64,000 nucleotides of DNA from Natronomonas moolapensis 8.8.11 (lineage in GTDB: Archaea; Halobacteriota; Halobacteria; Halobacteriales; Haloarculaceae), in contig NC_020388.1 of the NCBI RefSeq assembly GCF_000591055.1, positions 682,001 to 746,000 of the forward strand, in the 5' to 3' direction. The notes beneath the pieces are model-generated. The model ran no database searches. It was not told the DNA's origin and saw nothing but the letters and a program-made list of their open reading frames with translations. Both the position numbers and the translations under genes were made by a program. Shown here one piece after another: positions 1 through 64,000 of the stretch (the first letter of the stretch is position 1; every line of letters starts with the position of its first letter).

Positions 1-237
1 ATCACTGTCTATCCCGTTCAAAACGAGACACACTGGAGCGACGCCCAGCGGAGCGTTCTCCCCGACGCGTTCTTGGTGGCGTCCGGAGCGACACCGCTGG
101 ATCTCGCCTTCGCCGTCCACTCCGACATCGGCGAGGGGTACCTCCACGCCGTCGACGCCAGAGAGAACCGACGGATCGGCGAGGATCACGAGCTCTCGGA
201 GGGCGACGTGATCAAGATCGTCTCCACAGCGAAGTGA
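1..237 (+). CDS. C-terminal end of a YchF-like GTPase/ATPase (TGS domain), cut by the window edge
   Basis: Open from base 1 to a TGA at 235-237, giving 78 residues with no start in the window. The stretch reads as a TGS domain: LPDAF, TPLDLAFAVHSDIG and HAVDARENRRIGEDHEL, ending GDVIKIVST. This is the usual C-terminus of the archaeal YchF/Obg-type P-loop GTPases, which act in the cytoplasm on translation-related substrates. The nucleotide-binding part lies upstream of the window, so family membership rests on the TGS part alone. A DRG-type GTPase is the alternative. Confidence 0.8.
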   Translation: MTVYPVQNETHWSDAQRSVLPDAFLVASGATPLDLAFAVHSDIGEGYLHAVDARENRRIGEDHELSEGDVIKIVSTAK

Positions 238-507
238 GACTGGCCGTCGTGGTCGAGACTGAACCGCTGGCGCGTTTCTGAACAGATATCGGGGTCTCAC
301 CACCTGCTCGGGGCCTAATCCGTTCGCTACGACCTACGTGGGCCACAGATTGGATGCCGATCAGCAGTATCTTGAACGTCGACCGGATCGTAACCGCGCG
401 CTGACTGCTTCAGCCGTTTCGAGCAGGGCTGCTTCGTTCGCCTCACGCCAGGTTCGATAGATCAACCGGTCAATTGAGCGGCTCGCTTGACACTGAACCA
501 TTTAGTC

Positions 508-645
508 ATGGAAGCTGTACTGTGGGATATGAGTGAGATTGACTCGGATACGATGATGATCGTTGCCGGGGTCGTGTTCAGCCTGTTGGCCCTGATAGAG
601 CTATACTCAACTTGGAAAAACACCCGAAACGACCGAGCGGCATGA
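508..645 (+). CDS. very small membrane protein (45 aa, or 38 aa from an inner ATG)
   Basis: An ATG at 508 opens 45 codons; an in-frame ATG at 529 would give 38. The product has an acidic start (MSEIDSD), one hydrophobic helix (IVAGVVFSLLALIELY) and a charged tail (WKNTRNDRAA). That is the shape of the many single-helix small proteins of haloarchaea. No family is recognised. Nothing else on either strand explains the stretch, and the hydrophobic pattern with a positive tail is the only evidence for coding. Confidence 0.4.
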   Translation: MEAVLWDMSEIDSDTMMIVAGVVFSLLALIELYSTWKNTRNDRAA

Positions 646-828
646 CGATCCCCGAAGCCGCGTTTACCGTCGACCGAGATAGCGGCCGTCGTACCGCGTG
701 ACTCGGTCGGCGGCCGGTATTTTTCTCCGTTGAGTGCGTGTCGATGCGTCGGGGTCGGCGTTAATTTACAGTTCGTCAGGCCAGTGGTCTCGCTGGCACC
801 GCGGCGGGCAACGAAAACTGTGTCCGAC

Positions 829-1068
829 TCAGCCCTCGGTTTCTTCGAGGGCCTGTTTGATTTCTTCGAGCTTGAAATACGACGCGAGAGCCAGGATCGA
901 GGTGGGCCACAGCCCGACGAACTGCCCTCGTTGCTTGTCGCCACGGACGTAGTAGAAGTACAGGGCGAGCATAACGGAGCCCACTGATGCTATCACAGCA
1001 GTACTGACGCCATCGGTGTTGAGCTCTTCGAGCGCTTCGGTCGTCGGTTTGTCGGCCGAATCTCCCAT
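829..1068 (-). CDS. small membrane protein, 79 aa, function unknown
   Basis: An acidic N-terminus (MGDSADKPTTEALEEL) precedes one clear transmembrane helix (TAVIASVGSVMLALYFYYV), a basic loop (RGDKQRGQ), a second hydrophobic stretch (FVGLWPTSILALASYF) and a charged tail (KLEEIKQALEETEG). The composition is typical of haloarchaeal proteins. Longer frames on the other strand here are low-complexity shadows. No function can be assigned; two-helix topology in the cytoplasmic membrane is an inference from hydrophobicity. Confidence 0.6.
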   Translation of the reverse strand: MGDSADKPTTEALEELNTDGVSTAVIASVGSVMLALYFYYVRGDKQRGQFVGLWPTSILALASYFKLEEIKQALEETEG

Positions 1069-1176
1069 ACCCTATGTTATCTCTGGATAGTGAAATGAGT
1101 TCCTATACAGCATCGGTGAGGGAGTTCGATACAGACCAGCAATCTGCAGCGTCGCCGCCCAGAGCGGGAACCGAAA

Positions 1177-1287
1177 TCACGTTGCGTTCCGTTCGCTTCT
1201 CCAGATAGCGAGAAAAATAGCCACTGAGAGCGCAATCATCAGTACAGCGAACCGCTGTTCACCACCGATGCCGAGCCGTGTGCTCAT
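1177..1287 (-). CDS. very small single-helix membrane protein (36 aa)
   Basis: ATG at 1287 and TGA at 1177-1179. The product starts MSTRLGIGGEQR, has one helix (FAVLMIALSVAIFLAIW) and ends in a charged tail (RSERNAT). The layout matches other tiny haloarchaeal membrane peptides, but it is too short to assign. An AT-rich stretch with TATATAT at about 1320-1327 lies upstream and could hold a promoter. Confidence 0.35.
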   Translation of the reverse strand: MSTRLGIGGEQRFAVLMIALSVAIFLAIWRSERNAT

Positions 1288-1567
1288 TGAACACATTGCG
1301 CGTTTTAGTACAGCTGTTGCATATATATCGCTTTGCCACACTGTTCAGCTAGTATATGAGACTCACGACTGGTCGATATCCAACGGTGCTGTGCTATCCG
1401 ATTCAGCCAGCGTTGACTGAACCGACATTATAAGTGATAATAATATTATTTATGTGCAGAACTTATATGTATACTCAAATGATCCGGCACCGATATCGGT
1501 TCACTACTCATTTTACTTTGGTTTGGTTGCTCGAGTTTTATTACGGAGTCGGGTAACGCGATCCACG

Positions 1568-1585
1568 CCCGCCGTTCACGGCGGG
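1568..1585. repeat. solo IS200/IS605-type right-end hairpin (GC stem, TTCA loop)
   Basis: The palindrome CCCGCCG-TTCA-CGGCGGG is nearly identical to the hairpin that follows the complete TnpB gene at 43784-43803. No TnpB coding sequence is next to it. It is best read as the scar of a TnpB-type element. The AGGATGTCA tail seen at the complete element is absent, so the end is decayed. Confidence 0.5.
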
Positions 1586-1702
1586 ATTCTCTCGCTATTT
1601 AAAAACGTCTGGCCCGTTCGGATATCGTGTCGCGAGCGGACCAGATTGAACGAAGCTGCTGCTCTAGAAGTTCTTTTTGAAGCCGAGTCTCCGAGAGATT
1701 CA

Positions 1703-1810
1703 TACTGGTGGACGAAATCAAACGAAACTGGATCACGAGTGATCCGCCGGTCGTTCCGTCGGACGGCGTGCGCCTCGTGCGTCGTGTGTCCGTTCGTTTG
1801 CCCATCAGTA
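1703..1810 (-). mobile_element. MITE-like element, copy 1 (108 bp)
   Basis: This stretch has the same length as 6757-6864 and matches it in reverse orientation, notably over the core CGAGTGATCCGCCGGTC and the run GTGTGTCCGTTCGTTTG. Its ends are imperfect inverted repeats (TACTGGTGGAC at the left; CCCATCAGTA at the right). Both copies are flanked by TCA, suggesting a 3-bp target duplication. No coding capacity. The flanks of this copy (1590-2040) contain no gene I can name. Confidence 0.65.
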
Positions 1811-2044
1811 TCAGGACGACGGCTCGGCCGTCGGCGCGGAAGCCAACGTGCTTGACTGTGCCTCGGCCGGACTGGACAGACGGTGCTTCTGGAACCGATC
1901 CCGAACTGGCTACAGGTATCTTGGCTTTCGTGTCTCGATCGTGGGGGGCTCGATGCCCGCACTCGTCTCGGGGGGTCGACAGACAAAACGGGGCCGCGCT
2001 CGGCAACGTATTTGACAGTCCCACCGCAGTATTAGAATACCGGC

Positions 2045-3409
2045 ATGGCTGTACTGGACGATCTCTCGGGGTTCGAGTTCGAGGACGTAATGGAGGACGT
2101 GTTCCGGAATCTCGGCTACGAAAACGTCCGACAGGCCGACAAAACGGCAGATGAGGGGCGTGACGTGATGATGGAGGAAGTCATCGACGGCACTCGCCGT
2201 GGGATTGTCGTCGAATGTAAACACACAAGCACCGTCGGCCGTCCGGTCGTCCAGAAGCTCCACTCCGCGATCGCGACGTTCGATTTCGACGGTCCCAAAC
2301 GCGGGATAGTCGTCACGACCGGCCGGTTTACGGGCCCTGCCGAGGAGTACGCACAGCGCCTTCGACAGAACGACGACCCATATCCCATCGAGTTGCTTGA
2401 CGGCGAGGCCCTCCGAGAGATCGCCGACGACATCGGTCTCGATCTCTACAACGGCCGCATCGAGATCCTCTGTGACGAGACCCTGCGTCCGTACGATCCG
2501 GCGACCGACGTCGATACACCCGTTCGAGAAGCGTTTCGCGATATCGAAAACGTCGCGGCCGCGGACGTGCCAACCCCATACTCACGGGTGCAGTTCCGTC
2601 CGGTGGTCGCAATCACCGCCGACGCGGACGCCGTCTTCGAGACGTCAGTGGGTGTCATCCACCGGATCAACGACCGGACGCGATTCGTGGTGCACGCCGA
2701 GCGTGGGCGCCCTCAGATCGCTGACGACCCCGTCGCAACGCTCGTTACTGAGAACCTCCACGCGACGGTCGAGCTCGACGCCGAACAGTTCGCACAGTCG
2801 TTCGACGATCTCGAGGAGCGTCGCTTCGGCCAGACGCAGACGGAGTACAAAGAGTGGGCCGTCGAGCGCCTCCAGGATCACCACACGGCGACGGTGACCT
2901 ACACCGGCGACAACAACGTCACATACGACAGGACGTGTGAACCCAATCTCTCGGACATCTCCGTCCAGTCGATTGAGCCCGTGTACCTTCCCGAGGTTCG
3001 GCAGACGATCGAACTGGGGGAGTATTCGTATCCGTACGAGTACTACGCTGCGGGGCCCTCTCGGGTGACACGAGACGACGGTGTTCACCGCTGTGTCCAC
3101 TGTGAGACGGATGGCGTCGACGAAACGTACACCTACTGTCCGAACTGCGGGGCGATCGCCTGCGACAGTCACAACAAAACGGAGCGGCTGGAGGGCGAAC
3201 CGATCTGTACGGGCTGTGCGGTGACAGAACGGTTCGCATTGAAGAGGAAGTACTTCTACGACGAAGAGAACCTCGAGGCGTTCCGCGAGGAGTATGCGGA
3301 GATGCCACTCCTAGAGAAGGCGATGGAGAACAAGTTACTCGCCGGAGGGAGCGTGATCGCGACGCTGCTGGTCGTCGTTGGATTACTTCTCATCGGCGGC
3401 ATCATGTAA
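2045..3409 (+). CDS. Mrr-like restriction endonuclease with zinc fingers and a C-terminal membrane anchor (454 aa)
   Basis: Residues 1-110 form a restriction-endonuclease-like domain of the Mrr type: GFEFEDVMEDVF helix, LGYENV, acidic D40, then the catalytic ECKH at 57-60 and a QKLHSAI helix. Mrr domains cleave DNA, often modified DNA. The middle (about 115-340) is not recognised. Around 345-395 there is a cysteine-rich zinc-binding stretch (CVHC, CPNC, CDSH, CTGC). The last 25 residues are a single hydrophobic helix (VIATLLVVVGLLLIGGIM) that would anchor the protein in the membrane. The TAA stop coincides with the first bases of the neighbouring insertion-element end, so the native C-terminus may have been slightly longer. 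Neighbours are mobile-element scars, which fits a solitary defence gene. Confidence 0.8.
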   Translation: MAVLDDLSGFEFEDVMEDVFRNLGYENVRQADKTADEGRDVMMEEVIDGTRRGIVVECKHTSTVGRPVVQKLHSAIATFDFDGPKRGIVVTTGRFTGPAEEYAQRLRQNDDPYPIELLDGEALREIADDIGLDLYNGRIEILCDETLRPYDPATDVDTPVREAFRDIENVAAADVPTPYSRVQFRPVVAITADADAVFETSVGVIHRINDRTRFVVHAERGRPQIADDPVATLVTENLHATVELDAEQFAQSFDDLEERRFGQTQTEYKEWAVERLQDHHTATVTYTGDNNVTYDRTCEPNLSDISVQSIEPVYLPEVRQTIELGEYSYPYEYYAAGPSRVTRDDGVHRCVHCETDGVDETYTYCPNCGAIACDSHNKTERLEGEPICTGCAVTERFALKRKYFYDEENLEAFREEYAEMPLLEKAMENKLLAGGSVIATLLVVVGLLLIGGIM

Positions 3410-3581
3410 ACTACCCTACCCTACTTCGCTCACCCCATACGGGGTTCGCTCGTTGAGGGGAGGGCCACTGGCAGAGCGTCGCTCTGCCAAGGCGTTGAAA
3501 GGCGTCGCCTTTCAGTGGCTTTGATGTGGACGCCCGGCAATCAGTCGCCAGCAATAGGCTGGTGACTCCTGCCGTTCAACG
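3407..3581 (-). repeat. right end of an IS200/IS605-type (TnpB) element
   Basis: The segment begins TAAACTACC and contains an inverted-repeat structure (CCCTACTTCGCTCACCCC, GGGGTTCGCTCGTTGAGGGG), then more hairpins and CTTTGATGTGGAC. A closely similar block, minus an internal hairpin, occurs alone at 41017-41089. It lies just downstream (minus strand) of the decayed TnpB gene. Such structured right ends are the transposase-recognition and guide-RNA scaffold part of TnpB elements. Confidence 0.6.
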
Positions 3582-4394
3582 TCACCAGAACGCGGAGCGT
3601 TCTGGTTGGCTCACGAGAGCTGCTCTCGTGAACGTCCCACCAGTTATACGCACGTCTACTTGTGCGTCTCCGTTCCACGACTTGGGCGAGGAACGGAGTC
3701 TGTGGATTCGCTTTCGAGCGTACCGGAGCCCGATGTTCTTCGCGGCGTTGTAGTCCGCATTGACCTCGTAGCCGCACTTCCGGCACTCAAAGTGTTCTTC
3801 TTGGCGGTTGTTCGGGTGCGTGAACCCACAGTCTGTCCGAGAACAACGTTGAGACGTGTGGTTCGGCGCGACCTGTTCCACGGAGACACCCTGTTCAGGG
3901 GCTTTGTACGAGACATACTCAAACAGGCGTCGGAACGCCCAGACGTGGTAGCATTTAGCTTGCGGAAGCCCCTCTCGAATGTCACTCAAGTCCTCGAAGG
4001 CAATAACGTCGCAGTCGTGTTCGACGGCTTCCGTGATAATCTCGTTGGCGACCGTATGGATATACTGTTTGCGCCACGCTTTTTCGCGCTTGCCGAGGCG
4101 AAGCAGGGCGTTGTGTGCGGCTTGTGTACCGCGCTGTTGCATCTCACCACGCCGCTTCTCAAACTCACGGCACCAGTGGTGGTAGTCGTCTCCGTGCCAG
4201 AACGTGCCGGTTGAGGACACAGCGAGGCTATTGACGCCGAGGTCGATGCCGAGGACCGTTTGGTCGGGGTGCCCAGTATCTTCCGAAACCTCATCGTCAC
4301 CGTCTGTCCGCCGAGTTGAAATGTGGATGTAGAACTCGTCGCCCACCGCGTCGTACCGAAGCGTGCTCTCGCGGTAAGTGCCAATACGAGTGCG
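3582..4394 (-). pseudogene. tnpB: TnpB (IS200/IS605 accessory nuclease), N-terminal part missing
   Basis: The frame runs from just after an in-frame TGA at 4395-4397 to 3582, about 270 residues; full TnpB proteins have about 400. The RuvC-like core is present: GIDLGVNSL (first Asp), FEDLSDI (Glu), zinc ribbon CSRTDCGF and CRKCGYEV, and NADYNAAKN (last Asp). The first conserved part before YRESTLRYDAVGDEFY is absent, and the reading frame shifts there into unrelated sequence. TnpB is an RNA-guided DNA endonuclease; without its N-terminal wedge region this copy is unlikely to work. The element right end lies directly downstream. Confidence 0.8.
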
Positions 4395-4768
4395 TCAAGC
4401 AGGCCGTCCGCTCCGGTGTCGTATCCGTTCTCACCGAGCCTCTCTGCGAGGCGGCGCCACGTTCCCTGTTCGTACGCGGTGCCGTGTTCTAACGCGCTAA
4501 ATGAGCAGTTTGAGCGGTAATAGTATATTAAGTCCAACGGTGTAGGGGTTCCTGAGACATACAGTTCGGCAATGACCGCGAGCTGACCGCGGTCAGCCCA
4601 CGGCCAGTCACCACGGGTCGTCAGCGACAACTCCGATGTATCTCGTCTCGATATCGGCTGTTTTTGTTGTTGTGGTTGTGTAGCTCGTTTGTATCGCTGT
4701 CTTCTGGCTGGTTGGCACAGTATTCGGCAGCAAAGCCATAGAACAAGTGACACTTTCTCAGCGTTCAA
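4395..4768 (-). pseudogene. unrecognised protein fragment joined to the TnpB remnant
   Basis: An open frame continues 5' of the TnpB remnant in another phase. From about residue 45 it has a protein-like composition (TTRGDWPWADRGQLAVIAEL, LDLIYYYRSNCSFSALEHG, WRRLAERLGENGYDTGADG). It does not match any TnpB N-terminus I know and runs into the TnpB frame by a frameshift near 4390. It may be part of a gene into which the element inserted, perhaps linked to the adjacent polysaccharide gene. Function unknown. Confidence 0.3.
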
Positions 4769-4861
4769 ATCGTGCTATATCGACTCGTTCGGGAAGCAAC
4801 GACAATAGCGTACAGTAGTCAAATAAGCCGTTATAGTGGAGCACTGGTATCTTCACACTCC

Positions 4862-6331
4862 TCAGTACCGCAGACGATTCGTCGACAACGCGTATGTCCG
4901 CCGGAAGACCGCCCGCGCTGGCGCTGACACAACCCACAGCGGTATCCCAAACCCAATGCAGGCGGCGAGTGCCCCCACGACTGCGGCCACAACTGGCCCC
5001 CCGCCAGCCCACAGGACACCCCACACGGTCGCATACACCACCACCGACTCAACAACCAGAGCTCCCACAAAATGCATCCCAACGCTGGTGTCGATTAATG
5101 TCGAATCAAGCACTTGCCGGCTGTAATAGACGACATACCCGCCGACGATCAAGTTCATCACCACATACCCAGCAGCTCCGGCCAAGGCCCCATAGCGGGC
5201 ACCAAGCACCATCGTCAGCGGCACACTGACGATCAGCCCAAAGAGTTTCGTTCGAAAACTCAGTCCCGGGTGACCCGTCCCCTCGAGAACGTGTGAGGAC
5301 AGCGTCCAAAAGCCACGGAAGATGTTGATCCCACCAACAATGATCACCGTCGTCGAAAATTGCGCTGGCGCAGACGAAAACGCCAACTCCGCGATGAGAT
5401 CATCTGTCGACAACAAATACCCAAATACGACAAAAGAGATGCCACTCCCGCCGGTCACGACGGTATCGAGATACTGGCTGACATCGACACCAGCGGCGTC
5501 GTCACCGCTCACCTTCGTCAACAGTGGGTTGGCCAGGTGCCACGCGATCGTCGCCCCGAAATCCCCGAATCGGTCGGCAGCCTCGTAGATCCCCACAGCC
5601 AAAGGAGTCGCAACAATGCCCAACACATATACAGGCATATTGTAGGATACCCGATCGAGGATCTGATCTGGGATACTCCATTTAGCGTAGGCCCACGCCC
5701 GAGAGAGTTCACGCCGCTCGGGGAGTGTTGGGATCACTTGAAGGCCCACCGCAACCAGCCCATAGACGGTGAGACGAACCGCTATCATGACCATCATGAG
5801 TTCCGTGGCTGTGGCTATCGACTGGTTCAAAACAAACAACACACCCAGTTCCACACTACTCTTGACGCTGTTGATCCACGTGACGGCACTGGGATATCCA
5901 ACCGCACTAGTGAGACTCTCGACGGTCATGACGACCGCTATCGTCACCGCATATAGCCCTGAAATACGGAGCAGCGTCTCATCAAATACCGTCACACTGG
6001 CGAGATAACCACCGAATGTGATCGCCAGCGCACCGAGTACTGAAAGGTAGGCAATCGTAAAGATCACCGCAACACTGAGATACGCCCCCACGGATTCACC
6101 GGGTTCGGTGCCGATTTTATGTAGGGTCTGTGTAACTCCTCTAATCGGCCGTAGCACCAGTGCGATCGTCAACACCGTAAAAAAATACTGGCCGGTGACC
6201 GAGGGGGACGTGACAAAAGCGTAGATGAGACCACTCAGCGTATACAGTGTGGTTGTCACCAGCGCGCCGCCGGTCGTCTGAATTGAGGAGGTGAGCAAGT
6301 CAACCTCGTTGCCGTCACGCTGGGTGACCAT
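4862..6331 (-). CDS. polysaccharide/oligosaccharide flippase (MOP superfamily, 489 aa)
   Basis: A highly hydrophobic protein with about 12-14 predicted transmembrane segments and short polar loops. The N-terminus begins VDLLTSSIQTTGGALVTTTLYTLSGLIYAFVTSP, as in Wzx-type polysaccharide biosynthesis proteins; the middle has the positively charged segment RRELSRAWAYAKWSIPDQILDR. These proteins move lipid-linked sugars across the membrane for surface glycans or S-layer glycoprotein decoration. No glycosyltransferase genes are adjacent, so the donor pathway is unseen here; the cluster was probably broken up by insertions. The ATG at 6331 is the only reasonable start. Confidence 0.8.
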   Translation of the reverse strand: MVTQRDGNEVDLLTSSIQTTGGALVTTTLYTLSGLIYAFVTSPSVTGQYFFTVLTIALVLRPIRGVTQTLHKIGTEPGESVGAYLSVAVIFTIAYLSVLGALAITFGGYLASVTVFDETLLRISGLYAVTIAVVMTVESLTSAVGYPSAVTWINSVKSSVELGVLFVLNQSIATATELMMVMIAVRLTVYGLVAVGLQVIPTLPERRELSRAWAYAKWSIPDQILDRVSYNMPVYVLGIVATPLAVGIYEAADRFGDFGATIAWHLANPLLTKVSGDDAAGVDVSQYLDTVVTGGSGISFVVFGYLLSTDDLIAELAFSSAPAQFSTTVIIVGGINIFRGFWTLSSHVLEGTGHPGLSFRTKLFGLIVSVPLTMVLGARYGALAGAAGYVVMNLIVGGYVVYYSRQVLDSTLIDTSVGMHFVGALVVESVVVYATVWGVLWAGGGPVVAAVVGALAACIGFGIPLWVVSAPARAVFRRTYALSTNRLRY

Positions 6332-6550
6332 TCCACTATACAGTGGACTGTGAGTGTCATAACGGTGTTCGTCGGACGGCCACCCAAAACGGTGGTGTCC
6401 ACCAATCGGTCGAAAGTTAGAGTGCCAGTGGCGTCACTGACACGGCGAGGACAACTACCAGGACAACGACCAACAGCACAGCTGCGGTGCAAACTCCCGG
6501 AGAACAATCCGTCTTTACTTAAAGAAGAGACCGTGTGACTGCGGTGAGTT

Positions 6551-6985
6551 ATGTTTTCTGACCGGCGTGATGTCGGCAGCGTCTCAACGACGGACTACCT
6601 GCAAGCAGAGACAAGTGCGCTGTTCATTCAGTACAGCTACCGCGGTGGTGTCGGACTGGCTCGAAACGGATGCGACGACAGTAAATAGCTATCCCAGCGC
6701 ACGTGGGAACTGCTCGCCGATTGTGGGTGTTCGGACGAGTGCCCGGCCTGTATTCATACTGACGGCCAAACGAACGGACACACGACGCACGGGGCGCACG
6801 CCGTTCGACGGCGTGACCGGCGGATCACTCGTGCGTCGGTGTCACGTGAGTTCGTCCATCAGTATCAGTCATACTACTGTGGCCGAGCAAACGAACCGCT
6901 CGACAAACGTCTCGCGGCGACGCTGACGATGGCGCATATTCAGCAGTGGGCACAAAGGTTGGGTTATATTAATATACGGATTTAA
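6551..6985 (+). pseudogene. C-terminal remnant of a DEAD/DEAH helicase (DUF1998-type zinc cluster), interrupted by a MITE
   Basis: The frame reads SVSTTDYLQAETSALFIQYS, YRGGVGLARNGCDDSK, a premature TAG, then WELLADCGCSDECPACI, the MITE copy, and YYCGRANEPLDKRLAATL. This is the conserved end of Lhr/MrfA-like helicases with a DUF1998 zinc cluster (CGC, CPAC, CG). Removing 108 bp plus one TCA joins CPACIQ to SYYCGRANEP in frame. The upstream helicase body is absent, so the fragment is dead. Confidence 0.65.
6757..6864 (+). mobile_element. MITE-like element, copy 2 (108 bp) inside a helicase remnant
   Basis: The ends TACTGACGGCC and GTCCATCAGTA are imperfect inverted repeats. It is flanked by TCA at 6754-6756 and 6865-6867. 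The host frame on both sides is that of a DUF1998 helicase end, so the borders can be read from protein homology. It shares core blocks and exact length with 1703-1810 in the opposite orientation. No transposase of matching ends occurs in the window. Confidence 0.7.
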
Positions 6986-7011
6986 AAATCGGATGCGTCG
7001 GATCGACGCGC

Positions 7012-7590
7012 TCACAGCTCCCGCTGTCGGCCCTTCGGCATCTGCGATCGGAGTTCGCCGTACAGATACAGGCCGACGCCGATCGGTTCGACCGCGCCGG
7101 CGATCTCGTGGGCCGCGATCAGGTACCCCCAGTCGCCGTCCCACTCGGGGTCGGTCGTCTCGCCGCGGAGAAACGCCCGTGCCTCCTCGGCGTCGAGCAC
7201 GACGACGTTTCTCCTCGCGCCGCGCCCGAACCGCTGGACGGCGTCCGTCGTCGGCTTCCAGTGTTCCTGTCGGGTCCGGAGGAATGTCATCCCGAGTCCC
7301 TCGAGTTCGGCGGGCGAGTCGACGTCATCGGCGAATGCCCAGATCTTCCCCGAGCCCTTCTCCCAGAACGTGTGTCCCGCGAAGCGTTCGGCGTCGAGTC
7401 CGAAGCGTTCGACCCACCAGCCGACGGCCTCCTCGCGGGTCGCCCGCCCCTCGACCGTCCGATCGGCCGCGGTCGCAGGCAGGCGATCGAAGCGGCTCCC
7501 CTCGTTCGTAGAGGGGTCTTTCCTACCGCCCTTCCCGTCGGCGCCGTGGCCGCCGGATTCGTCCGGCGTCCGCTCGGATCCGTCGCTCAT
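7012..7590 (-). CDS. conserved haloarchaeal protein next to an RNA methyltransferase (DUF7122/PUA-like, 192 aa)
   Basis: Starts MSDGSERTPDE at 7590, sharing 4 nt (ATGA) with the stop of the upstream methyltransferase gene. An acidic low-complexity N-terminus of about 45 residues precedes a compact domain (VGWWVERFGLDAERFAGHTFWEKGSGKIWAF, GLGMTFLRTRQEHWKPTTDAVQRFG, LRGETTDPEWDGDWGYLIA). The second half reads like the RNA-binding PUA-type C-terminal part found fused to Nop2/Trm4 methyltransferases in other organisms. The likely role is as substrate-binding partner of the adjacent enzyme. The longer frame to 7809 has no support. Confidence 0.75.
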   Translation of the reverse strand: MSDGSERTPDESGGHGADGKGGRKDPSTNEGSRFDRLPATAADRTVEGRATREEAVGWWVERFGLDAERFAGHTFWEKGSGKIWAFADDVDSPAELEGLGMTFLRTRQEHWKPTTDAVQRFGRGARRNVVVLDAEEARAFLRGETTDPEWDGDWGYLIAAHEIAGAVEPIGVGLYLYGELRSQMPKGRQREL

Positions 7591-8498
7591 CCGGCCACCT
7601 CCAGTTTCGCACAGAAGAACCCGCCGGTGTCGTTGTGGTGGGGGTAGATCCGCTTGGCCCGCCGCATCGAGTCGTCGAAGGAGTCGCCCTCCCACGCCGT
7701 GAGTCCGGAAACGTGATCCAGCGGCAACTCGTACTCCAGCAGTCGGCACTCGTGGGTCTCGAGGGCGTGTTGGACGATCGCTTCGTTTTCCTCCGGGGCG
7801 AAGGTACACGTCGAGTAGACGACCGTCCCACCGGGGCGGGTGATCTCGAGGGCGCGATCGAGGATGCCTTTTTGAACCCCCGCAATCCCCTCGACGTGAT
7901 CCATCGACCAGTCCTCAAGCGCGTCGGGGTTCTTTCGGATCGTCCCCTCACACGAACAGGGCACGTCGACGAGCGTCCTGTCGAACGCCTCGCCGCCGAA
8001 GGATTTCAACGAGAAGTTGCGCGCGTCCGCCCGCGTGACGACGAGGTTCGTTACGCCGCAGCGCTCGGCGTTCGACCGCAGCGCCGACAGCCGGCCGAGG
8101 TTGTTGTCGTTGCCGACGAGTAGGCCCCGATCGTCCATCCGCGCGGCGAGTTGGGTCGTCTTGCTCCCCGGCGCGGCACAGCAGTCCAGCACGCGCTCGC
8201 CGGGGTCCGGATCGAGCGCCAGCGCGGGCACTGCCGAGACCTCCTCTTGGCCGTACACCCAGCCGTGGACGAACGGCCAGGAGTTGCCGGGCGATTCGTC
8301 CCCGCCGAGCCGAAAGAGCCCGTCGTGCCACCCGACGGGGCCGAACTCGACGCCGGCCGACTCGAACGCCCGTCGGACGCGGTCCGGCGTCGCTTTGATT
8401 CCGTTGACCCGGACGACTGACGGAAGCGGCCGCCCACAGGCGTCGTGAAACGCCGTCGGATCGTCGACGATGGGGTCGTACCTCGAGAGTGGATCCAT
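7587..8498 (-). CDS. RsmB/NOP family RNA cytosine-C5 methyltransferase (303 aa)
   Basis: The NOL1/NOP2/Sun fold is clear: SAM motif DCCAAPGSKTTQLA near residue 108, GNDNNLGRLSALRSNAERCG, the PC motif DVPCSCEGTIRKNPDALEDW holding one catalytic cysteine, and the TC motif STCTFAPEENE with the nucleophilic cysteine. It ends HHNDTGGFFCAKLE, typical of the family. The reaction is SAM-dependent m5C formation in tRNA or rRNA in the cytoplasm; archaeal Trm4-like members modify tRNA C48/C49. It is the first gene of a two-gene operon with the PUA-like protein. Confidence 0.9.
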   Translation of the reverse strand: MDPLSRYDPIVDDPTAFHDACGRPLPSVVRVNGIKATPDRVRRAFESAGVEFGPVGWHDGLFRLGGDESPGNSWPFVHGWVYGQEEVSAVPALALDPDPGERVLDCCAAPGSKTTQLAARMDDRGLLVGNDNNLGRLSALRSNAERCGVTNLVVTRADARNFSLKSFGGEAFDRTLVDVPCSCEGTIRKNPDALEDWSMDHVEGIAGVQKGILDRALEITRPGGTVVYSTCTFAPEENEAIVQHALETHECRLLEYELPLDHVSGLTAWEGDSFDDSMRRAKRIYPHHNDTGGFFCAKLEVAG

Positions 8499-8524
8499 GC
8501 CCCCAGTCGCCCCCGTGGCGGTTT

Positions 8525-8558
<34 letters not shown>

Positions 8559-8608
8559 CCCCGTCCGGACGGCCCACGCTTAAGAGACCGGGGGGCGTGG
8601 CCCCGCGT

Positions 8609-9349
8609 ATGGCTCGCATCCAGGTCGTCGAAGAGGATCTCGAACTCGACTCGCCGACGCTCGTTGAGGGACTGCCCGGGGCCGGTCTCGTCGGCAAGAT
8701 CGCCGCCGACCACCTCGCCGACGAGTTTGAGATGACGTACTACGCGGCGTTACACTGCGACGGACTCCCGCAGATCGCCGTCTACGAGGGCGATTCCTCG
8801 GAGCTTCGACCCCCCGTCAGGCTCTACGCCGACGAGTCGATGGACCTCGTCGTCCTCCGTAGCGACGTGCCGGTGTCGCCGACGCAGGTGACGGAGTTCG
8901 CGAGTTGCGTCACTGGGTGGCTCGATGCGAACGACGTCTTTCCGGTGTATCTCAGCGGGTTGGCGGAAGAAAAAGAGGGCACACCGGAGCTGTACGGCGT
9001 CGCGACCGGCGACGGCGAGGCCGAACTCGACGACGCCGGCATCGTCCCACCCCGCGGCGGTGGGATGGTTTCGGGGCCGACCGGGGCACTGTTGCACCGC
9101 GCCGTCGAGACGGGGCTCGACTCGGTCGGGCTCATCGTCCAGACCAACCCCCGGTTCCCCGACCCGGAGGCCTCCAGAGCCATCCTCGAACACGGGATCG
9201 GGCCGATCGCTGATGTCGACGTGAACACCGATCGGCTGGTCGAGAAAGCCGGCGAGATCCAGGACGCACGGGAGCAACTCGCAGAGCGCCTCCGTGAGAT
9301 GGACCAAGACGGTAGCACGCAGGCCCAGCCGATACGCGGGTTCCAGTGA
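8609..9349 (+). CDS. PAC2-family protein, proteasome-assembly chaperone-like (246 aa)
   Basis: Starts MARIQVVEEDLELDSPTLVEGLPGAGLVGKIAADHL at 8609; the GLPGxGLVGKIAA motif and the later GGMVSGPTGALLH and VIVQTNPRFPDPEASRAIL-like stretch are hallmarks of archaeal PAC2 proteins. The last 35 residues form a coiled coil (VEKAGEIQDAREQLAERLREMD). Eukaryotic homologues help assemble the 20S proteasome; the archaeal role is not settled. Frames starting upstream run through the hexamer repeat and are rejected. Confidence 0.88.
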   Translation: MARIQVVEEDLELDSPTLVEGLPGAGLVGKIAADHLADEFEMTYYAALHCDGLPQIAVYEGDSSELRPPVRLYADESMDLVVLRSDVPVSPTQVTEFASCVTGWLDANDVFPVYLSGLAEEKEGTPELYGVATGDGEAELDDAGIVPPRGGGMVSGPTGALLHRAVETGLDSVGLIVQTNPRFPDPEASRAILEHGIGPIADVDVNTDRLVEKAGEIQDAREQLAERLREMDQDGSTQAQPIRGFQ

Positions 9350-9433
9350 CTACGCTCAACTAGTGGACTGCCCCACCGTACCACCCCGGAGACGGAGGCC
9401 AAGACATATAGCCGACGGCGGACGAACCCCGAT

Positions 9434-9931
9434 ATGCGACCGATCCACCCGTCCCAACGCGTTGCGGTTCTCGCGGACTCACAGAATCTCTATCATGCCG
9501 CCCACAGCCTCTACTCCAGAAACGTCGATTACACCGAGTTGCTCGGGGCCGCAGTCGACGACCGGAACCTCGTCCGCGCGATTGCGTACGTGATCCGTGC
9601 GGACTCGCCATCCGAGGAGGAGTTCTTCGACGCGCTCCGGGACATCGGCTTCGAGACGAAAATCAAAGACATCAAGACGTTCGCCGACGGCTCTCAGAAG
9701 GCCAACTGGGACCTCGGGATGTGTCTCGACGCCGTCACTCTCGCCGGGAAGATCGACACGTTCGTCCTCTGCAGTGGCGACGGCGATTTCGCCCGCCTGT
9801 GCACCCACCTGCGACACGAGGGCGTCCGGACGGAGGTGTTCGGCTTCGGCCCCTCGATGGCCGAGGAGCTCGTCGAGGCGGCCGACTCGGTCAACGACCT
9901 GAGCGCCGACGAGGAGCGATACCTCCTTTGA
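9434..9931 (+). CDS. NYN-domain / LabA-like protein (165 aa)
   Basis: The NYN (PIN-like) nuclease fold shows as VAVLADSQNLYHAA (first Asp), KANWDLGMCLDAVTLAGKIDTFVLCSGDGDF (WD and SGDGDF acidic residues) and GVRTEVFGFG. LabA-like proteins are predicted RNases of the cytoplasm. A CATATA box at about 9404-9410 sits 25-28 nt before the ATG, consistent with a leaderless transcript. It is monocistronic, with the amidohydrolase gene convergent just downstream. Confidence 0.88.
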   Translation: MRPIHPSQRVAVLADSQNLYHAAHSLYSRNVDYTELLGAAVDDRNLVRAIAYVIRADSPSEEEFFDALRDIGFETKIKDIKTFADGSQKANWDLGMCLDAVTLAGKIDTFVLCSGDGDFARLCTHLRHEGVRTEVFGFGPSMAEELVEAADSVNDLSADEERYLL

Positions 9932-9937
9932 TCCCGA

Positions 9938-11209
9938 TCAGGGCTCCGTCTCGGCGGTCTCCAGAACCGCTTCCGTCAGCACGTCGACGCCGGGTTTCAG
10001 CGAGTCCTCGTCGACGTCGAACGTCGCGGTGTGGTGGCCGCCGGGGTGGTCCGTCCCGATACAGGCGTACGTCGCCAGCCCGCCGTTCTCCTGGACGCGC
10101 CGCATCAGAAACGTCGCGTCCTCGCTGCCGCCGATCGACCCGCGCCGACTCGCCCGGTCGACGTCGGGGTGTGATTTCGCCGCCGAGCGGACGATGTCGA
10201 CCAACTCGGCGTCGCTCTCTGCGGAGGGGGCTTCGCCCTCGATGGTGACGTCCGTCTCGCAGTCGTGGGAGACGGCCGCGCCCTCGAAGACCTGCTCGGC
10301 CCGCCGGAACGTGTAGTCGCGAATTTCGGTCGTCTCGCCGCGGACCTCGCCGTGGACGAACGCCTCTTGAGGGACGATGTTCGTCGCCGTGCCGCCGCCG
10401 ACGCGGCCGGCGTTGACGCGCGATTCGCCCTCGCTGTGGCGTTCGATACTGTAGAGATTCGAGACGGCGGTCGCCATCGCCTGGACGGCGTTTCGGCCCT
10501 CTTCGGGGCGCGCCCCGGCGTGGCCCGGGTGGCCCTCGAACGTCGTGTAGAACTGCGTAATGGCCAGGAAGTCGTCGATCCCGGCGGCGATTTCGCCAGT
10601 CGGATGGTCGAGACCGACGTGGAGCGCAAAGAGGTACTCCACGTCGTCGAGGTGTCGCGACTCGGCCATCGGTTTGCCCCCGCCGATGACCTCTTCAGCC
10701 GGCTGGAAGAACACTTTGAACGTACCCGAGAAGTCGCTCTCGGCGACCGACTCGAGGACACCGAGACCGATCGTGGCGTGGGCGTCGTGGCCACAGGCGT
10801 GCATCGCGCCCGTCTCGGAGCGGAACCCCTCGCGGGCGGGGGCGTGGTCGTCGTCACTCGACTCTCGCTGCGGGAGACCGTCGATGTCGACCCGGAGGCC
10901 GACGGTCGGGCCCTCGCCCCGCTCTATGACCGCGACGGCGCCGGTCCACCCACCCGAGAGCGACCCGAGGATCTCGGGATCGGCCCCCGCCTCGCGGGCG
11001 CGTTCCATCCACGGTTCGAGTTCTTCGGGATCCGGGACCGCGAGCCGATCGTTCGACAGGGCGTCGCGACCGACGTGTCGTTCGTCGACGCCGATGCGGT
11101 CGAGTTCGGAGACGATGCGGGCGGTGGTCCAAAACTCCCGCCAGGCGGGTTCGGGGTGGCGATGGAACTCCCGACGAAGTTCGACGAGGTGGTCTCGTTC
11201 GACGCTCAT
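9938..11209 (-). CDS. M20-family amidohydrolase (423 aa)
   Basis: Starts MSVERDHLVELRREFHRHPEPAWREF at 11209, the standard N-terminus of the M20D peptidase/amidohydrolase family. Metal-site segments follow: HACGHDAHATIGLG, FFQPAEEVIGGGKPMA, HVGLDHPTGEIA and a late GSEDATFL plus CIGTDHPGGHHTATFDV. These cytoplasmic enzymes hydrolyse N-acyl or amide bonds (hippurate, aminobenzoyl-glutamate, N-acyl amino acids); the substrate is unknown. A TTATAT box at about 11231-11236 supports this start. The frame stays open for a further 136 codons only because the upstream 23-bp repeats lack stops in that phase. Confidence 0.9.
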   Translation of the reverse strand: MSVERDHLVELRREFHRHPEPAWREFWTTARIVSELDRIGVDERHVGRDALSNDRLAVPDPEELEPWMERAREAGADPEILGSLSGGWTGAVAVIERGEGPTVGLRVDIDGLPQRESSDDDHAPAREGFRSETGAMHACGHDAHATIGLGVLESVAESDFSGTFKVFFQPAEEVIGGGKPMAESRHLDDVEYLFALHVGLDHPTGEIAAGIDDFLAITQFYTTFEGHPGHAGARPEEGRNAVQAMATAVSNLYSIERHSEGESRVNAGRVGGGTATNIVPQEAFVHGEVRGETTEIRDYTFRRAEQVFEGAAVSHDCETDVTIEGEAPSAESDAELVDIVRSAAKSHPDVDRASRRGSIGGSEDATFLMRRVQENGGLATYACIGTDHPGGHHTATFDVDEDSLKPGVDVLTEAVLETAETEP

Positions 11210-11270
11210 ACCGATGAGTGGCTCCGGGGCGATATAAGCCCACGTAGTTCCCGAAGCGAGCCATCCTGTT

Positions 11271-11461
11271 CGCGTCCAGTCGTTCGTTTCTGTCGCGTCC
11301 AGTCGTTCGTTTCTGTCGCGTCCAGTCGTTCGTTTCTGTCGCGTCCAGTCGTTCGTTTCTGTCGCGTCCAGTCGTTCGTTTCTGTCGCGTCCAGTCGTTC
11401 GTTTCTGTCGCGTCCAGTCGTTCGTTTCTGTCGCGTCCAGTCGTTCGTTTCTGTCGCGTCC
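11271..11461. repeat. 23-bp perfect tandem repeat, 8 copies plus a 7-bp partial
   Basis: The unit is CGCGTCCAGT followed by CGTTCGTTTCTGT, repeated head to tail without spacers or visible mismatches. Because 23 is not a multiple of three, all three phases appear along one frame, giving spurious repeat peptides. It lies between the amidohydrolase promoter (TATA about 35 bp away) and the 3' end of the S10-like gene. There are no spacers, so it is not a CRISPR array. Confidence 0.95.
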
Positions 11462-11478
11462 GTCGGAGTCCTCGACGC

Positions 11479-11805
11479 CTAGCTGCCGGGCGCGGAGACA
11501 CGCTCGACGTCCACGTCGATGCGGATCCCCTCCGGGAACGCCCGTCCCGCGACGTCGCGCGCGAAGTCGTCGTGGCCGACGATCTCCATCCGGCGCTCGT
11601 AGACCGTGTAGGTCCAATAGGAGAACGACCGATCGCTCGAATCGAGGCGCTTGGACTGGGGGACCGAGACGTCGAACGGCGACTCGGCGTGTGGGCCGCG
11701 CAACTCCACTCCCTTTCGCTCGGCGCAGCCCTTGATGTTCCCGACGACGCGTTCGAGGACAGCTCGGTCCCCACTCTGGAGCGTCAGCGTAGTGACGAAC
11801 GGCAT
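11479..11805 (-). CDS. uS10-like protein (108 aa)
   Basis: Starts MPFVTTLTLQSGDRAVLERVVGNIKGCAERKGVELRGPH at 11805. This is the ribosomal protein S10 fold signature (beta-alpha-beta with a conserved RGP turn), followed by VSVPQSKRLDS, YTVYERRMEIVGHDDFA and a final beta strand (GIRIDVDVERV). Haloarchaea carry such a second S10-like protein beside the true rpsJ product. Its role is unknown; RNA binding is an inference. A longer start at 11892 overlaps the Nudix promoter and is less likely. Confidence 0.75.
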   Translation of the reverse strand: MPFVTTLTLQSGDRAVLERVVGNIKGCAERKGVELRGPHAESPFDVSVPQSKRLDSSDRSFSYWTYTVYERRMEIVGHDDFARDVAGRAFPEGIRIDVDVERVSAPGS

Positions 11806-11920
11806 ATCACCTCGTGAACGCTCGACCGGCAAAAACGCATCTATCGGCGCCGGATCGCTCGCCGTCGTGGCGGCAACCTCTCCGACACCCATTTATCACA
11901 TGGCCGTTTACGGTGGGCTA

Positions 11921-12346
11921 ATGATAGAGGCCACGAGCGCGGGAGCCATCCTCTTTCGCGATACGCGTGGCCGGCGCGAGTACTTGCTGCTCAAGTCCCG
12001 GCCCGGCGACTGGGAGTTCCCCAAGGGCGGCGTTGAGGGCGAGGAGGAGCTTCAGCAGACCGCCATCCGTGAAGTGAAAGAGGAGGCCGGAATCGAGGAC
12101 TTCCGGCTGTTGGACGGCTTCCGCGACGACTACGACTACGTGTTCGAGGCGAACGGCAACACCATTCACAAGACGGTCCACCTGTTCATCGCGCGCTCGT
12201 TCGAAGCGTCCGCCGAGCTCTCCTCGGAGCACCGGGACCTCCAGTGGCGCGACTACGAGCAAGCGATCAACACGATCACTCAGGACGGCCCCCGGGAGAT
12301 CCTAGAGGAGGCCCACGAGTTCATCGACGAGGAACTCGAAGAGTAA
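11921..12346 (+). CDS. Nudix hydrolase, bis(5'-nucleosyl)-tetraphosphatase type (141 aa)
   Basis: The Nudix box is intact: GGVEGEEELQQTAIREVKEEAGIE (G-x5-E-x7-REVxEExGI). It opens EATSAGAILFRD and contains LLLKSRPGDWEFPKGG, as in Ap4A hydrolases, which remove signalling or toxic dinucleotides. The ATG at 11921 was chosen over one at 11900 because a TTTATCA box at about 11892-11898 lies 25-28 nt upstream, fitting a leaderless mRNA, and because family members begin at this point. It is divergent from the S10-like gene. Confidence 0.9.
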   Translation: MIEATSAGAILFRDTRGRREYLLLKSRPGDWEFPKGGVEGEEELQQTAIREVKEEAGIEDFRLLDGFRDDYDYVFEANGNTIHKTVHLFIARSFEASAELSSEHRDLQWRDYEQAINTITQDGPREILEEAHEFIDEELEE

Positions 12347-12397
12347 CAGCGCGGGCACACGGACTGGACCTGGAGACGGTTGCGGCGTGTCGACAGC

Positions 12398-12757
12398 TCA
12401 GGTCCGGAAGGACTCCCCACAGCCGCACTCGCTTTCGACGTTGGGGTTCTCGACGTCGAAGCCCTTGCCCTGGAGGCCGCCCTCGAAGTCGAGAACAGAG
12501 CCGTCGATGTACTTCTGACTCGCCGGGTCGACGAACACCCGGAGGCCGTGGTGTTCGGTTATCGCATCGTCGTCTTCGGGTTCGACATCGAAGCGAAGTC
12601 CGTACGAGAGCCCCGCACAGCCGCCCTGCTGGACGAACAGCCGGAGGCCGGCCTTGTCGGTATCATAGCCCTCCTGCTCGATGAGGGACAGCGCCTGGTC
12701 GGCGGCTGTTTCGGTCACTTCGACCGGGTCTCTCGAGGGTTCAACGCTTTGACTCAT
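12398..12757 (-). CDS. IscA/HesB-type iron-sulfur carrier protein (119 aa)
   Basis: The A-type carrier fold is clear: VTETAADQALSLIEQEG, LRLFVQQGGCAGLSYGLRFD with the first conserved cysteine, and the C-terminal CGCGESF supplying the other two. The middle carries the family's VDPASQKYIDGSVLDFEGGLQGKGFDVENPN. These cytoplasmic proteins receive Fe-S clusters and pass them to apo-enzymes. It is a single gene with no suf or isc partner adjacent. Length is normal and all key cysteines are present. Confidence 0.93.
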   Translation of the reverse strand: MSQSVEPSRDPVEVTETAADQALSLIEQEGYDTDKAGLRLFVQQGGCAGLSYGLRFDVEPEDDDAITEHHGLRVFVDPASQKYIDGSVLDFEGGLQGKGFDVENPNVESECGCGESFRT

Positions 12758-12901
12758 AGGCTACTGTATCGCCGCCACGTCAATAACGCTGACGCCCGCC
12801 CCGGCGTGGGGCGGATGCCCCCAACGGGGTCAGTCGCCGTCGGGCACGCGGTGAGGTGGCCACAGCAGTTTTTTGTGCTCGTGGCAAGTGTATGCGAGTC
12901 T

Positions 12902-13413
12902 TGACATCCTCCTCCGCGTGAACGCGGAGGAATCCCGAGCGGTGGGAGTTTCAGGTTCGGAGTCCAATCAGTTGACTACCAGACCTTTCGGGTGCGGGTA
13001 GTCCCATGGCATCGGACTGGTGGACTGCTGGCCATGCCAAGTGGCCGGTACCCCTATCCTCGACCGTATATGACGTCCCGGTGTTGTTTTGGCCACGGGG
13101 ACGCCAGCAGGTGTCAACAGAGTCGGGGGTATCGTCTGGTTCGGTTTGAGCAGTCGGCACGTTGGCACACCCTTCAAGGATGTGTCGTTCACCACCTGCC
13201 CTTTCGGATACTGCCTCGTTACGTGGGCGGACAGGCCGCCTCCGAAGGACGGTTCGGAATCCGCTCCGTTCCGACCGATTCCTACCCTAATAGAAGGCGG
13301 CCTGTCACTTAAATATCCCTGTGGGAAACTCAGGGCAGCCGTTTGAACGGTGGTCTGTTGCCCGCAGTGACGGCGCGTATCCACGGCCTAAACACCGTGG
13401 TATTGCGCCTGTT
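12902..13413 (-). mobile_element. transposase-less TnpB-type element (PATE-like), about 510 bp
   Basis: At 12910-12931 there is a hairpin TCCTCCGCG-TGAA-CGCGGAGGA; on the minus strand it has the same TTCA loop and is followed by AGGATGTCA, exactly as after the TnpB gene at 43784-43809. A second hairpin, CCACGG-CCTAAACA-CCGTGG, at 13381-13400 would be the left end. Between them is no TnpB, but an 11-bp stem (13231-13241 with 13295-13305). This matches the palindrome-associated non-autonomous elements described in haloarchaea. The left border is approximate. Confidence 0.6.
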
Positions 13414-13419
13414 CCGCGT

Positions 13420-13688
13420 ATAAACAAACACTTCGAGGACGCGAAATACTACCCGAAATGGGCGGGCGAGACTGTCAAAACGGGCGTCTCAGAGGAACTC
13501 GAGCCGCTCAGAGAGCGCGTCAGCGGCTTCGTCGACCGCGAGGGGGGTGTCCGGAGCCGGGGCGCTTCGACGGGGCCCGGGCAGAACTCGAGGCGCTCCA
13601 GGAGCGCGCGGAGGTCGAAACCCGCAAGCTGGGCGCGGACGCCCGCGGCTGGATCGACGCCTACCGGTCCGAGCGCCGCGAGTCGTGA
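13420..13688 (+). pseudogene. DUF7553-type haloarchaeal protein, start codon lost and frameshifted
   Basis: The frame reads ATA-NKHFEDAKYYPKWAGETVK then TGVSEELEPLRERVSGFVDREG, matching a family that begins MNKHFEDA with YYLKRAxETAK. The expected ATG is ATA here. In the G run at about 13541-13546 the frame shifts by one and continues PEPGRFDGARAELEALQERA to WIDAYRSERRES. The PATE-like element ends directly upstream, so the gene has lost its promoter too. Helical and acidic; function unknown. Confidence 0.6.
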
Positions 13689-13745
13689 CCGGAGTCGGGA
13701 CGCTTGAAAAGGGTTAAGTCCAGGGCGACGATACTTTTCGTCGGC

Positions 13746-13820
13746 GGGTCGGTGGTCTAGGTCGGTTATGACACCTCCTTCACACGGAGGAAGCCGGCGG
13801 TTCAAATCCGCCCCGACCCA
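13746..13820 (+). tRNA. tRNA-Val (CAC)
   Basis: The acceptor GGGTCGG (13746-13752) pairs with CCGACCC (13813-13819), with discriminator A. The anticodon stem CCTCC/GGAGG encloses TTCACAC, anticodon CAC. The T arm is GGCGGTTCAAATCCGCC. No CCA is encoded. The 3' end is duplicated about 100 bp downstream. Confidence 0.95.
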
Positions 13821-13939
13821 TCCTGCGAGGAACGAACGTGAGGAGCGGATGGGTTCGGCGGTTTGAGCCCAGAGAACGAGCGAAAGCGAGTTCTCGCGGT
13901 TCAAATCCGCCCCGACCCATCCGCTCGCGTTCCTCGTAT
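13797..13939 (+). repeat. duplicated tRNA-Val 3' end (attachment-site-like) with inverted repeats
   Basis: GCGGTTCAAATCCGCC plus CCGACCCATCC occurs at 13797-13822 inside the tRNA and again at 13896-13922, where no 5' tRNA half exists. CGAGGAACGAACGTGAGGAGCGGATGGG at 13826-13853 is roughly the reverse complement of the sequence after the second copy (CCCATCCGCTCGCGTTCCTCG). This looks like the remains of integrase-mediated insertion and excision at the tRNA gene. Confidence 0.6.
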
Positions 13940-14110
13940 GCAGCTGCCTCTTCCTACCTACGAACCATCCTCGCCGAACCGCGGGGCATTTACGGCGCAC
14001 ACACCTATTCAGCGGTACGATATGCAGGTTTTTACGGCAGCAGCGACACGTGTTTTCGGGGGACGCTCGCAGCGCGTCCGGATTAAAAAGACCGAGACGG
14101 GGGCGAACCG

Positions 14111-15163
14111 GTGAGCACCCCGGCGCTCGAGATCGACGGCCTCCGGAAGAGTTACGACGACGTGACCGCCCTCGACGGCGTCTCGCTGACCGTCCCGGAG
14201 GGGCAGTTCTTCGGACTGCTCGGCCCCAACGGGGCCGGCAAAACGACTTTTATCAATATCCTCGTCGGCCTCGTTCGGAAATCAGGTGGTACCGCCCGCG
14301 TCTTCGGCCACGACGTCGAGGACGACTACCGGCGGACCCGCGACGCCATCGGCCTCGCGCCCCAGGAGTTCAACGTCGATCGGTTCTTCCCGATCCGCGA
14401 GGTGCTCGAGCACAAGGCGGGATACCACGGGATCCCCGCGGCGGCGGCCCGCGAGCGCGCCGACGAGGTGCTCAAACAGGTCGGCATCTATGGGAAGCGC
14501 GACACCCGTTTCGATTGGCTCTCCGGGGGCATGAAGCGGCGGTTCCTGTTGGCGCGCGCGTTGATCACCGATCCCGACCTGTTGATTCTCGACGAGCCGA
14601 CCGCGGGCGTCGACGTCCAGCTCCGGCGGGACCTGTGGGAACTCGTCACCGATCTCAACGAACAGGGTAAGACGATCCTGTTGACCACCCACTACATCGA
14701 GGAGGCGGAGCGTCTCTGCGACGAGGTCGCGATCCTCGATTCGGGCCGGGTGCGTGCGGTCGCGACCCCCGACGAACTGAAGGACCGCGGGAGCGATCGG
14801 ATCTCGGTCGAACTCAGCACCTCGCCCGCCGCCCTTCCCGAGTTGCTCTCTGGGGACGACCGCGTCGAATCGATCGACACCGACGGCCGCCAGCTCACCG
14901 TCGTCGCTCGAAAGGGCGGGCTAGTCGCACCCCAGCTCGTTCGCGAACTCGACCGCGAGGGCCTCGAGATCGTCGACCTCGAGATCAGCCGCACCTCCCT
15001 CGAGGAGGTCTTCGTCGAGATGACCCGCCAGGGTGGCGGTGAGCAAGACGGCGGGACGTCCGGCGACCGGGACGCCCCCGAAGACGGTGCGGGCGATGGG
15101 GCAAACTCGGGTGACGACGGCGCGCAGACAGAGCGCCGCGCCGCCGCCGGGGGCGTCGAATGA
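14111..15163 (+). CDS. ABC transporter ATP-binding protein (350 aa)
   Basis: GTG start at 14111 (STPALEIDGLRKSYDDVTALDGV). The Walker A is GPNGAGKTTF, signature LSGGMKRR, Walker B LLILDEPTAGVD and switch LLTTHYIEEAE. It belongs to the drug/daunorubicin-type exporter ATPases (DrrA-like), with a C-terminal regulatory domain of about 90 residues and an acidic Gly-rich tail (GEQDGGTSGDRDAPEDG). Its stop overlaps the permease start by 4 nt. It would energise export through that permease, but the permease gene is truncated in this genome, so this ATPase may be orphaned. Confidence 0.92.
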   Translation: MSTPALEIDGLRKSYDDVTALDGVSLTVPEGQFFGLLGPNGAGKTTFINILVGLVRKSGGTARVFGHDVEDDYRRTRDAIGLAPQEFNVDRFFPIREVLEHKAGYHGIPAAAARERADEVLKQVGIYGKRDTRFDWLSGGMKRRFLLARALITDPDLLILDEPTAGVDVQLRRDLWELVTDLNEQGKTILLTTHYIEEAERLCDEVAILDSGRVRAVATPDELKDRGSDRISVELSTSPAALPELLSGDDRVESIDTDGRQLTVVARKGGLVAPQLVRELDREGLEIVDLEISRTSLEEVFVEMTRQGGGEQDGGTSGDRDAPEDGAGDGANSGDDGAQTERRAAAGGVE

Positions 15164-15858
15164 GCGCCGTCGACCGCGCCGCCGCCGCTATCGGGGTCCC
15201 GACCGGGTTCTACACCCTCGTCAAGCGGGAGGTGCTGCGGTACGTCCGGCGACCGAAGAACACCTTCCTGCCGCCGTTCATCACGAACGTGTTGTACTTT
15301 TCTGTGTTCGGCGTCGTGTTGGGGAGCCGCGTCGGTGAGATCATCGGCGTCCCCTACATCCTGTTCATTCTGCCGGGACTCGTCGTCCTCGGGGCGGTCT
15401 CGAACGCTTTCGAGAACGCCTCCTTTTCGATCTTCCACGGGCGGTGGAACGAGTACCTCGACGAAACGCTGACGTCTCCGCTGTCGTACACCCGGATGGT
15501 GTGGGCGTACCTGCTGTCGTCGGCCCTCCGAGGCGTGTTGGTCGGGACGCTCATCGGGGTCCTCGGTTTTTTCATCATCGGCGGCCTCTACCGCCCGGTG
15601 CCGGTCGAGCGGCCGCTGTATCTCGTCGCGTTCCTGGTCGTGATCACGCTTCTGTTCTCGAGTCTCGGCATCGTCGGGGGCCTCGTCGCCGACGACTTCG
15701 ACGATCTGACGATGATGAATCAGTTTCTGCTCCGGCCGCTGGTCTTCTTTGGCGCGGTGTTTTACTCGCTCGGGGACCTCCCGCCGCTGCTTCGCGATGT
15801 CTCGCTTTTGAATCCGATGGTGTACATGGACAACAAAGTAGTAGTTTGGTGTGGTTAA
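15160..15858 (+). pseudogene. ABC-2 type permease, 3' end replaced by the genomic island
   Basis: The first 223 residues are a normal ABC-2 permease: cytoplasmic GFYTLVKREVLRYVRRPKNTFLPP, then membrane segments (VLYFSVFGVVLGSRVGEIIG, LFILPGLVVLGAVSNAFENA) and the conserved FHGRWNEYLDETLTSPLSY. After LLNPMVYM (to 15828) the expected last 35-40 residues with the final helix are gone, and the frame ends DNKVVVWCG in foreign AT-rich DNA. It pairs with the upstream ATPase by an ATGA overlap. Loss of the last helix probably inactivates the exporter. Confidence 0.85.
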
Positions 15859-16445
15859 TCTAAATTGAGACAGGAAGGCAAATCCTTAACCAACAGAGAA
15901 GGCAGTTAATGCGTTGTGTTGGTTAAGCCCGATACCCTGTCCTTCAGGAAGAAGGTATCTTCAGGATGGGTATGAGCTTCGGAATAGGGGCTTCTCTGAA
16001 TTAGTTGTATAACATAGCAGATTTGGGCTTCAAATTTGAATTGAGTAGTAACACACTCACGCCCCTACTGATTCCTAATTGAGTAGCATATAACCACACT
16101 CACGGGGCTTAGGATCGAATTGAGGAAGAAGGGAGAAGTATGATCAGAGAGAGAAGAGAAAGCGCTTAGAAAGGATATTGGGATAGTATAAAAAAGAAAG
16201 AAGAAGGATCGAAATAAGGGAGAGAGAAGAGAAGAATTGAGAATATATAAAAGAGTTAGATTTACTTATAAACGAGAGAATTGAGTTAGTAAATCAGTAA
16301 GAGAAGTTAATAAGTATGTTAACAAATTGATAGTAAAAGGAGCAAAAGACCGGGGCTTTCTCTCTCTTGATTACCAGCAATTAGGCCAAAAGTATTTTAT
16401 AGGTTCAGTTAGGTCGCGTTAAGTTTGGCGTGAATTGTGGTGGCG
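15859..16445. other. gene-free, AT- and purine-rich island edge
   Basis: About 590 bp without a plausible gene. AATTGAGTAG followed by ACACTCACG occurs twice (16039-16061 and 16077-16104). From about 16131 to 16320 the top strand is almost all A and G (runs such as GAGAGAGAAGAGAAAG and AGGGAGAGAGAAGAGAAG). No RNA gene is evident. Base composition is far from the flanking core DNA. Confidence 0.6.
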
Positions 16446-17133
16446 GTGTTCAGATAAGGATGAAGAGTGAGGCGGTGCGTTTTTTGAGTGTCTATGTTCA
16501 AAAACACCCGCCTCAACGGCTGTTTGGACGAGATTGAGTTAGGTTTTGTGGAACGAGAAGCGACACCGAAATTGCTGATGAAGCTCGGTATTCAACTCCA
16601 TTTGACTGGACTATCACTTTCGAATACCGTTTCAATTCTTGAAATATTCGGTGTCGAACGAGCTCGATCTACCGTTCACAACTGGGTTCACAAAGCTGAT
16701 CTACAGCCCGAATCTAATTGGAGCCCGGATCACGTTGCGGTCGATGAAACCGTGATCCAACTCAATGATGAGCAGTATTGGCTGTACGCCGCTGTCGATC
16801 CCGAAACAAACGAATTACTGCATACAACGCTTGAGCCAACGACAAACAAGGTAATTGCTCACGAATTCTTTGCCGAACTTCGTGAGAAACATGACGTTGA
16901 CGGCGCGGTGTTTCTCATCGATGGCTCGCACTCCTTGAAACATGCCTGTCGCCGTCACAGCCTCGATTTCAGATATGAAAAACATGGAAATCGGAATAGT
17001 GTCGAACGTGTCTTTCGAGAGATAAAACGACGAACTACCAGTTTCTCAAACTGTTTCAGCAACGCCGAAGCAGATACCGCCGACGACTGGCTTCGATCCT
17101 TCGCCTTCGCATGGAATCAGCTTATCTGAACAC
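16446..17133 (+). mobile_element. complete IS6-family insertion sequence
   Basis: The ends GTGTTCAGATAAG (16446-16458) and CTTATCTGAACAC (17121-17133) are perfect 13-bp inverted repeats enclosing one transposase gene. No target duplication is visible next to the ends, which is common where IS6 copies have recombined. A truncated second copy lies at 20811-21087. Confidence 0.85.
16488..17129 (+). CDS. IS6-family transposase (213 aa)
   Basis: A complete DDE transposase: the N-terminal helix-turn-helix region (LMKLGIQLHLTGLSLSNTVSIL, ARSTVHNWVHKADLQP), then catalytic residues in VAVDETVIQL (D), FLIDGSHSL (D) and NSVERVFREIKRRT (E). Length and order match haloarchaeal IS6 (ISH14/15-like) transposases, which move by replicative transposition forming cointegrates. 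The last codons overlap the right inverted repeat. Confidence 0.93.
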   Translation: MSMFKNTRLNGCLDEIELGFVEREATPKLLMKLGIQLHLTGLSLSNTVSILEIFGVERARSTVHNWVHKADLQPESNWSPDHVAVDETVIQLNDEQYWLYAAVDPETNELLHTTLEPTTNKVIAHEFFAELREKHDVDGAVFLIDGSHSLKHACRRHSLDFRYEKHGNRNSVERVFREIKRRTTSFSNCFSNAEADTADDWLRSFAFAWNQLI

Positions 17134-17198
17134 TACCCTTCGAGAGGAATCGTGTACTGGTAGACCGGCATCTGTCCCATGTACGGCTTCCAACTACA

Positions 17199-17516
17199 TC
17201 AGCCAAGCTTCTCCACAACGGCAGTACTCATACTTGGGACAGACGACGCCTGAGTACTCGACCTCGAATCCTCGCCGAATTCCCTCTCCAGTACCTCAGT
17301 CACATCAACTTTGAACGTTCCTCCAGGTGCTTCTCGAACCTCAATTGTATCCTCGCCCGATAGAGCAATTGTCTCCGCTTTGGAGTGTTCTTCAGCAAGG
17401 AAATTGGCTACACGGAGCTCGTCCTCACTCGGTGACTCTATTTCGACCTCGACGCTGTCGGAAGTCTCTGACCCAGAACGGTCCCGCTCTGGTTCCTCAA
17501 TGGAATTGTCTTCACC
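17199..17516 (-). pseudogene. C-terminal fragment of an unknown acidic protein, cut by an insertion sequence
   Basis: Reading away from the IS end at 17517, the minus strand gives an open frame with very acidic, protein-like sequence: GEDNSIEEPERDRSGSETSD, SPSEDELRVANFLAEEHSKA, GEDTIEVREAPGGTFKVDVT, LEREFGEDS, ending TAVVEKLG and TGA at 17199-17201. Its upstream part does not continue beyond the IS at 18586, so the rest was lost. No family recognised. Confidence 0.45.
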
Positions 17517-18585
17517 GAGGGTGTCATAGAACTCTTCTCACACCGTGATGATCGTGCTTCCCGGATTGTCTCCGCGTTCGTAGTTAGTGATAGCGACGAC
17601 GAGGCGAAGGCACAGCGAGAGGAACACCTGCGCTCGCGCGTGGACGCGGCCTCGGGCGTGCGTTCGCCCGAGGCCGCAGTCGTTCACTGATTCGTTGGTC
17701 CGTTCGACTCCTGTGCGGCGGTTGTACGTCTCATCCAACGTGGATTGCTTCAGTTGGACGTCTTCGCTGTGTTCGTCGATGCGGCCTTCGACTCTGTACT
17801 GGATATCTTTTGGGTCATCGGCGTTTCGGGCGTTGTACGGAGCGACTGGCACGACCCCTGCGGCCAGCAGGTGGTCGTGCCAGTCGAGCGTGTCGTAGGC
17901 GCTGTCACCGACCATCCAGATCGGCTTGGCGACGGCGAGCGCGTCACGCGTGACGCGCATCGCAGTCTCTTCTGGCGCTTGCTTACTCTCGGTGAACTCG
18001 GCTGCAATCGGGATCTTTTGCCCGGTCGAGGCGATCGTGCAACCGTAGCCGTAGTAGTACTCGTCGTCGGTTGGATCGTAGCACTTCGAGGCGTCTTGAT
18101 CGGCGGGCATCGCCCTCACGTCGGTTGAATCGATACAGTAGGTCAAGTCGAGCAGGCCGCGCCGGGCGGCCTGCTCGACGAGCCAGTCGAAGACTTCGTC
18201 AACAACGTGTTCGAGGTCGGTGAGAAAGCGATCGACCGCGTCTCTCGACGGCGGTCGATCGAAGCCACAGCTGAGCCAGACAATGGTGTTGTTCAGTTCT
18301 CGTGCAACCGGACGGATGCCGTAGATGTCCTTGTAATAGCAGTGGAGGAAGCCACGCATCATCTCGGGCGGTTCAAGATCTCGTGTTCGCCCCGTCTCCG
18401 CCGGGGCGAACACGTCGAACCCTTCGAGAAACTCGAACGAGAGATGCTCGAACAACGCCAACGTCTCCGTTTCCACGACATTGAAGAACGATTCTACCGA
18501 AGGATCATCTTGCAGGATCGCTGGACTCATTCCACCTCAGCGTTCACCCTGCTCTTTGGTATGCGAACTGTTCTATGACACCCTC
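17517..18585 (-). mobile_element. IS4/IS5-superfamily insertion sequence, 1069 bp
   Basis: The 16-bp perfect inverted repeats GAGGGTGTCATAGAAC (17517-17532) and GTTCTATGACACCCTC (18570-18585) enclose one transposase gene. No target duplication is visible (flanks TTCACC and TACGTC differ), suggesting later rearrangement. It cuts the fragment at 17199-17516. Confidence 0.85.
17538..18530 (-). CDS. DDE transposase of the IS4/IS5 superfamily (330 aa)
   Basis: The DDE_Tnp_1 pattern is visible: YCIDSTDVRAMP (first Asp), YYYGYGCTIASTGQKIPIAAE, PIWMVGDSAYDTLDWHDHL (second Asp), APYNARNADDPKDIQYRVEGRI and YNRRTGVERTNESVNDCGLG (Glu in the Y-x2-R-x3-E-x6-K-like box). The C-terminus has a hydrophobic helix (QVFLSLCLRLVVAI). 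Intact length; likely functional. The exact IS group was not resolved. Confidence 0.88.
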   Translation of the reverse strand: MSPAILQDDPSVESFFNVVETETLALFEHLSFEFLEGFDVFAPAETGRTRDLEPPEMMRGFLHCYYKDIYGIRPVARELNNTIVWLSCGFDRPPSRDAVDRFLTDLEHVVDEVFDWLVEQAARRGLLDLTYCIDSTDVRAMPADQDASKCYDPTDDEYYYGYGCTIASTGQKIPIAAEFTESKQAPEETAMRVTRDALAVAKPIWMVGDSAYDTLDWHDHLLAAGVVPVAPYNARNADDPKDIQYRVEGRIDEHSEDVQLKQSTLDETYNRRTGVERTNESVNDCGLGRTHARGRVHARAQVFLSLCLRLVVAITNYERGDNPGSTIITV

Positions 18586-18719
18586 TACGTCGTTTTAATA
18601 GCTTTATTTTGAAAATCAAAATCGTAATTAGTTTGATAACTGAAGTAGAGTAAAACGAGTGATGTCACTGAGCACGGTCGATTAGCTCGGAGCCCAGTGC
18701 AGACTGATGATTCTCGGGT

Positions 18720-19091
18720 TCACCGTTCGCTGAGAGAAACAGTGCTTGGAGCGTCCCACCGGTTCATCTCACCACTTGGATGACGTGCCATGACAATCGA
18801 TTCAGCATCGTGGGACCGGGCGAACCGCTTCACAATGGCAGTTCCGTCGAACTCATCCGGAGCATCGATGTACACCCGTCCGATCATACCATCTGTGTGG
18901 AGTGAGGTCCATCCGGCCAACGCTAGTTCGGTTTTGGGGTCCAGCGTCTGCTCACCGGCGTCGGGCACCACCGCCCGACACAGCCGCTCGTGCATCCCCG
19001 ATGGGACGACGTATTTTGTCCCATCGGGAGCGATGGAAACGTTGGCAGCCTCAATCTGTCCGCTGGGTACGTCTGGGAACGGAACAGGCAA
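18720..19091 (-). CDS. hypothetical protein downstream of aldehyde dehydrogenase (123 aa, TTG start)
   Basis: The frame starts with TTG at 19091, one base after the dehydrogenase stop, so it is probably translationally coupled. Sequence: PVPFPDVPSGQIEAANVSIA, GTKYVVPSGMHERLCRAVVP, TELALAGWTSLHTDGMIGRV, YIDAPDEFDGTAIVKRFARS. No family recognised and no catalytic motif is visible. The operon position suggests an accessory role in aldehyde metabolism. An inner Met (MHERLC) is an alternative start. Confidence 0.5.
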   Translation of the reverse strand: MPVPFPDVPSGQIEAANVSIAPDGTKYVVPSGMHERLCRAVVPDAGEQTLDPKTELALAGWTSLHTDGMIGRVYIDAPDEFDGTAIVKRFARSHDAESIVMARHPSGEMNRWDAPSTVSLSER

Positions 19092-19092
19092 T

Positions 19093-20619
19093 TCAGTCGA
19101 GTGAGATGTTCACCGCTTTTGTCTGCGTGTAGTGTTCGATCGCTTCCTCGCCGATTTCTCGACCGATCCCGGACTGTTTGTACCCACCAAACGGCTGCCC
19201 CGTCGGGAAGTCGTTGTAGGTGTTGACCCAGATAGTCCCCGCTTCGATGTCTTTCGCACACTGGTGGGCCTTCGTAAGATCTTCTGTGAGGATACCCGCT
19301 GCGAGACCGTAGTCGACATCGTTAGCTAATTCCATCATGTCATCATACTCGCTCCAACTGAACACTTCTTGAACCGGGCCAAAGATCTCCTCCTGGACTG
19401 GGTTGCTGTCGTGGTCAATCTCGTCAATGAGCGTCGGCGCGACGAAGCACCCATCCGAGAGTGCCTCGTCGTCCGGCTGACTCCCCCCGGTGACGAAGGC
19501 TGCCCCTTCCTGTTCTGCCTCCTCTATGTAGCCCAACGTGCGCTCGACTTGCGCTGCGGTCACCTTCGGGCCAAGGTCTGTCGACTCTAGAAGCGGGTCA
19601 TCTACGGTCAGGTCTTCTGCTGCGGCCGCAAGTTCATCTAGGAATTCGCCTTTGATATCTTCATGCACGAACAACCGCGACCCGGCACAACAGCACTCAC
19701 CGGTATTAAAGAAGATCGACGTAATTGTTGTCTCGACAGCCTTCTCGAGGTCTGCATCGGGGAACACAACGAGCGGGCTCTTCCCGCCCAGTTCAAGCGT
19801 CACGTCGGTGATGCTTTCGGCGGCGCTTTTCATCACTTCACGTCCGATTTCTGTCGACCCAGTGAACGCTAATTTCCGGATGTCAGGGTGCTTCGAGAGT
19901 GGCTCCCCTGCTCCCGGTCCGAACCCGGTAACGACATTAACGACCCCGTCAGGAATCACGTCTTCCGTGATTTCCATTAGTTTGAGAATACTCAGCGGCG
20001 TCTCTTCGGCAGGCTTCAGTACGATGGTGTTGCCAGCCGATAGCGCCGGAGCGAGCTTCCAAGCCGCCATCAAAAGCGGGAAGTTCCACGGGATTATCTG
20101 TCCGACGACACCGTAGGGCTCTCGGATCGTCTGGACGTGCCTGCTGTCGTCCGTGTTGACGGTACGTCCTTCCTCGGCGCGGGCGAGCCCCGCGAAGTAC
20201 CGGAAGTGATCGATGACCAGTTCGACGTCGATCCGTGCCTCCGAAATCGGCTTCCCATTATCGAGGCTTTCCAACCGGGCGAACTCCTCGTCGTGCTCCT
20301 CAACGGCATCCGCAATTCCATCGAGCATCGCCTGTCGTTCTGCCGTCGACATCCCACTGTACGTCTCGTCGTATGCATCCCACGCGGCCTCAACGGCTCT
20401 GTCGATGTCCTTGGCGTTTCCGGCGGCCACCGACGCTAATGTCTCGCCGGTGGTCGGATCCGTCGTCTCGAACGAGTCGCCAGAGGCACTCGGTACCCAT
20501 GAACCCCCGATGAACAACTGCCGATGGTCGGGCAACACGTCATTTGCCGCCTGTTCGTGACGTTTTTTAATTGCTGACTTCCGCTCCGCGCTACTCTGTG
20601 ATTCGCTATCTGTCGACAT
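19093..20619 (-). CDS. NAD(P)-dependent aldehyde dehydrogenase (508 aa)
   Basis: A full-length ALDH: QLFIGGSWVPSASGDSFETTDP, cofactor region IIPWNFPLLMAAWKLAPALS and KPAEETPLSIL, FTGSTEIGREVM, ELGGKSPLVVFPDAD with the general-base Glu, and NTGECCCAGSRLFVHED with the catalytic cysteine. The C-terminus FPTGQPFGGYKQSGIGREIGEEAIEHYTQTK is typical. It oxidises aldehydes to acids in the cytoplasm; the substrate is unknown. A TTATAA box at about 20643-20648 upstream of 20619 fits a promoter. It is a metabolic cargo gene within the island. Confidence 0.93.
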   Translation of the reverse strand: MSTDSESQSSAERKSAIKKRHEQAANDVLPDHRQLFIGGSWVPSASGDSFETTDPTTGETLASVAAGNAKDIDRAVEAAWDAYDETYSGMSTAERQAMLDGIADAVEEHDEEFARLESLDNGKPISEARIDVELVIDHFRYFAGLARAEEGRTVNTDDSRHVQTIREPYGVVGQIIPWNFPLLMAAWKLAPALSAGNTIVLKPAEETPLSILKLMEITEDVIPDGVVNVVTGFGPGAGEPLSKHPDIRKLAFTGSTEIGREVMKSAAESITDVTLELGGKSPLVVFPDADLEKAVETTITSIFFNTGECCCAGSRLFVHEDIKGEFLDELAAAAEDLTVDDPLLESTDLGPKVTAAQVERTLGYIEEAEQEGAAFVTGGSQPDDEALSDGCFVAPTLIDEIDHDSNPVQEEIFGPVQEVFSWSEYDDMMELANDVDYGLAAGILTEDLTKAHQCAKDIEAGTIWVNTYNDFPTGQPFGGYKQSGIGREIGEEAIEHYTQTKAVNISLD

Positions 20620-20810
20620 GCGTAGGTAGAAGGAACTCTACCGTTATAATAGTTTGTGCTAAATTAACTTTTTGCGATCACTATTTGCGTAAATTGAAAC
20701 CACTTTCGGTTATATACCCCAGCGGCCAAGCCTATCTATCGAGGCTGATATGTATCTAGAGGGGGGCACTGCTAGTTCGAGATTGAGCCGAACGCAGTTC
20801 TTCGGTGGAA

Positions 20811-21087
20811 GTTGGATACTCTTTGAATAACTCCACGAGGAACACGACGTAGAACATGCCGTATTTCTCATCGACGGATCGCACTCGCTGAAACACGCCT
20901 GCCGCCGTCACAGCCTCGCTTTCAGATATGAACGCCACGGAAATCGGAATAGTGTCGAACGTGTCTTTCGAGAGATAAAACGACGAACTACCAGTTTCTC
21001 AAACTGTTTCAGCCACGCCGAAGCAAAAACCGCCGACGACTGGATCAGATCGTTCAGCTTCGCATGGAATCAGCGTATCTGAACACT
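20811..21087 (+). pseudogene. IS6-family transposase, 3' remnant with right end
   Basis: The last 80 codons of an IS6 transposase (EEHDVEHAVFLIDGSHSLKH, RNSVERVFREIKRRT, NQRI, stop at 21080-21082) nearly identical to the complete copy at 16488-17129. A TAA interrupts the frame just before EEHDV. The right inverted repeat GTATCTGAACAC (21076-21087) has one change. The 5' two-thirds are missing. Confidence 0.85.
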
Positions 21088-21091
21088 ACCT

Positions 21092-21286
21092 CTCGAAGAG
21101 ACCAAGGACGGTTGTAAGCCTGCGTATGAGTGTCCTGAGGGGAATGTGATTACCAAGTACGAGAAGGGGAGAGAGCTGATACTCATCCAAGACAAGGTCG
21201 TTCCTCAGTTCCACAAGGACTCTATTGCTGTGAAAGTAGATGTGCTTGTAGAAGACGAAGTTGATAACAATGCTGAGAATTTGTAA
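21092..21286 (+). pseudogene. C-terminal fragment of an unknown protein, cut by the IS6 remnant
   Basis: Immediately after the IS6 end an open frame reads LEETKDGCKPAYECPEGNVI, TKYEKGRELILIQDKVVPQF, HKDSIAVKVDVLVEDEVDNN, AENL, TAA. The composition is protein-like and there is no start codon at the junction, so the 5' part was lost to the IS. No family recognised. The opposite-strand frame here is judged a shadow. Confidence 0.4.
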
Positions 21287-21644
21287 TAGCGACCTATAGA
21301 GAATCCTCGCGTCTGCGGATTTGAAGTGAATCCCCACGTCGACGGGAAACGGGTTAGTGATTGACGATTTATATACAAAAACGCCGGTACAGGCAATGTG
21401 GATGGGTATTTGACGAGTAGAGAATTGCAAGGAATAGAGCAATGAACGGTGATTGCGCGAATGGTAGGGATAGCAACCCGAAATGTGGATTCTACATTCC
21501 CTTATTCATATATTACAGGCGTTAGAAACGCTTGTTCATAGAAGCTAATGAGTACAAGCATGAGCACTAGGGTCAAAGCCCAATAGCGTAGTTCCTCGGT
21601 CGCGAAAGCCCACCGCTTATTTTCGAGACACACAACAGGCCAGT
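21287..21644. other. intergenic stretch, nothing recognised
   Basis: About 360 bp of moderately AT-rich DNA with no convincing gene on either strand; a minus-strand frame of 118 codons has an unusual Ile/Phe/Tyr-rich composition and no start signals. No RNA gene or repeat is seen. Confidence 0.4.
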
Positions 21645-21980
21645 ATGGCAATTGTTCGATGTCAGGACCACCCTCCGAGACACACGAACTACGAAATAGC
21701 AGTAAAGCCAGTCGGCTACCCAGATACTGCGCTTATTTGCGGTCGAGATATTGACGAACATACTGAACCGGGCTGGGTATTCCTGAAGCCAGAGGAATAT
21801 GAGGAGTATCAGAATGGGAGTCGTGTGTTCCGTCTCTGGGGACCCGATTCCTCTTCAACTGCCTCGAAGGTTCGTGTGAGTGATGACGTAGTGGAGGGCC
21901 TCAACCGATGGGTCGGTGAGGACGAAGACGACTCGAAGAGCGGTCTTCAATCGCAATCAAGCATCGGCAATTACGAATAG
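21645..21980 (+). CDS. hypothetical protein, 111 aa
   Basis: Starts MAIVRCQDHPPRHTNYEIAV and continues KPVGYPDTALICGRDIDEHTEPGWVFLKPEEYEEYQNGSRVFRLW, with an acidic, likely disordered tail (VGEDEDDSKSGLQSQ). Cys6, His9, His13 and Cys33 could bind a metal, as in small Zn-ribbon-like proteins, but this is inference. It ends 23 bp from the convergent helicase stop of the defence-type operon, so it may be cargo linked with it. Confidence 0.6.
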   Translation: MAIVRCQDHPPRHTNYEIAVKPVGYPDTALICGRDIDEHTEPGWVFLKPEEYEEYQNGSRVFRLWGPDSSSTASKVRVSDDVVEGLNRWVGEDEDDSKSGLQSQSSIGNYE

Positions 21981-22002
21981 TCTCGACAGAGCAGGCCCCG
22001 TA

Positions 22003-25000
22003 TCACTCCTCAGTCAACCAGCTGTGGATAGTCTGCTTCGCGTCTGATACGTCCGGCAAAGATGTCCCCTCGGGCAAATTCCCCCGAGAGTTATTTTGGA
22101 CAGCCGGTAGGACAACATCAGCACCAGCAGTACCCTCGTAATCTGTCTCAACGGTCACGCTTTCTGCCTCCTGAGACCCGCAAACGAAGGCAACTTCGGA
22201 GTCTTGTCCTTGTGTCGTCTTTGCGACGAGATTATCGAAGAGCGGGTCTCCAGGGAGCAACAGACGAATAGATGGGAACTCCTCTGCCACAGCTGGGTCG
22301 AAGGTAACCACCGCTTCGTCAGCTCCCCTCAGCTCAGCCTGCGCCGTCGTTTTGGCTGTCTCGGGCGTCTCGATTTCAGTCTGGTCAGGAGCATCCAACA
22401 CGTACGCACCACGTGCTGTTCCGGGGTACTCGTCGGCTCGGTCGTGGTTCCGAAGAGCGGTGAACTCCCAGCCGGCCGAGCCTAACACTCGGCTCTGTGT
22501 GAGAAGAGTCTCCATCAGTTCAAGACTCGCAGTAGGCTCATATGCGCGAGTACGCTGGCCGACTCCCGCTATAGCCGGATGATGAGCATCACCCCAACCG
22601 ACCAGCCCTGCATTACGGATGAGCGATTCTCGCGTCACCTCGGCTTCCTCTTCCTTGTCAAGGCCCGCATTTTCCGCTTCTCTCTGTGCCGCCTCGGCGC
22701 GCTGCTCGGCTTGGTCGGTTACCTGTTCGCCTGTATCTCCGAAATCGTCGTCCATGACCGCTGTCTTGATATCGCCTTCAAGACTGTTGAGGACGGGACG
22801 CATTGGCCCAACGACGTCCTCGAAGAGGTCGAGCCGGTTCTCCAGCTCCTCATAGATGTCACCGTCGACGCTGTCCTCGTAGGCGTAGTTGATGATTTTG
22901 ACTACTGGATTTGTCTGCCCGATGCGGTCGATACGACCAATGCGCTGCTCGACCCGCATCGGATTCCACGGCAGGTCGTAGTTGATGAGCGCGTCCGCCG
23001 TCTGAAGATTAAGCCCTTCGCTCGCGCTATCCGTACAGATGAGGATATTTGTTCCACCTGTGCTGGTGAATTCCTTTTTGATGGTTTCCTTCCCGACCAT
23101 CTCCCATGAGTCGGTCTCGGCGTTGTATCGACTCCCGCCAGACCCGCTGTAGGTTCCGACATTCGGGTGTGTGTCGGTCAGCGTGTGCCGAATATGGTCG
23201 AGCGTATCCTGATACTGCGTAAAGATGACAATGTTGTCACGGGCGTCCTGTCGGAGGCTCTTGATGTCGTTTCGTAGGTGGACAATCTTTGGGTCGGTGA
23301 TTGCACGGTTGAGTTCGTCGATGAAGTCACGGAGCTCTTCGAGCTCGCGGCTTACGATGCTCAGGTCTCCGGTCGGTCGGTACGCGTCGAGCGAGGTCTG
23401 TCCGACGACCTCGTCAATCGTCGCTTCGGTCACTCCCGTATCTTCGCTGAGCCGCGAGACTTCCTCGGTCATGTCCTCGACCTCTTCGTCCAGCTTGTCG
23501 ATGCGGCGGCTGAGGCTCTCCTTGATAGCGTAGAGACTACTCGTGAGCCGCTGTCGGTAGGTCGTCATCACGAACCCAAGTGCGAGCTTCTCTTTCCCGG
23601 TGAGAGCCTTCTGCGAGGCCTCGTACGTGTCGTCGATGTAGTCCTCGACCCGGTCGTACAGCGGCTTCGCCTCTCCGAGGTCGATTCGCTTCGTCTCGAC
23701 TGACCGCTTTGGGACGGTGTCTTCCAGTAGCCCCAGTTCCTTGCAGTCCTCCAAGACAGACCGCGTGTTCCGGAAGATGCGGGACTGGACCGGCGTCGCC
23801 CACTCGGCCGCCTCAACGAGTGCCTCCCAGCCCTCAACGCCGCAATCGAAGGCGAGACGGCGGGGGTTGTCGAACCGCGAGGATGTCTCTCTGAGCCCTA
23901 CCAACTTCTCAAGCGACTTGCGCTGCTTCAGCCCGAGCGACTCGGTGCTGTCCACGACTTCCTGTGCCCGGCCGTCGTAGCCGAGATGGGCATCGATGTG
24001 GTCGTGGAGCATCTCTGCGAACGTCTCAATACGGGTCTGTGCGAGCTGTTTTCCTTCATCGTCATCGCCGAGTTCCAGTTCCTCCCGGACAGAGTCAAGA
24101 ACCGTCTGTTCGGCAAGGTTCGACCCCCGAGAGCCCGTTTCCCCCTCGTTGAGACTCTCTTCGAGCACTCGGCGTGTCTCGAAGAACTCCTCGAACTGCT
24201 CCTTGTCGTCCCACGACTCGGGCAAGTCGACCAACCGGAGCAGGTCGTACAGCTCGCCCACGTTCAGCTGCATCGGGGTCGCTGTGAGTGCATAGAGACA
24301 CTCCGAAACCGACTCGACTCTGGTGAGCAGGTCGTACAGCTGTGTCTCTTCTCGTGCGCTGTGGGCCTCGTCGACGACCGTAAGGTCCCAGAGCGTGTCG
24401 TCGCGTTCGGGAGCGACGTGGGGCTGGTTGTCTTCTCGCCGGGCAGTGTGCCACGACTGGATGATGACGCTCGGCTCATCGCGGTCGTGGATGTACCCTC
24501 CGATAGGAGTGTTGCTCCATGTATCGGCCTGCCGCCAACCATCCAGCTTGACTCGGTGGTCGCTCGGCCCACCAAACGGACCAACGAGATAGTCGCCGTC
24601 GTATGCTCGGTCGTGGTAGTAGGCGTGGATATTGAATCGGTTGAACAGCTCGTCCTGCCACTGCTGAACCAATCCAGCCGGGACGAGCAGCAGCGCGTTC
24701 TCAACCTGACCAGTGTGGACGAGCCGAGAGAGCGTCAGTCCGATTTCGATGGTCTTCCCAAGTCCGACCTCGTCACAGAACAGGAGATTGTTCGGGTAGA
24801 CAGAGACAGCCGTGTCGGAAATCGTCCGCTGGTGGGGCCATATCTGTTCGAGCGTGCTGATGTCTTCGGCGAGGTGCAGTCCACCCGGTGAACGCCCAGC
24901 GGCGGAGACAACCTTCCCGGTGGTACTCTCGGAGACAGTCGCTTCAGGTGAGTGCTGGCGGACACGTTCGACGTGTTGTTCGAGGTCGCGGCCAGTCTCG

Positions 25001-25629
25001 GTCCAGTCGATGATGTCCTGCTGGGCGGCCTCATCAAGTTCGTAGACGTCGACGGAGGGGTGAGCGTCCTCCCAGAGCCGCTGGAAAGTGTCAACGTCCT
25101 CTTCGACGTACTTGCGCTCGCCGTCCATCCATGAACGGTGGACTTTGAACCGCTCATAGTTGTGTTGCCACGCAGTCAGCGTCTCGTTGACACTCCCCTC
25201 GAAGGAGAGCTTGTTCGGCTTCTCTGCGTTGTCGATTCCGATGCCGAGCTTCGGATGAAATATCCCGCCACCGGGAGCGGGGTCACCAACCCGGATTTCG
25301 AGGTCGCTCCGGTCGAGGAGTGTGCCGATGATGGCGAGCTGGGACTCAACCCACGGAGAGAGTGGTTCGTCGCTATCGGGAAACAAGGCACCTCTCTCCC
25401 GTTCCTGTAGGTCTGCCCCAGCGATAACACGTACTTGTCCCTCGGTTTCCAACAGAGAGTCGATGCCTTCGAGAGCGTTGGCGAGGCTGCGGAGGCTCAG
25501 GTAGCCTGCGAGTCGGTCGTACCGGACAATCTCACTGAGAAAGGGGCGGTAAAATGCGTCCATCAACGTCTCGTCGCGGCCGAAGCCGCTCTCGTACACC
25601 GGTCGCCACGAGACGTCTTGGAGTGTCAT
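22003..25629 (-). CDS. PLD-nuclease/SNF2 helicase of a defence-type operon (1208 aa)
   Basis: The N-terminal 200 residues carry a phospholipase-D-like nuclease motif (IFHPKLGIGID then FEGSVNETLTAW, i.e. HxK and GSxN). The SNF2/SF2 helicase core follows: motif I CDEVGLGKTIEIGLTLSRL, motif II VVDEAHSA, motif III ALTATPMQLN, VIFTQYQDTLDHI, and motifs V-VI CTDSASEGLNLQTADALINYDLPWNPMRVEQRIGRIDRIGQ. A coiled coil (IDKLDEEVEDMTEEVSRL) lies between the lobes. Such helicases translocate on or remodel DNA in phage defence. The start overlaps the methyltransferase stop by 4 nt, so it is the last gene of a four-gene operon. No inactivating change seen. Confidence 0.88.
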   Translation of the reverse strand: MTLQDVSWRPVYESGFGRDETLMDAFYRPFLSEIVRYDRLAGYLSLRSLANALEGIDSLLETEGQVRVIAGADLQERERGALFPDSDEPLSPWVESQLAIIGTLLDRSDLEIRVGDPAPGGGIFHPKLGIGIDNAEKPNKLSFEGSVNETLTAWQHNYERFKVHRSWMDGERKYVEEDVDTFQRLWEDAHPSVDVYELDEAAQQDIIDWTETGRDLEQHVERVRQHSPEATVSESTTGKVVSAAGRSPGGLHLAEDISTLEQIWPHQRTISDTAVSVYPNNLLFCDEVGLGKTIEIGLTLSRLVHTGQVENALLLVPAGLVQQWQDELFNRFNIHAYYHDRAYDGDYLVGPFGGPSDHRVKLDGWRQADTWSNTPIGGYIHDRDEPSVIIQSWHTARREDNQPHVAPERDDTLWDLTVVDEAHSAREETQLYDLLTRVESVSECLYALTATPMQLNVGELYDLLRLVDLPESWDDKEQFEEFFETRRVLEESLNEGETGSRGSNLAEQTVLDSVREELELGDDDEGKQLAQTRIETFAEMLHDHIDAHLGYDGRAQEVVDSTESLGLKQRKSLEKLVGLRETSSRFDNPRRLAFDCGVEGWEALVEAAEWATPVQSRIFRNTRSVLEDCKELGLLEDTVPKRSVETKRIDLGEAKPLYDRVEDYIDDTYEASQKALTGKEKLALGFVMTTYRQRLTSSLYAIKESLSRRIDKLDEEVEDMTEEVSRLSEDTGVTEATIDEVVGQTSLDAYRPTGDLSIVSRELEELRDFIDELNRAITDPKIVHLRNDIKSLRQDARDNIVIFTQYQDTLDHIRHTLTDTHPNVGTYSGSGGSRYNAETDSWEMVGKETIKKEFTSTGGTNILICTDSASEGLNLQTADALINYDLPWNPMRVEQRIGRIDRIGQTNPVVKIINYAYEDSVDGDIYEELENRLDLFEDVVGPMRPVLNSLEGDIKTAVMDDDFGDTGEQVTDQAEQRAEAAQREAENAGLDKEEEAEVTRESLIRNAGLVGWGDAHHPAIAGVGQRTRAYEPTASLELMETLLTQSRVLGSAGWEFTALRNHDRADEYPGTARGAYVLDAPDQTEIETPETAKTTAQAELRGADEAVVTFDPAVAEEFPSIRLLLPGDPLFDNLVAKTTQGQDSEVAFVCGSQEAESVTVETDYEGTAGADVVLPAVQNNSRGNLPEGTSLPDVSDAKQTIHSWLTEE

Positions 25630-27968
25630 TCTGTGTGGTCACCGAGAGAGGTCTGTCGGTCAACGCCGGACATATCGATGTGGTCAACGTTGATATCGAG
25701 GTACTCCCCGGTCTCCCCCGAGATTAGGTCAATGAGTGTTTTATGCATATCATTTTCATCAGGAAGGACTTCAAGTAGTGCTGTTACGGCAATCTCAAAT
25801 GCACTGTCGGACTTGAGATTACGTTCCGTAAGCCAATCCCACGCTGCTTTGGCACCTTCTCTTTCATAGACGTGGAGGGCAGAGTGTATTGCATCAATAG
25901 TGTAAGCAAATCTGGTGTCAGTAGGATTGGTTGGGTACTTCCTTGAGGAGGGGTCATCAACACTATCATTCTGAAGCATTACAATATCCTGTACACGTTC
26001 ACTGTGATTCTGTAATTCAATTTCTTGTCCTCCTCTCCACAGTTTGGTAGGTCTTTTAATATCGTCAATATCAACCCCAGCAGCTACTCCCAGCTGTCGC
26101 CCTTCATCGTACGGGAATGTGTTGTTCTCATAGGTGAGCCAAGCAAGGATATACCACCGTGTTAGAGAGTCTAATTCGTCAACCCCTTTCGTATTTAAGA
26201 ATCGCTCAGCGATAACACTAGTAACTGCCTTTCTGGCCTCAGCAAGAGCCTCCCTCGGTTTGATTCTCTCACCTTTCTTGTTTACCACGGGGTACTCTTC
26301 GGCGAACCTTTGAAGAGTGGGACCATACGCGGATATTGCCATATCTGTCTTAGAGATTGTGTATCCAGAATCAAGGATACTTTTTGCCTCTTCTTCAGCT
26401 ATCCTCTGAAAATCTTCCTGTACATCTTCCCAAAGGGTTGTTCCTTTAGACTGGTTCTGTGAGCGTTTTCTTCCAATCAATAGTATAGAGCTGTCCGCAC
26501 TGGCTTTGTCCCGAAGCCCAACCCTGTCTTTCATTTCGGTCTTAATCGGATGAGTAGCTGTGATGGTAAACCCGGAATTAATGAGACCAGTGGTTAGAGT
26601 GTCCCACGCTTCCATATCACGATGAGTAAACATCACTGTCACGACTCCTTCTGAAGATAACAGATTGTGAGTCTCAGAGAATATTTCCTCCATTTTTTGT
26701 TCATAGAATTCATCGGCAAGGTCATCTTTCGACTGTTCTCCTTCAGCTATTCCATCGAATCGATAAGGATTAGCAACGGCTTCATCGTCCTTATTTGTCA
26801 GCTTTGAATCAAATAAGCTTGGGAAATCATCTTCAAGCAATTCTTTCTGAACTACGTAAAATAGGTCAGACATTTCTCCATACATTATACTATCGTAGTA
26901 TGGTGGGTCCACGACTGCAATATCAACACTCTCTGGCTCCCAGTATTTAGACAGGTCAGCACCGTCAGCAGTCGTAATATCAGACGCTTCCCTACCAGAT
27001 ACGTATACTGCTAAGTCCTCATACGACGAGATTGCGTGGTCGGAATTGTTTATGAACCCTCTTCGAGGGGCAGTCAGATTATTATCAACAAACATTTTTT
27101 TCTGAGAAAAGTTATTTTCGCCAAATATATTGGCTCCATACCCGCGTGAATCTCTCCATACAGAAAGACGCGAGTTGTGGTCAACAGACTTGCATATGGG
27201 GAAAGTTAGTAGCGTCAGGATGGCTTTCGCCTTTTGTTCTGTGTATGACTCACGAATCTCATTCGCATATTTCTTATATGCCTGACAATATTCATAGTGC
27301 GTAATCAACTGGCGGGGTGTGAATATGTCCCTCCATTCATCCATCCCCCATGTTTTGGGGTCATTCGTCCTGCTGCTGACATCAATCGGCTCAGTTAAGA
27401 AAGTCATCAACTCAAAATCAGAATCAACTCTCTTTGCTGCCTTCTGCATTCCCTTCTCGTCAACCTCTGACCCTCCCCTAAAGTGCCAGTCACCTTTCTG
27501 GGTCTCGTAATTGACTGCATATACGCTGTACTTGAACTTCCCCCCAGCAATTTTTTCTTGTATCTGCTCTTCTTCCGAGGTAACATCACAGTGGGGGCAC
27601 GTCGCCTTTCTTCGAGTTACTGGTGCATCGTTCGGGTCAAACTCATCAGAAACATCTTGCACCTTGACATGTTCGTATTTTACTGACCCGTCATTATACA
27701 CTGGCCGGATTGCGTCTCCGCCATTTGAGGTTTTGTTTACCCACCAACGCTTGGTAAGTGGTATGTCACCTCCGCAAGCGTCGCATTCAATTATATAAGT
27801 AACAGCTGAATTCAGTATTTCGTGAGTCTCATCTTCCGTTTTATAATATGGTTTTATATTTTCTTTTGCTTCTTTCTGAATTTTATCTCGCCACTCATAT
27901 ACTTCTGGCTCTAATGACCCCACCTCAGGTGCATATTCTAAAGCCACTTTTAGAATAAGAGTATGTGT

Positions 27969-29366
27969 TTACCCCGAGGATGCAACAGCGGGTACGGTCT
28001 GAGCTCGTGAAATCATCTCGTTGTTTCGAGCGATTCGCTTGAACTCGTCGTAGGGATTGCGTCCCTGCTGGCGGCACGTCGCCAGCAGGGACAGCAGCGT
28101 CTCATGCACGAACATACCGCGGTCGTTCCGGAGTGTTCCGATGATTTTCCGGAGAACCACTGGCTCACGGAGCGCATTTTCAGCGGCGTTGTTCGTTGGG
28201 GAGACCGCTGGCTCACCGATAAAGGTGAGCCAGTGGTCGAGGCCTCCTTCGATCTTGCCGAGTAGTGTTGCCACTGGTCCGTCAGGAACTGACCGTTCTA
28301 TCAGCGATTCAAGCTCTCTCCGCGCCACACGTTGGAGTTCTGCTCGCTCGCGGACTGTCAAGTCGCTCTCCAGCCGGGTCTGGAGAGCGACGTACAGCTG
28401 TTTGAGGGCACGGTAGATCGGTTCGCCTTCCGTCTGTTTCTCGGCGGCGTCTTCAGCCTCCCGTAGAATATGCGCCCAACACCGCTGGAGGTTGCTGCTG
28501 AAAGCCGGATACGCCGTCCACCCGTCACAGACGACTGTTCCCGCGAAGTCCTCGCCGAGGACTTCCGCGGGAACATCACTTCCTCGACTCTCCCTAGCCA
28601 CGTACAGCGTGTGCTCCTCGGTGGTGAACGTCCAGATCCATGCCTGTTCGCCGTCGCGTTTAATTCCAGTCTCGTCAACGTGGACAACGTCGGCTTGCTG
28701 GATCTGACGGCGAATCTGCTCGTATTCACAGCGACCGGCGCGTGCAACGCGCTCGGTCGCGTGCCACGCGGACGCACCCGTGAACTCCAGTCCGTGGAGT
28801 TGTTCGAAGCGATCGGCGATCTTCCGGTAGGGAAGGCGGTGATCGTACCGAGAGAGCGCCGCCTGTGCGATGACATTCACCCCGAACTGCCCCTCATCGG
28901 GGCAGTCGGGGTGTGAGGCGACAGTCTCGGCACCACAGGAGTGGCACTCGTAGTGATGGCGGTTGTACTGTGTGACCTCTGGTGGCTGTGGATCCGGGAG
29001 TTCCTCGACGAGTCGGGGGCTGACGCCCGCCGACTCGTCGAACGCTTCACCACAGTCTGGACAGCAGTCACAGGTAACCTCGATCTCTTGATCCGGGTCA
29101 GGAGCGTCGCGCCATTCCGGGTCATGTCCGGACTTTCGGCCAGGCGTGCCACCGTCAGTACGTGGTTGTTCGTCGTCCTCGTCCCCATCGGACGAGGACG
29201 ACTCCTCCTGGTCCGATTGGTCTTTGCTCGGTGGTGTATGGGGTCCCTCGTACCACCGAAGCTTGGCTCTGAGCCGCTTGTTCTCCTCTCGAAGTTCCTC
29301 GTTCTCTTTCTCAAGTGCGACCAGACGCTCAAGGATCTCTTCCTTGGTAGGTTCCGAAGAGGTCAT
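27969..29366 (-). CDS. IS66-family transposase (465 aa)
   Basis: Starts MTSSEPTKEEILERLVALEKENEELREEN with an N-terminal leucine-zipper coiled coil, then a zinc-binding part (CDCCPDCGEAF, CHSCGAE), and the DDE core: VVHVDETGIKRDGEQAW (D), TVVCDGWTAYPAF (D), and PTNNAAENALREPVV (E). It ends with the IS66 C-terminal helical region (LLSLLATCRQQGRNPYDEF). Haloarchaeal IS66 elements (ISH10-like) carry this gene alone. A start at 29405 would sit inside an 11-bp hairpin, so 29366 is preferred. Confidence 0.92.
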   Translation of the reverse strand: MTSSEPTKEEILERLVALEKENEELREENKRLRAKLRWYEGPHTPPSKDQSDQEESSSSDGDEDDEQPRTDGGTPGRKSGHDPEWRDAPDPDQEIEVTCDCCPDCGEAFDESAGVSPRLVEELPDPQPPEVTQYNRHHYECHSCGAETVASHPDCPDEGQFGVNVIAQAALSRYDHRLPYRKIADRFEQLHGLEFTGASAWHATERVARAGRCEYEQIRRQIQQADVVHVDETGIKRDGEQAWIWTFTTEEHTLYVARESRGSDVPAEVLGEDFAGTVVCDGWTAYPAFSSNLQRCWAHILREAEDAAEKQTEGEPIYRALKQLYVALQTRLESDLTVRERAELQRVARRELESLIERSVPDGPVATLLGKIEGGLDHWLTFIGEPAVSPTNNAAENALREPVVLRKIIGTLRNDRGMFVHETLLSLLATCRQQGRNPYDEFKRIARNNEMISRAQTVPAVASSG

Positions 29367-29380
29367 GAACAGGCGAGACG

Positions 29381-29407
29381 GGATGGTCTCCGGTCTGGAG
29401 ACCATCC
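29381..29407 (-). promoter_or_regulatory. 11-bp perfect hairpin before the IS66 transposase start
   Basis: GGATGGTCTCC, five-base loop, GGAGACCATCC lies 15 bp before the chosen start codon. Hairpins in this position in insertion sequences commonly block readthrough translation from the host gene; that role is inferred. Confidence 0.45.
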
Positions 29408-30063
29408 CTCGAAAGCGTGTTTGCCCGCCTGTTGCATCAGTCTACGACACCAGTTGGGTGGCACTCACGAGAGAGTGACGATATCCATCTGGGGGTAAAC
29501 ACGTACGAATAAGAGATGGAACAGGATTCAGTTCGTTAGCTTTTGTTGGAAAGCCGTAACGCATTGCTTCAAATGGTATAATCCCTCTACCCGCGGTCGG
29601 GTCTAGCACAGTTGGGATGCTGCCGCCCCACGCCGTTTTCACCGTCTTAAGAAAGTCATCAAGTTCCGATTCAGTTGGGGACTGGGTGTTCGGGTTGGGA
29701 TACCCGTAGTGCTCATCCAAGGTCTTGCCACCAGAGGGTTCTGCAAACCTTTTTTGAACATATTCTGAAATATTGGTGTCCATAGCTTTCGGACCAATTT
29801 GCATCAGTTTCAGAAGATAGTCTGGGTCTATATCACCCGGATACGCTGATGCCAGTACAGATAACCGGGCCGCTGGGGTCGGACGGGCCGCAAACCACTT
29901 GTGCAGACTGCGTAGCGAATGGTAACGGCCGGACTCCATATCTTTCTGACTTTCAATGTCAATAGCAGTGAGGGGTAGTTTGCCTTCTATGGCAACTTTT
30001 TCTGGTGCTTTTGACTCTGAATTCTCCGTTTCGTCGGTGACTTTCTCGCTCATGTATTTGTAG

Positions 30064-30687
30064 TTACTCGATGTGGTCGGCAAGCAGCGTTCGTAATGCC
30101 TTCACTCCGTTTGGAGAGGTTGGAGACCGTGCCTTAGCGTGCCAGTAGTAGCACTCTCCGAGGCTCATCTGTGAGATACCATCAGCGATTGCCCGCAGGC
30201 GGTCGCGGCGTTGGACGTGCTTCATCGCCCGGAATGCTATCGACAACCGCACACCAGCGGCCTCCGGAAGCGAGAGGCTCGCCGGCGCCCCAGTACAGAC
30301 GGTCTCGGGCTCCAGCCCAGCTTCCCGAAGCGTCGACTGGATGAGGTAGCTCACCTCGTTGAACCGCTTTCCCCGAAGCGTGGCGATTTTAATTGCACAC
30401 CAGTCCGCCCAGTCGTGCCCGAGGTTGTCACCGTCAAGGTCAGCAGGAGTCTCACCATCGACGATGGCTTCGCTCAGCTCGACGGTTGTCACCTGAGTCG
30501 ATTTGTGAACTTGGTCGAGCCGCTCTTGTCGTGCCGTCGCGATTTCTTTCGGGGCGAGTTCGTACAGTGTGATTTCGGCTCGGTCATCGACGCGATTCCG
30601 AGTGAGGACGAACGTCGGTCGGTCGCCGTAGACACCGCTGGTGAACGCGAACGACTCGCCTTCGATGAAGCCCTGACCCTTGCTCAT
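30064..30687 (-). CDS. small accessory protein of the defence-type operon (207 aa), function unknown
   Basis: Lies between the DUF499 ATPase (2-nt gap) and the methyltransferase (10-nt gap), so it is co-transcribed. Sequence begins MSKGQGFIEGESFAFTSGVY and has a beta-rich first half (PTFVLTRNRVDDRAEITLYEL), then a helical half (NEVSYLIQSTLREAGLEPET, LSIAFRAMKHVQRRDRLRAI, SLGECYYWHAKARS). No catalytic motif seen. The position is occupied by DUF3780-like or other small proteins in related loci; likely a structural or recognition subunit. An equivalent role is inference. Confidence 0.7.
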   Translation of the reverse strand: MSKGQGFIEGESFAFTSGVYGDRPTFVLTRNRVDDRAEITLYELAPKEIATARQERLDQVHKSTQVTTVELSEAIVDGETPADLDGDNLGHDWADWCAIKIATLRGKRFNEVSYLIQSTLREAGLEPETVCTGAPASLSLPEAAGVRLSIAFRAMKHVQRRDRLRAIADGISQMSLGECYYWHAKARSPTSPNGVKALRTLLADHIE

Positions 30688-30689
30688 AG

Positions 30690-33600
30690 TTACGAGTCTC
30701 CTTGGTCGCGGGCTCGTATTTCAACCTCCGTTTCCATCGTTACCGTGAACGCGTTGTCCACGGCGAGCAGGTCGTCGAGGGCCTCGAACGTCTCCCCGTA
30801 TAACATCGGGTCGTCTTGACCCTCAAACTCGATGCTGAAGTCGGCTTCGGCTGTCCGCTCACCGTCGGGCGTCGAGAAGTCCTCCGGTTCCATATTGAAT
30901 CGGAAGTGGTCCGCGAACGCTGACGGGTCACCCCGATAGGTGATATCCACCATCGACTCGCTCTCGTCGTAAGCGGTGTAGTCGAAGTTGACGAGCGTGT
31001 GGTCTGCGAACTCGTCGGAGTCGCCCAGCTTGTTCGCCGTGAACCACGCGCCCTTCCACCCGTCGGCACCCTCTATCCGAATCCAGACGCCCTCGACTGC
31101 GGTTATTATCTCGTCTGGATGCCCCGAGTACTCTGACCGGGCCCGCTCGATTGCCGTATCGATGTCCGCCCGCATCTCCTTCAGAGCCCGAGGCACGTGA
31201 TACGGAGACGATGTGGACGCATTCGCCGACATTGGAAGCGGGCCGTCGTCGTCCGAGCAAGGGAGGTGGTCTTGATACGCCTCCTGTGAGCTGAAAGTGT
31301 CGTCACATTCGTCGCAGGTGACTTTCTCAGCGATATCGCAATCGTGCTCGTCGTACGCCGCCTGTGAGTCGAAGGTCTGGTTACAGTCGGAACAGGTAAT
31401 CGTCGTATCCCAGTCGACGTCGACCTCCTCTACAAGCTCCTCGACCGAGTCGTACACGCGGTGGGACTTTGCCAACTTCACGTCCCGATAGTCGAGCCCA
31501 GTCTGGAGGTTGGTTGCGTCGCCGAGGTCGTTGCTGTGACCGTGGAGGGTCGTACCCTCTCTGTAATAGCCTGTGTTGGTTTCACCGTCCCAATACGTAT
31601 ATTCGCTTTCGGAAACCATCCGGGCAATCGTCTTCCGCAGCGGAATCGGAGAGAGCAGTATCTCGACGTCGTGAACGTTTCCGGAGTCGTCCTCCACACT
31701 CGTTCGCTTGCCGAACTGCTCTTCGAGAGCCCGGGTGGTCATCGAGTCAGCACCCTTGTTCCAGAGAGTCTTCTCGAACCACTCGACGCCGTATGCTCCC
31801 TCGCCCTCGGGGATGATTTTTCCCGATTCCTCCAGCTTGTCGATGACAGCCTGATGGATGGTTGTATCGGTGGTAATCCGGCGATGAGCCAGACCGCCGT
31901 CGCTGGGATAGTACAGGTGGGTGTACGCTTTCTTGATGTCTTGGTCGAGCGTTCCTTTGGCTTTGTCGAGACGCTCAATTAGCTCATCCTGCTGTCTTTC
32001 GTTCAGGTCGAACTCCTCGCCGAGGTTGTTCTGTATGTGTTTGATGGCAGCCACTCGCTGTGCAGTGCGCTCGGCGTCGTGTATCGCGTCCCCGGTAGCG
32101 GCGAGGAAGACGATATTGTTCTTGTACACGCGCGGGGAGTGTTGCCCGCCGCTGGACGATGCAGTGTTTTCATGGAGTGTCTCAATAACGCTGGGAACGT
32201 CTTCCGGGTCGTGGACGCTCACCGTATCAAAATCCATCACACAGAGGTGGGCCTCATCTGCCACATCGGGAACGTTGTGTGGCTCTTCGGGGCCGACAAT
32301 CACGTTGAGGGTTCCTTCTCCGAGTGCAGATTCGAGGGCCTCCTCCAGATGGCGGCGAGCTAACCCCTCCTTCAGTCGGTCGACGACGGAGTCGATAGTC
32401 TTGGTGAGGTTTGCTTCCGATTTGAATTGAATCTTCTCGCCTGCATCTCCGTGGAGGAAGAAGCACGCCGATTGGCGACCGCCGCCAAGGAGGTTGGTTA
32501 ATGCGTCATCGTAGTGCGCGAGTTCCACGTCTAGATGAGCAACGGCGTGTCGGATTGGACGGCGTGTCGTCCCCCGCCCATCAGCCCCCTTGACGATACT
32601 TTTCCAGAGAATAGTCGTCGTCAGATGAGTTCCAAGGGGCGGATGTCCCTTGGTCGTCCACTTCCGGTCTTCTTCCTCAGCGTGTGCAGTCCCATCGTCG
32701 GAGTAGATGTCGTTCTTGATGGCCGCCTCGAAGTCCATGTCGACCGAGCTGAACAACCGGAGAAGCGTCGTAAACACGTCACTATCGGACGGATGGAGGT
32801 CGAAAAGCCGAACGTAGTGGCGTCCGTCCTCATCAGCATCAGAGTTCCATAACTGGTGGATACCTCGGGAGAGAAGTCGAAGGGCTCCGCGCGTTTTTTG
32901 GAACGAAGGTAGTGAGTCGAGTTCCTCTGTGAGCGTGTCGATGACGGTCGGATGAATCGGATAGCTTTCAGCCAGCCGTTCACGATGCTCCATAGAACTC
33001 GCATGTTCCGGGAATGACTCCCGGTCACCGTTGTAGAAGGAGGCATAGGCGTCGGCTGTCGCTTCACGGGCAGAGTTCGGGACGTCTTCGAACAATCTGT
33101 GGCCGAGAACGGACGCCACTTCCTCGTCCTCGGTCGGTGTGATTGAGCCCTCTGTACGGTCGGTAATGCTGTTGAACTCAGAGATGGTCTCTGCGACCAA
33201 TCCTCTGACATCCTCTGCCCGGTCGTGAAAAGCCGTGTCTGCAATGCTCAGCACAACGGTGAGCTGGTCAGTGTTCTGTGTCGCCGATAGAAGCGACATC
33301 AGGAAGGTATTCGTCTGTTTGGCGAGGGTCGAGTCGCCCACCTCAACCGCAGCAGTCTGCTCAAGATACGCTGCGATTTCGTCGATGAGGACCAGTGACG
33401 GATTGTCGTGTCGGTCGAAGAGCCGTTCGAGCTTCTGGCTTCCCGGAGGGGACTGCTGTTCGTCGTTTTCCCGAAGGAATTCGTAGCCCTCCTGCCCGAA
33501 GAGTTGGTACGCGAGCTCACCCCACATCGTCTTAGTCTCTGGCGCATTGGGGTCGGTATAGTCACACCGGGCACTGGTACCGTCGACGTGTGTGCCAACA

Positions 33601-34064
33601 AAGACAGCCGTATTCACGTCGAGTCCCAGCGCAGCGGCTTCTCCGTACTTCTCGGCTGTCTGCTCGTCGTTGAGGAAGTCTGTGAGGTCGGGAACAGCAT
33701 CGGGACGCTCAGCCAAGTGGTACGCAGCAATTTGGTTGTGGGTTTTACCCCCGCCAAATGAAGTGTCGAGGCGCAGCACGCCGTTCGTGCCACTGTAGCT
33801 CTGGTCGTGGTAAGAGACGAACCGAGTCGCAAGGCGTCCTAACAGTTCCTGCAGCCCCTCTGTTGGGAACGTCTTCTCGAAAAAAAGCTGCGGGTTAGCG
33901 TATACCTCGGGCGCGTCGTCAGAGTGAGCAACGTCAGCCAGACTGGCCGCAAACTGGTCTTCGGCGAGTTCACCAATTAGGACATCTTGTCGTGGAGTAC
34001 ACTTATCAAATATCGTTGGGAGCCCGTCCTTTTTATTCGGTGCTTCCCGAGAGAAATCGCTCAT
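30690..34064 (-). CDS. DUF499 P-loop ATPase with two embedded C2H2-like zinc fingers (1124 aa)
   Basis: Starts MSDFSREAPNKKDGLPTIFD at 34064; a CTTAAAA box at 34089-34095 is 25-31 nt upstream, supporting it over the longer frame. Walker A is the variant LDTSFGGGKTHNQIAAYHL; Walker B is SLVLIDEIAAYLEQ; sensor region VVLSIADTAF. This is the DUF499 (AAA-like/AAA_35) architecture. Near residue 880-930 two fingers occur, CSDCNQTFDSQAAYDEHDC and CDECDDTFSSQEAYQDHLPC. Residues after about 970 form a beta-rich domain (IRIEGADGWKGAWFTANKLG). As the first gene of the operon it probably supplies the motor or sensor of the system. Confidence 0.88.
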   Translation of the reverse strand: MSDFSREAPNKKDGLPTIFDKCTPRQDVLIGELAEDQFAASLADVAHSDDAPEVYANPQLFFEKTFPTEGLQELLGRLATRFVSYHDQSYSGTNGVLRLDTSFGGGKTHNQIAAYHLAERPDAVPDLTDFLNDEQTAEKYGEAAALGLDVNTAVFVGTHVDGTSARCDYTDPNAPETKTMWGELAYQLFGQEGYEFLRENDEQQSPPGSQKLERLFDRHDNPSLVLIDEIAAYLEQTAAVEVGDSTLAKQTNTFLMSLLSATQNTDQLTVVLSIADTAFHDRAEDVRGLVAETISEFNSITDRTEGSITPTEDEEVASVLGHRLFEDVPNSAREATADAYASFYNGDRESFPEHASSMEHRERLAESYPIHPTVIDTLTEELDSLPSFQKTRGALRLLSRGIHQLWNSDADEDGRHYVRLFDLHPSDSDVFTTLLRLFSSVDMDFEAAIKNDIYSDDGTAHAEEEDRKWTTKGHPPLGTHLTTTILWKSIVKGADGRGTTRRPIRHAVAHLDVELAHYDDALTNLLGGGRQSACFFLHGDAGEKIQFKSEANLTKTIDSVVDRLKEGLARRHLEEALESALGEGTLNVIVGPEEPHNVPDVADEAHLCVMDFDTVSVHDPEDVPSVIETLHENTASSSGGQHSPRVYKNNIVFLAATGDAIHDAERTAQRVAAIKHIQNNLGEEFDLNERQQDELIERLDKAKGTLDQDIKKAYTHLYYPSDGGLAHRRITTDTTIHQAVIDKLEESGKIIPEGEGAYGVEWFEKTLWNKGADSMTTRALEEQFGKRTSVEDDSGNVHDVEILLSPIPLRKTIARMVSESEYTYWDGETNTGYYREGTTLHGHSNDLGDATNLQTGLDYRDVKLAKSHRVYDSVEELVEEVDVDWDTTITCSDCNQTFDSQAAYDEHDCDIAEKVTCDECDDTFSSQEAYQDHLPCSDDDGPLPMSANASTSSPYHVPRALKEMRADIDTAIERARSEYSGHPDEIITAVEGVWIRIEGADGWKGAWFTANKLGDSDEFADHTLVNFDYTAYDESESMVDITYRGDPSAFADHFRFNMEPEDFSTPDGERTAEADFSIEFEGQDDPMLYGETFEALDDLLAVDNAFTVTMETEVEIRARDQGDS

Positions 34065-34402
34065 GTGCCTGTGAACAAGTAGACACAACTTAAAATGATG
34101 GTTGAAGATGCTGATAACCGATAACAGACCTTGACTCTTGTTTAGACTACTCGGTTGGATAGCAGCATTTTGATGTACGGTCATAATTTGATTCACTTTG
34201 TGAGCTACCGACGGTAATAGCCACAGAACCGGCGTGGTTTACTCTCCCCCTCAGAGAACGCTATTAAATACCATACTCTTCCCAGCTCCCATCTATCCGA
34301 TTATCGGCAGTACTGGCGGAACAAATAAGCGCGTTTTTGTAGAATCAGTTGTCCCACGGGGCCGGTGAATTCAGCGTTATGATTTCCGGCACTAACTGCC
34401 AA
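34065..34402. other. intergenic region upstream of the ATPase operon
   Basis: 338 bp between the start of the ATPase gene and the stop of the integrase gene. It holds the likely operon promoter (CTTAAAA at 34089-34095). No further gene, repeat or RNA is recognised. Confidence 0.5.
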
Positions 34403-35413
34403 TTAAAATTCGTACTTTTTGATGATATTCATTACTTCAGCATCAGCTACGGAGATGTTGTTGCTATCCGCTGTTTCTACAGCGATCACTCGCCATAGAT
34501 CGTTTTCGGATATCTCCTCTGGCACGTAGCTCATGTACTTGTCCTGCAACGTACTCAAGTGCTTGTGCTTCGTGTACTCATCTCTGATTTGCACGTCACT
34601 CCATCCAGCGGCTTTCAGATGGCTCACGCGAGTATGCCGGAAGTTCTTGAGTTTGAGCTGTGGAATACCTCTGTCTTGCTGTACCCTTCGCAGTTCGTCA
34701 CGGATCTCGTTCAGGGTGATATCGAACAGTTTCCCCTCTTCGCCGTGGGTTAGTTCTTTCAGTAATTCCCGTTCGACATCATTCCGTACCTGTACGTACT
34801 CTCGATTGTCTTCCCCACGCTGCTGCTTCAGTATGTGATACCATACGAGGTCGTCTTCTAATCTCACGTCGGAGGCTTCCAGCAGGAGCACTTCTCCGGG
34901 ACGACGACAGTGCAAGTACTGGATAGCGAAGAACTCTCTGTAGGGAGATTCAGCATTCTCCAATATCGTCTCTACCTCACCGAGATGGTATACATTCCTA
35001 TCGTCAGCAGCTAATCCATAGACAGTTTCAGTGCCCGAGTGCTTGAATCGTCTCTCCCGATACTTGCGGAACTCACGCTCGTCAAACCACTCCAGATTCA
35101 TTTCGTCGCAGTAGGATTGGATCGAGTCGAAGTAGTGCCGAATCATGTTACGGCTATCATCAAGATCGAAAAGCAAGCTAATGAACTCTGTAACCTGTTC
35201 GAATGACTCAGGGTCGTGCTCCGAGAATTGGTAGCTCCCACGGGTGGTGCGCTTCAGATCTCGGAATCGCTGTACTGCCTCTTTCCCGCTCAACCTCTCC
35301 GTGTGGTAGCCCGCCAAATATACATCGAACAGTCGAATGCAGGACTTTCGATCCTGTAACGTCGCCTCAGCATAACGCTGTTGAGCCTTCTGCTCGTATT
35401 CAGAATATTGCAT
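34403..35413 (-). CDS. tyrosine recombinase / integrase (336 aa)
   Basis: An N-terminal SAM-like DNA-binding half (EATLQDRKSCIRLFDVYLAG) and a C-terminal catalytic half with the first active-site Arg in QYLHCRRPGEVLLLEASDV, a His/Arg box in LKNFRHTRVSHLKAAGWS and the nucleophile Tyr in LQDKYMSYVP. Such enzymes integrate and excise mobile elements at att sites, often tRNA genes. It is preceded by a 173-aa gene with a 2-nt gap. No matching att pair was found at the island borders, so whether it mobilised this island is open. Confidence 0.85.
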   Translation of the reverse strand: MQYSEYEQKAQQRYAEATLQDRKSCIRLFDVYLAGYHTERLSGKEAVQRFRDLKRTTRGSYQFSEHDPESFEQVTEFISLLFDLDDSRNMIRHYFDSIQSYCDEMNLEWFDEREFRKYRERRFKHSGTETVYGLAADDRNVYHLGEVETILENAESPYREFFAIQYLHCRRPGEVLLLEASDVRLEDDLVWYHILKQQRGEDNREYVQVRNDVERELLKELTHGEEGKLFDITLNEIRDELRRVQQDRGIPQLKLKNFRHTRVSHLKAAGWSDVQIRDEYTKHKHLSTLQDKYMSYVPEEISENDLWRVIAVETADSNNISVADAEVMNIIKKYEF

Positions 35414-35415
35414 TG

Positions 35416-35937
35416 CTATCTATCCAGATACGCTGATTCAGGGTTATTCTCCTCATAATACACTCTCTGTGGATTCAAAATCCTCTCGGGTATAGCAGCT
35501 GGCTCAGGTTGCCCGATAGCATTGAATAGCCCACTACTTCCTTTTCGCCCGGCTAATGCAAGAGCGATGCTCTGTACGTCCTCCCCCAGCCAGCTCATAT
35601 CCACCCCGTGGGAGATATCGTAAAATCGCTTGTCGAAATCATCTTGATCTGCCTCGGGATCGAGAGCCAACACCTCAGCCGTCACTTCCTCAACCACACC
35701 TACCTCTTTGAGGAACCAAATCTGCTTGCGGATGTGTTCGTCATTAGAGACTGTGAGTGATGAATCCACACGGGTCAACATCTGGTTGTACTGCCGGAAG
35801 AGTTCATTAGGGAATTCTGGGCCCTCTAACGAGATGTAACCCGAAATGAATGGGCCTGTTCTACTAGCCGTTGCGCCGGAGAGGGAGTCTACCGCCATGC
35901 CAATACATTCTTCTAAGTCGGCTATGCTTTCGACCAT
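35416..35937 (-). CDS. hypothetical protein co-transcribed with the integrase (173 aa)
   Basis: Begins MVESIADLEECIGMAVDSLS and has an internal helical region (NELFRQYNQMLTRVDSSLTV, HIRKQIWFLKEVGVVEEVTA) resembling winged-helix packing, then RFYDISHGVDMSWLGEDVQS and a Pro-rich end. No cysteine motif and no family recognised. The 2-nt gap to the integrase suggests a directionality or DNA-binding partner; this is inference. Confidence 0.6.
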   Translation of the reverse strand: MVESIADLEECIGMAVDSLSGATASRTGPFISGYISLEGPEFPNELFRQYNQMLTRVDSSLTVSNDEHIRKQIWFLKEVGVVEEVTAEVLALDPEADQDDFDKRFYDISHGVDMSWLGEDVQSIALALAGRKGSSGLFNAIGQPEPAAIPERILNPQRVYYEENNPESAYLDR

Positions 35938-36001
35938 AACCCAGTTGACAATTCGTTTTGAGGAATTGTAAAGATAGGGTCAGTTAGACGCCCTAAACTC
36001 G

Positions 36002-36850
36002 TTAAAACTGTTCGATTGACGGACCATATTCTGTTGTTAAGGTCAAATCTGATGTAGGTTCGCCAATATCTATGTATCCACTAGTTGTCACAGATATTAT
36101 AGACTGTATGATTTGGCCCCTCTGTTTCTCTAATTCAGCTCGTTGGTTCCAATTAATCTGTATATTTGCTGTCGTCCAGACCGTTTGTAGTCCGTTTTCT
36201 GGATAAAAGATAGCCTTATGAAAATATTGTACTTCAGCACCCTGTTGATGTACTGTCTTTATTATAATTTGGTGCTGGTCTGTTTCATCATTTATTCTAC
36301 CAGCGCTAACATAAGTGATATCCCATTCTTCTGTATTGAGTTCTTTTTCAAAGTGCTTCGTCACCTCCTCAGCAATCTCCTCACAACGAGAGTCTGGAAT
36401 ATCACAGAATGTGGTTTGACTAGATGTTGTAACTTCGTTACCAGTAGTATCACTTGGCGATAAATCGAGATTAAGTGTCGCAACTAGCTCTTCTATGTCC
36501 TCATCAGCAGCTTCAGTTTCTTCAAAGAATGATTCCAGAGCGTTCGCTATTTCCTCGGTGATTTCCACGCTGTCACCTTCGACGACAATCTCACCTGCTT
36601 CATTTGTAGGCGGAGCGATACCAGATGCGTTAGTGTACACCCAACCAGCTTCAAAAAGACCCCAGTGAAGCTTATCTGGAATTCTGGGGCCTTGTTTCTG
36701 ACTACGGATAGCAGGTTCGTACTCTAGATGATAGAATAATTTTTCAGCTAGTCTGCTGACTTGGAAAGTCGTATTCTGCCCCTTGTACCCGTCCAAAAGA
36801 TAGAGTCCAGCCTTATCGTTTGAATCTGCGTACCGATAAAGTCGTGACAC
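36002..36850 (-). CDS. hypothetical acidic protein (282 aa)
   Basis: Begins MSRLYRYADSNDKAGLYLLD and has a helical N-terminal half (VSRLAEKLFYHLEYEPAIRS), an acidic linker (EETEAADEDIEELVATLNLD) and a mixed alpha/beta C-terminal part (DITYVSAGRINDETDQHQII, VQYFHKAIFYPENGLQTVWT). It is lower in GC than core genes. No catalytic motif or family recognised. It ends 64 bp before the next minus-strand gene and may share its transcript. Confidence 0.6.
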   Translation of the reverse strand: MSRLYRYADSNDKAGLYLLDGYKGQNTTFQVSRLAEKLFYHLEYEPAIRSQKQGPRIPDKLHWGLFEAGWVYTNASGIAPPTNEAGEIVVEGDSVEITEEIANALESFFEETEAADEDIEELVATLNLDLSPSDTTGNEVTTSSQTTFCDIPDSRCEEIAEEVTKHFEKELNTEEWDITYVSAGRINDETDQHQIIIKTVHQQGAEVQYFHKAIFYPENGLQTVWTTANIQINWNQRAELEKQRGQIIQSIISVTTSGYIDIGEPTSDLTLTTEYGPSIEQF

Positions 36851-37132
36851 ATGGAGATGTTCTCAAGGAACCGTCTCAAGTCTTTGGATGGACTGAAAAA
36901 CATGAGCGACAATATTTTTTCAGAATACGGAAAGACGGTTGTCCTCCCACCGGAGGGGGTGCAAGAGAACGCTCTTCACGGTTTCTTTCGCGCTTTTTTC
37001 GCTTTTAAAATTTTTTCTTCACCGACTTCGTCTCTGCATATTTAGCAAGAACTTTACAAGAATTCGTCACGAGAGACGCTTGCTCGCAGTCGTTCAAAAT
37101 CGCAAGACTGCGGGCAGATAGGTGACCAAACT

Positions 37133-37426
37133 ATGGGAGCTAGCAAGCACCTTAGCAACGAGGACAGTAGTGACGGCTCGAAAACATACGTCGAATTCGA
37201 CTCTTCGGAGGAGAGCCAACGGGCTGCGTATAGGCTCTGCTCACGAGGCGGGAAGATGAGAGAGGGACTGAACGACTTAGATGAGTTCTTTGCCGAGCTA
37301 GTCCCTCACATCGCCTCTCACCTCTTCGAGGGTGACAGTATCGACCTGATGGACTGGATGGAGTTGGACGAGGACGACTTGGAAGAGTACAGGGAAGAGG
37401 TCCTAGAGGCTGAAGACGGCGAATAG
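37133..37426 (+). CDS. hypothetical small acidic protein (97 aa)
   Basis: MGASKHLSNEDSSDGSKTYV then SEESQRAAYRLCSRGGKMRE and a strongly acidic end (MELDEDDLEEYREEVLEAED). Probably helical. It is followed 23 bp later by another short acidic gene in the same direction, suggesting a pair. No family recognised; both lie just inside the right border of the island. Confidence 0.5.
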   Translation: MGASKHLSNEDSSDGSKTYVEFDSSEESQRAAYRLCSRGGKMREGLNDLDEFFAELVPHIASHLFEGDSIDLMDWMELDEDDLEEYREEVLEAEDGE

Positions 37427-37449
37427 ACTACAAACCCCACCTTCATTTT

Positions 37450-37668
37450 ATGACGGACTATTCAGAGAACGGAGAGAGTCCTGTAGAGCATTCCAGCCAC
37501 CGGGGAGAAGAGCTATTCGAGGCTGTCAGGGAAGCCATCTCGGACTGGGTAGCAGAAGAGTCGATAGCAGTAGAGCGAGAGGAAGGTGATATCGTAGCTG
37601 ATGAGGACGAGTTAGTCGAGAATATCTCGATTATGATTACTATTGCGGTAGACGAGGCGGCTGAGTAG
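37450..37668 (+). CDS. hypothetical small acidic protein (72 aa)
   Basis: MTDYSENGESPVEHSSHRGE then LFEAVREAISDWVAEESIAV and DELVENISIMITIAVDEAAE. Acidic and probably helical, with no recognised domain. A short AT-rich stretch and the island border follow. Confidence 0.5.
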   Translation: MTDYSENGESPVEHSSHRGEELFEAVREAISDWVAEESIAVEREEGDIVADEDELVENISIMITIAVDEAAE

Positions 37669-37753
37669 GGTATACCCCTGCTTTTCTACTGCAGTTCGCA
37701 CAGCAATATTCAATTTTCAATCACATATTTGAGTAATAACGATTCTAAATTTT

Positions 37754-38146
37754 CGCGGGCACATCGAGTGGATGTGGGACGAGTCGATCCCCGAGTTGGT
37801 CGACTCGCTGTTCGAGCGCAACGGCCCCCACGCCGGACCGAAAGAGACGTCGATGGTGTGGTACCTCGCCGACCTGGTTCGGGCGGGGGAACTCGAAGCC
37901 GCCCGCGACGACGGCTGTCCCGACCTGGAGGCCGCCGAGACCGAACGAAACGGGGCACGGCTCTACTACGACTCGATCGAGAACAGCCACAACGGGGCCT
38001 TCGGCGACCCGACGGACGCCTCGGCGGCGAAAGGCGAGGAACTCTTCGAGGCCGCAAGCGAGCAACTCGTCGCGCTGGCGGAGTGGCTGGAAGTCCAGCC
38101 CCGAGAGACGCTGGGACCGCAAGCGCACGTCCGCGAGCGGGAGTGA
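37754..38146 (+). pseudogene. creatininase-family amidohydrolase, 5' part replaced by the island
   Basis: The frame joins at RGHIEWMWDESIPELVDSLF and continues FERNGPHAGPKETSMVWYLA, LYYDSIENSHNGAFGDPTDA, SAAKGEELFEAASEQLVALA. This is the C-terminal half of the haloarchaeal creatininase family (about 250 residues when intact). The metal-binding N-terminal half is missing; upstream in frame there is a stop at about 37736. With the ABC permease truncated at the other border, this marks the right edge of the island. Confidence 0.8.
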
Positions 38147-38221
38147 GTACCGAGCGGCGGGAATCGAGTAGCGACTCCCCCGAAGCGGTAGCTCAAAGTA
38201 ATAGCGGAGCCGAGAGTACGT

Positions 38222-38410
38222 ATGACCGAGGAGACGGGCCACGAGGACCACGAGCACCACCCACACGAATCGACGGCGGTACGCTCGACGGCACCGCAGA
38301 GCGGTTACACCGGCCGGGAGATCGTTGTCGGGGTGGTCGTCGCGCTGGTGGGGCTGGCGGTCACGTTCGGCGTCCCGCTCGCGGTTCTTCTATTAGCCCC
38401 GTGGCCTTGA
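38222..38410 (+). CDS. small membrane protein, DUF7550-like (62 aa)
   Basis: A His-rich, charged N-terminus (MTEETGHEDHEHHPHESTAV) is followed by a short linker and one hydrophobic helix (IVVGVVVALVGLAVTFGVPLAVLLLAPWP). This is the layout of a small conserved haloarchaeal membrane family. The histidines might bind metal. Function unknown. Confidence 0.7.
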   Translation: MTEETGHEDHEHHPHESTAVRSTAPQSGYTGREIVVGVVVALVGLAVTFGVPLAVLLLAPWP

Positions 38411-38466
38411 CCCGAGTCCCTCGGTCCCTGCGGACGACTGGCCTCCGGACCGTGGGTGTCGCCCGC

Positions 38467-39051
38467 TCACCCGAGCGAGAGCGCCGCCTGCATCGCCGCC
38501 GCCGCGAGCAGCGGGATCGTAAGGTTGTCGTCGACGACGTACCCACGCAGGGTCGGTTTGACCCCGTCGGCGACGGTCGCCGCTAGCGCGCCGGCAACGG
38601 CGATCGGCGGGGGAACAAACGGGAGCGCAAAAAACAGGCAGGCGAGGAACATCCCGACGAGGACGCGGGGCCGGGCGATCGGCCGCAACCCGCCCGTCGA
38701 GAGCAGCCCGCTGATCGGGTCACCGAGTGTCAACATAAAAAGCGCCGGGACCGCGACCGTCGGCCCGAAGGCGACGACGGTGATCGTCCCGCCGAGGGCG
38801 TACAGCGCGTAGCCGGCGACGGTGTCGTGTTCGTACTCCCGCGTCAGGCGGTCGTAGACTGTGTGCTCGAGGCCGCCGTAGAGGCGGGCTACTTCGAGGG
38901 TGGCAGCCACGAGAAGGCCGACGGCGGCGAGTCCCTGGACCACCGACCACGTGAGCACCCCGGTTTCGAGAAGGCGGGCGTCGAGGAGGTACGCTCCCGG
39001 GACGACAGCGCCCGAGGCGTGGACGAGGCGACGACCGATCTCGAGGGCCAT
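38467..39051 (-). CDS. dolichol-kinase-like CTP-dependent membrane protein (194 aa)
   Basis: About six transmembrane helices with the CTP-transferase-like signature near the middle: HDTVAGYALYALGGTITVVA, FMLTLGDPISGLLS, GGLRPIARPRVLVGMFLACL and DGVKPTLRGYVVDDNLTIPL. It starts MALEIGRRLVHASGAVVPGAYLL, as SEC59/dolichol kinase relatives do. It probably phosphorylates a polyprenol at the membrane for lipid or glycan synthesis. It is divergent from the 65-aa gene at 39150. Confidence 0.82.
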   Translation of the reverse strand: MALEIGRRLVHASGAVVPGAYLLDARLLETGVLTWSVVQGLAAVGLLVAATLEVARLYGGLEHTVYDRLTREYEHDTVAGYALYALGGTITVVAFGPTVAVPALFMLTLGDPISGLLSTGGLRPIARPRVLVGMFLACLFFALPFVPPPIAVAGALAATVADGVKPTLRGYVVDDNLTIPLLAAAAMQAALSLG

Positions 39052-39149
39052 GCGGGCCGGTACCGACAGCGCGGTTATATCGGTTCCCCATTCTTCGCGC
39101 GCGCCGATCCGCGGGAAAGCGTATTATACGACGCGGACGCATCGACGGT

Positions 39150-39347
39150 ATGGAAGACATCAGTTCGATGGCAGTCGGTGAGACCGTCCGGAACGTCCGC
39201 GACGACGACCGCGAGTACCGGGTCGTCGAGAAGGAGACCTCCTCTGTCGGCAAAATCAACGCGGTGATCGTCGAGCCGGTCGACGGCGGCGAAAGCGAGC
39301 GCGTCAGAATCCCCCAGACCGAGTGGGGCGACACCTGGACGGCGTGA
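39150..39347 (+). CDS. conserved small haloarchaeal protein (65 aa)
   Basis: MEDISSMAVGETVRNVRDDD then REYRVVEKETSSVGKINAVI, VEPVDGGESERVRIPQTEWG, DTWTA. A beta-rich, SH3-like or KOW-like small domain by composition. A TATTATAC box at about 39120-39127 lies 23-30 nt before the ATG. Function unknown. Confidence 0.7.
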   Translation: MEDISSMAVGETVRNVRDDDREYRVVEKETSSVGKINAVIVEPVDGGESERVRIPQTEWGDTWTA

Positions 39348-39374
39348 AAGCTGTTTCCCGGCCGACTCCGTTTC

Positions 39375-40871
39375 TCAGAACGCGCCGTACGGGAGCAACA
39401 GCAACAGGAGCGTCAAGAACGGGATCAAAGCCAAAAGCATGACGACCGCGTAGCCGAACATCTCGCGGGCTCTGATCCGGGTGATCGCGAGCAGCGGGAT
39501 CGCCCAAAAGGGGTTCAGGAGATTCGTGTGGGCGTCACCGACCGAGTACGCCATCGTCGCGTGCGCCGGCTCGATCCCCTGTGCGATCGCGGCCTCCAGC
39601 ACCGACGGACCGAGAACGATCCACTCGCCACCGCCGGAGGGGACGAACAGGTTGACCACAGCCGCCGAGAGCCACGCGAACACCGGAAACGTCGCGGGCG
39701 AGGAGAGACCGATCAGTAGGTCCGCGAGCCCACCCGCGAGCCCCGACCCGGCCATGATCCCCTGAATTCCGGCGAAGAAGGGAAACAGCAGGATGATGCC
39801 GGCGGCGGCGCTCGCGGCCTCGCCGAACTTGTCGCGGTACGCCGAGGGGTTCGTCCAGATCAACACACCGGCCATGAGGAACCCGAAGTTGACGACGTTG
39901 AGCGACAGCGCCCCGCGGCCCTGTTCGACGAACAGCGAAACGACGTAGGCGACGCCGATCAGGCCGAGGAGACCGCCGAGAAGCCGGCTGTTGTCGATGA
40001 TCTCCGCGGGAACCCGCCCCGATCTCTCGGACCCGCCCGCGCCCTCGAGGTCGGCCGACGCGTCCGGCGCGTTCGAGGGCGCGTCGCCGCCGTCGGCCGC
40101 CGAGTCGAACAGTTCGCTCTCGGGGATGTACTCGGTGATGCCCCGGCTGCGCGCCCCCGAGGGGGTGATCAAGTAGAGCACGATCGCCGCGAAGACGATC
40201 GAGAGGACGGTGAGTGCGATCCCGTACCCGTGGAGGATGGTCTCGCTGGCGGCTATGGGACCGTCCAGCATGTCGAAGGCGGTGCCCTCGCCGACCGCGC
40301 TGGCGTCGGTGAGCAACAGCGGGGCCGACCCCGATAGCCCCCAGTGCCAGGTGAGGCCGAGCCCCATGTAGCCCGACACCGCCAACAGCGGGTAGTGGAC
40401 GTCGATGCCCTGCTGGTGGGCGACCTTGCCCATCTCGCGGGCGAAGATCGCGCCGAGGATGAGACTGAAGCCCCAGTGGATCCAGGCGACGGCCATCGAG
40501 AACACCGCAACGAGGACGACGGCGCCCCCACCCGAGTTCGGCACCTTCGCGAGTCGGACCAGGAGGTCGTTGGCCCGCGGGTGGTACGCGAGCGCGAACC
40601 CGGTCATCAGGATGAGCGTCATCTGCATCGCGAACGCGAGGAAGTTCCAGAACCCGCCGAACCACAACTCGATCAGCGCGAACGGCCCGGCCACACCCCC
40701 ACCGGGCTGTTCGATCATCCCGAGTTGCCCGAGGACGAGCGCGAGCCCGTACACGGAGTACGTCAACAGGACGGCAAAGAGGAACGGGCTCGGCATCCAG
40801 CGCTCAACGGCGTTGGCGATGCGGTACCCGAGCCGCTCTATCATCGGCGGTCGCGTGCTATTATCAGCCAT
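39375..40871 (-). CDS. short-chain fatty acid transporter family protein, AtoE/TIGR00366 (498 aa)
   Basis: Starts MADNSTRPPMIERLGYRIAN at 40871. About 11 transmembrane helices carry family segments: WMPSPFLFAVLLTYSVYGLA, FWNFLAFAMQMTLILMTGFA, ARLAKVPNSGGGAVVLVAVF, SMAVAWIHWGFSLILGAIFA, WGLSGSAPLLLTD and NLFVPSGGGEWIVLGPSVLE. A cytoplasmic acidic loop (SADLEGAGGSERSGR) lies in the middle. It likely takes up short-chain fatty acids across the cell membrane. The longer frame to 40973 is unsupported. Confidence 0.9.
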   Translation of the reverse strand: MADNSTRPPMIERLGYRIANAVERWMPSPFLFAVLLTYSVYGLALVLGQLGMIEQPGGGVAGPFALIELWFGGFWNFLAFAMQMTLILMTGFALAYHPRANDLLVRLAKVPNSGGGAVVLVAVFSMAVAWIHWGFSLILGAIFAREMGKVAHQQGIDVHYPLLAVSGYMGLGLTWHWGLSGSAPLLLTDASAVGEGTAFDMLDGPIAASETILHGYGIALTVLSIVFAAIVLYLITPSGARSRGITEYIPESELFDSAADGGDAPSNAPDASADLEGAGGSERSGRVPAEIIDNSRLLGGLLGLIGVAYVVSLFVEQGRGALSLNVVNFGFLMAGVLIWTNPSAYRDKFGEAASAAAGIILLFPFFAGIQGIMAGSGLAGGLADLLIGLSSPATFPVFAWLSAAVVNLFVPSGGGEWIVLGPSVLEAAIAQGIEPAHATMAYSVGDAHTNLLNPFWAIPLLAITRIRAREMFGYAVVMLLALIPFLTLLLLLLPYGAF

Positions 40872-41016
40872 GCAGCGCAACCGACTCGGCCGTCGGTGAT
40901 AAGTCATTATATACCGTGTCGGATCCGGCACCGACAGAACCGGGGGACGGCACCCGGGCGCTACAGGCTCCATTCGCGGGGTGAACGATCGTTCTTTCGG
41001 GACGAAGTCGGCATTG

Positions 41017-41089
41017 TAAACTACCCCACCCTACTTCGCTCACCCGTGCGGGTTCGCTCGTTGAGGGTGGGGCTTTGATGTGGACTCCC
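41017..41089. repeat. solo right end of an IS200/IS605-type element
   Basis: TAAACTACC, then the palindrome ACTTCGCTCACCC/GGGTTCGCTCGTTGAGGGT and GGGGCTTTGATGTGGACTCCCG match the element end at 3407-3540 almost base for base except for a missing internal hairpin. No TnpB gene is adjacent. It is the scar of an element or a non-autonomous end. Confidence 0.6.
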
Positions 41090-41133
41090 GCTGAAAACAG
41101 TGGTTCTGGCTGCGAGTTCGCACCCAGAGACCT

Positions 41134-41454
41134 ATGAGTCTGGAACCGATCGAGCCAGAAACCGCACTCGAACTGTACCCAACCGGCAGGGAGAACAATG
41201 TCACCGAAGCGACGATCCGCTCGCATCGCTCTCGACTGAGTCATTTCGTCCGATGGTGCGATCATAAGGAGATCACGAACCTGAACAGTCTGACTGGACG
41301 GAAGTTACACCGATACCGGCTGTGGCGGCGCGACGAAGGGGGTCTCTCCCCTGCGAACAAAAAGGCCCAGATGGACACGCTTCGCGTTTTCGTCAGGTGG
41401 GTGGAATCGGTCGAAAGCGTGTCACAGTATAACGAAGTTCCTCGTTCGGTGTAG
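41134..41454 (+). pseudogene. N-terminal fragment of a tyrosine integrase (106 aa)
   Basis: MSLEPIEPETALELYPTGRE then ENNVTEATIRSHRSRLSHFV and RWCDHKEITNLNSLTGRKLH, GGLSPANKKAQMDTLRVFVR is the SAM-like DNA-binding half of haloarchaeal XerC/D-like integrases. It stops after WVESVESVSQYNEVPRSV; the catalytic half is missing. With the solo element end beside it, this marks an old integration region. Confidence 0.7.
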
Positions 41455-41474
41455 ATCCGGCTCCGAAGCGGCCG

Positions 41475-41774
41475 TTACTCGTCGCGTTCGGCCTCGTGAA
41501 GTTCGGCCTCGACTGTCTCGACGGCGGTCCGAACGTCCTCAAACCGGGTGGTTCCGGCGTTTTTACACCCCTGTTTTCGGTCAACACGAACGGCATGCTC
41601 GCTGAAGATGTCCGGACGAACCGTCAGTTTCGCCGACGCACAAACGCCGTCTGTGCCGGCGATCCGGTACTCCACGATACCGCCTCCATCGTCGGTCCGA
41701 GTCCACTCTCCTGGCGGGGCCGGAAGTCGTTGGCTCAGCCGCTCGGGGTTGATCGTCAGAGATGCCTGCGGCAC
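41475..41774 (-). CDS. hypothetical protein (99 aa)
   Basis: MPQASLTINPERLSQRLPAP then DDGGGIVEYRIAGTDGVCAS, AKLTVRPDIFSEHAVRVDRK and RFEDVRTAVETVEAELHEAE. A single beta-rich domain followed by a helix; codon use is like core genes. No family recognised. It is convergent with the integrase fragment. Confidence 0.6.
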   Translation of the reverse strand: MPQASLTINPERLSQRLPAPPGEWTRTDDGGGIVEYRIAGTDGVCASAKLTVRPDIFSEHAVRVDRKQGCKNAGTTRFEDVRTAVETVEAELHEAERDE

Positions 41775-41853
41775 AACTTTACTACGTCATTGAGCCACAA
41801 GAAGGCATCGTCGTGGGAGATCACCGTTGGTACCCAGCAACTGTTCTGTGCGT

Positions 41854-42216
41854 TCAGTGGTCCGGGCCGTTCTCATACTGCCGCAACACGGGCGGCGACC
41901 GCGCCCAGCCGATGTACCACCGGACGGGTTTCAAAAGTGCTACTGATGAACCGAGCGTCCAGAGCAACACCGCAAGAAGCGAGAGACCGATCAGACGGAT
42001 CGGATCCCCCGACGTCGTCGCCGCGAGTGTTTCGGCACCGAGGACGGCGAAGAGACTCCCAGTGAGGAGTGTCGTCGCCGCGACGGCGGCCGCTTCGCGG
42101 TGTCTGAAATCGAAGGCGTCCTCCAGGCGACGATTGACGATCCATACGGCACCGATGAGGCCGGACAAAGCTCCGCCAATCGCCGCCGCACCGTATGCCG
42201 CCGCTACTTCTTGCAC
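41854..42216 (-). CDS. hypothetical membrane protein (120 aa)
   Basis: Four predicted transmembrane helices: AAYGAAAIGGALSGLIGAVW, AAAVAATTLLTGSLFAVLGA, RLIGLSLLAVLLWTLGSSVA and a final amphipathic part (LLKPVRWYIGWARSPP). Loops carry RRLEDAFDFRHRE. No family recognised; integral membrane location is inferred from hydrophobicity. Confidence 0.6.
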   Translation of the reverse strand: MQEVAAAYGAAAIGGALSGLIGAVWIVNRRLEDAFDFRHREAAAVAATTLLTGSLFAVLGAETLAATTSGDPIRLIGLSLLAVLLWTLGSSVALLKPVRWYIGWARSPPVLRQYENGPDH

Positions 42217-42322
42217 GACGTCTTATACGGAAGCCACCGGTTTTAATCCGACCCATCTTAATTCAAGCAGGGAATCCCGGCCTTTAAGCCGGGAGGGAAT
42301 GCGACACGGTGCTGACTGACCG

Positions 42323-42460
42323 CTACTCGGTGGCTCGGTCGGAATCCAACTCCCGTTGCGCGTGGAGTAGCATCCCTCGCCACGTCAGCCCGTGGTGCTT
42401 CTTCGTTTCTTTCAGGCTCTCGTACTGTTCTTCGCCTACCTCGATGTTGATGTTCTTCAC
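42323..42460 (-). CDS. small protein divergent from TnpB (45 aa, GTG start)
   Basis: GTG at 42460, TAG at 42323-42325. Product: KNINIEVGEEQYESLKETKK, HHGLTWRGMLLHAQRELDSD, RATE. The beta strand then two helices and the phrase LTWRGMLLHA resemble small antitoxin-like or ribbon-helix-helix-like proteins often found beside haloarchaeal TnpB genes. It lies 54 bp from and divergent to TnpB, so it may control it; inference. Confidence 0.65.
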   Translation of the reverse strand: MKNINIEVGEEQYESLKETKKHHGLTWRGMLLHAQRELDSDRATE

Positions 42461-42514
42461 GTCTCATGGTTTGTGACCGACGGTGTTAATTGTGACTAAC
42501 ACTATTGTAGCACT

Positions 42515-43750
42515 GTGTCCGAGACGGTGACGAAGACGCTACAGGCCACGCTCGCAACGCCCACCACGGGCAAAGAGCAACGCTTACAACGACTCTTGGA
42601 CACCTACCGCGAAGCACTCCACGACGCCTTCGACAACAGGGCCGACACAATGTCTGCCGTCAACGACGTTGTGACGCCCTACGACCTGCCGTACCAAGCC
42701 AAAGACGCGCTCAAATCCTACGTCCCGAAACTCCGCTCGACGTACAACGCCGAAGAGTTGGACGACGAGCATCCGCTTCGACTCGTCAACCGGGCCGCGA
42801 CGTTCGACTACTCCGACGAGCGCGAACACGGTTTCGTGTGGCAGGCCCCGCAACCCGGACGCGGGACGAACTTCTGGATTCCGCTTCGGATCAACCCCGA
42901 GCAGGAATCTCTGTGGTTCGACCTGCTCTCCGAGGACGCGAAGGCGGGCGAACTACGGCTACAGCGACACCGCACGTCGTGGGAGTTGCACGTCACCGTC
43001 GAATACCCGGTCGAAGAACCGACCGACTCGGACGACGAGACATACATCGGTTTCGACGTCGGTGAGAGCGCGTTGATCACGGGCTGTGCCCTCAAACGCG
43101 ACGCACCACGGAAGCCGATGCTCGTCAGCGGCAGTCGAGCGCGACACCTCCGCAAAGAAATGCACACCACACTGCAACGGCTTCAAGAGCGCGATGCTTC
43201 GGAGTGGCGGATCGACGAGCGATTCGACCACTACCAGAACGCGCTCACAGATATCGTCGAGAAAGCGTCTCGGCAGGCCGTCGAGTACGCCGAGTCCTTC
43301 GAGAATCCCGTTATCGTTCTCGAAGACCTGTCGTACATCCGCGAATCGCTGGATTACGGCAAATTCATGAATCGGCGTTTGCACTCATGGGCGTTTGCCC
43401 GGCTACAGGGCCGAATCGAAGACAAAGCGGCCGAGGCAGGGATTCGCGTCGAGTACGTCAACGCGGCGTACACCTCGCAGACGTGCCACGCCTGCGGTCG
43501 TCTCGGCCGGCGGAGTCAGCAAGCGGAGTTTGTGTGTCCGCACGAGGACTGCCACGTATCGGAGTTCCAAGCAGACATCAACGCGGCGGCGAACATCGCC
43601 GGTCGCGCTAACCCGTGGGGAGAAAGCGTCCGTTGGGAACCCGGACGCGATGACTCGCCTCGGGATAGGAGCGCCTGTGACAGCGCCACAGTTCACCGAG
43701 AGACGAGTCCGAGAACCGGACAGATGACGCTCTCGGCGTTTTCGGACTGA
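42515..43750 (+). CDS. tnpB: TnpB, RNA-guided nuclease of an IS200/IS605-type element (411 aa)
   Basis: GTG start at 42515. The N-terminal part (residues 1-175) is the wedge/recognition region. The RuvC-like core follows: GFDVGESALITGC (Asp), VIVLEDLSYIRESLDYG (Glu), zinc ribbon CHACGRLG and CPHEDC, and FQADINAAANIAGR (last Asp). All catalytic positions are present. TnpB uses the transcript of the element right end as guide to cut DNA at the donor site. The hairpin right end starts 33 bp after the stop. Confidence 0.92.
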   Translation: MSETVTKTLQATLATPTTGKEQRLQRLLDTYREALHDAFDNRADTMSAVNDVVTPYDLPYQAKDALKSYVPKLRSTYNAEELDDEHPLRLVNRAATFDYSDEREHGFVWQAPQPGRGTNFWIPLRINPEQESLWFDLLSEDAKAGELRLQRHRTSWELHVTVEYPVEEPTDSDDETYIGFDVGESALITGCALKRDAPRKPMLVSGSRARHLRKEMHTTLQRLQERDASEWRIDERFDHYQNALTDIVEKASRQAVEYAESFENPVIVLEDLSYIRESLDYGKFMNRRLHSWAFARLQGRIEDKAAEAGIRVEYVNAAYTSQTCHACGRLGRRSQQAEFVCPHEDCHVSEFQADINAAANIAGRANPWGESVRWEPGRDDSPRDRSACDSATVHRETSPRTGQMTLSAFSD

Positions 43751-43812
43751 AACCTGCCTACCGGATTCTCACCGTGTGGGAAGCCCCGCCGTTCACGGCG
43801 GGGAGGATGTCA

Positions 43813-44134
43813 CAAAACGTGACTCGGCGCTCGACAAGGCGGTGAGTGCCCCATCGAGGAGAAAGACCCCACTCACGACGACTGCGAACCCGGTAGCTTC
43901 TCTACCGTGCCCGATGGACCCGGTACCGGAGGTCGCTCCTACGTCAGTCTTGGGCTCCTTGGCGACGCGTTCTCATCCGTATCGGCGACAACCAACACGG
44001 TGTCTCCGGAAGCTAATGTGGACGCTCTGGCTACCTGCTCGGGGTTTCAACCGTATGTCTGCCTAATGGCTGCACGTGGTTCAATAAAATGTATATCCGT
44101 GCAATTATAACCCTAGGTTGCATATCGATCGGTA
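43813..44134. other. intergenic region before the Lrp gene
   Basis: About 320 bp. On the minus strand a short phase reads VARASTLASGDTVLVVADTD, like the end of a TrkA-C domain, but it has stops on both sides and no start; a decayed fragment is possible. ATTATAA at 44104-44110 lies 25-31 nt before the Lrp ATG and is its likely TATA box. Confidence 0.4.
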
Positions 44135-44587
44135 ATGGCATACGAGAATCTCGACCGGAAATTGGTGAATGCACTGTTAGAAGATGGCCGCGCGTCACTG
44201 CGGTCGCTCGGGGGAGACCTAGACGTCTCGGTGACGACAGTGTCGAACCACATCTCGAAGCTCGAGGAAGACGGCGTCATCGAGGGCTACGCTCCGATCG
44301 TCGACTACGGCGAGTTGGGCTACGACGTGACAGCCATCCTGCAACTCAAAGTCGAGGGGAGTGCACTGCCCGATATCACTGACCGCCTCCAGGAGCACAA
44401 GCACATGGTTACTGTGTACGAGACGACCGGTGACCACGACATCATCGCGATCGGGAAATTCACCGACACCGACCATATGAACGACCAGATCAAGGAGCTC
44501 CTCGTCGATCCCGATATCAACGAGTCCAACACCAGCGTCGTCCTTGACACCGTCGCCGAAAGTGAGCAGTTCGAACTCGACTACTGA
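44135..44587 (+). CDS. Lrp/AsnC-family transcriptional regulator (150 aa)
   Basis: N-terminal helix-turn-helix ([40 protein letters not shown]) and C-terminal RAM domain ([52 protein letters not shown]). These proteins bind amino acids and control metabolic genes as octamers or dimers. A TATA box at 44104-44110 predicts a leaderless transcript. It is single, with the gas-vesicle cluster 570 bp away in the convergent direction; no regulatory link is visible. Confidence 0.93.
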
Positions 44588-45153
44588 GACGCTACTCTTC
44601 GTTGCTTTCTCGAACTCCACAGTTAGAGGACATTTAGCCCGCGCTGAATCAGCAGATACCCTGTTGGAAGGCGAAGCAAACGGAGCACGGAACAGTGATC
44701 TCATCTTTCGTGGGTATGGTGGAATGGCGGAGACACGGAGGCGTGCTCGTATCGGTGGATGTCATCCACCCCAGGGCATACCGACACCGACTGTTCCATC
44801 TGATGCTATGTGTGGATTCTATTAGATGTGTGGGGTGAATCTTAAAAAATAACACGAGAGACCTCCAATACCTCGTCACGTGCTGTAGCAAAACATATTT
44901 AATGGTATGTATGTATATAATGGGCAGTGCTGATACCCCAGAATAAACACTAGTGGTATAACTCATCACGTGAGGTCCAACCGATCAAACTGCTACCTGT
45001 CGCCGGGGACAGGAGACCACTGGTGAGTCACTTCGAGACAGTGTTGCTACTCAGAGAGTGTCTCTGTGAGGTACTCCCCTTTCACTCACGCCGAGCGCCG
45101 ATTTCGCGCTGGCTGCGTCGCGTGAACGTGCTTGTGCGCAAGGATGTCACTGT
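44588..45153. other. gene-free stretch between Lrp and the gas-vesicle genes
   Basis: 566 bp without a plausible gene on either strand. It is AT-richer than core DNA and changes composition near 44830 (ATATTTAATGG, ATGTATGTATATAATGG). It probably marks the left border of the gas-vesicle region. No RNA gene or long repeat seen. Confidence 0.45.
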
Positions 45154-45531
45154 TTATAATTCCTCTTTCATTTCGCCGCGCCGATAGCGTTCCAGCAGTT
45201 CGTAGCTGGTGGCACTGCCGGTCGTATCAAGCTTTATTTCGTACCGACCAATAATGTCTTGAGTATCGGGGACAGCGCCACGTTCGATGACTTCGACGAC
45301 GGTTCGCCACCCGCTATCCGTTGATTCGATCTTGATAACGCCCTCAAACTCGTGTTCAATTAGATTGGTTGCTGCCTCTCGTGCGTGCTTCTGTGCATCT
45401 CCCAGCCCGATCGTGGAACCGCTTGATTCGCCTTTTGAGGGGTCGGGTTGGTCCGTCGGTCCGTCGGACGCTGTTATATTTGTCTCCGCCGGGTCGGTGT
45501 CGCCATCGTGCTCATTTGCGTGGTCTGGCAT
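45154..45531 (-). CDS. gvpO: gas vesicle protein GvpO (125 aa)
   Basis: An acidic disordered N-terminus ([18 protein letters not shown]) precedes the GvpO domain: [69 protein letters not shown]. It is the last gene of the leftward gvpACNO unit, 43 bp after gvpN. GvpO is required for gas vesicle formation in haloarchaea, possibly in regulation of gvp expression. Confidence 0.93.
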
Positions 45532-45574
45532 ATTATTGGTTGGTTATATGTATAATTGCGTGAAGTATGTGTGT

Positions 45575-46603
45575 TTATATATTTTCGATGACGGCTTCGA
45601 CCTCGTCACGTAGCGTCTGGACCTCGCTATGCTGGGCAACTTTCGAGGCCAGCACGTCAACGCAGATAGCCGCGATCGTTGACCGGTCGGGGTTGTCGAT
45701 AGGTTCAATTCCCTCTGCGGCCATGATTGCGGCCCGCGTTCCAACGTCGATATCAAGGCGCTCACGCAACTCGCTCATTAATTTGACGACCGACTCGGCC
45801 CGTTCCGTACTGATATTGTCAACGTGCGAGCAAACGATTTCGACTTCTGTGTCGTGATCATAGAAGTCCATATAGATGCCAATGAGACGGTCTAACAACG
45901 CATCTTGTGGTTCGTGGACGCCCGCATACTCCACGGAGTTCGAGGTCAAGATCGCACGGAAATCGGGATGGACATCCACGTATCGTGACTTGCCGTGCTG
46001 TCCAGGCAGTTCCAGAACACCTTCCTCAAACACCGATAATAAAACGTTGTTCGCGACGGGCTTGGTTCGAGAGAACTCGTTGTAGACGAGTATTGCGCCT
46101 TCCCTGACAGCCAGCGTGAGTGGGTTATCGACCCAGCGGTCCCGGATGATATCCTTGCTTTTGACGACGTTATGGATGTATTTGTCGCGCTCGGAGATTC
46201 GCTCTTTTTCAGCGTACTCGCCAACGAGATCGCTCGTCGTTAGTTCAGCGTCTCCGTTGATCCAGACGACTGGTCGGTCTCGCTCGTGGGCAACATGCAT
46301 CGCCAGTGCCGTCTTCCCGCACCCGGTGGGCCCGACTAGGTGAACGGGACGTTCGACGTCGAGCCAGCGGGCCATGCGGTCTTTAGTTTGTTTTACAACC
46401 TCCGTTTCAACGAAGGGCTGTTCCTCCGGGATGAACTGATCGTCCAACTCTGTGGTCGTTCGCTGCTCGCTTTGCTCCCGCTGTTTTTCCAGTCGGTCGA
46501 GACTCTTGTCCTCGCGACGTTGGCTTTGCTGTTGGCGTTTATTCTTCCGGGACGAGCGGATCTGCGACCCTCGCACCTTACGCTCACGTGAGCTATTAGT
46601 CAT
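45575..46603 (-). CDS. gvpN: gas vesicle protein GvpN, AAA+ ATPase (342 aa)
   Basis: A basic Gln/Arg-rich N-terminus of about 50 residues is followed by an AAA+ (MoxR-like) ATPase: Walker A HLVGPTGCGKTALAMHVAHE, VWINGDAELTTSDLVGEYAE, Walker B EGAILVYNEFSRTKPVANNV, sensor FRAILTSNSVEYAGVHEPQD and the arginine finger region LLDRLIGIYMDFYDH. GvpN helps gas vesicles widen to full size. The start overlaps the gvpC stop by 4 nt. The N-terminal basic extension is long compared with other GvpN proteins. Confidence 0.94.
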   Translation of the reverse strand: MTNSSRERKVRGSQIRSSRKNKRQQQSQRREDKSLDRLEKQREQSEQRTTTELDDQFIPEEQPFVETEVVKQTKDRMARWLDVERPVHLVGPTGCGKTALAMHVAHERDRPVVWINGDAELTTSDLVGEYAEKERISERDKYIHNVVKSKDIIRDRWVDNPLTLAVREGAILVYNEFSRTKPVANNVLLSVFEEGVLELPGQHGKSRYVDVHPDFRAILTSNSVEYAGVHEPQDALLDRLIGIYMDFYDHDTEVEIVCSHVDNISTERAESVVKLMSELRERLDIDVGTRAAIMAAEGIEPIDNPDRSTIAAICVDVLASKVAQHSEVQTLRDEVEAVIENI

Positions 46604-47748
46604 GTATTATCCGGTCGGAGCTGAACATCGTCACCGTATTCGTCGCGATATTCCTGGATGGTCATATCGTGCGTCTGGAGGTGTGGCTCGGTGATCGCCT
46701 GGTAGTACTCCCCGCAGACTAAACACTCCACCATATCGCCCGGCGTCTCAACGTCGATGGTCGTATCGTCGTTCGCCGATGTTTCGGCGTCTTCAGGTTC
46801 ATCGTCAGCTGTTTTGAGTGGTTCGTCGTCTACGTCCTCCGCCTCGGGGGACGGCTCGATTGCAGGCGATTCGGCTGGGGGACCACTTTCTTCTGGCTCA
46901 GCATCGGGCTCTTCAGGAGCGGCTTCACTTCCGTCCTCACGTTTTGACTCGAGGTCGTCTTCCTTGTGAGACAGCTGATCGCCGGTGTCGGTTTGCCCGT
47001 AGAACTCACGAACAAATGTGGCGAACGTGTCCTCTGTTGTTTTGAACTCCTCGCTAACGTTGTCTATTTCAGCGCGGAACGCCACGACAGCGTCCAGCAG
47101 GGCTTGCACCTCCACCTCGTTGAACTCCTCGCGGTACTCCGAAAAAGCGTCGCTGGCTGCCGCGAAAGCCTCGCGCTGCTCTGCGACTGACTCGTGGAAA
47201 CTGTCGACGTTTCTCTCGAACGTGGCAGCGTATTTGATAAATTCGTCTTCAGCAGCCGCAAACTCCGATTGGAGCATATTAATCGCTGCCAGCAGGCCTG
47301 ACACGTCCTGTATGGCGGCCACATCACTCGCAAACTCGCTTTCGTAGTCGTCGAACGCGCTCTCCGTCGCTGCTATCTCGTTTCGAAACGCTTCGACCGC
47401 ATCGAGCAGATCGCTTACGTCCTGCTTTTTTACAACGTCCGCAGCGAACACGTCCGTATACTCGTTGAACAACGTGACCACCTCGTACATCGCTTCACGC
47501 TGCTCGTCGACATCAGCATTGAAACGAGCGATATCAGTGAGGAACGTCTCGTTATAACCGTTGAACGATTCGTTTGTTCCCCTCATCTCTTCTTGGAGAG
47601 CCTCAATCCCCTCAACAAGGTGAGAGATATCCTGTTTGGTTTCAACGTCATCGCTGAACGCCACGGCATAGGCTTCGAACTCCCGCGTCGTCTCTGAAAA
47701 CGTTCTTTTCTTTTCGGTCATTTCGTCTATTTTGTCTCTAACGCTCAT
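46600..47748 (-). CDS. gvpC: gas vesicle protein GvpC with C-terminal zinc-finger-like motif (382 aa)
   Basis: About seven degenerate helical repeats of 30-40 residues are visible through recurring phrases (FEAYAVAFSDDVETKQDISH, LFNEYTDVFAADVVKKQDVS, FDDYESEFASDVAAIQDVSG, FIKYAATFERNVDSFHESVA). A long acidic Pro/Glu-rich linker follows, then CLVCGEYYQAITEPHLQTHD, MTIQEYRDEYG, a ROS/MucR-like C2H2 motif. GvpC binds the outside of the GvpA shell and strengthens it. It is the second gene of the gvpACNO unit. Confidence 0.93.
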   Translation of the reverse strand: MSVRDKIDEMTEKKRTFSETTREFEAYAVAFSDDVETKQDISHLVEGIEALQEEMRGTNESFNGYNETFLTDIARFNADVDEQREAMYEVVTLFNEYTDVFAADVVKKQDVSDLLDAVEAFRNEIAATESAFDDYESEFASDVAAIQDVSGLLAAINMLQSEFAAAEDEFIKYAATFERNVDSFHESVAEQREAFAAASDAFSEYREEFNEVEVQALLDAVVAFRAEIDNVSEEFKTTEDTFATFVREFYGQTDTGDQLSHKEDDLESKREDGSEAAPEEPDAEPEESGPPAESPAIEPSPEAEDVDDEPLKTADDEPEDAETSANDDTTIDVETPGDMVECLVCGEYYQAITEPHLQTHDMTIQEYRDEYGDDVQLRPDNT

Positions 47749-47775
47749 GGATGGGTATTGGGTCCGGCCGGGGTG

Positions 47776-47792
47776 AAAAATTGATAGTGTGG
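47776..47792 (-). terminator. possible partial terminator between gvpA and gvpC
   Basis: On the minus strand a T run (CAATTTTTCACCCC) lies in the 95-bp gap after gvpA. Haloarchaeal gvpA is usually transcribed mostly as a short mRNA ending after the gene, with some readthrough into gvpC; this T run is the candidate site. Confidence 0.35.
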
Positions 47793-47843
47793 TGCTTCAC
47801 CGCTGTGCGCCTCCGTTACGCCATACCGGGGCGAAACTACCGA

Positions 47844-48074
47844 TCAGGCTTCCGGTGCGGCTTCTGCACCGGCGGTAAGTTCGGCCTGTTCGATCTTCGC
47901 TATTTCCTCAGCGTAGTGGAGGAACGTATCGACCGAGGCGACAACGACTCGCGCCTCAACGGTCAGGATCTCGATCCCGACGAGCGAGATACGAGCAAAC
48001 GCGTCGACAACGACACCTTTGTCGAGGACACGGTCCAGGACTTCTGCCAAGCTTGACGAATCGGGTTGTGCCAT
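47844..48074 (-). CDS. gvpA: major gas vesicle shell protein GvpA (76 aa)
   Basis: The sequence [60 protein letters not shown] is the highly conserved GvpA, which polymerises into the ribs of the gas vesicle wall. It is first in the leftward unit, with the divergent gvpD 157 bp away. Length and all conserved residues are normal. Confidence 0.98.
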
Positions 48075-48078
48075 AGTG

Positions 48079-48129
48079 CATCTAATAATACAGAGAATGT
48101 TTTGAAGTATTTTGGGCTCAGTTTTTCAA
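48079..48129 (-). promoter_or_regulatory. gvpA promoter with UAS-like half sites
   Basis: On the minus strand TTGAAAAACTGAGCCCA (48113-48129) resembles the two-half-site GvpE-responsive element of haloarchaeal gvpA promoters (TGAAxxxx then TGAxCCAA), followed by a TATA-like ATACTTCAA about 8 bp on, and the start codon at 48074. Activation by GvpE is known for the family; the match here is by eye. Confidence 0.5.
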
Positions 48130-48231
48130 CTGTACTGACCGCCAGGACTAATTTCGCTCATTCTCTGTGTAGGATAACGGTGCTCCTGTACTGGAGTATG
48201 TACCGTTCGGGTGTCGACATAACTGTCAAAT

Positions 48232-49785
48232 ATGCCTCCATTTGATTCATCGCGTACGGTCGCTACGACAAGAACTGGCAGGTCCTTTCCGCGTGAGATC
48301 AGTCGTTTCTTCGGCCTTGATAAAGCACACACGCTCTTGATCAAGGGGGCGCCGGGAACTGGGAAGACGCTATTCACGATTAGCAGCCTTGATTTATTGG
48401 AGCGTCAAACAAACGTACTCTACGTGTCGACACGTGTTGACAAAAACACGGTACACGATATGTATTTTGAGCAGCACTCGTCGATCGACAAAACACACAT
48501 CCTAGATATCTCGCAGGGCGCGTTTGAGGGGCCACTGGATGTTGACGTGCCGTTCGAGCGAATGGACCTCGACTCGCTGCTGGAGTGGCTTACCCGTGTC
48601 AGCGAGGCAAGCGCCCAACTCACAGTCGCATTCGATAGCTGGGACCTCATCTACGAATACCTCGCAGCTCGTCACGACGACCCGCCAGATATAACGGCCG
48701 TTACCACACGGCTGGTCACACTCGCGAGAGAAGAGGGCATCCGGACGCTGCTCGTTTCCGAAGGTTCCGAGTTGCTGTCACTCGAATATGTAGTCGACGG
48801 CGTGGTCAAACTGGAGGTCTCGGAGGACGAACGTGGACGGACACGACGCCAGCTCAAATTGGAAAAGCTGCGCGGCGTGCGCATAGGGAACCGGTTGAAG
48901 CCGATTACGCTCGCTGACGGGCAGTTCCAAGCGATTCCGTCAATCAAGCTACCGGACGTCCATCCGGGAGGCAGCGACGCGGCCTGGGAGTCCCGGCCCA
49001 ATACGAAACGGAAGTTTTCGACTGGAATCGTCGATTTTGATCCTATCCTCTCGAATGGGTACAACCGCGGAAGCGTCGTTCATCTCGATTTGGGGGCCGA
49101 CCTCTCTCGCGATGCGTGGAGCGTATTGACGCTGCCGACGATCCGGAATTTTCTAGCGAATGAGATGGGAGCCGCTGTCACCCCCCCGCGGGAGGGGAGC
49201 CCGGGGCTACTCAAGAACGACCTGAACGCGGTGTTGGACCCGTATCTGTTCAACACCTACTGTTGTATTTTTGGAACGCCTGCCGGCAAGCCGAGTCAAC
49301 TCGATACAGCGGAACAAACATATGCGGCGGCGAAGAGCGTGGCCGAATCGACGACAGCTGAGTGCGATAGTTCCGACATCGAAAACAGAACCTCGGAATC
49401 GAACGATAGCAACCGGGGGCAACAGGTTGAGACTGACGGACTCGATTATACGTCGTATATCAGCTATATTGAACAACTGCGTGAACAGAGCGACGGGCCG
49501 ATACTACACATCATCAGCATCGACACCGCACGGCAAACATTCGACGGCCAGCTGGGCAAGTTTGCAAATTATGTTTCTCTCCACAATGATCTGGCGATCA
49601 TCGTTACTAAATCAGTAACAAAGTTCGAAAAGCGAGCTGACAGAGTCGCAGATATGCATTTCCGGCTGGAGCGATCCGGAAGTGCAATCGTACTGTATGG
49701 AAAGAGTCCACTGACTCCTCTTCTTGGAGTCGGGGTCGACCGATCAAACTCGGTCTACAGGATCACACTGACGGAGATGGTATAA
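48232..49785 (+). CDS. gvpD: gas vesicle regulatory protein GvpD (517 aa)
   Basis: P-loop [20 protein letters not shown] near residue 40, a KaiC/RecA-like first domain ([40 protein letters not shown]), an Arg-rich stretch ([20 protein letters not shown]), and a second RecA-like half ([20 protein letters not shown]). In other haloarchaea GvpD represses gas-vesicle synthesis by lowering GvpE. It heads the rightward gvpDEFGHIJKLM unit, but an IS630 element now sits 2 nt after its stop. Confidence 0.93.
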
Positions 49786-49789
49786 CATA

Positions 49790-50856
49790 TACTCACGGAC
49801 AGAGATAATTATAGATGTTTGGTGGGTCTATAGACGCAAGCGCATCGAAGACGGCTTCTCTCAGTTCATCAAGTTCTTCGAAAAGTTGGTTACCAAGCCG
49901 CTGATTGAGTTTCTGCCAGCACCCTTCCGCGGGGTTCAGCTCCGGTGAACCCCGCGGAAGGTGGCACAGTTCGATCGGTGTGTCTTCAACGTAGTCGTGG
50001 ACATCGTTCGCCGCGAAATACGGGGCATTGTCCAGGACAACACAGATTTTCTCGCCGAACTCGGTCTGGAGTGCGTCCAGTAACCGCGTCGTGATGTCAG
50101 CGGTAAAGTTGTCTTCACACTTCAGAAAGAAGGTGTCACCGCTGGCGGTGACACCGCCCAGCAGTTTGAGACTCTCCCACGCGCCCGACACCGGGAGTGT
50201 CGGGCGCGTTTTTTCTGGAAACCACGCGTGGACAAGATCCGTCGTGATCTCTTGGCGTGTCTGGTCGATTGCTATGATTGTGTAGTCGTCGTCCAGATCG
50301 TCCGTCTTTTTTTGAAGCCTTTGCGGAACGCATCCTGAGCTCGTTCATCAGCTTTGACGTACTCTGGCCGGGCTGTCTTCCAGGACAGCCCGGCCTCGGA
50401 CATCAATCGCCGGATATGACGGCGGCAGTACTCAATATCGAACTCATCTTCAAGATACTGCTGGGCTAGCGGAACCGTCCACGCACGCGCATCAAGTCCA
50501 ACTTCTTTGGGAGAATCGTGGAGAGCTTCGATGAATTGGTCGTGGTCAGCTTCGTCAAGTTCGCGTGATTGGCCGGGGCGAGGATCATCGTAGACGACCG
50601 ACTCGAACGGCTCTGAGTCGAGCCGTTCGAGTCGGATCAGCCAGTTACGAACCGTGTTTGGATGGACATCATGCCGCTCCGCAATTGTCTGCTGCTCGAC
50701 ACCGTCCTTGTAGGCGATACCGGCAAGAATTCTCTGAACTGGTTTCTTTTCATCAACTTCGGCTAAAATCTCTTGGAGTTCGTCAACAGTGATCTTCTCC
50801 AAGTAGTCCATACCGTAAAAACAAGCTCTATACACAAATAAGTTTAGCCGTCAGTA
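49790..50856 (-). mobile_element. IS630-family insertion sequence between gvpD and gvpE (1067 bp)
   Basis: The ends TACTCACGG (49790-49798) and CCGTCAGTA (50848-50856) are imperfect inverted repeats. The TA dinucleotide at 49788-49789 and 50857-50858 is the target duplication expected for IS630. Removing the element leaves gvpD TAA, CAT, then gvpE ATG, i.e. gvpE starting two bases after the gvpD stop. The A of the present gvpE ATG is the A of the right TA. Confidence 0.88.
49793..50811 (-). CDS. IS630-family transposase, two frames joined at an A7 slippery site
   Basis: The first frame (50811-50272) holds the helix-turn-helix domains (QRILAGIAYKDGVEQQTIAE, RHDVHPNTVRNWLIRLERLD). At 50307-50313 the coding strand has seven A residues; slipping by one joins it to the second frame (KKTDDLDDDYTIIAIDQTRQ), which holds the DDE residues: AIDQT (D), CVVLDNAPYFAAND (D), SPELNPAEGCWQKLN (E), ending at 49793. 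Programmed frameshifting on A-runs is common in IS630; a real mutation is the alternative. Confidence 0.85.
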
Positions 50857-50857
50857 T

Positions 50858-51442
50858 ATGACCCAGAATACAAACACTCACACACACGAGCTTCTGAAAG
50901 CATTGCTCAACAGTCTGAATACTGAGAACGACCTGTCCGCCAACTCACGAGGCGATGAGGCTTTTGATGTCCGTAACGCTGCTCCAGCCAGAGTGAGCGA
51001 GACTGTCGCCTCACCCACGTACACTGAAACTCGACTCTCCGAAGATGCAGTGGGATGCATGAGTGGGTGGCTCGACAACGAGACGCTGCAAAACATTGAG
51101 AACAAGCAGATCATTCAACAACTGGATGAGATACTTCTCTTGTTGATCGCCATCCGAGGCAGGTCCTCCGGAAAGGAACTCCGCGAAGACCTCAATCGGT
51201 TGTTCGGTGCGGATCTGAGCCCCGGAACAGTGTATCCTCGCCTCAGCGAGCTTGCTAGCGACGGTGTACTCAACAGTACCGAGCTTGCGAAGCGGAAAAT
51301 ATATTCCATTTCGGATGCGGAAACAGTAATACATCTCGTGGAACCTCGTATACATAAACTGCTAACGTATTCGGCGGTGCTGAATTTGCTTATGAGCGAG
51401 TGTAAGTCAGATCAAACGCGGTCAGACGCGGGGAACAAATGA
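50858..51442 (+). CDS. gvpE: gas vesicle transcription activator GvpE (194 aa)
   Basis: MTQNTNTHTHELLKALLNSL then a Ser/Thr-rich middle and a PadR-like winged-helix region (NIENKQIIQQLDEILLLLIA, GRSSGKELREDLNRLFGADL, SPGTVYPRLSELASDGVLNS, KRKIYSISDAE). GvpE activates the gvpA promoter in related species and is countered by GvpD. An IS630 element directly precedes the start, so the former coupling to gvpD is broken and a ribosome site is absent. It overlaps gvpF by 4 nt. Confidence 0.9.
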   Translation: MTQNTNTHTHELLKALLNSLNTENDLSANSRGDEAFDVRNAAPARVSETVASPTYTETRLSEDAVGCMSGWLDNETLQNIENKQIIQQLDEILLLLIAIRGRSSGKELREDLNRLFGADLSPGTVYPRLSELASDGVLNSTELAKRKIYSISDAETVIHLVEPRIHKLLTYSAVLNLLMSECKSDQTRSDAGNK

Positions 51443-52080
51443 GCGATAACCTGTACACATACGGTATAATCGAACAAGAAGATTTGGAGATAGATGTCGA
51501 CGGAGTCAGGGGTTCTGAGCGCGTCTACACAGTCGATTACAATTCGCTCTCAGCAGTCGTTTCAGGCATCGATACGACCGAGCCTGAGCGCACTGACGAT
51601 GCCGTGGAGGCACATAACGATGTCCTCCAGCGAGTACTTCAGTACGATGGTGGCCGGGCAGTCGTACCAATGAGCTTTGGAATGGGATTCAAAAACGGCC
51701 GCACACTGAAAGGCGTCCTTAGAGGGGCCCAGCGAGCCCTGCGAAGCGCTCTTAACGACATCGATGGGACAGTCGAATTGGGCGTGAAGGTAATTAGCTC
51801 GGACGACCACGAAGCGTCGAACGAGACAGCCCGCGCCAGCATAACGGATCGGCTCTCGGAAGTGAGTATCAACGAAACAGAGAACGACCTCTTTAGCGAC
51901 CGATTGATCGTGAACAAGTCGTATCTTGTTGACCGCGAACGCAGAGACGACTTCGACGCTGCGATCGATGAGATACAGTCGGCCCACGATAACGTCGTGA
52001 TCCAATACACCGGACCCTGGCCGGCGTACAACTTCGTTGATATCCATATTGGAGCTGACCAGCAACAAGGAGGTCGATAA
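51439..52080 (+). CDS. gvpF: gas vesicle protein GvpF (213 aa)
   Basis: A GvpF/L-family protein: NLYTYGIIEQEDLEIDVDGV, SAVVSGIDTTEPERTDDAVE, AHNDVLQRVLQYDGGRAVVP, MSFGMGF, NDVIIQY-like VVIQYTGPWPAYNFVDIHI. GvpF binds GvpA and other minor proteins early in gas vesicle assembly. It overlaps gvpE by 4 nt and precedes gvpG by 3 nt. Confidence 0.94.
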   Translation: MSDNLYTYGIIEQEDLEIDVDGVRGSERVYTVDYNSLSAVVSGIDTTEPERTDDAVEAHNDVLQRVLQYDGGRAVVPMSFGMGFKNGRTLKGVLRGAQRALRSALNDIDGTVELGVKVISSDDHEASNETARASITDRLSEVSINETENDLFSDRLIVNKSYLVDRERRDDFDAAIDEIQSAHDNVVIQYTGPWPAYNFVDIHIGADQQQGGR

Positions 52081-52083
52081 GAT

Positions 52084-52335
52084 ATGTTGATCCTTGACGA
52101 CGTGCTGGTGAAGCCCTTTTTTTCAGTATTGGATATCCTCCATACGTTGGCGCTCGGCGAAATGTACGATATGGAGTCGATTCAGGACAATATCAAAGAG
52201 AACCAGCTGCTATATGAGGTCGGTGAACGATCGAAAGCCGAGTACGAAGAGCGCAAACGCGAGCTTGAGGTGGAGCTGGAGATGGCTAAGTTGATCCAAT
52301 CACAGATGCAGGACCGGGTGGAGATTAAACACTGA
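52084..52335 (+). CDS. gvpG: gas vesicle protein GvpG (83 aa)
   Basis: MLILDDVLVKPFFSVLDILH, TLALGEMYDMESIQDNIKEN, QLLYEVGERSKAEYEERKRE, LEVELEMAKLIQ: the typical small GvpG with a helical coiled C-terminal half. It is a minor assembly protein that interacts with GvpF. Its TGA overlaps the gvpH ATG. Confidence 0.94.
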   Translation: MLILDDVLVKPFFSVLDILHTLALGEMYDMESIQDNIKENQLLYEVGERSKAEYEERKRELEVELEMAKLIQSQMQDRVEIKH

Positions 52336-52877
52336 TGACCTCCGATCAAAGCGATCGCGATGATGCGTCTGCAGGTCGAACTGAGCGTCCGACTGGCCTG
52401 CTCGGCATATTGTTAGCTGCCATCGATGCATTCTCCGAAATCGAAACGAACGAGGGAGGCCATAGACGCGGATCGGGCCATCTTGAGGGGGAAAATACCA
52501 GCATCGAGTACGACTACGAGGTCTCGATTGGGCTTGATCCTGCCGCTCGATCAGACCCACCGAATCCCCAGCGTTCAGTCGAGTCAGTTCCTGGTCCCGA
52601 AGATGATAGCCAACCGTTCCACGTCGAGACGCGGGATATCGGCGAGGCCAAGCGTGTAATAATCGCGGACCTGCCGGAGACGAGTGAGGATGAGCTTGAT
52701 ATCAGATTCGATGGCGAAAAAGATGTTTTAGAGCTGTGGGCCGGAGGAAGACGCGTCAAGGGCGTTCCACTCGGGATTCAAGACGTAACAGTCACTGATA
52801 TAACGTTCAATAACCAGATCCTTGCGGTGCAAATAGAGCGGACGGGCGACACCAGCGATAATGATTCCAATGAATAA
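52335..52877 (+). CDS. gvpH: gas vesicle protein GvpH, Hsp20-like (180 aa)
   Basis: The N-terminal 100 residues are acidic and low in order (GHLEGENTSIEYDYEVSIGL, DPAARSDPPNPQRSVESVPG); the C-terminal 80 form an alpha-crystallin-like domain (HVETRDIGEAKRVIIADLPE, DELDIRFDGEKDVLELWAGG). GvpH acts as a chaperone for hydrophobic Gvp proteins, often with GvpI. It overlaps gvpI by 8 nt. Confidence 0.92.
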   Translation: MTSDQSDRDDASAGRTERPTGLLGILLAAIDAFSEIETNEGGHRRGSGHLEGENTSIEYDYEVSIGLDPAARSDPPNPQRSVESVPGPEDDSQPFHVETRDIGEAKRVIIADLPETSEDELDIRFDGEKDVLELWAGGRRVKGVPLGIQDVTVTDITFNNQILAVQIERTGDTSDNDSNE

Positions 52878-53268
52878 TAGACAACAGCGACAAAAAAAGA
52901 AGGCGCGTCAGGCACAGATAAAAGCACAGATCAATCGGGACACAGCTCGAGAGAAACTCCTTGAACAGCGAAAGGCACTTGCAAAACGTCGAAGGAAAAA
53001 CCGAAAACAGTGCGAACAGCGGCGGAAAGAATCCGAGAATAGAATAGAGAACCAGACGACGCACTCGACCTTGCCGGCCCAGACGACGAACGCTCAAAAC
53101 GCAGCCCGAAACTCGCATTCGACCGTTCCGGCGACGCCAAAACACTCGACAGTCCCGGCCCGCGAACGACTGTACGGCCTTCGGCTCCATCGTAAGACGA
53201 GCAAGCACGACGGCGACCAAGTCTCAGGACACGATCCGGTAGACGGGGGAGTGGCAAGCGATGAGTGA
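52870..53268 (+). CDS. gvpI: gas vesicle protein GvpI (132 aa)
   Basis: Very basic for a haloarchaeal protein: MNNRQQRQKKKARQAQIKAQ, RDTAREKLLEQRKALAKRRR, KNRKQCEQRRKESENRIENQ. GvpI proteins are known for a high isoelectric point and bind GvpH. The start at 52870 was chosen over 52861 because it gives the family-like MNN start; both lie within gvpH. It overlaps gvpJ by 8 nt. Confidence 0.85.
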   Translation: MNNRQQRQKKKARQAQIKAQINRDTAREKLLEQRKALAKRRRKNRKQCEQRRKESENRIENQTTHSTLPAQTTNAQNAARNSHSTVPATPKHSTVPARERLYGLRLHRKTSKHDGDQVSGHDPVDGGVASDE

Positions 53269-53629
53269 CCCCAAACCAACGCGGTCACAGGGTGATCTCG
53301 CGGAAATGTTGGAGATGTTGCTGGACAAGGGGGTGGTCGTTAACGCCGATGTCGCAGTCAGCGTCGGTGACACTGAACTACTTGGGATCGAACTACGGGC
53401 CGCCATCGCTTCGTTCGAAACCGCCGCGAAGTATGGACTTGAATTCCCGGCTGGAACAGATATGGAGCGCGTTGAGACAGCAGCCGGGGTTTCCTCGGAG
53501 GGTTCCGGAGACCTAAGCACAAAGTTTGACACCGAGTCCGCTGTTGGAGATACCTCGAAACAGCCAGAACGAGCGTCGGAGACAGTCACCGATTCTACAG
53601 CCGAAACATCCCCTGACGAGAGTGAATAG
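53261..53629 (+). CDS. gvpJ: gas vesicle protein GvpJ (122 aa)
   Basis: A GvpA-related domain ([60 protein letters not shown]) is followed by an acidic Ser/Thr/Glu-rich tail. GvpJ is a minor shell or tip protein needed for nucleation. It lies in the unbroken gvpF-M run. Confidence 0.94.
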
Positions 53630-53631
53630 TC

Positions 53632-53979
53632 GTGGAACTCACACTTGACGAGGAGAGTGAGGACGTACGAGGTGGACTCACCGCGCTCGTCGTGACCGTG
53701 GTTGAGTTACTGGTCGAAGCGCTTGAGCAGGAGGCTGTCCGGCGAATGGAGTCTGGGTCGCTTACTGAGGATGAAATAGAGCGTCTTGGACAGCAGCTAC
53801 AGGCCCTAGAAGAAGAGCTTGAGCAGATGAAACGCAGAGAGGAGATTGGCGAGGACGTTACTGAATTCAAACAGAACCTTGACCACCTCGTGCGTGACGC
53901 TGTCGAACAGCTCTCCGAGCACCAGTCCTCGGGCCCAGCCGATCGGTCAGTTAATATTGGTGATATTCTCAATGACTGA
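53632..53979 (+). CDS. gvpK: gas vesicle protein GvpK (115 aa, GTG start)
   Basis: GTG start 2 nt after gvp[61 protein letters not shown], the conserved helical GvpK core. An assembly protein of the minor set. It overlaps gvpL by 8 nt. Confidence 0.94.
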
Positions 53980-54823
53980 GCACTCGACAGATTCTTCCAC
54001 TGGCCAGCCTGTGAGTCCCACCGGAGAAAAAAACACTATCGATGGCCGCTATATGTACTGTCTGGTTGATCCAACAGCTTCCGGAGGGGCAGAAATCACG
54101 GTGTGCGGCGTTGGAGACGCCCCTGTGTACCTCATCCGAGAGCGTGACGTTAGCGCCGTTGTTCACGACTGCGAACGGACGTACGAGGCCGAAACCCCAG
54201 ATCTGGGCTTGGTAAAACAGCGGGTGCTTAGGCACCAGCGCGTTGTTGACGCGGCAAGTGAGGCCTTCGGGACACCACTGCCAATGCGGTTCAACACGGT
54301 TTTCGATGAAGGAAACACGGGCGTTGCAGGATGGATACAGGACCAATACGATCGGATACGTGGCGGCCTGCGCTCATTCGCGGGTATGCGGGAGTATCGC
54401 GTTAGCTTGTTCTGGGAGTCCGAATCGTTCGAGGAAAGGATTAAATTACAGGACGAGACACTGCGGGGCACCCTACAGCGTCAACAGCAGGCGGGATCCG
54501 GCAAAGCGTTTCTCATCGAGAAACAATACGACAAGCGGCTCCGCGAGCTGAAGAATGAGCGCCGTGAGGAGCTTACGGCAGCGCTGAAACAGGCCGTTAA
54601 ACCGACTGCACGCGAACTACAAGAGCAGGAGCCAACCACCCCACTATCGGAGCCCCCCGACTCAGCGGACGGAGGTGTGGTGGCGCGCGTAGCGATCCTC
54701 GCAAATAAGACAGATGAGGCGGAACTCGGTGACCGGTTAGACAAGTTCGTAGAACGTGACGGAGCAAGTGTTAGATTCACCGGGCCATGGCCGCCATACA
54801 CGTTCGTACCTGACTTCGGGTGA
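53972..54823 (+). CDS. gvpL: gas vesicle protein GvpL (283 aa)
   Basis: A GvpF/L-family protein: [64 protein letters not shown], and C-terminal [19 protein letters not shown] long helical middle carries [20 protein letters not shown]. GvpL binds most other Gvp proteins and may act as the assembly platform. The start MTEHSTDS at 53972 is chosen; the longer frame from 53846 overlaps gvpK. Confidence 0.93.
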
Positions 54824-54831
54824 CGTTGCTT

Positions 54832-55041
54832 ATGAAGCCAACAAAGGACGATACGCACGCCATCGTGGAGCTGCTCGACGTACTGCTTCGTGAGGGGGCT
54901 GTAATTCAAGCGGATGTGGTTGTAACTGTGGCTGATATACCCCTTATCGGAATCAGCCTCCGGGCGGCTATCGCTGGTATGACTACGATGACAGAGTATG
55001 GCCTGTTTAATGAGTGGGATGCCACGCACAGGGAGCGTTGA
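54832..55041 (+). CDS. gvpM: gas vesicle protein GvpM (69 aa)
   Basis: MKPTKDDTHAIVELLDVLLR, EGAVIQADVVVTVADIPLIG, ISLRAAIAGMTTMTEYGLFN: a GvpA-like minor protein, last of the unit. The Met at 54832 matches family starts; a GTG at 54820 overlapping the gvpL stop is an alternative. GvpM is prone to aggregate and is held by GvpL and GvpH. Confidence 0.93.
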   Translation: MKPTKDDTHAIVELLDVLLREGAVIQADVVVTVADIPLIGISLRAAIAGMTTMTEYGLFNEWDATHRER

Positions 55042-55520
55042 ACCGCTTTTTCTGCCGGTTCCCACGGGCTGTATGCGCCTCGCCTGCATCCCTCGGCAGG
55101 TTCGGTGTCTTGATTGGGGTGTGAGAACACTCCGATGATACCACCCGACTTCTTGACTCAGTACTATATTAATTAGTATGATATATAATGTCTTATAAAC
55201 GGGGAAGAACTCGATGCACTCACCGATGCGGTGGAGTCCCTCCGGTTTAGACTTCGTTGTCGTCTATGGCCGGCGGCGGGTCGAGAGAACGGAACTCCTC
55301 AGAGAATTCTGTACTGGCCGTCCGTATGTTTATATAAATCATGAGCTCACCGGACGATACTGGCGGCTCTGAAACGCCTGAATTCGTCTACCTGCTCTCC
55401 CGCTGCTCCACTTTGTTCAGATTGCTAAAATCCACCATACACACTGATGAAAAGGTCTCTGGAAACATCATCAACACTTTGATGGTAAGATTCTTTGTCT
55501 GTGGTAACGTATCTCTCTCC
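55042..55520. other. border zone after the gas-vesicle genes
   Basis: 480 bp with no gene. It includes an AT-rich stretch (ATATTAATTAGTATGATATAT at about 55167) and a near copy of the 3' end of the chorismate mutase gene (55395-55420). An open frame through here only extends the AbrB gene upstream. Confidence 0.5.
55395..55420. repeat. 26-bp near copy of the chorismate mutase gene 3' end
   Basis: CTCTCCCGCTGCTCCACTTT then GTTCAG matches 56342-56367 at 23 of 26 positions and in the same orientation. The second copy encodes the last residues (LNKVEQRE) of chorismate mutase. The pair encloses the AbrB-VapC genes, as expected for an att-site duplication. Confidence 0.6.
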
Positions 55521-55766
55521 ATGTCAGCAGAGACTGATGCACAGGGACGGCTGTACATCCCAAAGGAGGTGCGCGAGAAGTACGGCCAGAAGTACCACAT
55601 CGTTATGTACGAGGACAGAATCGAGCTGATTCCGGTCGCAGACGACCCACTCACCGCAGTCCGCGAAGCGGCAGGCGAGCTTCACGATGCATCCGTCGAG
55701 AAAATCCGAGAGGACATTGAGGCGGAGGCGAAAGACGAGGCTGAGGAAGCCGGCGGCCAGAGATGA
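55521..55766 (+). CDS. AbrB-family antitoxin (81 aa)
   Basis: Starts MSAETDAQGRLYIPKEVREK at 55521 with the swapped-hairpin AbrB/SpoVT fold (GRLYIPKEVREKYGQKYHIV, MYEDRIELIPVADDPLTAVR) and an acidic helical tail that would bind the toxin. It overlaps the PIN gene by 4 nt. The upstream extension to 55341 crosses the duplicated chorismate mutase end and is rejected. Confidence 0.88.
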   Translation: MSAETDAQGRLYIPKEVREKYGQKYHIVMYEDRIELIPVADDPLTAVREAAGELHDASVEKIREDIEAEAKDEAEEAGGQR

Positions 55767-56149
55767 CGGTGTACGTCGAGACGGATTTCTTGCTCGCACT
55801 GGCCAAAGATACCGATTGGTTACAGAGTTCCGCAGAGGACGCCCTCGTCGAGTACGATGTCGAAACGTCACCGTTCTCGTACCTCGAACTCCTCCTCGCC
55901 CGGGAACGGTACGAGTTCGACTACGTTCCGCTGGTGGCGAACCTACTTGAACTCGTTCCCGTGCGGGACGAAGAAGAGAAACAGGTAGTGCTGAAAGCAG
56001 TCAACTACTACGACGAGGGAATGACGCCGTTTGACGCCTTCCACGCAGCTACTGCTGAGACGAGGGGAATGAAAGTACTTTCTTCGGAGAAAGACTACGA
56101 AGAAATCGAGGTCGAACGAGTCCCACTGGAACCGACCGACGAGGAATAA
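55763..56149 (+). CDS. VapC-type PIN-domain toxin (128 aa)
   Basis: PIN fold acidic residues: VYVETDFLLALAKDTDW (Glu/Asp), SYLELLLARERYEF (Glu), and the late GMTPFDAFHAATAE (Asp) plus KVLSSEKDYEEIE. PIN toxins cleave RNA when freed from the AbrB partner. ATGA overlap with the antitoxin gene shows co-translation. It is probably an addiction module stabilising the adjacent mobile region. Confidence 0.9.
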   Translation: MTVYVETDFLLALAKDTDWLQSSAEDALVEYDVETSPFSYLELLLARERYEFDYVPLVANLLELVPVRDEEEKQVVLKAVNYYDEGMTPFDAFHAATAETRGMKVLSSEKDYEEIEVERVPLEPTDEE

Positions 56150-56334
56150 CTCTGGACTAAGGACAGCGCGGCTGAAAAGAGCGTGATACTCGCAGCATCG
56201 TGACCGCGCGTGCGACAGATTTGGTCGAATCTTCCGGCTGCTCATCAATCCCAAAATTCAGATGATGGCATCTAAAATCGACCTTCTGACCGACTAATAC
56301 GTGGTTAGAAGCTCTGTGCCAGCCGTCCTTTCCC

Positions 56335-56661
56335 CTATCGACTCTCCCGCTGTTCGACCTTGTTCAGTTCGATCAGCAGACGAAAGATGGCCTTTACCAG
56401 GTTCGCGTCGACGTCGAACTGCTCGGCGTTGTCCCCGGCACGCTCCATGACGGCCTCCTCTTGGGACTCGTCTGTCGTCGGCAGTCCCCGCTCGCGTTTG
56501 ACTGCCGCGATGCTCTCTGCGACGTACGTTCGCTGGGCGATCTGTTCGACGATCTCGCGGTCGATGTTTCTGATCTCCGCGCGGAGTTCGTCGAGGTTCG
56601 CCTCGCTCGGATCGCCGCTCATCGTATCGTTGCTCCCGTCCGTTGTGTCGTTGTTAGCCAT
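56335..56661 (-). CDS. aroQ: chorismate mutase, AroQ type (108 aa)
   Basis: Starts MANNDTTDGSNDTMSGDPSE; the AroQ helical domain follows (LDELRAEIRNIDREIVEQIA, QRTYVAESIAAVKRERGLPT, TDESQEEAVMERAGDNAEQF) with the conserved Arg in LDELRAEI and the KRERG motif. It converts chorismate to prephenate for Phe and Tyr. It overlaps the shikimate kinase gene by 43 nt in another frame. Its last 26 bp are duplicated at 55395-55420. Confidence 0.92.
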   Translation of the reverse strand: MANNDTTDGSNDTMSGDPSEANLDELRAEIRNIDREIVEQIAQRTYVAESIAAVKRERGLPTTDESQEEAVMERAGDNAEQFDVDANLVKAIFRLLIELNKVEQRESR

Positions 56662-57461
56662 GTCTCTCCCTTGCGTTGACTCCAGGTCTCCGAAAGCGCT
56701 TCGAGCACGTCGCGGTCGCCGACGGCGGTGTAGCTCGGTCCCGTCCCCGACAGCGAGGCGGCAGCCTCGGGCAACGCCTCGACGATCGGGTCGGCCGACC
56801 GATCCAGTGCCGCACAGAAGGCAAAGCCGTTGACGCACATGGCTCGACGGAACTCGCCTTCGAGGGCCAGCTCGTGGACGATGTCGGCCATCGGCGCGAT
56901 GCGTCGACACCTCGAGACGTCGGCGTCAGCCGAAAACCCCCGTTCGTCCGGGGTGTACACGAGGACGTCCCACCCGGGCTCCTCGCGTGCGAGCAGTTCG
57001 TCCTCGGTGTTGTCCGTCACCGTGACCCCGCCGAGCATCGAGGCCGAGGCGTCGTCGAACGCGCCGGTGACGGTCACGCCGGCGTCCCGGGCCGCCTCGA
57101 CGCCGATCCGACAGGCCGCCTCGCGGTCGATGTCGGCCCCCAGCGCGTCCAGGGTTGCAAGCACCGCCGCGTTCGCCGCGGCGCTCGAACTCTTCAGCCC
57201 CGACGCCATCGGGATCTCGCTCTCGGTCTGGACGTGGCCGCCCTCGCCGTCGCCGAACCGCTCGACGCAGCACTCGACACAGCGCTCGATGAGTCGGGTG
57301 TCGGCGTCCGGTTCGCCGTCGACGTCGCCGCGTACCGTTCCGGAGCCGTCGAGTTCGACGGTCGCCTCGGTGTGGGCGTCGATCGCGAACGCCGACCCAT
57401 AGCCGTTTGCGAGCGCGTTCAACACTGTTCCGGCTGCCGGGGCGGCTGCACGGCCTACCAT
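56619..57461 (-). CDS. aroK: archaeal (GHMP-type) shikimate kinase (280 aa)
   Basis: Starts MVGRAAAPAAGTVLNALANG and carries the GHMP kinase phosphate-binding motif IPMASGLKSSSAAANAAVLA, then GAFDDASASMLGGVTVTDN and SGTGPSYTAVGDRDVLEAL. Archaea use this non-homologous kinase to phosphorylate shikimate with ATP. It is upstream of and overlapping chorismate mutase, forming an aromatic amino acid operon. Start 57461 matches the family better than frames further upstream. Confidence 0.92.
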   Translation of the reverse strand: MVGRAAAPAAGTVLNALANGYGSAFAIDAHTEATVELDGSGTVRGDVDGEPDADTRLIERCVECCVERFGDGEGGHVQTESEIPMASGLKSSSAAANAAVLATLDALGADIDREAACRIGVEAARDAGVTVTGAFDDASASMLGGVTVTDNTEDELLAREEPGWDVLVYTPDERGFSADADVSRCRRIAPMADIVHELALEGEFRRAMCVNGFAFCAALDRSADPIVEALPEAAASLSGTGPSYTAVGDRDVLEALSETWSQRKGETWLTTTQRTGATIR

Positions 57462-57565
57462 CGTCTCCCCTTCCCCGTGGGGGATACAAAGCGATGACGG
57501 TCGATGCGGGACTGGGCCGTTCGATCGGGCGTGTCTCATCAGACACGCGCCGGGCCGCGGGCCGG

Positions 57566-58009
57566 TCACGCTTCGAGGAGTTCGATCAGGTTCCCGTCCG
57601 GGTCCCGAACGAACACGAGTCGGGTCCCGCTGTCGGTGGTCTGTGGCTCGCTCAGCGGATCGATCCGATCGGGGAGGCCCTCGAAAAGCGCGTCGACGTC
57701 GTCGACCGAAAAGGCGAGATGGGACCCGCCGGGTTGGGGCAGCGTTGTCGGCTCCCGGGGCGGCCCCGCGGGTTCGTACTCGACGAGTTCGATCCGGCTG
57801 TCCCCCGAGTTGAGGTGGACGAACCGCCCGGACACGCCGTCACGTCCGACGACCGTCTCGAAGGCATCCCCGGAGACCGAAAACCGCGATTCGACGGTGC
57901 ACCCGAGCACGCCGGCGTAGAACTCGACCGATCGGTCGAGGTCGGCGACGGTGAGGCCGGTGTGGTGTGCTTCGAGGCCGTTCGGCGGCGACCGCTGGGG
58001 ATCGGACAT
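57566..58009 (-). CDS. VOC-superfamily (glyoxalase-like) protein (147 aa)
   Basis: Starts MSDPQRSPPNGLEAHHTGLT and shows the two paired beta-alpha-beta units of the VOC fold: HHTGLTVADLDRSVEFYAGV, ESRFSVSGDAFETVVGRDGV, SHLAFSVDDVDALFEGLPDR, TRLVFVRDPDGNLIELLEA. Metal ligands would be His and Glu residues of these units. It could be a glyoxalase, methylmalonyl-CoA epimerase relative or dioxygenase; the substrate is unknown. Confidence 0.88.
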   Translation of the reverse strand: MSDPQRSPPNGLEAHHTGLTVADLDRSVEFYAGVLGCTVESRFSVSGDAFETVVGRDGVSGRFVHLNSGDSRIELVEYEPAGPPREPTTLPQPGGSHLAFSVDDVDALFEGLPDRIDPLSEPQTTDSGTRLVFVRDPDGNLIELLEA

Positions 58010-58067
58010 ACGGGTCTCGGGGGACTCAACCGACAAGTGAGTATTGGTCGACGGGAGCGCCGGAAAA

Positions 58068-58142
58068 TGCTCGCTAGGGGATTTGAACCCCTGTCATCGG
58101 CTCGAAAGGCCGATATGATTGGCCGGGCTACACCAAGCGAGC
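58068..58142 (-). tRNA. tRNA-Glu (TTC)
   Basis: On the minus strand the acceptor GCTCGCT pairs with AGCGAGC, discriminator A. The anticodon stem TCGGC/GCCGA encloses CTTTCGA, anticodon TTC. The T arm is AGGGGTTCAAATCCCCT. No CCA is encoded. Confidence 0.95.
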
Positions 58143-58275
58143 GACGTCACAACGTCGGGTTCGGCGGTGTATAAAACTGTCTGTATCGATCGGATCACGC
58201 GGGTGCTTGCGGCGGATTTCGGCGACGACAGCCACGCCGCGGGTCGCTCCGGAGACTGCGGTGTCCACAGGGGCC

Positions 58276-58683
58276 TCACACGTCGAAGACGACGTACGCT
58301 CTCCATCCCGAGTCCGTCCGTTCGAGGGCCATCTCGGAGTACGTCACGGCTTTGATCTCCCTCGCGTCGACGTCCGAGAGCGCGACGCCGCGCGCCGACG
58401 CCTCGAGGCTCGGCTGGGCGCCCTCGGATACCGTCACCCGGTGATCCGTCGGGAGGACGCCCCGGACGTCGCGCTGATAGATGAGTTCGTCGAGGTAATC
58501 GAACAGGAGCGCCTCGGGCGATTCGGCGGCCACAGACATCCCGAACCGATCGCCCGTCCCGGGAATCGACTCGCAGTGGGCAGCCGACAGCCCGGCCGCA
58601 GTGGCCTCGAAGGTTCGATCCAGCGTCTCACCCGTCGCGTCGACGGCGATATCAGCGGTGTGGGCGACGAGTGTGAAGCTCAT
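58276..58683 (-). CDS. archease (135 aa)
   Basis: Starts MSFTLVAHTADIAVDATGET, with the family pattern HTADIAVDA, FEATAAGLSAAHCE, LLFDYLDELIYQRDVRGVLP and AREIKAVTYSEMALERTDSG. Archease speeds guanylylation and turnover of the tRNA ligase RtcB. RtcB is not in the window. The longer frame to 58872 is unsupported. Confidence 0.92.
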   Translation of the reverse strand: MSFTLVAHTADIAVDATGETLDRTFEATAAGLSAAHCESIPGTGDRFGMSVAAESPEALLFDYLDELIYQRDVRGVLPTDHRVTVSEGAQPSLEASARGVALSDVDAREIKAVTYSEMALERTDSGWRAYVVFDV

Positions 58684-58835
58684 CGGCCCGCCGGGAGCGC
58701 TCTCCGGTTGGCTATAGCGTCCATTGGGTGTTCCGACGCGCCGCCCGGTCGAAAACGTTTTTGACACCGGTGGCGCCCCGGCTCGGGGGCGTCGAGGCGT
58801 GCCGTTTTGTTTCAGGGTTCCGTACGTCTCGACGT

Positions 58836-58934
58836 ATGCGATATCTCGTCGCGGTGGACGGATCGGAGGCATCCGAGAGGGCGGTTCGGTACGCCTCGAG
58901 ACACGCGGCGGCGATGGGGCCGATCGTCAGATGA
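58836..58934 (+). pseudogene. universal stress protein (UspA), truncated after 32 residues
   Basis: MRYLVAVDGSEASERAVRYA, SRHAAAMGPIVR, TGA: the start of a UspA domain (VDGS then SERAVRYA) that ends abruptly; full proteins have about 140 residues. The rest is replaced by the sequence before the exchanger gene. A normal haloarchaeal start context suggests recent loss by deletion. Confidence 0.75.
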
Positions 58935-59003
58935 GAGAGCCACCCGGCGAGTCACGGGTCGATCATACGTACATCTTTGATATGTCCGCATGAAGCCTCG
59001 CCA

Positions 59004-60011
59004 ATGGTCGGATTGTTCGGCGCGTTGGCGCTCGTCGCCGTCACGACGCCAGTCATCTGGAAGGGCAGCGAGTACTTCGAGCGATCGGCGGGGCGGCTCA
59101 GCCGGTATTACGGGCTCCCGCTGGCCTTCCACGGCGCGATCGTCGTCGCCGTCGGCTCCAGTGTTCCCGAACTCAGCTCCGTCGTCATCAGCACGGTCGT
59201 CCACGACGAGTTCTCCCTCGGTGTCGGCGCGATCGTCGGCAGCGCCATCTTCAATTTGCTCGTCATTCCCGCGCTCTCGGCGCTCTTCAGCGACGAGCTG
59301 TCGGCGACCCGCAGCCTCGTCCACAAGGACGCGCAGTTCTACATCATCAGCGTGCTCGTCCTGTTCATCGTGTTCGCTCTCGGGGCGACGTACGTTCCGG
59401 GCGGGACGAACACCGAGGCAATCGTGACGCCGCCGTTGGCGGTGCTTCCGCTCGCCACCTACGGGGTGTATCTCTTCCTCCACCAGCAAGACGCCAGCGA
59501 GTACGTGGGCGCCGACACCCCCGGCGTCGATCGAAACCGCGAACTGCTCACGCTCGCGGCCGCGCTGGTCGTGATCGCCGTCGGCGTCGAGGGGCTCGTC
59601 CGCGCCGCCCTCTCGCTCGGCGAGACCTTCGGGACGCCGAGTCTTCTCTGGGGGCTGACAGTCATCGCGGCCGGGACGAGCCTCCCGGACGCGGTCGTCA
59701 GCGTCCGCGCCGCTCGAAACGACGACAGCACGACCAGCCTCACGAACGTCCTCGGAAGCAACACGTTCAACCTGCTCGTTGCCATCCCCGTCGGCGTGCT
59801 CCTGTCGGGATCGGCGACGATCAACTTCCTGACGGCGATCCCGACGATGGGGTTTCTCGCGTTCGCCACGCTGGTGTTCGTCGTGTTCGCCCGGACCGAC
59901 CTCGAGTTGACCGATCGCGAGGCGTACGGCTTTCTCGGGCTGTACGCCGTCTTCCTCGTCTGGATGACGCTCGAATCGGCCGGGGTCATCGAGACCGTTC
60001 GGGGGATCTGA
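59004..60011 (+). CDS. sodium/calcium exchanger family antiporter (335 aa)
   Basis: Two inverted halves of about five transmembrane helices. The alpha-1 motif is VAVGSSVPELSSVVISTVVH, GVGAIVGSAIFNLLVIPALS; alpha-2 is GLTVIAAGTSLPDAVVSVRA, NVLGSNTFNLLVAIPVGVLL. These carry the ion-coordinating Ser, Glu/Asp and Asn residues of the CaCA superfamily. It would extrude Ca2+ or a similar cation against Na+ or H+ at the cell membrane. Start MVGLFGAL at 59004 is preferred to 58977. Confidence 0.9.
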   Translation: MVGLFGALALVAVTTPVIWKGSEYFERSAGRLSRYYGLPLAFHGAIVVAVGSSVPELSSVVISTVVHDEFSLGVGAIVGSAIFNLLVIPALSALFSDELSATRSLVHKDAQFYIISVLVLFIVFALGATYVPGGTNTEAIVTPPLAVLPLATYGVYLFLHQQDASEYVGADTPGVDRNRELLTLAAALVVIAVGVEGLVRAALSLGETFGTPSLLWGLTVIAAGTSLPDAVVSVRAARNDDSTTSLTNVLGSNTFNLLVAIPVGVLLSGSATINFLTAIPTMGFLAFATLVFVVFARTDLELTDREAYGFLGLYAVFLVWMTLESAGVIETVRGI

Positions 60012-60017
60012 CCGGGA

Positions 60018-60365
60018 TCACCCGAGTAGCGCGGGACCGAACCTGATCGCCCACAGCGTCCCCATCCCGACGACGATAGTGGCGAGGACGTTCTCGGTTC
60101 GCCAGGCGACCGCCGCGGCGACCGCGCCCGCGAGAACCCGATCGTCGAGGAGCGTCCCGGCCGCCGTCGGTTCGATCGTGACGATGGAAGGGACGACCAA
60201 CGCGGCGAGAACGGCTGCGGGGACGTATCGGAGCACGCGCCGAAGCCGCGGTGGAACGGCGTCTATTCGTCCGAAAAGGTAAATGAACGAGAGCCGGATC
60301 GCGTACGTGCAGATCCCGATGACCGCGATCGCGGCCCAGACGCCGGCGTGAGACCACGCGGTCAT
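60018..60365 (-). CDS. azlD: AzlD-family branched-chain amino acid exporter subunit (115 aa)
   Basis: Four helices with AIAVIGICTYAIRLSFIYLF, VPPRLRRVLRYVPAAVLAAL, VVPSIVTIEP and TLWAIRFGPALLG: the AzlD small subunit. It starts within the azlC stop (4-nt overlap). AzlCD exports branched-chain amino acids or analogues across the membrane. Confidence 0.92.
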   Translation of the reverse strand: MTAWSHAGVWAAIAVIGICTYAIRLSFIYLFGRIDAVPPRLRRVLRYVPAAVLAALVVPSIVTIEPTAAGTLLDDRVLAGAVAAAVAWRTENVLATIVVGMGTLWAIRFGPALLG

Positions 60366-61063
60366 CGCTCACCCCACGCGTCGACAACGACACCCGCGGC
60401 GACGCCGCTTGCGGCCGCGATGGGCAGATCGAGGTTGAGCGGGACGCCGGCAGTCGCGACGGCGAGCGCGACAGCGCCGCCGACGAGGCCGGCCGTCGTC
60501 GTCCCGGTGTCTTTCATCGCCGGCAACAACAGCGCCAAGAACACGAGCGGTAGGGCGAACTCCAGTCCGAGCGCGTCCGGGACGCCGGCACCGAGGACCG
60601 CGCCGACGACCGTCCCGGCCTGCCAGACGACCCACAGCGAAAACGCGATGCCGAGATAATACGGGAGTCGAGCGCGCCCGTCGTTCGTCTCGTACTCCGC
60701 CACGGAGGCGGCGTACGCCTGATCCGTCAACACGTAGGCGGCCACCCCGCGCATCCGGAGCGAACACGCCTGGAGATACGGCGCGAGCGAGGCGGAGTAC
60801 ATCACCATGCGGACGTTGATGACGACCGCCGTCCCGACGACGACGAGAAACGGGGCGTTCGACCCGATGAGGTCGATCGCCGCCAACTGCGAGGCGCCCG
60901 CGAAGACGACGAGCGACATCCCGACCGCCTCCCCGATCGTCAACCCGGCGCCGATCGCGGTGATCCCGGTGACGAGTGCGAACGGCAGAATGCCGACGAG
61001 GATGGGTCCGGCCGCGCGCACGCCCGCTATGAGGTCCGGATGGAACCGCTCGGAGAACGACAT
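60362..61063 (-). CDS. azlC: AzlC-family branched-chain amino acid permease (233 aa)
   Basis: Starts MSFSERFHPDLIAGVRAAGP, then ILVGILPFALVTGITAIGAG, GMSLVVFAGASQLAAIDLIG, VVINVRMVMYSASLAPYLQA, the conserved AzlC core, with about seven helices. It forms the large subunit of the AzlCD exporter with the downstream gene. Confidence 0.93.
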   Translation of the reverse strand: MSFSERFHPDLIAGVRAAGPILVGILPFALVTGITAIGAGLTIGEAVGMSLVVFAGASQLAAIDLIGSNAPFLVVVGTAVVINVRMVMYSASLAPYLQACSLRMRGVAAYVLTDQAYAASVAEYETNDGRARLPYYLGIAFSLWVVWQAGTVVGAVLGAGVPDALGLEFALPLVFLALLLPAMKDTGTTTAGLVGGAVALAVATAGVPLNLDLPIAAASGVAAGVVVDAWGER

Positions 61064-61233
61064 ACCACGCCCTTCGGCGAGAACGGGAAATCGCTATCGA
61101 TCGACCGCGGCCGCCGGCCGCCGGCCGCGGTTCGGCCTGGGCGCGTCCACACCCTGACGCCGGTCGACCCCCGGCGACGGGTCCCCGGCCTCGGGCGGTG
61201 GAATTATATTCGATCGAACCGTACCTCGTGGCA

Positions 61234-61722
61234 GTGAGTGTCACTATCGAACTCCGTGCGTTCGACGCCGGTGACGAGGGGTTCGTCGAGGACGCGTGGG
61301 CGCTAAAAGAGCGGATCCGGCGCCGCGACGGGGTACTCAAACAGCGCCGCGGGTTCTTCACCGACGCCTACCGGCGCTCGAAGGTGTTCGCCCTCGTCGA
61401 ACCGGGATACGACGACGAGTCGCTCGTGGGGTTCGCGTCGACGCGCCGGGACGGGTATATCCTCTTTTTGGCCGTCGCCCCCGAGTACCGCGGCGAGGGG
61501 TTCGGCCGCCAGCTCGTCGCCGCCGTCGCCGACGAGCACGACTCCGTCACCTGTCACGCACGAGCCACGAACGACGACGCGCTCTCGTTTTATAAGCATC
61601 TCGGGTTCGAGATCGAACGCCGCGTCGGGAGCTACTACGAGGACTCGGGCGACGCGTACTACCTCCGCTTGGGCGACGGCGGCCTCGCCTCGAAGCTCTC
61701 GCGGTTCGTCCCGGGGGCCTAA
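61234..61722 (+). CDS. GNAT-family N-acetyltransferase (162 aa, GTG start)
   Basis: GTG at 61234; the AATTATAT box at 61202-61209 is 25-32 nt upstream, fitting a leaderless transcript. The acetyl-CoA motif is FLAVAPEYRGEGFGRQLVAA (R/Q-x2-G-x-G/A), preceded by LVGFASTRRDGYILF and followed by ATNDDALSFYKHLGFEIERR. Target unknown; possibly the RimI-like or small-molecule class. Frames starting at 61198 include the TATA box and are rejected. Confidence 0.88.
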   Translation: MSVTIELRAFDAGDEGFVEDAWALKERIRRRDGVLKQRRGFFTDAYRRSKVFALVEPGYDDESLVGFASTRRDGYILFLAVAPEYRGEGFGRQLVAAVADEHDSVTCHARATNDDALSFYKHLGFEIERRVGSYYEDSGDAYYLRLGDGGLASKLSRFVPGA

Positions 61723-61778
61723 CGGGCCGTCGCCCCGGAGCCGACAACGCTTTCCACCCTGGCTTCCGAACCGGGAGT

Positions 61779-62960
61779 ATGGACGGCCGCACGCGCGAGT
61801 ACCTCAAGGGGCGGTTCGGCGATCACTACCGCCGAAGCGACGTCTCGGCACCGCCGGCGGGGAACGAGCGCGAGTGGGGGTATATCACCTGGAGTTCGGG
61901 CGGGACGACGATGGTCCGGCATCGCTCGTTGCTCGACATCGCCGGCGGCGGCGACCTTGGCGGGTTCTTGGCCAGCGAGCGCCCCCGACACGTCTATTTT
62001 TCGGCGGGGCAATACGACGATCCCGGCGCGGGAACGATGGGGGCAAAGGGGTGGCGGGGCTCGGATCTCGTCTTCGACCTCGACGCCGATCACCTCCCCG
62101 GCGTCGACCCGGAGACGACGAGTTACGCCGAAATGCTCGGAGAATGCAAGGGCGCGCTGCGTCGGCTGCTCGAGCTTCTCGAGTCGGACTTCGGCTTCGA
62201 GGACCTCGAGGTCGTCTTCTCCGGCGGTCGGGGGTACCACGTCCACGTCCGACGGTCGGACGTGCTGACGCTTGGGCGGCGCGCGCGCCGGGAGATCGTC
62301 GAGTACGTACTCGGCGAGGGGATCGAGTTCGACGACGTCGTCGCGACGCGGGCGGTCACCGGCAGTTCGGGGCGACAGTCGCCGGCACAGAAGCGAACGC
62401 TCCCCGACGGCGGGTGGGCGGGCCGGACGAGCGATCGACTCGCCGGCTTCCTCGGGGACCTGCTCGCGATGGAGGAGGCCGACGCGATCGCCCGGCTACG
62501 GACGTTCGACGGGATCGGCGAGGGAAAGGCGACCGCGGCGCTCAACGCGGCGCGGGACAACCGCGCGGAACTGGAGGCCGGCAACGTCGACGTCCACCCG
62601 GCGGTGTACGGCCTGGCGAGGCGCCTCTTCGAGGACGTCGTCGACGCACAGTCGGCCCCGATCGACGAGCCAGTGACGACCGATATCAACCGTCTCATCC
62701 GGCTGCCGGGGAGCCTCCATGGCGGGACCGGCCTCGCAGTCCGGCGGGTCGAACGCCCGGAGCTCGAGGGGTTCGACCCACTCGTCGACGCCGTTCCCGA
62801 GACGTTCCTCGGCAACGAGATATCGGTGTACGTCCGCGAGCCGACGACAGTAGAGCTTCGGGGCGAAAGCTTTAGGCTCCAGGAGGGTGTGCGTTCCGTC
62901 CCGGAGCACGTGGGCGTCTTCGCGATGGCCCGCGGGCACGCGAGCAAGGCAGGAGAATGA
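61779..62960 (+). CDS. priS: DNA primase small (catalytic) subunit PriS (393 aa)
   Basis: Catalytic acidic motif DLVFDLDADHLPGVDP and the SGGRGYHVHVRRSDVLTL motif are those of archaeal/eukaryotic PriS, with VYFSAGQYDDPG and DINRLIRLPGSLHGGTGLAV. It makes RNA/DNA primers with PriL at the replication fork. The start of the next gene overlaps its stop by 4 nt, the usual archaeal priS-gins arrangement. Confidence 0.95.
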   Translation: MDGRTREYLKGRFGDHYRRSDVSAPPAGNEREWGYITWSSGGTTMVRHRSLLDIAGGGDLGGFLASERPRHVYFSAGQYDDPGAGTMGAKGWRGSDLVFDLDADHLPGVDPETTSYAEMLGECKGALRRLLELLESDFGFEDLEVVFSGGRGYHVHVRRSDVLTLGRRARREIVEYVLGEGIEFDDVVATRAVTGSSGRQSPAQKRTLPDGGWAGRTSDRLAGFLGDLLAMEEADAIARLRTFDGIGEGKATAALNAARDNRAELEAGNVDVHPAVYGLARRLFEDVVDAQSAPIDEPVTTDINRLIRLPGSLHGGTGLAVRRVERPELEGFDPLVDAVPETFLGNEISVYVREPTTVELRGESFRLQEGVRSVPEHVGVFAMARGHASKAGE

Positions 62961-63955
62961 ACCTCGACGAACTACAGTCCGTACAGGCACGCGAACGCCA
63001 ATCGAGTGACCTCCAGCACCTGCGATCGTCGTTTTATAAGGAGGTCGGCGAGTTCATCCGCGAACGGAACGAGGAGCGCGCCCGCGCCGTCGAGGACGCT
63101 GACGACCCGTTCTCCGAACCCGAGGTCAGACGGCTCACCGACGACATCGAGACCGCCGAGGGGACCGTCGAAGCGATCTACGAGCGCCGCGTCGGGAAGG
63201 TCGTAAAGAAAGCTTCCATCGCCGCCGCGGGGATGCCCGTCGAGGACGACGGGTTGACCAGCGAGGAGTCGGCGCTGTTCGAGTCGCTCGTCGACCGCAT
63301 CGAGGACAACCGCGAGCGAGTGCTGTCGGTGCTCGACGGCGACACCCCGTCGGTGTCGTGTTCGGTAGAGGAAACGACACCCGACGACTCCGACAGCGTC
63401 GCGTCCGAGGAGAGCATCGCCGGCCGCTCCGGCCCCGGAGCCGCCTCCCGCGATCCGGGGGCTGCCCCCCACGACGCGGAGGGCGTCAGCGCCGCCGATC
63501 TGATGGGAACCGCCCCGCCGACCGACACGGAGACGGCCGCCACGCCCGAGGGCTCTGCGGGAGAGTCCCCATCGACAGCCTCCGAGGCCGGGGGCGACTC
63601 CCCCGCCGTCGAGGCGGTTCCATCCGGATCGCCACTGTCGGAGGCGGTTCCGGAACCGATCGGTGGGTCCGAGGGCAGCCCCGAATCGGGCGACGCCGCA
63701 CGGGCCGGGACCGCGGCGGCTGATGGGTCCCCGTCCGCCGAGTCGGTGGCGAGTGGCTCGGCCGACCCGCCGGGGTCGGACACCGCCGGAGACGTCCCCG
63801 GAATGCCCCGCACGACGGTTCGGATCACCGCTGACGTCGGCGAGATCGTCGGCGCTGACGACCGCGACTACGACCTCGGTACCGAGGACGTCGTCACGCT
63901 CCCGGAACCGAACGCCGACGTCCTCGTCGAGAAGGACGCAGCGGAACGGCTGTAG
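62957..63955 (+). CDS. GINS-complex subunit (Gins51-like) with a long acidic linker (332 aa)
   Basis: The N-terminal 120 residues are helical and GINS-like (MNLDELQSVQARERQSSDLQ, LRSSFYKEVGEFIRERNEER, DDIETAEGTVEAIYERRVGK, VKKASIAAAGM). About 150 residues of Ser/Gly/Pro/Glu-rich disordered linker follow, then a small C-terminal B domain (TTVRITADVGEIVGADDRDY, DLGTEDVVTLPEPNADVLVE). GINS links MCM and the primase in the replisome. The ATG overlaps the priS stop. Confidence 0.85.
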   Translation: MNLDELQSVQARERQSSDLQHLRSSFYKEVGEFIRERNEERARAVEDADDPFSEPEVRRLTDDIETAEGTVEAIYERRVGKVVKKASIAAAGMPVEDDGLTSEESALFESLVDRIEDNRERVLSVLDGDTPSVSCSVEETTPDDSDSVASEESIAGRSGPGAASRDPGAAPHDAEGVSAADLMGTAPPTDTETAATPEGSAGESPSTASEAGGDSPAVEAVPSGSPLSEAVPEPIGGSEGSPESGDAARAGTAAADGSPSAESVASGSADPPGSDTAGDVPGMPRTTVRITADVGEIVGADDRDYDLGTEDVVTLPEPNADVLVEKDAAERL

Positions 63956-64000
63956 CCGGTCGCTCGGCGCTGTCGCTCTCGGCCGCGAGCAGTGTATACC

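Follow-up and report, generated by a model that had tools for sequence, protein, structure and literature searches.

In the 64,000-nucleotide stretch of the Natronomonas moolapensis 8.8.11 genome that we analyzed (hereafter the window), a spacer between two minus-strand genes carries a perfect tandem array of eight 23-bp units, which we interpret, with a probability of roughly 85%, as a recent, lineage-specific minisatellite. The longest run with strict 23-bp periodicity, every base recurring 23 positions further on, spans 11270-11461, i.e., 192 bp or 8.0 whole units in one phase, and reads on the plus strand as TCGCGTCC followed by eight times AGTCGTTCGTTTCTGTCGCGTCC. TRF returns the same repeat at 11270-11465 (period 23, 8.6 copies, 99% matches), and the exact unit is present in 8 copies in the window vs 0.00 in 100 dinucleotide-preserving shuffles. 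These results confirm the eight identical head-to-tail units noticed in an earlier, sequence-only reading of this DNA, which had placed them at 11271-11461; the right end of that span stands, and the left end has to be moved by one base, to 11270. Written out differently, the array consists of nine 8-mers TCGCGTCC, one of them at each array end, bounding eight copies of one 15-mer. The left flank reads CTGT-TCGCGTCC and is thus one base longer than the CTG-TCGCGTCC found inside the units.

The gene upstream of the array (11479-11805, minus strand) encodes a 108-aa uS10-like protein, and its stop codon (11479-11481) is separated from the array by 17 bp. This protein matches Pfam PF00338 Ribosomal_S10 with 44.4 bits and scores 29.7 bits against NCBIfam TIGR01046, under the cut-off of 96.25, suggesting a paralogue and not the canonical uS10. 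On the other side of the array lies a 423-aa M20-family amidohydrolase gene (9938-11209, minus strand), a label already given to it from the letters alone and confirmed here via Peptidase_M20 and TIGR01891. The TATA element of the M20 gene is located at 11233-11237 on the minus strand, with the sense-strand sequence CTTATATC, and the first T of TTATAT in this sequence stands 28 nt from the M20 ATG. A TATA element about 28 nt before the ATG is what would be expected for leaderless mRNAs of haloarchaea. The array indeed begins beyond the TATA element, further upstream, at a distance of 32 bp instead of the 35 bp or so previously estimated. A scan for bacterial promoters and terminators found none, a result that says little for an archaeon.

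Both flanking genes are present in all 20 genomes of the genus, that of N. moolapensis included. We read the spacer in those 17 relatives (of 19, each species being represented by one genome) whose two genes lie close together on one contig; the comparison leaves out G121, with about 4.4 kb between the genes, and G130, which has them on different contigs. None of the 17 spacers contains the 23-bp array. TRF at a low threshold reported tandem rows for five of these spacers (G119, G131, G122, G124, and G133), none with a period of 23 and none nearly perfect over at least four copies. The spacer is as short as about 58-75 bp in four of the relatives (G123, G134, G116, and G128), and 460-990 bp in several others, in which, judged by eye, it seems to hold a further gene. 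In G132, the closest relative by protein identity (86% for M20, 90% for the uS10-like protein), the spacer (L065) is likewise long, with 261 bp of unrelated, non-repeated sequence. The spot between the two genes may be one that tolerates insertions. A TATA-like element is found 28-30 nt before the M20 start codon in 17/17 relatives (28 nt in 13 of them), and the start codon and TATA spacing of the N. moolapensis gene agree with theirs, indicating that the core promoter is conserved and that the array was added behind it. Because the relatives compared do not have the array, it most likely arose through a recent ordinary copying accident and is unlikely to be a conserved genetic switch. The recent expansion put forward in the sequence-only reading is hence supported both by the perfect identity of the units and by the lack of such an array in the corresponding spacer of the 17 relatives.

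The position of the array, so close behind the TATA element, raises the possibility of a copy-number tuner, in which slippage would make unit number differ from cell to cell and thereby change M20 expression via spacing or local DNA shape. Perfect identity of units, typical of unstable arrays, also fits such a model. However, the units are placed upstream of the core promoter and leave the TATA-to-start spacing unaltered, and the array is missing from every one of the relatives' spacers compared. In addition, the DNA helix makes one turn about every 10.5 bp, and a 23-bp period does not correspond to complete turns, so the units do not fall on one face of the helix. We consider this model unlikely, and slightly less likely still its extended version, namely a young cis-regulatory tuner whose in-species changes in unit number would raise or lower M20 expression from the conserved leaderless promoter, which would make it an archaeal promoter VNTR. 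A new function within N. moolapensis itself is nevertheless compatible with absence of the array in other species.

Repeated sites near a promoter could also constitute an operator array, whose units would bind a regulator cooperatively and control the M20 or the uS10-like gene, and an imperfect palindrome, CTG-T-CGCG-TC-CAG, can be seen by eye at each unit junction. We searched for further copies of the unit in the genome of N. moolapensis (2.91 Mb, a single contig of 2,912,573 bp) and found none at up to 3 mismatches, all 8 genome matches being inside the array. A two-unit pattern matched only one of 146 genomes of the family, that of N. moolapensis. A 21-mer of the unit, allowing up to 3 mismatches, gave 5 matches in 4 of the 19 relatives, all of them away from this locus, and the reversed control pattern gave 2 matches, 1 in a relative and 1 in the N. 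moolapensis genome. The sites are thus neither kept with the gene in relatives, 17/17 of which have a spacer devoid of the array and retain the TATA-like element, nor found at other genes of the genome, and an operator present as eight perfect copies without any other copy would be unusual. These results leave the operator proposed in the sequence-only reading unsupported, and we regard it as very improbable. We also dismissed a mobile or plasmid-borne repeat, as the spacer has no match among plasmids and the exact unit has none in viral_contigs; it has none in genome_contigs either, and the N. moolapensis genome may be left out of these two collections.

Given that the array follows the uS10-like stop codon on the same strand, at a distance of 17 bp, it might instead be transcribed, either within the 3′ untranslated region of the mRNA of this gene, with a role in stability or termination, or as a coding extension of either gene. 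The single-stranded array folds more strongly than dinucleotide shuffles, a point in favor of a structured transcript and against a plain minisatellite, with z values of −4.34 for RNA on the minus strand and, for DNA, −6.90 on the plus and −5.43 on the minus strand. Such shuffles destroy the period, and any hairpin that a unit can form enters the value of the array eightfold. In a fairer control, based on RNA parameters, in which the unit was shuffled and then repeated eight times, the RNA folding excess disappeared: 166 of 300 controls were as strong as the array on the plus strand and 90 of 300 on the minus strand. Furthermore, no Rfam family matched region 9900-12500 at E values up to 1, and we discarded a structured RNA family on these two grounds. 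As for a coding extension, the array is stop-free in all six frames; long open frames running through it are therefore automatic and provide no evidence of coding, and the M20 start codon and its TATA spacing are those of the relatives. A coding extension of a flanking gene was rejected on the basis of these uninformative frames, and altogether a transcribed element seems to us extremely improbable.

To what extent such arrays are common in this genome was assessed with TRF on 464 kb of N. moolapensis sequence, comprising the window and 20 further stretches, with a G+C content of 63.4%; the published genome consists of one chromosome of 2.9 Mb with 64.5% G+C (PMC3623002). Of the 55 rows obtained, two pass our thresholds (period of at least 10, at least 4 copies, and at least 95% matches), corresponding to the 23-bp array and to a second perfect intergenic array, whereas none did so in the 200 kb sampled from each of G119 and G121; these rates rest on small samples. 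Arrays of such quality are not common background, and finding one in a promoter region is a point against a neutral reading. The second array lies outside the window (G000:C1:908333-908688; L091:8333-8688) and comprises 4.7 copies of a 75-bp unit. It follows a gene that we read by eye as uL11 and precedes one read as lumazine synthase, and a 34-bp probe of it matched the N. moolapensis genome only among the 20 genomes of the genus. Since the final 27 bp of the uL11 gene form part of its unit, this array appears to have arisen by duplication of local sequence. The 75-bp unit is unrelated to the 23-bp unit. A 14-bp stretch of the 23-bp unit is also found in the uL11 gene beside the second array, a match that we attribute to chance, random 23-mers of the sample having on average 0.975 such 14-mer matches. 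The presence of two unrelated units in one genome points to a process that duplicates local DNA and not to a shared regulator.

Among the three possibilities raised in the sequence-only reading (operator, expression tuner, and neutral repeat), a neutral minisatellite best fits these data, and the array, confined to this locus, is probably neutral. In the scenario that we favor, a short direct repeat, with TCGCGTCC as its likely core, would have flanked the 15-bp stretch AGTCGTTCGTTTCTG, and one tandem duplication would have followed by slipped replication or by recombination driven by microhomology. An ancestral single-copy seed was seen neither by eye in the relatives' spacers nor at the locus using the 21-mer at up to 3 mismatches. 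The number of units would then have risen to eight through unequal recombination or further slippage. Haloarchaea carry several chromosome copies, and gene conversion between these copies may have kept the units identical. The resulting array occupies the DNA that separates the uS10-like stop codon from the conserved M20 core promoter, and it disrupts neither. If it affects transcription at all, this would be a by-product of shifting the promoter-upstream DNA about 200 bp away. Unit number is expected to vary between strains. There is precedent for this scenario in Haloquadratum walsbyi, for which a published account describes strain-specific polyrepeats of differing copy number as well as repeat-mediated deletions over repeats of 4-20 bp (PMC3119063).

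The array adds one more example to a known kind of element, the minisatellite: its copies run head to tail, its 23-bp unit lies within the range of roughly 10-100 bp, and it is confined to one place. Its short head-to-tail units, restricted to one locus of a haloarchaeal genome and not dispersed elsewhere in it, liken it to the repeats treated in the survey "Satellites in the prokaryote world" (PMC6749651), a portion of which indicates that most species have few satellites. As described there, those of Halobacteria mainly have a period divisible by three and lie inside coding regions, in contrast to the intergenic array with period 23 described here (PMC6749651). The polyrepeat indels of H. 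walsbyi are similarly short haloarchaeal tandem repeats, some of which differ in copy number between strains, but the example presented there is a 6-mer that varies somewhat, and several of these repeats are coding, whereas the present array is 23 bp in period, perfect, and intergenic (PMC3119063). CRISPR arrays also consist of repeated short units. Here, the periodicity is perfect throughout and the shared 8-mers are always separated by the same sequence, with no unique spacers between the repeats, which identifies a plain tandem repeat and not a CRISPR array. A 37-bp repeat with differing spacers that does resemble a CRISPR array was seen in the TRF control sample of G121 (L129:18925-19540). 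As a minisatellite, the array of N. moolapensis might serve as a strain marker and illustrates how a spacer in a haloarchaeon can undergo tandem expansion, and it matters little beyond that; only an effect on expression, if true, would give it wider importance. Having at least two such perfect arrays, this genome could be used to ask how archaea expand and homogenize tandem repeats. Elsewhere in the window, TRF detected a perfect hexamer repeat, TGTCGG, in 5.8 copies at 8524-8558, just upstream of a divergent gene pair near 8498 and 8600, and two open frames at 16488-18530 (213 aa on the plus strand and 330 aa on the minus strand) resemble, by eye, insertion-sequence transposases.
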